From Fragilaria crotonensis (Eukaryota; Bacillariophyta; Fragilariophyceae; Fragilariales; Fragilariaceae): a DNA stretch of 21,136 bases. The notes beneath the pieces were generated by a model. That model was not told the origin of the DNA and searched no databases. It saw nothing but the letters and a program-made list of their open reading frames with translations. The stretch is taken from NCBI GenBank assembly GCA_022925895.1, contig JAKSYS010000826.1, forward strand, positions 1 through 21,136, in the 5' to 3' direction. Position numbers and translations under genes: made by a program. Positions 1-21,136 of this stretch are shown here, one piece after another (the first letter of the stretch is position 1; each line of letters opens with the position of its first letter).

Positions 1-1
1 G

Positions 2-131
2 AAAGTTGTTGTGGCATTAACGTTGTTGATTTTCGGTGCCGTTCAAGGCCTGCCGTTTGTGGTGAATGCTCCTTCCACGACGACATGTGGACAACACAAT
101 ACGTTGACATCCATCATGAATTTACGGAGGT
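2..131 (+). other. Presequence-like open frame upstream of the ubiquitin domain (5' end outside window)
   Basis: Reading from base 2, the frame is open from the window edge until a stop near 176. It encodes a hydrophobic core, KVVVALTLLIFGAVQG, then LPFVVNAPSTTT and a segment ending NLRR. That is the shape of a bipartite complex-plastid presequence: a signal peptide followed by a Ser/Thr-rich, basic, acid-free stretch. No Met occurs before base 116, so the start codon would lie outside the window. The residue after the likely cleavage site (VQG/L) is Leu, not Phe. In diatoms, lack of an aromatic residue there is associated with retention in the periplastidal compartment rather than import into the stroma. 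The frame meets the ubiquitin Met at 132 one base out of register: dropping a single base, such as T131, would fuse them. Coding status is therefore uncertain; chance is possible. Confidence 0.5.
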
Positions 132-846
132 ATGCAACTCTTTGTCAAGACATTGACGGGAAAGACAGTATCCGTTGAAGTCGAAGAAGGAGAGTCGATT
201 GAAGATGTCAAGGCCAAGATTGCGGAGAAGGAAGGTATTCCTCCAGAACAACAGCGTCTCATTTTTGGAGGTCAACAACTTCAAGATGGAAAAACTTTGG
301 ATGATTACAACGTTGGAGATGACGCGACTCTGCATCTTGTTCTTCGACTGGTGAGTTGTTATTTGTTTCTTTTTCCGATTGCCTTGTGTTGAGTCCGTTA
401 TTAACCCAGCTGAACGTATCAACTAGCGTGGAGGGACTCCCCTATCTCGCATTCGGGATATGGCACTCGGTCGTGGGATGTTCCAAGTCGACGAAAACTT
501 TGTCAAATCCAACTTGGAGGGCTTGACAGATGACGACCGTGCCTTGATGGACGCGTTTGTGGGTCAGAGTTTGCACAAGGGCGAATCCGGTGACGAAGAG
601 GAATCCGCTGTCCCCGTGAAGAAGGCACTGTATCGTATTTCCGATTGCCCCCCAGCCCCAGGTGACCACAGCCCTCTCAGGGACGGCGTTTTTAGACACA
701 AGGTCGCCCAGAGGGGTGAGTTTAGTTTGGATGGTCAGATGATCGTCACGGAGGGCAAACGACCTACCAAGCTGACGAAAGTCTTCAAGAGGCGAGACAA
801 TGAAGGGAAGCTATTTAATGCATTGCACAGAATGAAGTTGGATTAG
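132..846 (+). CDS. Ubiquitin-like domain fused to a 136-residue tail of unknown function
   Basis: Two exons, 132-350 and 427-846, with a 76-nt intron (GTGAGT...CTAG) that splits the domain in phase 0 after LRL; exon 2 resumes with RGG. The product is 212 aa from the ATG at 132. Residues 1-76 are clearly ubiquitin-like: [25 protein letters not shown] and LHLVLRLRGG are present, as are the Leu8-Ile44-Val70 patch, His68, Arg72 and the Gly75-Gly76 cleavage site. Lys6, 11, 27, 29 and 33 are kept, but position 48 is Gln and position 63 is Asp, so K48 and K63 chains could not form on it. The 136-residue tail is neither ribosomal L40 nor S27a, and I do not recognise it. Ubiquitin precursors are normally cut after Gly76, so the tail may be released. 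Arg72 argues against NEDD8. A symbiont-derived (PUBL/SELMA-type) ubiquitin is a plausible identity given the upstream presequence-like frame. The first ATG after an in-frame TGA (117-119) is 132. Confidence 0.85.
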
Positions 847-1814
847 TGCATATTGGTTATCAACGCCATGGACAGCGATCATGGTGCTGTTAGGATGTGC
901 CGGATCTCTAACTAGAATTTATTGAATAATGACGCAAGTAGAGTTCATTGAATTACAAAGCAAGTGTCGTTAAACTGACTGTTGTCAAGTTTTCCTTTAC
1001 CTCTACCGACATAGAGCCTGCTGAAGCATTCGGCCAAGCATTTTCTTTGTCCACAATGAACACCAAGTTGTTGCTAGAGCTTTCGCGGGGCTAAACAAAT
1101 ACTGGCATGGTTGCCCAGTGCCTTGTGTTCTCACCACGCAATACATGCAATGCGCACGTGGCTACTTGTACGACTTGAGTGTTGTGAGTTGCACGGAGTA
1201 CGCGCTTTGTGTTCCAAGAACAACGAACTATATGCGGATGGGAGGTTGGCGTCTGTAGCCTTCGTTGTGACGAAACTCTCACTGCGCTCTCACTCACCCC
1301 TCACACTACGATGCGACACGAGCAAACATCCATCCGGCACACAACGGGTTCGCTACTGTACCGCGTGCGAAAAAAGTGTCACAGCACATGTCAAGCGAAA
1401 ATTTGCACACCACTAAATTCTGATGATGCTGAAACTCGATATCGAATGAAATGCGTTTTCCCTTATTCGTTTTAAAGTATCTACATGATTACATTGTGTT
1501 GGATGCTACTGATGTTGTTGAACCCGCAAGGTTGCCTGCAGGGATATGAACAGTGACCCTCGGGTCTCTACCTGCAGGCCAAACTCTGGAGTGGGAAGGT
1601 TCGAATGTCGTTTAGAGAGAGAGTTGTCCGATTCAAGCTGGCATGGTTTCCGATCCGCAACGTTTGTGTGTTATGTACAGGTGTTGCGGATTTGTGAGGA
1701 AGTATATATATGTTCAAGATTTGATGATGATCCCCTCGAAGAGATGGCACGATGGTTTATTTACAAAAGCCAAACCCGTGTGTGTGTGTGTGTTTGTGAT
1801 GAGGGCACAAAGGT
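847..1814. other. Intergenic region between convergent genes
   Basis: This 968-base stretch holds the 3' ends of the ubiquitin fusion (+) and the serine-rich gene (-). Short open frames cross it, but none has a recognisable domain or even composition. It contains two copies of the palindrome CCTGCAGG, near 1535 and 1571, and the microsatellite listed separately. No RNA gene was recognised. Confidence 0.6.
1778..1793. repeat. (GT)8 microsatellite
   Basis: Eight uninterrupted GT dinucleotides lie just past the 3' end of the serine-rich minus-strand gene. Confidence 0.9.
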
Positions 1815-2258
1815 TCAGTGGTGTGAGATCTCGGCCATTCCGCGGGTGATATCGTGCATGTGCATGCTTTGGAAGCTGAAGTTCGACTTTGATTTGTACG
1901 TTTTTGAGCATGATGATTTGGATGAGCAGGAGGATGTGTAGGATGAATCGTCCGAGTCGTGTGCGGCGAAATCATAGCCTAATGGCATTGCCATTGACAA
2001 CTGGACTTCGTCGGAGGCATAGAGCAAGAACTGTTCCAATGCCTTTGTTGCAGGAGATTCGTCTGTTGTTGGAGGAACAATGCGTCTCTTCTTTGAAGAA
2101 ACCTCGCCGGCGAGGCTAGACTTGTCGTCCCAAAACTTCGCATTCATGTCCATGAGATCAACGAGGGAAAGGTGATTACTTTTGTTGTGCATGGCCGTAA
2201 GGTCCGTGCACTGCAACGATCGCTTCATTCCTGATGAGTCTCCGTACATGGTGTTCAT
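1815..2258 (-). CDS. Hypothetical serine-rich small protein, possibly nuclear
   Basis: A single-exon open frame of 147 aa from ATG 2258 to TGA 1815. I do not recognise a family. Visible features are a basic KKRR cluster near residue 57 that could be a nuclear localisation signal, an acidic/serine stretch (DSDDSSYTSSCSSKSSCSK) near residue 110, and a Met/His-rich C-terminus. The N-terminal half, with LSLVDLMDMNAKFW and TKALEQFLLYASDE, looks like amphipathic helix, which favours real coding over chance. No signal peptide or membrane segment is visible. An overlapping plus-strand frame (1546-1941) is less convincing. The gene is isolated, with almost 1 kb empty before it and 1.5 kb after it, so context gives no hint of role. 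The ATG at 2249 is an alternative start. Confidence 0.45.
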   Translation of the reverse strand: MNTMYGDSSGMKRSLQCTDLTAMHNKSNHLSLVDLMDMNAKFWDDKSSLAGEVSSKKRRIVPPTTDESPATKALEQFLLYASDEVQLSMAMPLGYDFAAHDSDDSSYTSSCSSKSSCSKTYKSKSNFSFQSMHMHDITRGMAEISHH

Positions 2259-3796
2259 TGTTTGATCTTGGAAGTTTTAGGTAACAGTCTAATTCCTCGC
2301 CTTGTTACGCGGGTGAAAGTGGATGAGAATAATAGTGAAATTATGGAATGAGACTGTTGTAGACAAACTCGATGTCTTTTTGCGTGAGGGACTCATTTGT
2401 TCGAGTATGTTCTTCGGTCACTGCCTTCTGCCACCATAGGAACCCATAAAACAATATTCCTCGCTTTCGATCTGATGCTTTTCGACGCATTTGATTGACT
2501 CTTAAATAAAATGCACTCCATCATCAGAATGAGGTACTCTGCCATGTATGTCAGATCCGTCTTGTGCGAAGCTGAAAATTGAAATCGATCGTCATTAATG
2601 GGTCAGTGTTGAACTGACAAGAAATTTAACCAATCATATCATACATCGAAATCCAACTGAATGAAAAGTTCGCATCCGGAGGAACCGAGTACCGTTTCCA
2701 AATTCGTTAGGGTACACTGACATCATTTCTAGCATCCCAAGTGTCAGTTAAAGGACATGGGTAAATTGCGTGTCCTGGCTTCTCATAACACAAAATAACA
2801 AAGAGTAATTCGCATGTCGCAAGTGCAGTACCTGTTGCTTTTCGGCGTCTGTTCTCCAAAGATTAAGGGCGCCCTAAGCCAATCATATTACTGTGGCAGA
2901 GTTCGATTTTTTTCCCTATCGTTCACTGACATCATTTTAAAGCGATCCAAGTTTCAAAGGAGGAACCCGTGTCATATGTCATATACTAAAGAAGCTATTG
3001 ACGTCTTATTAGAATTTCTGTTGTCTTTCGCTACGATTCCGTCTGAGACAGGACTCCGGCGGTGTCACATGTCCGTTTTACTCAAAAAAATGTGACAAAT
3101 GTGCACCCGAGTTTATGCTCGATTTTGTCTCTCTCTGTTTCCTTTATGTATTAGGTCAAGGGCGTTTCGACTTCAATGGGGAGCATAGGTGTGTATGCAT
3201 ACAATGCTCCATCATTCGTTTGATCTTCTGGAGAAGATCCTATAGTTCTTGGTAATGGCAATGACCACCAGCAGATGGGGACAACGAGGATCTTATGCAC
3301 TGAGTGTGGTTACAAATGTGGCATCTTGTCATTGTTGATGTTAGTTTGTGTTTGCCCTTTGCCAGTGTCGATTACTACAAAACACGACAAATCCAATACA
3401 TGACCCTTTGCGGTGGCAAGTGTACCACATAGACCAAGGTCTGCTCGAGACGTTAACAACAAACTTGGAGCTGTAGGCATATGCATCTGGCAGGTGTATC
3501 GTATAACGTATCAACCTTCTAAGCACCTTGCTGGCTGGCTTTGTCCATGTATTCTTGCCGCACGTGACAAGAAAGGCATTCCACCAAGTAACTATAGGAA
3601 TGGGCAAATTCAGCTTCTCTAGATGTTCCAAAACACACCATCACATGCCTCCTATAATCACTTCCTTCATAAGTAGAGGATCCTTGCCAGTGGTTCCCCG
3701 ATTGCATTATTAGGTACCGATGTATAGAATAGCATTCCAAGAAAAGAAGCATCATTTTAGTAGCTTGATTTTCCACATCGAGTCAAGGTTTAACAT
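2259..3796. other. Long intergenic region without a convincing gene
   Basis: About 1.5 kb. The longest frames (2814-3095 +, 3341-3631 -, 3519-3776 -) lack recognisable domains. There are small hairpins: GTCAGT/ACTGAC around 2602-2618, and GATCTTCT-GG-AGAAGATC around 3221-3238. A degenerate direct repeat pairs CCAATCATAT at 2630 and 2879 with CACTGACATCATTT at 2715 and 2934, which suggests eroded repeat DNA. No tRNA or rRNA was recognised. Confidence 0.5.
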
Positions 3797-6634
3797 TCAA
3801 GTCAAAAAGTATTTTGAACCACTTTGTGTTTCCACCGCATTCCCAGCAGCTATGGTGCCTTTCAGTATAGGCGAAGTAGTAATGCGCTCGTTCTCGTCAA
3901 ACTGATCCGATCCGGTAATGAATCCTGTCACAGAACCATCTCGATTTTTCTTCCAGCGCGTCAACGAAGGAACCCCTTTGGGTGCAGCAATTCTCTGAAT
4001 TGGAACTTTGGCGGATTTCGGACCAGTACCCTCCTTCTTCGGAAGGGCAATAGTCCTGGAAACTTGAGAGCTCCTGACTTTCCCGAATACAGCTGGAGGC
4101 GGTGGCTTCGACGGAGGCACGGGCTTTGTCTTGGATTCCTTGATCGATAACGACGGGGCTGCCTTGTTCGATACTTTCCCCGGAGCTGCTGGAAGTGAGC
4201 TCTTGATTACTTTGGTGTCTCCCAGAAGGCGGAACTGGTCGTTCTTTTCCTTTTCTGCTTGTTGCGATTGTCGCTTTGCAGCAGCAGCAGCAGCTAAAGC
4301 GGCCTTCTTTTCCGCTTCTGCTTTTTGCAGTTTTCGTAAGGATTCTTGTTCCTTTTTCTTGGAAGCAGCAGCAGCTATAGCGGCCTTCTTTACCGCTTCT
4401 GCTTTTTGCAGTTTTTGTAAGGATTCTTGTTCCTTTTTCTTGGAAGCAGCAGCAGCTATAGCGGCCTTCTTTTCCGCTTCTGCGTTTTGCAGTTTTTGTA
4501 AGGATTCTTGTTCCTTTTTCTTGGAAGCAGCAGCAGCTATAGCGGCCTTCTTTACCGCTTCTGCTTTTTGCAGTTTTCGTGCTGCTTCCTTGGATTCTTC
4601 TGCTTTTCTTTTGTTAGCAGCTTCCTCCGCTTTCTTCTTGGATGTAACATCGGCAACATCTTTTTTCGTCTTCGCGACAACTTCTTGCTTCAAAGGAGCC
4701 TTTTTACTTTTAGCTGGCGCATCCATTGTCGAGCTTTTCTGTTGAGGATTCCTTGCGATAGACCACGGCATACTGGGTCGACCAAATAGCGGAGACGCCA
4801 TGCGTCCTTTCGTTGCAGCAACGACGGCCGCTTGTTGTGCGGCTCTAGCCTTCTGAGCCGCTATCTCGCGTGCCTCTTTCGCTGCTTCCCGCTCAGCGCT
4901 CGCTGCCAATCGTGCCTCGGATCGTAAACGTAAAGCTTCGGCGGCCTTACGTGCGGTTTCGGCTTGTTTCGCCGCGAGGACCTCTTTGGGTGTTGGGGGC
5001 CTTGGTGGTGGGGCGGGCGGAGTAGTTAAAGACGGCAAAGCCCGAAGTTTATCAAGAGGACTACTTACACGACCTTCATCTGCTTTCAGAATAACTGGAG
5101 GTCGGCCTTCCTTCACATAATCATCGACACCAATTTTTGTCCAAGGCTCCAGAAGCTTCTTGCGGAGTCGGCCCAGAATCTGCGGTAGAGACCTTGTAGT
5201 TATAGACGGCGAGGGAGACCCTGCGGCGTAGTTGATACCCTCAACTCCACCTAGACCGCCTGTATTACCTGCAATGCAAAGGTCAGTTCACAGCTTCCTC
5301 ACTTTTGTTGCTACTTATCGGCATATACACACGTACCAATGGATGGGTCCATGACTGCTTCTCCCGTGATTCGAACACAAAATCCGTCATCGTCAAATGT
5401 GAAGGACATGGATTGAGGTGGGGTCTCAAAGACGTCCCCATCCTCAAACTGACCATACGATCGCACATCGACCCACACGCGATAGGGATCATAGGGGTCG
5501 ACCCGAAAGTGTGTCATATCTGGCTCAGCGCCGCCGAACATGTTGGCAGCGAAGCTGTCAATGAATCGCTTCTTATCAATTTGGCCTGACAGTTCGCCAA
5601 AAAATGAAAAGCTGTCGCTAAGCAAGTCGGGATCCAAGGCAGCCATTTGGGCAGCAACAATTCCCTTGGCAAGCTGAATCATGACAGTTTCAGGGAATGG
5701 TGCAAGGTAGGCTTTGGGTTCTTCCAGCTGTCGTTGCGGGCGGGCGAAGAGTCTGCCCAGAACGGTAGTTATGGGATAAATTTCAAAGGGAGATGGTGGA
5801 GCGCCAGCTATCGTCGCTGCTGCCATGATTCCACATAGCCCTCCAGTGTTGCCAACCAATCGATCCATGGCAAAGCCCGAGCAAATCTTTTTCACTTTAC
5901 CGTCTTGTCCAAATGTAATAGAGATTGCTTCCGGCGGGCATACCATTTGCTTTCCGTTGGGAGGCAACACATCATTTCGCAACCGGAGCGGTCCTCGCAT
6001 GTTTCCGACGGTGCGGGCTGTCAAACGTACCGTCATGGGATCGAGTAGGTCCAGGCGGTAGTCGTGCGACCTGAAATCCAAATCCGGAAACGCAGTTCTG
6101 AAAAGATTGGCGAATACAGATGAGACGATCAGTCGAGTGTTAGCATTTGTAGCGGCAGCAGCAACAACAAGAATCACGATGAGGGTAGTGCAGTCAGTCG
6201 TTAGGGCGTTGGTTTTAATAATCGCAAGCTCATTCTAATTGTGTTGTGTGCGCGTACCTGAGTTCAAAAAACTTTCCTGCAGCCAGGTATTCCACCTTTC
6301 CGAGCACGTCACCGTTGCTGGTAGCGCCAATCCAGATAAAGTCATCGTCCAAGAGACGACCTCCGTCCAAAATACCAAGATCAGTCGCCACCACGGTTTT
6401 GGCTCTTGTGATCAGATCATCCTCCGAAGTTGGGTCGAACGTAGCGATCTTGTCAATGAAGACGGGCTTTACATCTGTTGTAGTAACTCGCAATTCCTCC
6501 AATGGGTTCTTGAAGAAGCCACTTAACGAATTCAAGCTACTGGTGGGTCTCTTTACAGTTGAAGTCGTGAAGGCCCAGCTACTGCCAATGGATGCAGAAA
6601 CGAGGAGCACAAACATCCATATTGTTCGCATCAT
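3797..6634 (-). CDS. Plastid-targeted protein with tandem NTF2/SnoaL-like domains and Lys/Ala-rich repeats
   Basis: Three exons on the minus strand: 6634-6258, 6097-5337 and 5268-3797. The introns are 160 nt (GTACGC...TTTTCAG) and 68 nt (GTACGT...TTGCAG), and the frame stays open across both. The product is 869 aa from the first Met of MMRTIWMFVLL; an upstream in-frame ATG at 6673 would add 13 residues ahead of the signal peptide. Residues 1-21 form a signal peptide ending SSWA/F, an ASAF-type site, followed by a basic Ser/Thr-rich transit stretch, so the stroma is the likely destination. Residues about 73-245 and 265-415 are two copies of one domain; both contain GNTGGL and then an LGRL motif. 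The pattern resembles NTF2/SnoaL-like folds (inference). A Pro-rich linker (464-480), a Lys/Ala/Glu-rich coiled-coil-like region (about 475-715) and a 57-residue C-terminal module (813-869) follow. No catalytic residues were identified and the function is unknown. Confidence 0.85.
4285..4580. repeat. 81-bp tandem repeat inside the coding sequence (about 3.6 copies)
   Basis: The phase is fixed by GCAG at 4327, 4408, 4489 and 4570, exactly 81 bases apart. Each unit encodes 27 residues on the minus strand, starting KLQKAEAVKKAAIAAAASKK and ending with Lys-Glu-Gln-Glu-Ser-Leu-Gln/Arg. Copies differ by only a few bases, so the expansion is recent or homogenised. Being a multiple of three, copy-number change keeps the frame. 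Confidence 0.95.
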
Positions 6635-7018
6635 TTTGAATGATTTCGGTTTCGATCGCACTCGAGATAACAATCTTGAACAGACAGCAGGGGCGCTTGC
6701 AGTGGAAGGTGAACAAGAGCTCTACTCTGAGGACTTGTTCAGTCAGTGCAGCTTGAACGGATTTGTGTCTTGTCGTTCTCTTTCTCGCAATATTCGCAAT
6801 ACCACAATGCCAATGGCAGGACGGCGAAGACCAGTTCTATCGACGATGCACGACGAGCACTGATTATAACGCAAAAGATTCCTCTACTGTCTAATCAGTG
6901 GATCAGTGACGCGATACCTCAGTATATATAGATCGGTTTGTTGTTGAGATTTTTAGAACCGATGGCGATGTAATCCGCAATCCGAATAAACTTTCTCATC
7001 CAACCCAAATATCATACC
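6635..7018. other. Upstream region of the NTF2-like gene
   Basis: This should hold the promoter and 5' leader of the minus-strand gene that starts at 6634. A TATATATA run at 6923-6930 is the only motif that stands out; it is about 290 bases from the start codon, so calling it a TATA box is speculative. An in-frame ATG at 6673 makes the exact leader boundary uncertain. Confidence 0.4.
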
Positions 7019-7091
7019 AAACTAGTGGGTACCTCCCAATTGGTCGGACTTTTGGAATACGTGTACGGTATGGGTTGTGCACGGTTGTGTG

Positions 7092-7340
7092 TACTGTTTG
7101 TACAGTTCAGTACTATACGCAAGTAGTGCAGTACCCCAGAGTGGTCATACTCCGTAACAGACGCACGCACTGACGCAACTACGTATATGCAAATCTTACC
7201 GACATCGCTTACGGAGTACTCCAGTATGCATGTATGACATATATCATACTCCGAGTATGAGACAGTATTCATTTGATCCAGTACCCCAGAGTGGTCATAC
7301 TCCGTAACAGACGGACGCACGCACGCACACACGCACACAA
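7092..7340 (+). repeat. Left arm of long inverted repeat
   Basis: The reverse complement of this 249-bp segment matches 7816-8099 over nearly its whole length. Differences are a 39-bp insertion in the right arm, two 5-bp indels and a few substitutions. Within the arm, a segment of about 40 bp beginning CAGTACCCCAGAGTGGTCAT occurs twice, starting at 7129 and 7279. Confidence 0.9.
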
Positions 7341-7711
7341 TCCTACTATATCCTACTATATTATAAATTAATTGTGTGCGTGCGTGCGTCCGTCTGTTAC
7401 GGATATGACCTCCTGAGGTACTGTTGCACTATTACGTGGATTACATGTACTACAGGTCTACAGTACATAAACGGACGGTAATTTATGTTGAAACGACAGT
7501 GTGTTACGTTACTGAACTACAATACTGTACGAATTCAAAGTTACTGGATGGAATGCTCATTGAATTTGCTGTGAACAGGTTGCTTGACAAATGCTACTAC
7601 TGTAAAATATACCGTGCGATGAACTGCAATACTGGGGCATGATAACTACCTGGTACTGTACTTCATGACGTTTCCTACGTTGGTACCATGGTACTGCATA
7701 CTGTAGGGGAA

Positions 7712-7804
7712 AAAAGTAGTGGTACGGAGTACGACCAGGTTGGGGGTACTGTACGTCCAGTTTCCTGTAGTAGACACTCCGATCAAATGTGAGGTACCCA
7801 CTAG
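7712..7804 (+). repeat. 93-bp direct repeat, copy 1
   Basis: It matches 8148-8240 at a constant offset of 436 bases with about one mismatch (GATCAAATG here, GAACAAATG there) until the copies diverge after GGTACCCACT. It contains AGTGGTACGGAGTACGACCA and ends at the internal copy of the terminal inverted motif. Confidence 0.9.
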
Positions 7805-7815
7805 TTATAAATTAA

Positions 7816-8099
7816 TTGTGTGCGTGCGTGCGTGCGTCTGTCTGTTACGGAGTATGACCACTCTGGGGTACTGGATCAAATGAATACTGTCTGAATTTTT
7901 TCACTGTGCGCAATACGCAGTACAGTGGTCTCATACTCGGAGCATATGTCATACATGCATACCGGAGTACAGTACTCCGTAAGCGATGTCGGTAAGATTT
8001 GCATATACGTAGTTGCGTCAGTGCGTGCGTCTGTTACGGAGTATGACCACTCTGGGGTACTGCACTACTTGCGTATAGTACTGAACTGTACAAACAGTA
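7816..8099 (-). repeat. Right arm of long inverted repeat
   Basis: This arm pairs with 7092-7340. Its two internal copies of the motif complementary to CAGTACCCCAGAGTGGTCAT are at about 7832-7873 and 8022-8062. It carries 39 extra bases at 7893-7931, flanked by GTCT on both sides. The arms are separated by about 475 bases, so a transcript or single strand could fold into a long hairpin. Confidence 0.9.
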
Positions 8100-8147
8100 A
8101 CTACGGAGCTTCGCCAGGGTTGAGTACTGAAAGTAAACAGTAACAGT

Positions 8148-8240
8148 AAAAGTAGTGGTACGGAGTACGACCAGGTTGGGGGTACTGTACGTCCAGTTTC
8201 CTGTAGTAGACACTCCGAACAAATGTGAGGTACCCACTCT
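8148..8240 (+). repeat. 93-bp direct repeat, copy 2
   Basis: This is the second copy of the segment at 7712-7804, forming the right end of the foldback block. Just beyond it, 8244-8267 is an exact 24-bp complement of 7347-7370 (TATAGTAGGA-type repeats), another layer of inverted repetition. Confidence 0.9.
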
Positions 8241-8267
8241 AGTTAATTTATAATATAGTAGGATATA

Positions 8268-8746
8268 CATGTGTATAGTAGAGAGGGATCTAAATCGATA
8301 CTCTACTAGCAGTGGTAGATTACCTGTACTGAGGTAGACGTAAAAGGTCAAGTAGGAATGCAAATAGGAAGAGGCAACTTCAACCTAACACCTAACCTGT
8401 TCTGGCTACGGTCGCTAGTCACTGTATTTGGACTTGTACAACTTGTACTGGAATACTGGAATACTAATCCACTCCTTAAATTACCGAGGGCGTTTTTATA
8501 CGACGCTACATTACTCGACGAGTATTGTACTTCGTATTCCGAGTACAGTACCTTGTACCAGGTACTGGTAGTAACGAGTACTACATGCAAGAAAACCCTT
8601 CGACTATTCGCGTTCATCATCATACTCATTCTCGGAGTTCTTTCAAATTGAACAGTAGGAGGTTGAATCGTCCCCTCATGAACAGTGAAGACAAAACAAA
8701 TTCGAGCACAAACATGACAGATTACAAAAAAACTGTGGCTATTCGC
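8268..8746. other. GTAC-rich intergenic stretch and 3' flank of the unknown plastid gene
   Basis: There is no convincing gene. Up to about 8581 it keeps the GTAC-rich composition of the foldback block, for example CAGTACCTTGTACCAGGTAC near 8543, and has a short tandem CTGGAATA repeat near 8448-8465. After that the composition returns to normal before the stop codon of the minus-strand gene at 8747. Confidence 0.5.
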
Positions 8747-9469
8747 TTAGAAGAGTCCAAACAATTTCTTTGGTTTGTCGTCAGACGAAGGCTTCTGGAC
8801 CCCTTTGATGCTGTTGACATTAGGAGGCTTGTAATTCTTCGCGAACTTTGCGGCCTTTCCAGGAATGGACTCTGAAGGTCCGGTACGACCTCGTGAACCA
8901 GTCCAGTCTAGACCTGCACCCTTGCCAAAAATACTAACAGACTGCTCCTTCTTGAAACCGCCATCGGCATATTCTTTGTCAGAAGAAAGCCACTTCTTCT
9001 TCTTGGCACCCTTGACATCCGAATTGTCCCATGCTCCGCCACGTTGCATGTACTGTAAAAAGTGAAATGAGGATGACAGACGCGATGTCTTCCATGAGTG
9101 TAGTTCATCCAAATGCCAGTAACCTATCACAACCAGAATTCTTACCGGAATGTCTTCAATCTTGAGTTCACCATTCTTGACTCTTTCCTTCGCATTGAAG
9201 ACAGGCAGAAGATGCGTTGCCTCGCCACGTTCCATGGCTTCTTGGAACGATTGCATACTACGAGACTGGAATCCTCGAGGACCGAGTTGTCCCAAATTCT
9301 TCTTGGCTGCCTTTTTGGCCTCTTCCTCTTTGAACTTTTTGTAGGATTCTGCCGTGAATCCTGATGGCACATACCCGTACAAAGCGGTGCTCAGTGACGC
9401 AGGCCTTTGGGGTGAATGGAAGGCATCGGTACCGACAAGGAGGGAGAAGGCAATAAGGAAGGCTCTCAT
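8747..9469 (-). CDS. Plastid-targeted protein of unknown function
   Basis: Two exons, 9469-9146 and 9052-8747, with a 93-nt intron (GTAAGA...TTTTTACAG). The product is 209 aa from the Met of MRAFLIAFSLLVGTDAFHSP; an in-frame ATG at 9547 would add 26 residues before the signal peptide and is less likely. The signal peptide ends at TDA/F, an ASAF-type site, and a Ser/Arg-containing transit segment follows, so a stromal location is expected. The mature part is basic, with an EEEAKKAAKK helix near residue 50, the exon-junction motif DIPYMQRGGAWDNSD (about residues 106-120), a KKKKWL cluster and a Gly-rich GKGAGLDWTG motif. I do not recognise the family, and there is no membrane span or catalytic signature. 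The intron is a multiple of three and has no in-frame stop, so a retained form adding 31 residues is possible. Confidence 0.85.
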   Translation of the reverse strand: MRAFLIAFSLLVGTDAFHSPQRPASLSTALYGYVPSGFTAESYKKFKEEEAKKAAKKNLGQLGPRGFQSRSMQSFQEAMERGEATHLLPVFNAKERVKNGELKIEDIPVRILVVIGYWHLDELHSWKTSRLSSSFHFLQYMQRGGAWDNSDVKGAKKKKWLSSDKEYADGGFKKEQSVSIFGKGAGLDWTGSRGRTGPSESIPGKAAKFAKNYKPPNVNSIKGVQKPSSDDKPKKLFGLF

Positions 9470-10067
9470 GGCGTTGCTGAAGCAAAGAGTCGAGAACAAA
9501 AATGTATGCCTATGTGGACCTGCTTTTGGACTGAAGATGTGGGCCAAAACATGTCCAGTCGGAAGCAGCTGACGTCGATTCGATTGATGTGTTCAAGATC
9601 TATGTCACCGTATATCCGTCATTTCTTAAAAAAATAGCACCACGTGAGAGCCACTTAGAAACGAATGACGACGTGGACACCCTACTTACGAAAGTCACAG
9701 TAAATTCCTTTCCGTGAAGAATGCAATCGGAAATCCGGGTTCGGTACAGACGGACGACCAAAAGGGATAGCGCACTTCACTTTTGTTTAGCGGTTTGTCA
9801 TGAGAAACGAAATGAGAAACTTCGATGTCTTCATTGGCATTGGTTGCTTCAAATCGCGTTGTCCTTCAAGACAATCCTACTGCGGTCGACCCTCGCATTA
9901 ATTATGCTTTTGGTAAAGTGATGTGCGCGAAATGATTCAGTTGGTGGAGAAATACATCCACAGTAACCTGCTATTCACGGCACTAAGAAGGAATGAACAA
10001 TAGTATTGGATAAAGAGCGGTCAGCAGATCTAGTTCTGAGAGTACGGCATTGAAGGGAAACCTTTTG
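9470..10067. other. Spacer between two minus-strand plastid genes
   Basis: It holds the upstream region of the unknown plastid gene (ATG 9469) and the 3' flank of the helicase gene (stop at 10068). No open frame with a recognisable domain and no RNA gene were seen. Confidence 0.5.
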
Positions 10068-13000
10068 TCATCCCTCGCCTAAATCGTCCTGTTCGTCAAA
10101 GTCGTTTTCAATTTCTTCGCCCTCCGCATCAAAGGGGAGGGGATCCTTAACTGGGAATCGATTCATCTGGCGAACAGCATCACGGCAGGCATTCCGTACC
10201 TGCAATGAAATCCCGACGGAGGTCGTCATCAGGCCCTCACCATCCATGTCCGTCGCTCGAATGGGTTTGAAGGGAAGATTTCCTAATTGGCGGAGCGCAT
10301 CTAAAACGCGACCAAGCATCCGAGCAAGGTCGCCCGGAGCCGCTCCTGAGAGTTCTAAAGCCTCCGCCCACGAACATCCGCTAGCCCAAGCGGTAACAAC
10401 CTGAACATTCGTCAAATCAAGTTCACATGCGTTGCTGTTGCTTGTCTGGAACTCCTTTTGAACCTCGACTAGCCGTTCACATACGGCAATGCATGATTGC
10501 ACAACTTGCTGTTGTGCGGGAGTCAGTTTCTGAAAGGACTCGGTAACACTGACTCCGTTTCCTCGACGGTAGCCATCGGATATTAGGCTGGAGACATACC
10601 CAGCCAATTCGTGAGACGTCAGCTCACTTAGTTGGCGTGCAAGTGTCGAAGATTCTTGTTGAGCTCGACCGACAGTGGACTTCTTATCGTCTCCAGGTGC
10701 GACCCTGGGCGTTTCGAACATGTCGAACATCAGATCGATGGCATCTCCATTATCGCCTCCGCGTGAGATTTCATCATCAAAGTCCATCATTCTTCGACGG
10801 AATTCGTCCAGATTCGAGGACACACCGATAACATCGTGGGCCCCACCCATGGCGACTAAGAACCAGAGTGAATTCTGTACGGAAAGCATACCAATGTGTT
10901 CACCGGCTGTAGTCAGTAGAAAGGAGGACGACTCAAGGTCATCGTCAGGCATACCCGGAGCCCAACTTGATTTCAGACATCCGTAACAGACTAGCACTTT
11001 TGTTAAGGCCAGCATGTCGAGCCACAACGCGTCTCTCTCCGTCGAAACATGCTTGTGCGCTGGATCGACGAAGATATTGGAATCCACCGCTTCGACAGCC
11101 TTTTTCTTTCTTTTCATCGTGACGACCGACTTGGCGAATACTGTAAGGTCGGCAGCAGTGAGCGAGCCATGGCCAGAACTTCTGGCGTTTCCCAGTTCCA
11201 CCGCAAGAGCTGCACCATGCGGGCTTTCTCTCTCCATCATTTGATTCACAACAGCTGCCATTCCAGTAAAGGGGTGCTGGGCGACATTGTTTTGGGCCGC
11301 AAGCACTCGTTCACGTTGCATCTCAATCAAGCGAAGCATCTCCACTTGGTTCTTCTCAAGATAGTCACGAAGCACCCCCCGATCCTCAGCAGAGCCTATT
11401 GCTATCGAAGAGGCAAGATCTTCTTCTAGGTACTGGAGAGACTTCTTCTCCATCGTCAGCTTATTGGCCAGACCGCTGAACCCCTTGGAAACGTCCTTGA
11501 GACGTTTCTTGTCTTGCAAAATGTTGGCGAAGTCTGCTAAACGTTGTTCCTCCAACGGGTTGGTGGCGTCCACGTTAAGGAATGCATCGGTCATCATTTT
11601 CACGAATCTCTCTTGAGACGCAGCGTCACCCAGCTCAAAAGCCGAGCTGTCACTAGCCAATACAGCCTTCAATTGCCTCTTCTCCCACATAGCGAACGAT
11701 TTTTCAACCAACCTACGTGCGACGTCCATCTTGCCCTGCCCTCGAGAAATCAAGTTCACGGCCAGTGAATACGACGGAGCAAATTGAGACGCCACTGGCT
11801 TGATCTGACTGATTAAAATCTTCGACGCGTCATCTTCGTTTTCAAATGGAGTGGAAAGAATGACACATGTCCCGTCGGTATCCATTCCACGTCGACCAGC
11901 TCGACCTGCCATTTGCAGTATATTGGAAGTTTCGAGAAGGTTCATCGCGCTTCCGTCCCCGCGCTTTGCCAGAGAGCAGATACAAGTTGTTCTCGCTGGC
12001 ATGTTGATGCCGGCCGCCAGAGTTTCAGTTGCAAATACAACCTTCATTAGTTGAGCACGGTACAATGTCTCAACGAACGACTTGTGAGCCGGTAGCATGC
12101 CTGCATGATGAGAGCCAACGCCTAATAGGAACTGCTGGACTTGGCGCTTATCGAAGATAATTTCCTCGTTCTCAGAGTTGAAGGCCGAGACTCGAAATGC
12201 CACTTGTTTCACTTCGTCGTAATTGAGCAGTCCAGCACTAGCGAAAAACCTCCAATTTTCAGGATTTAACGGGGAATCATCGTCAAACTTCATATTGTTG
12301 TAATCGGAAAAGGCGAAGTCCAAAATTGATGCAAGTGAATCATCATCCACAGAGCCGCCACCTACTCGGAACACCCGCCCTTCCTTGTCTTGCATGCGAT
12401 TTCGAGCTTTGATGTCACGTGATCGGCCACGCTGGCCTTTCGTCCTTTCTCGAGATGCTTCATTGTACGGATCGTCGTCGTTATCTGTGAATGGATCACG
12501 TGTTAAGCCCATGAAATGTAGAGCAAGCTCTGAAGCCGCCATGTCGCATCCTGCGCGAGAAAAAATGAAGAGAATGGCAGGCAGTAGTTGCTTCTGATCA
12601 AGTCGCCGTATCAGCATGCTCAAGGACGGTACCTCCTTCCTCATTTCTATCCTCAATAATCTATCCCGTTCTCGTCGTTCTTCCCTGCTCGCCCGTAGTC
12701 TTGATCCAGGTGATTCCGATTTCCATTTCCTTTCCCCGCGAAAGTCCATATAATTTTGATCACGTGCATCAGTCTCGCCTCCTTTCATTCTCTCGATGGC
12801 CTTATTGACTCTTGTTTGACGCTTCAATGAAAGAGCCTTAAGGGCTGGATTAATCTGTAAGCCTTCTGGAATCGCATCTAAATCCGAAATGGCATCCACA
12901 ATATCCTCCAAGGCACCTCTCTTTGACTTGGGTTTCAAGTCTGGGCCTGGAATACCGTCACCGCGGAGCCCCAAGAGACCCTTCGGCGCCCCAGGTCCAG

Positions 13001-13904
13001 CGTCGGGATCTTGAAAAAGTGGATAAAGTCCTGACTTTGTGGCGAATAGATAACGCAGAGGCACAGGTCTGGCTCCTGTCGCTTCAATTAGCACAGTTTC
13101 GCGGCCCGACACACTCTCCATCCACTGCGCCAGCTGACGGGCATTCGGCAATGTCGCTGATAGCCCAACAATCTGCGAGTGGCTTGGTGTTGTAATGACA
13201 GATTCCTCCCATACACCACCTCGGCCTTGCTGTCCCATGTAATGAAATTCATCCAAAACTACGACTCCATTTCTTGCGAGTTCATCGTCCTCCAAGTTCA
13301 CCGTACTTCCATCTTTACCCTCAAGACCGCTTGATCTCCACGCCATGTTCCGATAGACTTCCGTCGTCATCACTCGCAATTGCGCATCTCGATTGATCGA
13401 CATGTCGCCGGTTGACAATCCCACTTTGGAGTTTCCGAAGATGAGTCTCAATTCTGCAAACTTTTGGTTGGAAAGTGCCTTGAGGGGTGTCGTATAAATT
13501 GCTTTTTGACCCTTTTCGATGGCAAGATGGAGTGCCATTTCTCCAATCACAGTCTTTCCAGCTCCTGTTGGTGCACACACAATGACATTGGAGCCTTGAC
13601 AAATCTCTCCGCCAGCTTGCAGTTGCCAATCATCCAGTGGAAAGGAAAAGTACGGTTGCAGAAGTTCTCGACCCAATTGTATCGCGTTGGATGCCTCCTG
13701 CACCGTATTGGTGCCATCATCATCAGCTGTAGCGTCAGCAGACGATGATGATTTCAAGAAACAGTGAGCTCTTGATGTGTCTTGTTCATGATTTACATGT
13801 ATTGTTGCGTAAGGAAGAAAGGCAGATGAAGTAGATCTAGTCCAACCTATAAGTAAGAGAAAGCACTGCAACGAGTACATGCGTGACATGCGAGACAGGC
13901 ACAT
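10068..13904 (-). CDS. Plastid-targeted Ski2/ISE2-type DExH RNA helicase
   Basis: An intron-free frame of 1278 aa. The N-terminus MYSLQCFLLLIGWTRSTSSAF is a signal peptide ending at SSA/F (ASAF type), followed by a Ser-rich transit stretch, so plastid stroma is likely. Superfamily 2 motifs are complete: Walker A APTGAGKT (about 111-118), TPLKALSNQK (139-148), DEFH (218-221), SATLPN (249-254), GVGSHHAGMLP (595-605), TETLAAGINMPART (626-639) and QMAGRAGRRG (664-673). The C-terminal 200 residues match a DSHCT domain, with a TAWASGCSWAEALELS stretch and a GDLARMLGRVLDALRQL helix. This order defines the Ski2/Mtr4 class. The plant plastid member ISE2 acts in chloroplast RNA processing and translation, and a similar role is inferred here. 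Charged insertions (about 300-420 and 470-560) lie between the RecA-like domains. The C-terminus is acidic. Confidence 0.95.
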   Translation of the reverse strand: MCLSRMSRMYSLQCFLLLIGWTRSTSSAFLPYATIHVNHEQDTSRAHCFLKSSSSADATADDDGTNTVQEASNAIQLGRELLQPYFSFPLDDWQLQAGGEICQGSNVIVCAPTGAGKTVIGEMALHLAIEKGQKAIYTTPLKALSNQKFAELRLIFGNSKVGLSTGDMSINRDAQLRVMTTEVYRNMAWRSSGLEGKDGSTVNLEDDELARNGVVVLDEFHYMGQQGRGGVWEESVITTPSHSQIVGLSATLPNARQLAQWMESVSGRETVLIEATGARPVPLRYLFATKSGLYPLFQDPDAGPGAPKGLLGLRGDGIPGPDLKPKSKRGALEDIVDAISDLDAIPEGLQINPALKALSLKRQTRVNKAIERMKGGETDARDQNYMDFRGERKWKSESPGSRLRASREERRERDRLLRIEMRKEVPSLSMLIRRLDQKQLLPAILFIFSRAGCDMAASELALHFMGLTRDPFTDNDDDPYNEASRERTKGQRGRSRDIKARNRMQDKEGRVFRVGGGSVDDDSLASILDFAFSDYNNMKFDDDSPLNPENWRFFASAGLLNYDEVKQVAFRVSAFNSENEEIIFDKRQVQQFLLGVGSHHAGMLPAHKSFVETLYRAQLMKVVFATETLAAGINMPARTTCICSLAKRGDGSAMNLLETSNILQMAGRAGRRGMDTDGTCVILSTPFENEDDASKILISQIKPVASQFAPSYSLAVNLISRGQGKMDVARRLVEKSFAMWEKRQLKAVLASDSSAFELGDAASQERFVKMMTDAFLNVDATNPLEEQRLADFANILQDKKRLKDVSKGFSGLANKLTMEKKSLQYLEEDLASSIAIGSAEDRGVLRDYLEKNQVEMLRLIEMQRERVLAAQNNVAQHPFTGMAAVVNQMMERESPHGAALAVELGNARSSGHGSLTAADLTVFAKSVVTMKRKKKAVEAVDSNIFVDPAHKHVSTERDALWLDMLALTKVLVCYGCLKSSWAPGMPDDDLESSSFLLTTAGEHIGMLSVQNSLWFLVAMGGAHDVIGVSSNLDEFRRRMMDFDDEISRGGDNGDAIDLMFDMFETPRVAPGDDKKSTVGRAQQESSTLARQLSELTSHELAGYVSSLISDGYRRGNGVSVTESFQKLTPAQQQVVQSCIAVCERLVEVQKEFQTSNSNACELDLTNVQVVTAWASGCSWAEALELSGAAPGDLARMLGRVLDALRQLGNLPFKPIRATDMDGEGLMTTSVGISLQVRNACRDAVRQMNRFPVKDPLPFDAEGEEIENDFDEQDDLGEG

Positions 13905-15025
13905 CAACCATTATACTCGGAATATTTCTTGATGGCATAAAGCAGAGAAAGTGATGTGCCATTTACTCATTTCTCATTGGTTCTGCAAGTGATGGCACTA
14001 TTCATACGTCATGCGTCATACAATACAAGTATATATGAAAGAAGTATATGTTTACGGTACTGAACCGGTCGATGAACGGACCCAACCTCTTGTGACCGGT
14101 CATTCGAGACGAAACGAAAATCGACACGACTATTGGTGCCACGTGGCGCGCGAACGAGCGAGCCGTCAGAATCCAAAAACTACTACTTCTTCATCTGCAT
14201 TGGTTGTTAAGAAATAAAGAGTTTTGTTAAGAAATGAGAAGTTCTCCGAGTAAAAGCGGAAGGACTACCACTAGACCAAGAATGGCTGACCGGGTTTTGC
14301 TGCAGCCAATTCTGGCAGCACAGTTGTGAAAGGTGAAAGTGAAGTGCAAGCAGCGGCGTCAGCATAGCTATCCCCAATTTCATGGATTGCGTATTTTAAT
14401 CGAAGCAGAAACCCACTGAGGCGGCGTAGGGTTAGGCAACGAGACGCATGGAATCATATGCTTGGGTTGGAGACCTTGATGCATTCTGGGCACGCACAAG
14501 GATCATATTCCTGTTGCAGTAAGCTCTACATGATGTGGGTTGCCCATGGGCTGGTGCTTGACATAAAATTGGAACATCGCGTGACGTTCAGGTTGATTCT
14601 ATTTCTAACTGTGAAGTGGTGGCACAGTCTACGGCAGTATCCGCACTCCAGGAGGCGCAACCGCTGAAAGTTATAAATTGGCTTCGAATACACGTTAGGT
14701 TGTTACGCGTAAGGTTTTAAGAGTTTTAAAAAATGGCATTCACTCGTATTTGGGCGTAGAGGGGCCGGGCGTTTCACAACGAACAAATAAGTCGCGAGTA
14801 AAGGGCAATACAGTACGATAGGGTGCTGTCGTCCAATCCCGGACGGTGGTGACTAAAGTTTGTCGAGTGATCAGTGCAATCATTCTCCGCGGCACCGCGT
14901 TGAATTAGGTTTGTTGTTTTTGTTTGTTTGTCTATATACATACCATTCATATTGGGCACTCAACTAGCCCTACATTACAGGAGGTAATACGATTTGACAC
15001 CATGATCCTACGACCCTTGACCATG
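13905..15025. other. Intergenic region upstream of the helicase gene
   Basis: About 1.1 kb between the helicase start and the ATPase stop codon. It should contain the helicase promoter. No open frame here has a recognisable domain, and I saw no tRNA box B or other RNA gene signature. A short duplicated motif, TTGTTAAGAAAT, occurs at about 14203 and 14225. Confidence 0.5.
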
Positions 15026-18000
15026 CTACCACGCTGGATTAGAGTACTGTCGTACCATTGCAAGCTTGCTTGTTTCTTTCAGCCACTCATACTTCGCAAT
15101 GGATCCCCACCCATCCCTGTACAACCCCATTGCTCGATCGAAATATGGTTCGGCGTCGTCAAAGCGATCAACACTAATCAGATAAAACACCAGCCGTTCA
15201 TTAACCAAGGCTTCCATTTGCACCCAATCCTTTTCCGCCATGGCATTGATCGTTCGTACATATGCGGCTTCAACATCAGCCGGGCGTGACTTTTTCTTGG
15301 ATGCCAACTCCTGTGCATCTAGGAAACTCAAAAATGGAGCGCAATTTGGTGACGGCAGGAGTTTTGTCAGAGCCTTGTGGTACTTTCGAGCTGTCTTGAG
15401 GTGACAACGACGACCAGTGCTCCCATACAATTCGTACCCCACGCTGGATGCAAGGTAATACCAAGTGTACACATTGAGATGTCTCTGGGGGGATGATTTT
15501 TCGTATGTGGCCATAGCCCTGATGCAAGATGCTGCAACTTGATAAAATCCGAAATGGTACGCTAGCTGTAACTTACAGAGCCAGAACGTCCATAGAAGTA
15601 GTGCATTGTTGGAATCCAGAGCAAACACCAAGTAATCAGCCTCTTCCATCACCTCTCCATTCAATGCAAGCAAATCCTTCCAAACCCTTGAGCGCGATTG
15701 AAGGTTAAGAATGCACTGAATTATTGGGGTGACCCAGCGCAAAGACGACACCTGCCCGATCTCGTTCCATCTCTTCCTCACTGACCGATGGAAGGCGTCG
15801 ACAACATTTAAGTTTTCTCCAATGAAAAGAGTGACTGCTGCACTGTTAAACCATGCAATCGCCGCCAGCCCAATATCACCAGATTCCATTGCAATTTCCA
15901 TGGCCAGATTAAATGATGCTTTTATTGTATTGATCGGTTCAAACCGATGTGAGATGAACGCGTTGGTAACAACAAGCGTAAGGCTTTCAGCCTCTTTGCA
16001 TCCCACAAGATTCACCATCGCCAAAGCCAGGTTCCCGAGGCGATAGGCCTCTGGAAAGTCCCCCTTGACAACATCAAGCATTGCATACATGGCAAAAGCT
16101 GGCGCACTGTGAGGAGATAAGCCATGCTTCAGGGTCAACTCAACGGCAAGGATAGAATAGTAAATGAGCTGCTTGTCTGAACACTTGATCGAACTGCAGC
16201 CGCTCCCATAGAAGAGCAGCCTCATTGCAAAATTGTGAAAATCATCATGCACTGGCGGGAGCGAAAGGATATCCTTGTCTGTTTTGTTTCTCATCATTGA
16301 TTTTACTCTGCCTACCTTCATCAAAAGGTGAGGAATCGAGATATTCGATGGAACTTTGACTCCGAGGAATTTGAGAGTACAGTTGATAGCAATTATCGCT
16401 CCGTCGACGTCGTTCACATTTATTAGAACCATGATATCAATTAGCATCAGCTCAACGATCTGGTTCAGTTCCTTGCAGTGAGGCAATGCCTCCCGCGTCA
16501 GCAACGAGCAAGCGTCCAAATTGCCAACAATCAACTCCACATGCGCAAGCGAGATGGCTATGTCGAAGGCAAGATCGGAATGATCCCGCAATTCTTGGTC
16601 CAAGCCAAGCACTCCGTTCGCGAGACGTAAGAATCTGGCGGAATCAACAAATGCGCATTTGTACTTGCAGTATCTGGAAGCCTCAAGATTCAGTTGTGCC
16701 ATCTTCACTTGTTCCTCCCGACGCTCGAGAAGACCCGCGACTTGGTTCAGGTGGTTCGCTGCATTATAAAGTGATTCACTGTCGCCCCGCCGAAAGAACC
16801 ATTCTCCTATCGCCGTGTGCAGCCTTGCCCGTTCGCTATCGCCAATCATCGATTGAAAGCAGGACTGTATCTTATCGTGGCAAAATTTATATCCACCCTT
16901 GGTTCGTTCGAGGAGCCCTTCATCTACAGCCGCGGATATTGACATGGTTGTTGTCGAAGTCGGATTCTGCAACGCGGACGACTCATGAAGTTCGCAGCAT
17001 GGTACTGCCGGCAATGCAAGAGTAGAACAAATCCCAACAAGTACGGCTTCGTCAAAGAAAAATCCCAAAAGCGAGGCAATCTTGCACATGTCTTGCACGC
17101 GAGGTTCCAGCTCTGCTGCCCTTTTGGCAAGGAGAGTAGCAACAGTATCAGAAATCTGGACTTCATTTCGAATCGTATCGACATCAAACTTCCACGAAGA
17201 GCTGCTGGCTGTGCGATTCAAAGTCAACAAACCTTTCCTCTTGATGTGTTCTATCAATTGGAGTACATGAAACGGATTTCCTGCAGTCTTCTGCCACACG
17301 AGGGCAGCCAATTCATGTGTCTCTTCCGTATTTGAACCTGTCACGGAAGAAAGTAGATGATAGACTGCAGTGCTGTCCAAGCTCCCAACACTGATATCAA
17401 CTACACGGTTAGTCGATTTGTCGGGGAGGGACAAAGTGTTGTTCGTTTTGGCTTCTTCATCACGATACGCAAAGACCATCAATACATTCGTTAGGTCGGA
17501 ATCGAGCAATACCGTATTGATCAAATGCATGGACCCTTCATCCATCCATTGAATATCGTCGATGAACATAACAATCGGGTGCTTTGGGGACATCATCGCG
17601 TGCAGGAAATGCTTGCATGCGACCTTGAACTTCGTATAGGCCCGATCGTTGTTAATATCAACTGAGGCACTGCCGTCGATCTTCGCATCGAAGATGACAG
17701 AAGATAGGTTGGATATGACCTTAAAGAGCAAGCTGCAGTCAGGTCCTAATGCCTTCTGTATTTCCTTTCTCCGAACGTCATCAAAGTCTTCTGATTGACT
17801 CACAAGGTCGCAAAGGTCAGAAAACGCCGTCATGATCGCCGAGTATGGCTCCTTCACTCCTGAGTTCTGGAAGAACTTTCCCATGCAAAAGTAGCCAGAA
17901 CTGTCGCAAACAATTTCTCTCAATGCCTCCACCAAAGCAGTTTTTCCGACTCCGCTTGCACCATGTACAAGTGCAACAACCGAGCTCGAAGTTTGAATCA

Positions 18001-18181
18001 CTTGTTGGTAGGCCTTGAGAAGTTGGAGAGTCTCGTGAGTTCGGCCACAGATCGGTGCGGAAGCTGCGTTGCATGACCATGAATCCCCTATACAATCGAT
18101 CGTCGTGAGCACGCTTACTGAGGAACCGTCATGATTGGCTTCGAACGCATCGCCCGCTTCGATGATTGCATCCAACAACAT
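15026..18181 (-). CDS. STAND-type (AAA_16-like) signalling ATPase with C-terminal helical repeats
   Basis: A single-exon frame of 1051 aa. The ATG at 18181 is the first Met after an in-frame TAG at 18272-18274, which supports this start unless an upstream exon exists. An N-terminal segment with CGRTHE (45-50) precedes Walker A GASGVGKT (74-81). Walker B is IVMFIDDIQW (203-212), followed by a FAYRDEE arginine-sensor-like motif. A conserved QKTAGNPFHVLQLIEHI motif and a winged-helix-like stretch lead into an alpha-helical, TPR-like C-terminal half (about 480-1030). This arrangement matches STAND ATPases such as MalT and AfsR, and the large diatom family in which such ATPases often follow a protein kinase domain. 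No kinase, PAS or cyclase domain is present here, so its input and output are unknown. No signal peptide; likely cytosolic. Confidence 0.9.
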   Translation of the reverse strand: MLLDAIIEAGDAFEANHDGSSVSVLTTIDCIGDSWSCNAASAPICGRTHETLQLLKAYQQVIQTSSSVVALVHGASGVGKTALVEALREIVCDSSGYFCMGKFFQNSGVKEPYSAIMTAFSDLCDLVSQSEDFDDVRRKEIQKALGPDCSLLFKVISNLSSVIFDAKIDGSASVDINNDRAYTKFKVACKHFLHAMMSPKHPIVMFIDDIQWMDEGSMHLINTVLLDSDLTNVLMVFAYRDEEAKTNNTLSLPDKSTNRVVDISVGSLDSTAVYHLLSSVTGSNTEETHELAALVWQKTAGNPFHVLQLIEHIKRKGLLTLNRTASSSSWKFDVDTIRNEVQISDTVATLLAKRAAELEPRVQDMCKIASLLGFFFDEAVLVGICSTLALPAVPCCELHESSALQNPTSTTTMSISAAVDEGLLERTKGGYKFCHDKIQSCFQSMIGDSERARLHTAIGEWFFRRGDSESLYNAANHLNQVAGLLERREEQVKMAQLNLEASRYCKYKCAFVDSARFLRLANGVLGLDQELRDHSDLAFDIAISLAHVELIVGNLDACSLLTREALPHCKELNQIVELMLIDIMVLINVNDVDGAIIAINCTLKFLGVKVPSNISIPHLLMKVGRVKSMMRNKTDKDILSLPPVHDDFHNFAMRLLFYGSGCSSIKCSDKQLIYYSILAVELTLKHGLSPHSAPAFAMYAMLDVVKGDFPEAYRLGNLALAMVNLVGCKEAESLTLVVTNAFISHRFEPINTIKASFNLAMEIAMESGDIGLAAIAWFNSAAVTLFIGENLNVVDAFHRSVRKRWNEIGQVSSLRWVTPIIQCILNLQSRSRVWKDLLALNGEVMEEADYLVFALDSNNALLLWTFWLCKLQLAYHFGFYQVAASCIRAMATYEKSSPQRHLNVYTWYYLASSVGYELYGSTGRRCHLKTARKYHKALTKLLPSPNCAPFLSFLDAQELASKKKSRPADVEAAYVRTINAMAEKDWVQMEALVNERLVFYLISVDRFDDAEPYFDRAMGLYRDGWGSIAKYEWLKETSKLAMVRQYSNPAW

Positions 18182-19002
18182 GAGTTTGAATCCGCAAGAG
18201 CCAGAGAAGTCTCTGTACGTCCTGTTATGTATGCAACGATGGATGAAACGACTATTCTTTCTGATTGTGTGCTATTTGATTTCCTGCTGCAAACCTGGAA
18301 TTATGCGTGTTCGTCATCTTCAGAAAATGATTCACTCTTTTTCGAAATATGACTGTGTCCCCACAACGTTCTGTTTTGCATTTGGTCATCCGAAAATGAC
18401 CCAGCTGGTCGATAACCCCAGACAATCCTGTCCGACATTGAAGAAAAATGGATTGAAAACACGATTCAACCTTTGTCCTGTGACAAGATTGCACAATAGA
18501 TATGGAAACGTCAAGGAATCAATTTGTCGCGGATATCCTCTAATGTCCCCTTTCGAATGTCAAGCTTTCTAAATAAATCAGCCTAGAAATTAAATGTGAT
18601 GTCTTGTCGGACGAGACAAGGGTACTCGTAGACTACTCTCTGGGCCATAATGTTTTTGATAAGGCATTGCATCATCATTAAAGCTGTAAACACAGCTCAG
18701 CCTTGGTATCAAAATAATGATTCATAAAGGTTTGTGCCCCGAAAAGGGGGGACATAGCGACGGGCTCCTTGCTACCGGCAGTATCATGTGTTGAGGAGAA
18801 CCAGAACTGACCGCGAGCTTATACCTCTCAGCGACCCAATGGGTCATTCCTTGCAAAAAGTCAACTTGATAAGCTGTACTGGAGTATTATGTAAAAGATT
18901 ATGTCGACGGACGCGCGCCTGGTGGCATCAGACTATTTGGAAAAAGAACACCAAATCTGGCATTCTTGCATGCCTTCGTCAACAGGACAACCCCGAAGCT
19001 CG
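18182..19002. other. Intergenic region between the ATPase and FEA1-like genes
   Basis: About 820 bases holding the upstream region of the ATPase gene and the 3' flank of the FEA1-like gene. A plus-strand frame of 145 codons (18135-18572) overlaps the ATPase 5' end and lacks any recognisable feature. No RNA gene was recognised. Confidence 0.5.
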
Positions 19003-21033
19003 TTAGATCACAGGCGCTTCCTGGGCTTCGACCTGGTCCTGTTGCTCGCCCTTTCTGGCGTTGCGTGTATCACGCGAGGACGAACTGCGACGGCGAACAA
19101 AGACAACCAACAACACGACAAGCGCCAGACCCAAGAGAGTGAGACCGACCGCCAAACCAACATTTGCCGAGTTGCTGTTGCTGGTGCTACTACTAGAAGA
19201 AGTACCACACGGTTCCGCCCCATCTTCGTATTTTGCGTTCGCTGAGTTCCATACACCACCAACGTCTGCGCAGGAGATACCCAAACAATCATATTGACGG
19301 GCAAATGCGGCGCTTACGTCAGCATAGGTGGCAGAATTCTTCTGGCCCACGCGCATGTTGGAATAGATAATGTTCGCATCATCCATATTGCATGCAGCCA
19401 CCATCGGAAGGACGGCAGCTGCAAAGGCAGCACCTTCAGCTTCAGATTTCTCTGAGTACGCTTCATTCTCAGTAATGTATGCGTATCGAAGTGTCCCTTG
19501 AATCAATGGAACAAACATGAGAGGTACAATTTTTTCCTTAATGGTGCGAGCAGCTGCGCACTTCTCGGCGGTGGTTCCAGAGAGCACATCTTGCATCTGA
19601 TCAAAGAGCTTGAAGATATCGTAGTTGACCTTGGATGTTCCCGAATCAGTATTGCCCTCACGACCGCAAGTCTTGAAGTTTACACAGCGCTTGTCAGCCA
19701 GTGCATGCATCAGGTTGCCTTTGCCAGATCCGTCAGTGCCTTCCAAAGCACCAGTGTAAAAGGCGACAGCTTCGTCGAGAGCACTGACCGGATCTGAGTT
19801 GCACTCTCCAATGGCGCAACCGTTCGCGCAGTCGACCAGGGCGTCTTCCAGTTCGCGAATCACGTACATGGCGATGTTCATGAAGACAGTTCCCTTTTTG
19901 ATGATTTCTGTGAGTCGAGAAAGAATCGAGAAGAATCGAGAAGAATCATGCATGGTTAGTGAGGAGGAACAATTGCATACGTGATTGCGGGATCATGTCA
20001 AAAGTACTTACCAACTCGACCGTCGTCACCATACTCGGCAAAATTGACATCTCCATTCTTAAAGTTAGTAGATCCCATGGTGAAACAAGCTTGCAGCCAG
20101 TCATCGGCGTAGGTGGTTGATCCGTAGTAATTAACAAATTTCTGAAAGTCAGGAAAGAAAGGTTTGCCTTCCGCACCGCGCATTTTGGTCTCGGCTGTCG
20201 TACTGAAACCCTGAATTGTGCGCTAATATAAAGACTTCTGTGAGCTATCTCCTCCTCAAGTCCGGCCCATGTCGACATTTTTCACATGTGATCACTTACC
20301 CCATTCTTATTGTCTGTTGTAGGAGTGTAAGAATACGACTGTCCATCACCAAAACCTTCAATCGTCAACGTTCCATTCGACGCAAAACAGCCCTCAATGT
20401 TCGGGTCGTTATTCCCACCAACCTTGCAACGGACGTATGTCTTTAAGCGGAGAGTTGGCATGCATTTGAATCGTGAGGAATCTTAAATGACCAGAAGTGT
20501 TCACGACTATTCCTAGTCGGTTTTATGTTTGTTACATACCTCTTGTCGATCGGAGGTGGCGTATTGGATTTGGATGACAGTGGCGCCGCTCTCATAGGTG
20601 CCAAGCGCTCTACCAGTCACAGTGCTACCATCGACGGCCGTTCCCGAGATAGGTGTCCCGTCGGCTACCTTGTTTGAGAGTGCTGGCTTGAGGGTGACTT
20701 CGGCGTAGCTCTTGGAAAAGCCTCCCATTTCGTACACATTCTTTGCTAGCAAGAAGTTTTGAGAGGACGGACTAGCAAGGAGCTCTTCAATTTTTGCCTG
20801 ATCATACGCAATCGCATTCTGAAGATGTCAAAGATACATTAGTGTTTGCACCTTGAGAGGCATCCTTTTCGAAAACTCCTTGCTTCAACTCTACTTACAT
20901 GATCGGTGACAACTGTGGAAGGTTCATAACCTGCAATCAGCTCGAAGGAAAGCTGTCTAACGCCGCGGATGCGATCACCAGAGACGCTACTGGCGAGCAA
21001 GGCGACGATCACGAATGAGTGGAAGATGTTCAT
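19003..21033 (-). CDS. FEA1-family, phytotransferrin (ISIP2A)-like type I membrane protein
   Basis: Five exons: 21033-20899, 20818-20540, 20440-20300, 20222-20012 and 19907-19003. The four introns are 80, 99, 77 and 104 nt, all GT-AG, and the frame is continuous, giving 556 aa. Residues 1-19 (MNIFHSFVIVALLASSVSG) are a signal peptide. The ectodomain holds YEPSTVVTDH (36-45), YTGALEGTDG (306-315) and LADKRCVNFKTC (325-336), which resemble the low-iron-inducible Fea1 family, and many cysteines. A Ser-rich linker precedes one membrane span (505-526) and a basic tail (RRRSSSSRDTRNARKG), giving an extracellular N-terminus. In diatoms the related ISIP2A is a carbonate-dependent ferric-iron binding protein at the cell surface; the same role is inferred here. 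Iron regulation cannot be judged, because only 103 bases of upstream sequence are in the window. The family call rests on motif recognition, not a search. Confidence 0.8.
19917..19946. repeat. Short tandem repeat in intron 4 of the FEA1-like gene
   Basis: AGAATCGAGA-type decamers are repeated about three times (GAGAAAGAATCGAGAAGAAT and onward). On the coding strand this is a pyrimidine-rich TTCTCGATTC tract leading to the acceptor CTCACAG, so it doubles as an extended polypyrimidine tract. Confidence 0.85.
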
Positions 21034-21136
21034 TTTATTGATTATTTTGTGAGACCCAGGTATGCCTTTTGTTTCACAAGACAGCATCCCTAGTAGTTAG
21101 AGAGTAGATTGACTACCAGGGCTAACTTAGCTAGCA
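21034..21136. other. Upstream flank of the FEA1-like gene (cut by the window edge)
   Basis: The last 103 bases hold the start of the promoter or leader of the minus-strand gene. An in-frame ATG at 21087 would add 18 residues ahead of a clean signal peptide and is less likely to be used. No regulatory motif is recognisable. Confidence 0.4.

Follow-up and report, generated by a model that had tools for sequence, protein, structure and literature searches.

The closest described systems are the SELMA plastid ubiquitins of diatoms, together with the ubiquitin-like protein PUBL of T. gondii. For diatoms, passages of one report describe loss of the K48 site in the plastid ubiquitins and propose that this loss uncouples import from degradation (PMC5487736). 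The legend of Fig. 2 in that report gives identifiers for P. tricornutum (54323), F. cylindrus (270635), and T. pseudonana (1536), which we took as the plastid member of each pair because they are listed first. Loss of K63 in the periplastid ubiquitins of chromists appears in a passage of a second report (PMC5756292, citing Stork et al. 2012), and the set of parts found in SELMA-bearing algae is outlined in passages of PMC7617431 and PMC5756292. In T. gondii, according to the passages of PMC5487736 devoted to it, PUBL is critical for survival and carries an RGG directly before its ubiquitin domain; mutation of this RGG had no functional effect and no processing was seen. The same passages report four of the five lysines of the domain to be dispensable, the fifth being one that could not be tested.

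The window examined here, i.e., the whole stretch of DNA that was analyzed, is an entire contig (C809; 21,136 b) of a genome searched over 62.1 Mb in 881 contigs. Its left tip carries a split gene for a diverged ubiquitin with a long C-terminal tail, preceded by a presequence-like open frame that is one base out of register (Table 1). The reading that we favor, with moderate confidence, is that this gene encodes the SELMA periplastidal ubiquitin of a diatom-like alga, that its start is cut off by the contig end, and that the offset is an indel error located within 117-131. As a SELMA periplastidal ubiquitin, the protein would probably be of a known kind, present in one more alga.

Table 1. Features at the left end of the window (C809)
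Feature	Position	Strand	Basis
Presequence-like open frame (frame 2); one genomic place	2..130	+	frame reading, shuffle tests
Stretch that must contain a simple offset	about 117..131	+	TGA 117-119 closes ubiquitin frame
GGA GGT, two Gly codons of the ubiquitin frame adjoining its Met	126..131	+	sequence reading
Ubiquitin exon, residues 1-73 (K48Q, K63D, R54K)	132..350	+	PF00240, alignment
Predicted phase-0 intron, donor G/GTGAGT, acceptor CTAG/C	351..426	+	frame-consistent join
R74-G75-G76, start of exon 2	427..435	+	translation
136-residue C-terminal tail after Gly76, stop 844-846	436..846	+	translation, searches

The ubiquitin domain of the window gene is recognized by PF00240 at 1.3e-28 and is identical at 54 of 76 residues to that of Ub-L40, one of two fusion genes in this genome (Ub-L40 and Ub-S27a) whose extensions we take to be the ribosomal proteins L40 and S27a. 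Lysines 6, 11, 27, 29, and 33 are present, a new lysine stands at position 54, and K48 and K63 are replaced by Q and D; the losses printed for diatoms (K48) and for chromists (K63) are thus both seen in this protein. The intron, which is predicted from sequence, is the join that keeps ubiquitin intact, and across it the conjugation end R72-L73-R74-G75-G76 is preserved. The 136-aa tail returned no Pfam match up to an E value of 1; a ubiquitin-ribosomal protein fusion was rejected on this ground, the tail being neither L40 nor S27a. Within the genome the tail occurs a single time, and no second intact copy of the gene was found. Viral and prokaryote collections, searched with the protein and with its tail, gave 12, 17, and 103 pattern-matching stretches, none of which was confirmed as a relative. 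The literature passages that describe PUBL contain no tail after Gly76, and among the papers listed in a search for plastid ubiquitins of diatoms with an extended C terminus nothing looked relevant. We regard the tail as mildly new.

PF00240 was found at 21 places in the genome, and the 20 outside the window gene were each read at least in part. They include Ub-L40 (C18) and Ub-S27a (C66), both canonical ubiquitins with K48 and K63 present, as well as three proteins on C12, a ubiquitin-like fragment on C179, a protein on C518, and more distant ubiquitin-like (UBL) proteins. Only the C518 protein (L006, 279-923) combines RLRGG with loss of both lysines. It has 40 of 76 residues identical, lacks K48 and K63, and ends its domain in RLRGG, beyond which lies a Cys-rich region with CxxC pairs; no hydrophobic leader was seen in its frame. 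The loss of K48 and K63 is therefore not exclusive to the window gene, and the C518 protein is an alternative candidate. A signal-peptide start was seen at only one of the 20 places, in a distant UBL protein on C172. The three related genes on C12 (L002, L005, and L022) each encode a ubiquitin-like domain at the N terminus and, after it, a long region that is alike in all three, and they show RG-M or RR-M where RGG is expected; the two that were scored are identical at 63 and 50 of 76 residues, keep K48, and have no GG.

Several other families that would be needed for a periplastidal ubiquitin system have leader-bearing members in the genome. UBA_E1_SCCH was found at two places, one of them (C405) within an ORF whose start, MMLHLLLLLTWLCLSINA, is signal-peptide-like. 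CDC48_N was likewise found at two places; the one on C402 scores 30.7 bits against a curated cutoff of 35.1 and lies just downstream of an ORF with a signal-peptide-like start, to which it is putatively joined. Leaders are also carried by derlins on C306 and C719 and by an E2 on C549. In the remaining Uba1, Cdc48, and derlin ORFs, no leader was seen within the ORF, and UFD1_N1 was found at one place. Taken on family membership plus leader, from which the SELMA identity of each paralog is putatively assigned, the leader-bearing Uba1, Cdc48, E2, and two derlins resemble the set described for SELMA-bearing algae. An E2-like protein with a leader is present in two copies, on C278 and C372 (L073 and L074); the match on C372 contains a stop. 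Within the window itself, three minus-strand ORFs begin in the manner of signal peptides and place an aromatic residue where cleavage is likely (SSAFLP, SSWAFTT, and TDAFHS), a feature of algae with red complex plastids. The 1,279-aa DEAD and DSHCT helicase at 10068-13907 on the minus strand has a signal-peptide-like start of plastid type.

The sequence-only reading had described a signal peptide and an acid-free stretch ending in NLRR, one base off the ubiquitin Met, and frame reading bears this description out. Starting at base 2, frame 2 meets no stop before the TGA at 176-178, and 43 of its residues lie ahead of the point where the ubiquitin ATG (132) sits. The peptide, free of D and E throughout, opens with a signal-peptide-like segment, KVVVALTLLIFGAVQG..., and continues up to NLRR. 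This frame begins at the very tip of C809, so that the 5' end of the gene is missing from the assembly. Base 1 is a G; an ATG ending there, possible although unseen, would give M-K-VVVALTLLIFG, and otherwise the Met of the leader lies off the contig. Retrieval of the upstream sequence, which had been put forward as a way to find the start codon, was unsuccessful: no other contig of the genome holds the missing 5' end or an allele of it. Bases 1-22 have no second occurrence in the genome at ≤1 mismatch, bases 1-900 match elsewhere only within 141-289, and the frame-2 peptide matches only itself.

The chance of meeting such a frame was gauged with tests that are post hoc, their hydrophobicity threshold being the observed value. 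Among 20,000 dinucleotide shuffles of bases 1-131, some frame (any of three) was open over 43 codons in 8,504, and an open frame with an equally hydrophobic start arose in 11; when bases 1-60 and 61-131 were shuffled apart, the same combination arose in 61 of 20,000. Hand-picked intergenic DNA of the window, taken on both strands, gave 11,236 overlapping stretches; an open frame was present in 1,724 of these, and none reached the same hydrophobicity. When the entire window was scanned, 39 of its 42,010 overlapping stretches were both open and as hydrophobic, and these fall into five clusters, the leader frame among them. A hydrophobic open frame at this position is unlikely to have arisen by chance. 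Codon scoring by itself is indecisive as to the coding status of 2-130. The leader frame has an intermediate score of -0.72, compared with a mean of 7.1 for 213 coding segments (5% at or below -0.72) and a mean of -7.5 for open non-coding stretches (12% at or above the value of the leader frame). The N-terminal regions of five leader-bearing genes (window 10068 and 8747; L047, L049, and L041), which also belonged to the training set of the score, range from -10.4 to 3.3.

These results bear on the best-surviving alternative, namely, that translation starts at ATG 132, that bases 1-131 are 5' UTR or promoter, and that the product is a cytosolic or nuclear ubiquitin-tail fusion, the hydrophobic frame being coincidental. 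We consider this unlikely. ATG 132 is the sole ubiquitin start that the unspliced assembled sequence permits, and it has a G at -3; coincidence, which the intermediate codon score would allow, is nevertheless hard to reconcile with a frame that appears in just 11 of the 20,000 shuffles (61 in pieces). Other ubiquitin-fusion genes of this genome are also without an evident leader, including the one on C518 that lacks K48 and K63. Against this stands the loss of both lysines in the window gene, and a purely cytosolic or nuclear product would leave the leader-bearing SELMA-type enzymes without an evident periplastidal ubiquitin.

If, as we favor, the leader and the ubiquitin belong to one precursor, the position of the offset is narrowly confined. 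ATG 132 sits in the frame next to the leader frame, and the ubiquitin frame is last closed upstream by the TGA at 117-119, after which it reads I-Y-G-G-M. Because of this stop, a simple offset must fall within about 117-131. As for an in-frame bipartite leader, a leader-like sequence is there but in the neighboring frame, and it starts beyond the contig. The sequence-only reading had offered four explanations for the offset (sequencing error, real frameshift, unusual intron, and dual expression), of which sequence error fits best; we infer that the offset is most likely a small indel error of the assembly within this stretch, near the contig tip.

Six pairs of duplicate contigs of this assembly were compared for indels and mismatches. 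Gaps of 1-2 b outnumber mismatches in two of them, by 7 to 2 over 1,794 b (L027/L026) and by 2 to 0 over 1,452 b (L029/L030). In the four other pairs mismatches exceed gaps (26/7 in L027/L028, 21/14 in L045/L048, 22/16 in L007/L008, and 38/9 in L026/L028), and for this reason the duplicates may instead be real divergent copies. L026, L027, and L028 are near-identical to one another, as are L029 and L030; L027 retains a 443-aa frame that in L026 and L028 breaks off some 100 aa in. The comparison suggests that indel errors are common enough to account for one event near a contig tip. The 1,279- and 1,051-aa ORFs of C809 are intact; errors are therefore not dense on this contig. The offset between leader and ubiquitin should be given no reading as a targeting switch before the reads are checked.

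An intron could also produce an apparent offset in a correct assembly. The sequence-only reading had pointed to donors at 36 and 87 with an acceptor at 129, and these do restore the frame (introns of 94 and 43 b), as does a GC donor at 48 (82 b). Frame-restoring introns on the contig end only at AG 129, with these three donors, or at AG 149. An intron ending at 149 was rejected, as it would delete the N terminus and start of ubiquitin, and one ending at 47 fails as well, since it would leave the TGA at 63-65 in the ubiquitin frame. That a spliced leader, with an intron ending at 129 and a donor at 36, 48, 87, or off the contig, joins the presequence in frame is in our view quite unlikely, even though the gene carries another intron. 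The candidate donors GTGCCG, GCCTGC, and GTGGAC are unlike the donors seen in the genome: the best joins judged by eye, among those listed (12 of 25 and 12 of 13 in two cases), use GTAAGA, GTAGGT, and GTGAGT, and the donor of Ub-S27a is GTAAGT (by eye; the script gave no join there). AG 129 is compatible with the frame, but its context, GGAG, is a poor one for a splice acceptor, and an intron from 36 would moreover delete the transit-like part of the leader.

That the offset is real, reflecting either an allele with a frameshift or a leader in decay, with a cytosolic form alone remaining, or else two products made from alternative starts, is highly unlikely. The assembly does contain duplicate copies with broken frames, and ATG 132 is usable; yet the tail is single in the genome, with no sign of a second, intact copy. 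Were the tag lost, import should suffer, judging from T. gondii, and a form confined to the cytosol would leave no evident periplastidal ubiquitin. Least credible is a reading of frame 2 as the last part of an upstream gene, whose product would have a membrane helix close to its C terminus, since the frame does begin off the contig and run on to TGA 176-178 but its leader-like composition stops where ubiquitin starts, and the implied same-strand coding overlap of about 45 bases would be unusual in a nuclear genome.

We return to the favored reading, a SELMA periplastidal ubiquitin. The compartment cues that the sequence-only reading had drawn from the leader proved weak. It had taken a residue other than Phe after the cleavage site as fitting the periplastidal compartment; cleavage after VNA would place Pro at +1 and cleavage after VQG would place Leu there, and ASAFind, as described in a passage of PMC12136025, accepts Leu at +1 as plastid-type. 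It had also pointed out the acid-free stretch, and passages of the same source show that periplastidal leaders do carry acidic residues (PMC12136025). Because the leader cues do not discriminate, the periplastidal case rests on the ubiquitin and the genome and not on the leader. What stands of the proposed SELMA/PUBL identity is the loss of K48 and K63, the retained RLRGG, and the presence of leader-bearing SELMA-type paralogs; the identity itself falls short of proof, with a more diverged ubiquitin-like protein on C518 that shares the loss of both lysines.

For the compartment, processing, and function of the protein, we infer a series of steps from the parts present. The precursor would consist of a signal peptide, a transit-like peptide, ubiquitin, and the 136-aa tail. 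The leader would take it via the ER and then across the second-outermost membrane of the plastid, delivering it to the periplastidal compartment, where a protease of the deubiquitinase type would uncover Gly76. The leader-bearing Uba1 and E2, with a ligase, would then attach the ubiquitin to incoming preproteins, and the leader-bearing Cdc48 would draw the tagged preproteins through a derlin pore. Loss of K48 and K63 would stop the tag from serving as a degradation signal. A probable periplastidal ubiquitin that has neither lysine bears on how plastid import became uncoupled from degradation.

A further pattern emerged in the leaders of the paralogs. Seven leader-bearing members were noticed in the searched ERAD/ubiquitin families, and in five of them an RGG stands late in the leader, at residue 30, 51, 52, 56, or 56. 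The carriers are Uba1 (C405; L041), Der1 (C719; L049), Cdc48 (C402; L042), Der1 (C306; L047), and E2 (C549; L060); the two leaders without RGG are those of the E2-like protein on C278 (copy on C372) and of the UBL protein on C172. The threshold of the leader scan missed two of the five RGG cases, and further leader-bearing members may be missed. As a background, the regions beyond residue 100 of 50 long ORFs contain 4 RGG in 16,311 aa, or about 0.02 per 80 aa. Of the 50 long ORFs, 7 have an RGG among their first 80 residues, namely four of these SELMA-type proteins and three others, one of which (L015) has Phe after its likely cleavage site.

At the window gene, the frame-2 Arg at 125-127 (of the motif NLR) abuts the Gly-Gly codons of the ubiquitin frame immediately ahead of Met 132. 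With a start codon ending at base 1, this Arg would be residue 43, within the 30-56 range of the paralogs. This meeting point of Arg and Gly-Gly, which is a post hoc observation, speaks for a single precursor that includes both frames and for a local offset. Among the matches listed in a search of open-licence PMC articles for RGG in diatom leaders, only PMC5487736 has an RGG, in the PUBL of T. gondii, and we consider the pattern mildly new. As a long shot, the late RGG of periplastidal presequences might be a processing signal copied from the ubiquitin C terminus, the deubiquitinase of the compartment acting as its transit-peptide peptidase and freeing ubiquitin from both leader and tail. If so, the same enzyme would cut the ubiquitin precursor on both sides. 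The RGG pattern and the 136-aa tail are both cheap to test across diatom genomes.

Set beside the known systems, the window gene has counterparts at three removes. Ub-L40 and Ub-S27a likewise consist of one ubiquitin that is extended at the C terminus beyond RGG, but their extensions are ribosomal and their ubiquitin is canonical, with K48 and K63. PUBL of T. gondii (TgMe49_223125) has, like the window gene, a ubiquitin-like domain behind a leader and Gly-Gly directly before that domain, as RGG in the one and as Gly-Gly codons in the other; it differs in that, according to passages of PMC5487736, its domain is C-terminal with no tail and the equivalent of K48 is kept. Closest, by description, are the SELMA ubiquitins of diatoms, which are similarly diverged, have kept the conjugation end and lost K48, and have a leader-like stretch upstream and SELMA-type paralogs in the genome. 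By the same descriptions, the window gene departs from them in two respects: its leader is one base off in this assembly, and its ubiquitin carries a 136-aa tail after Gly76.
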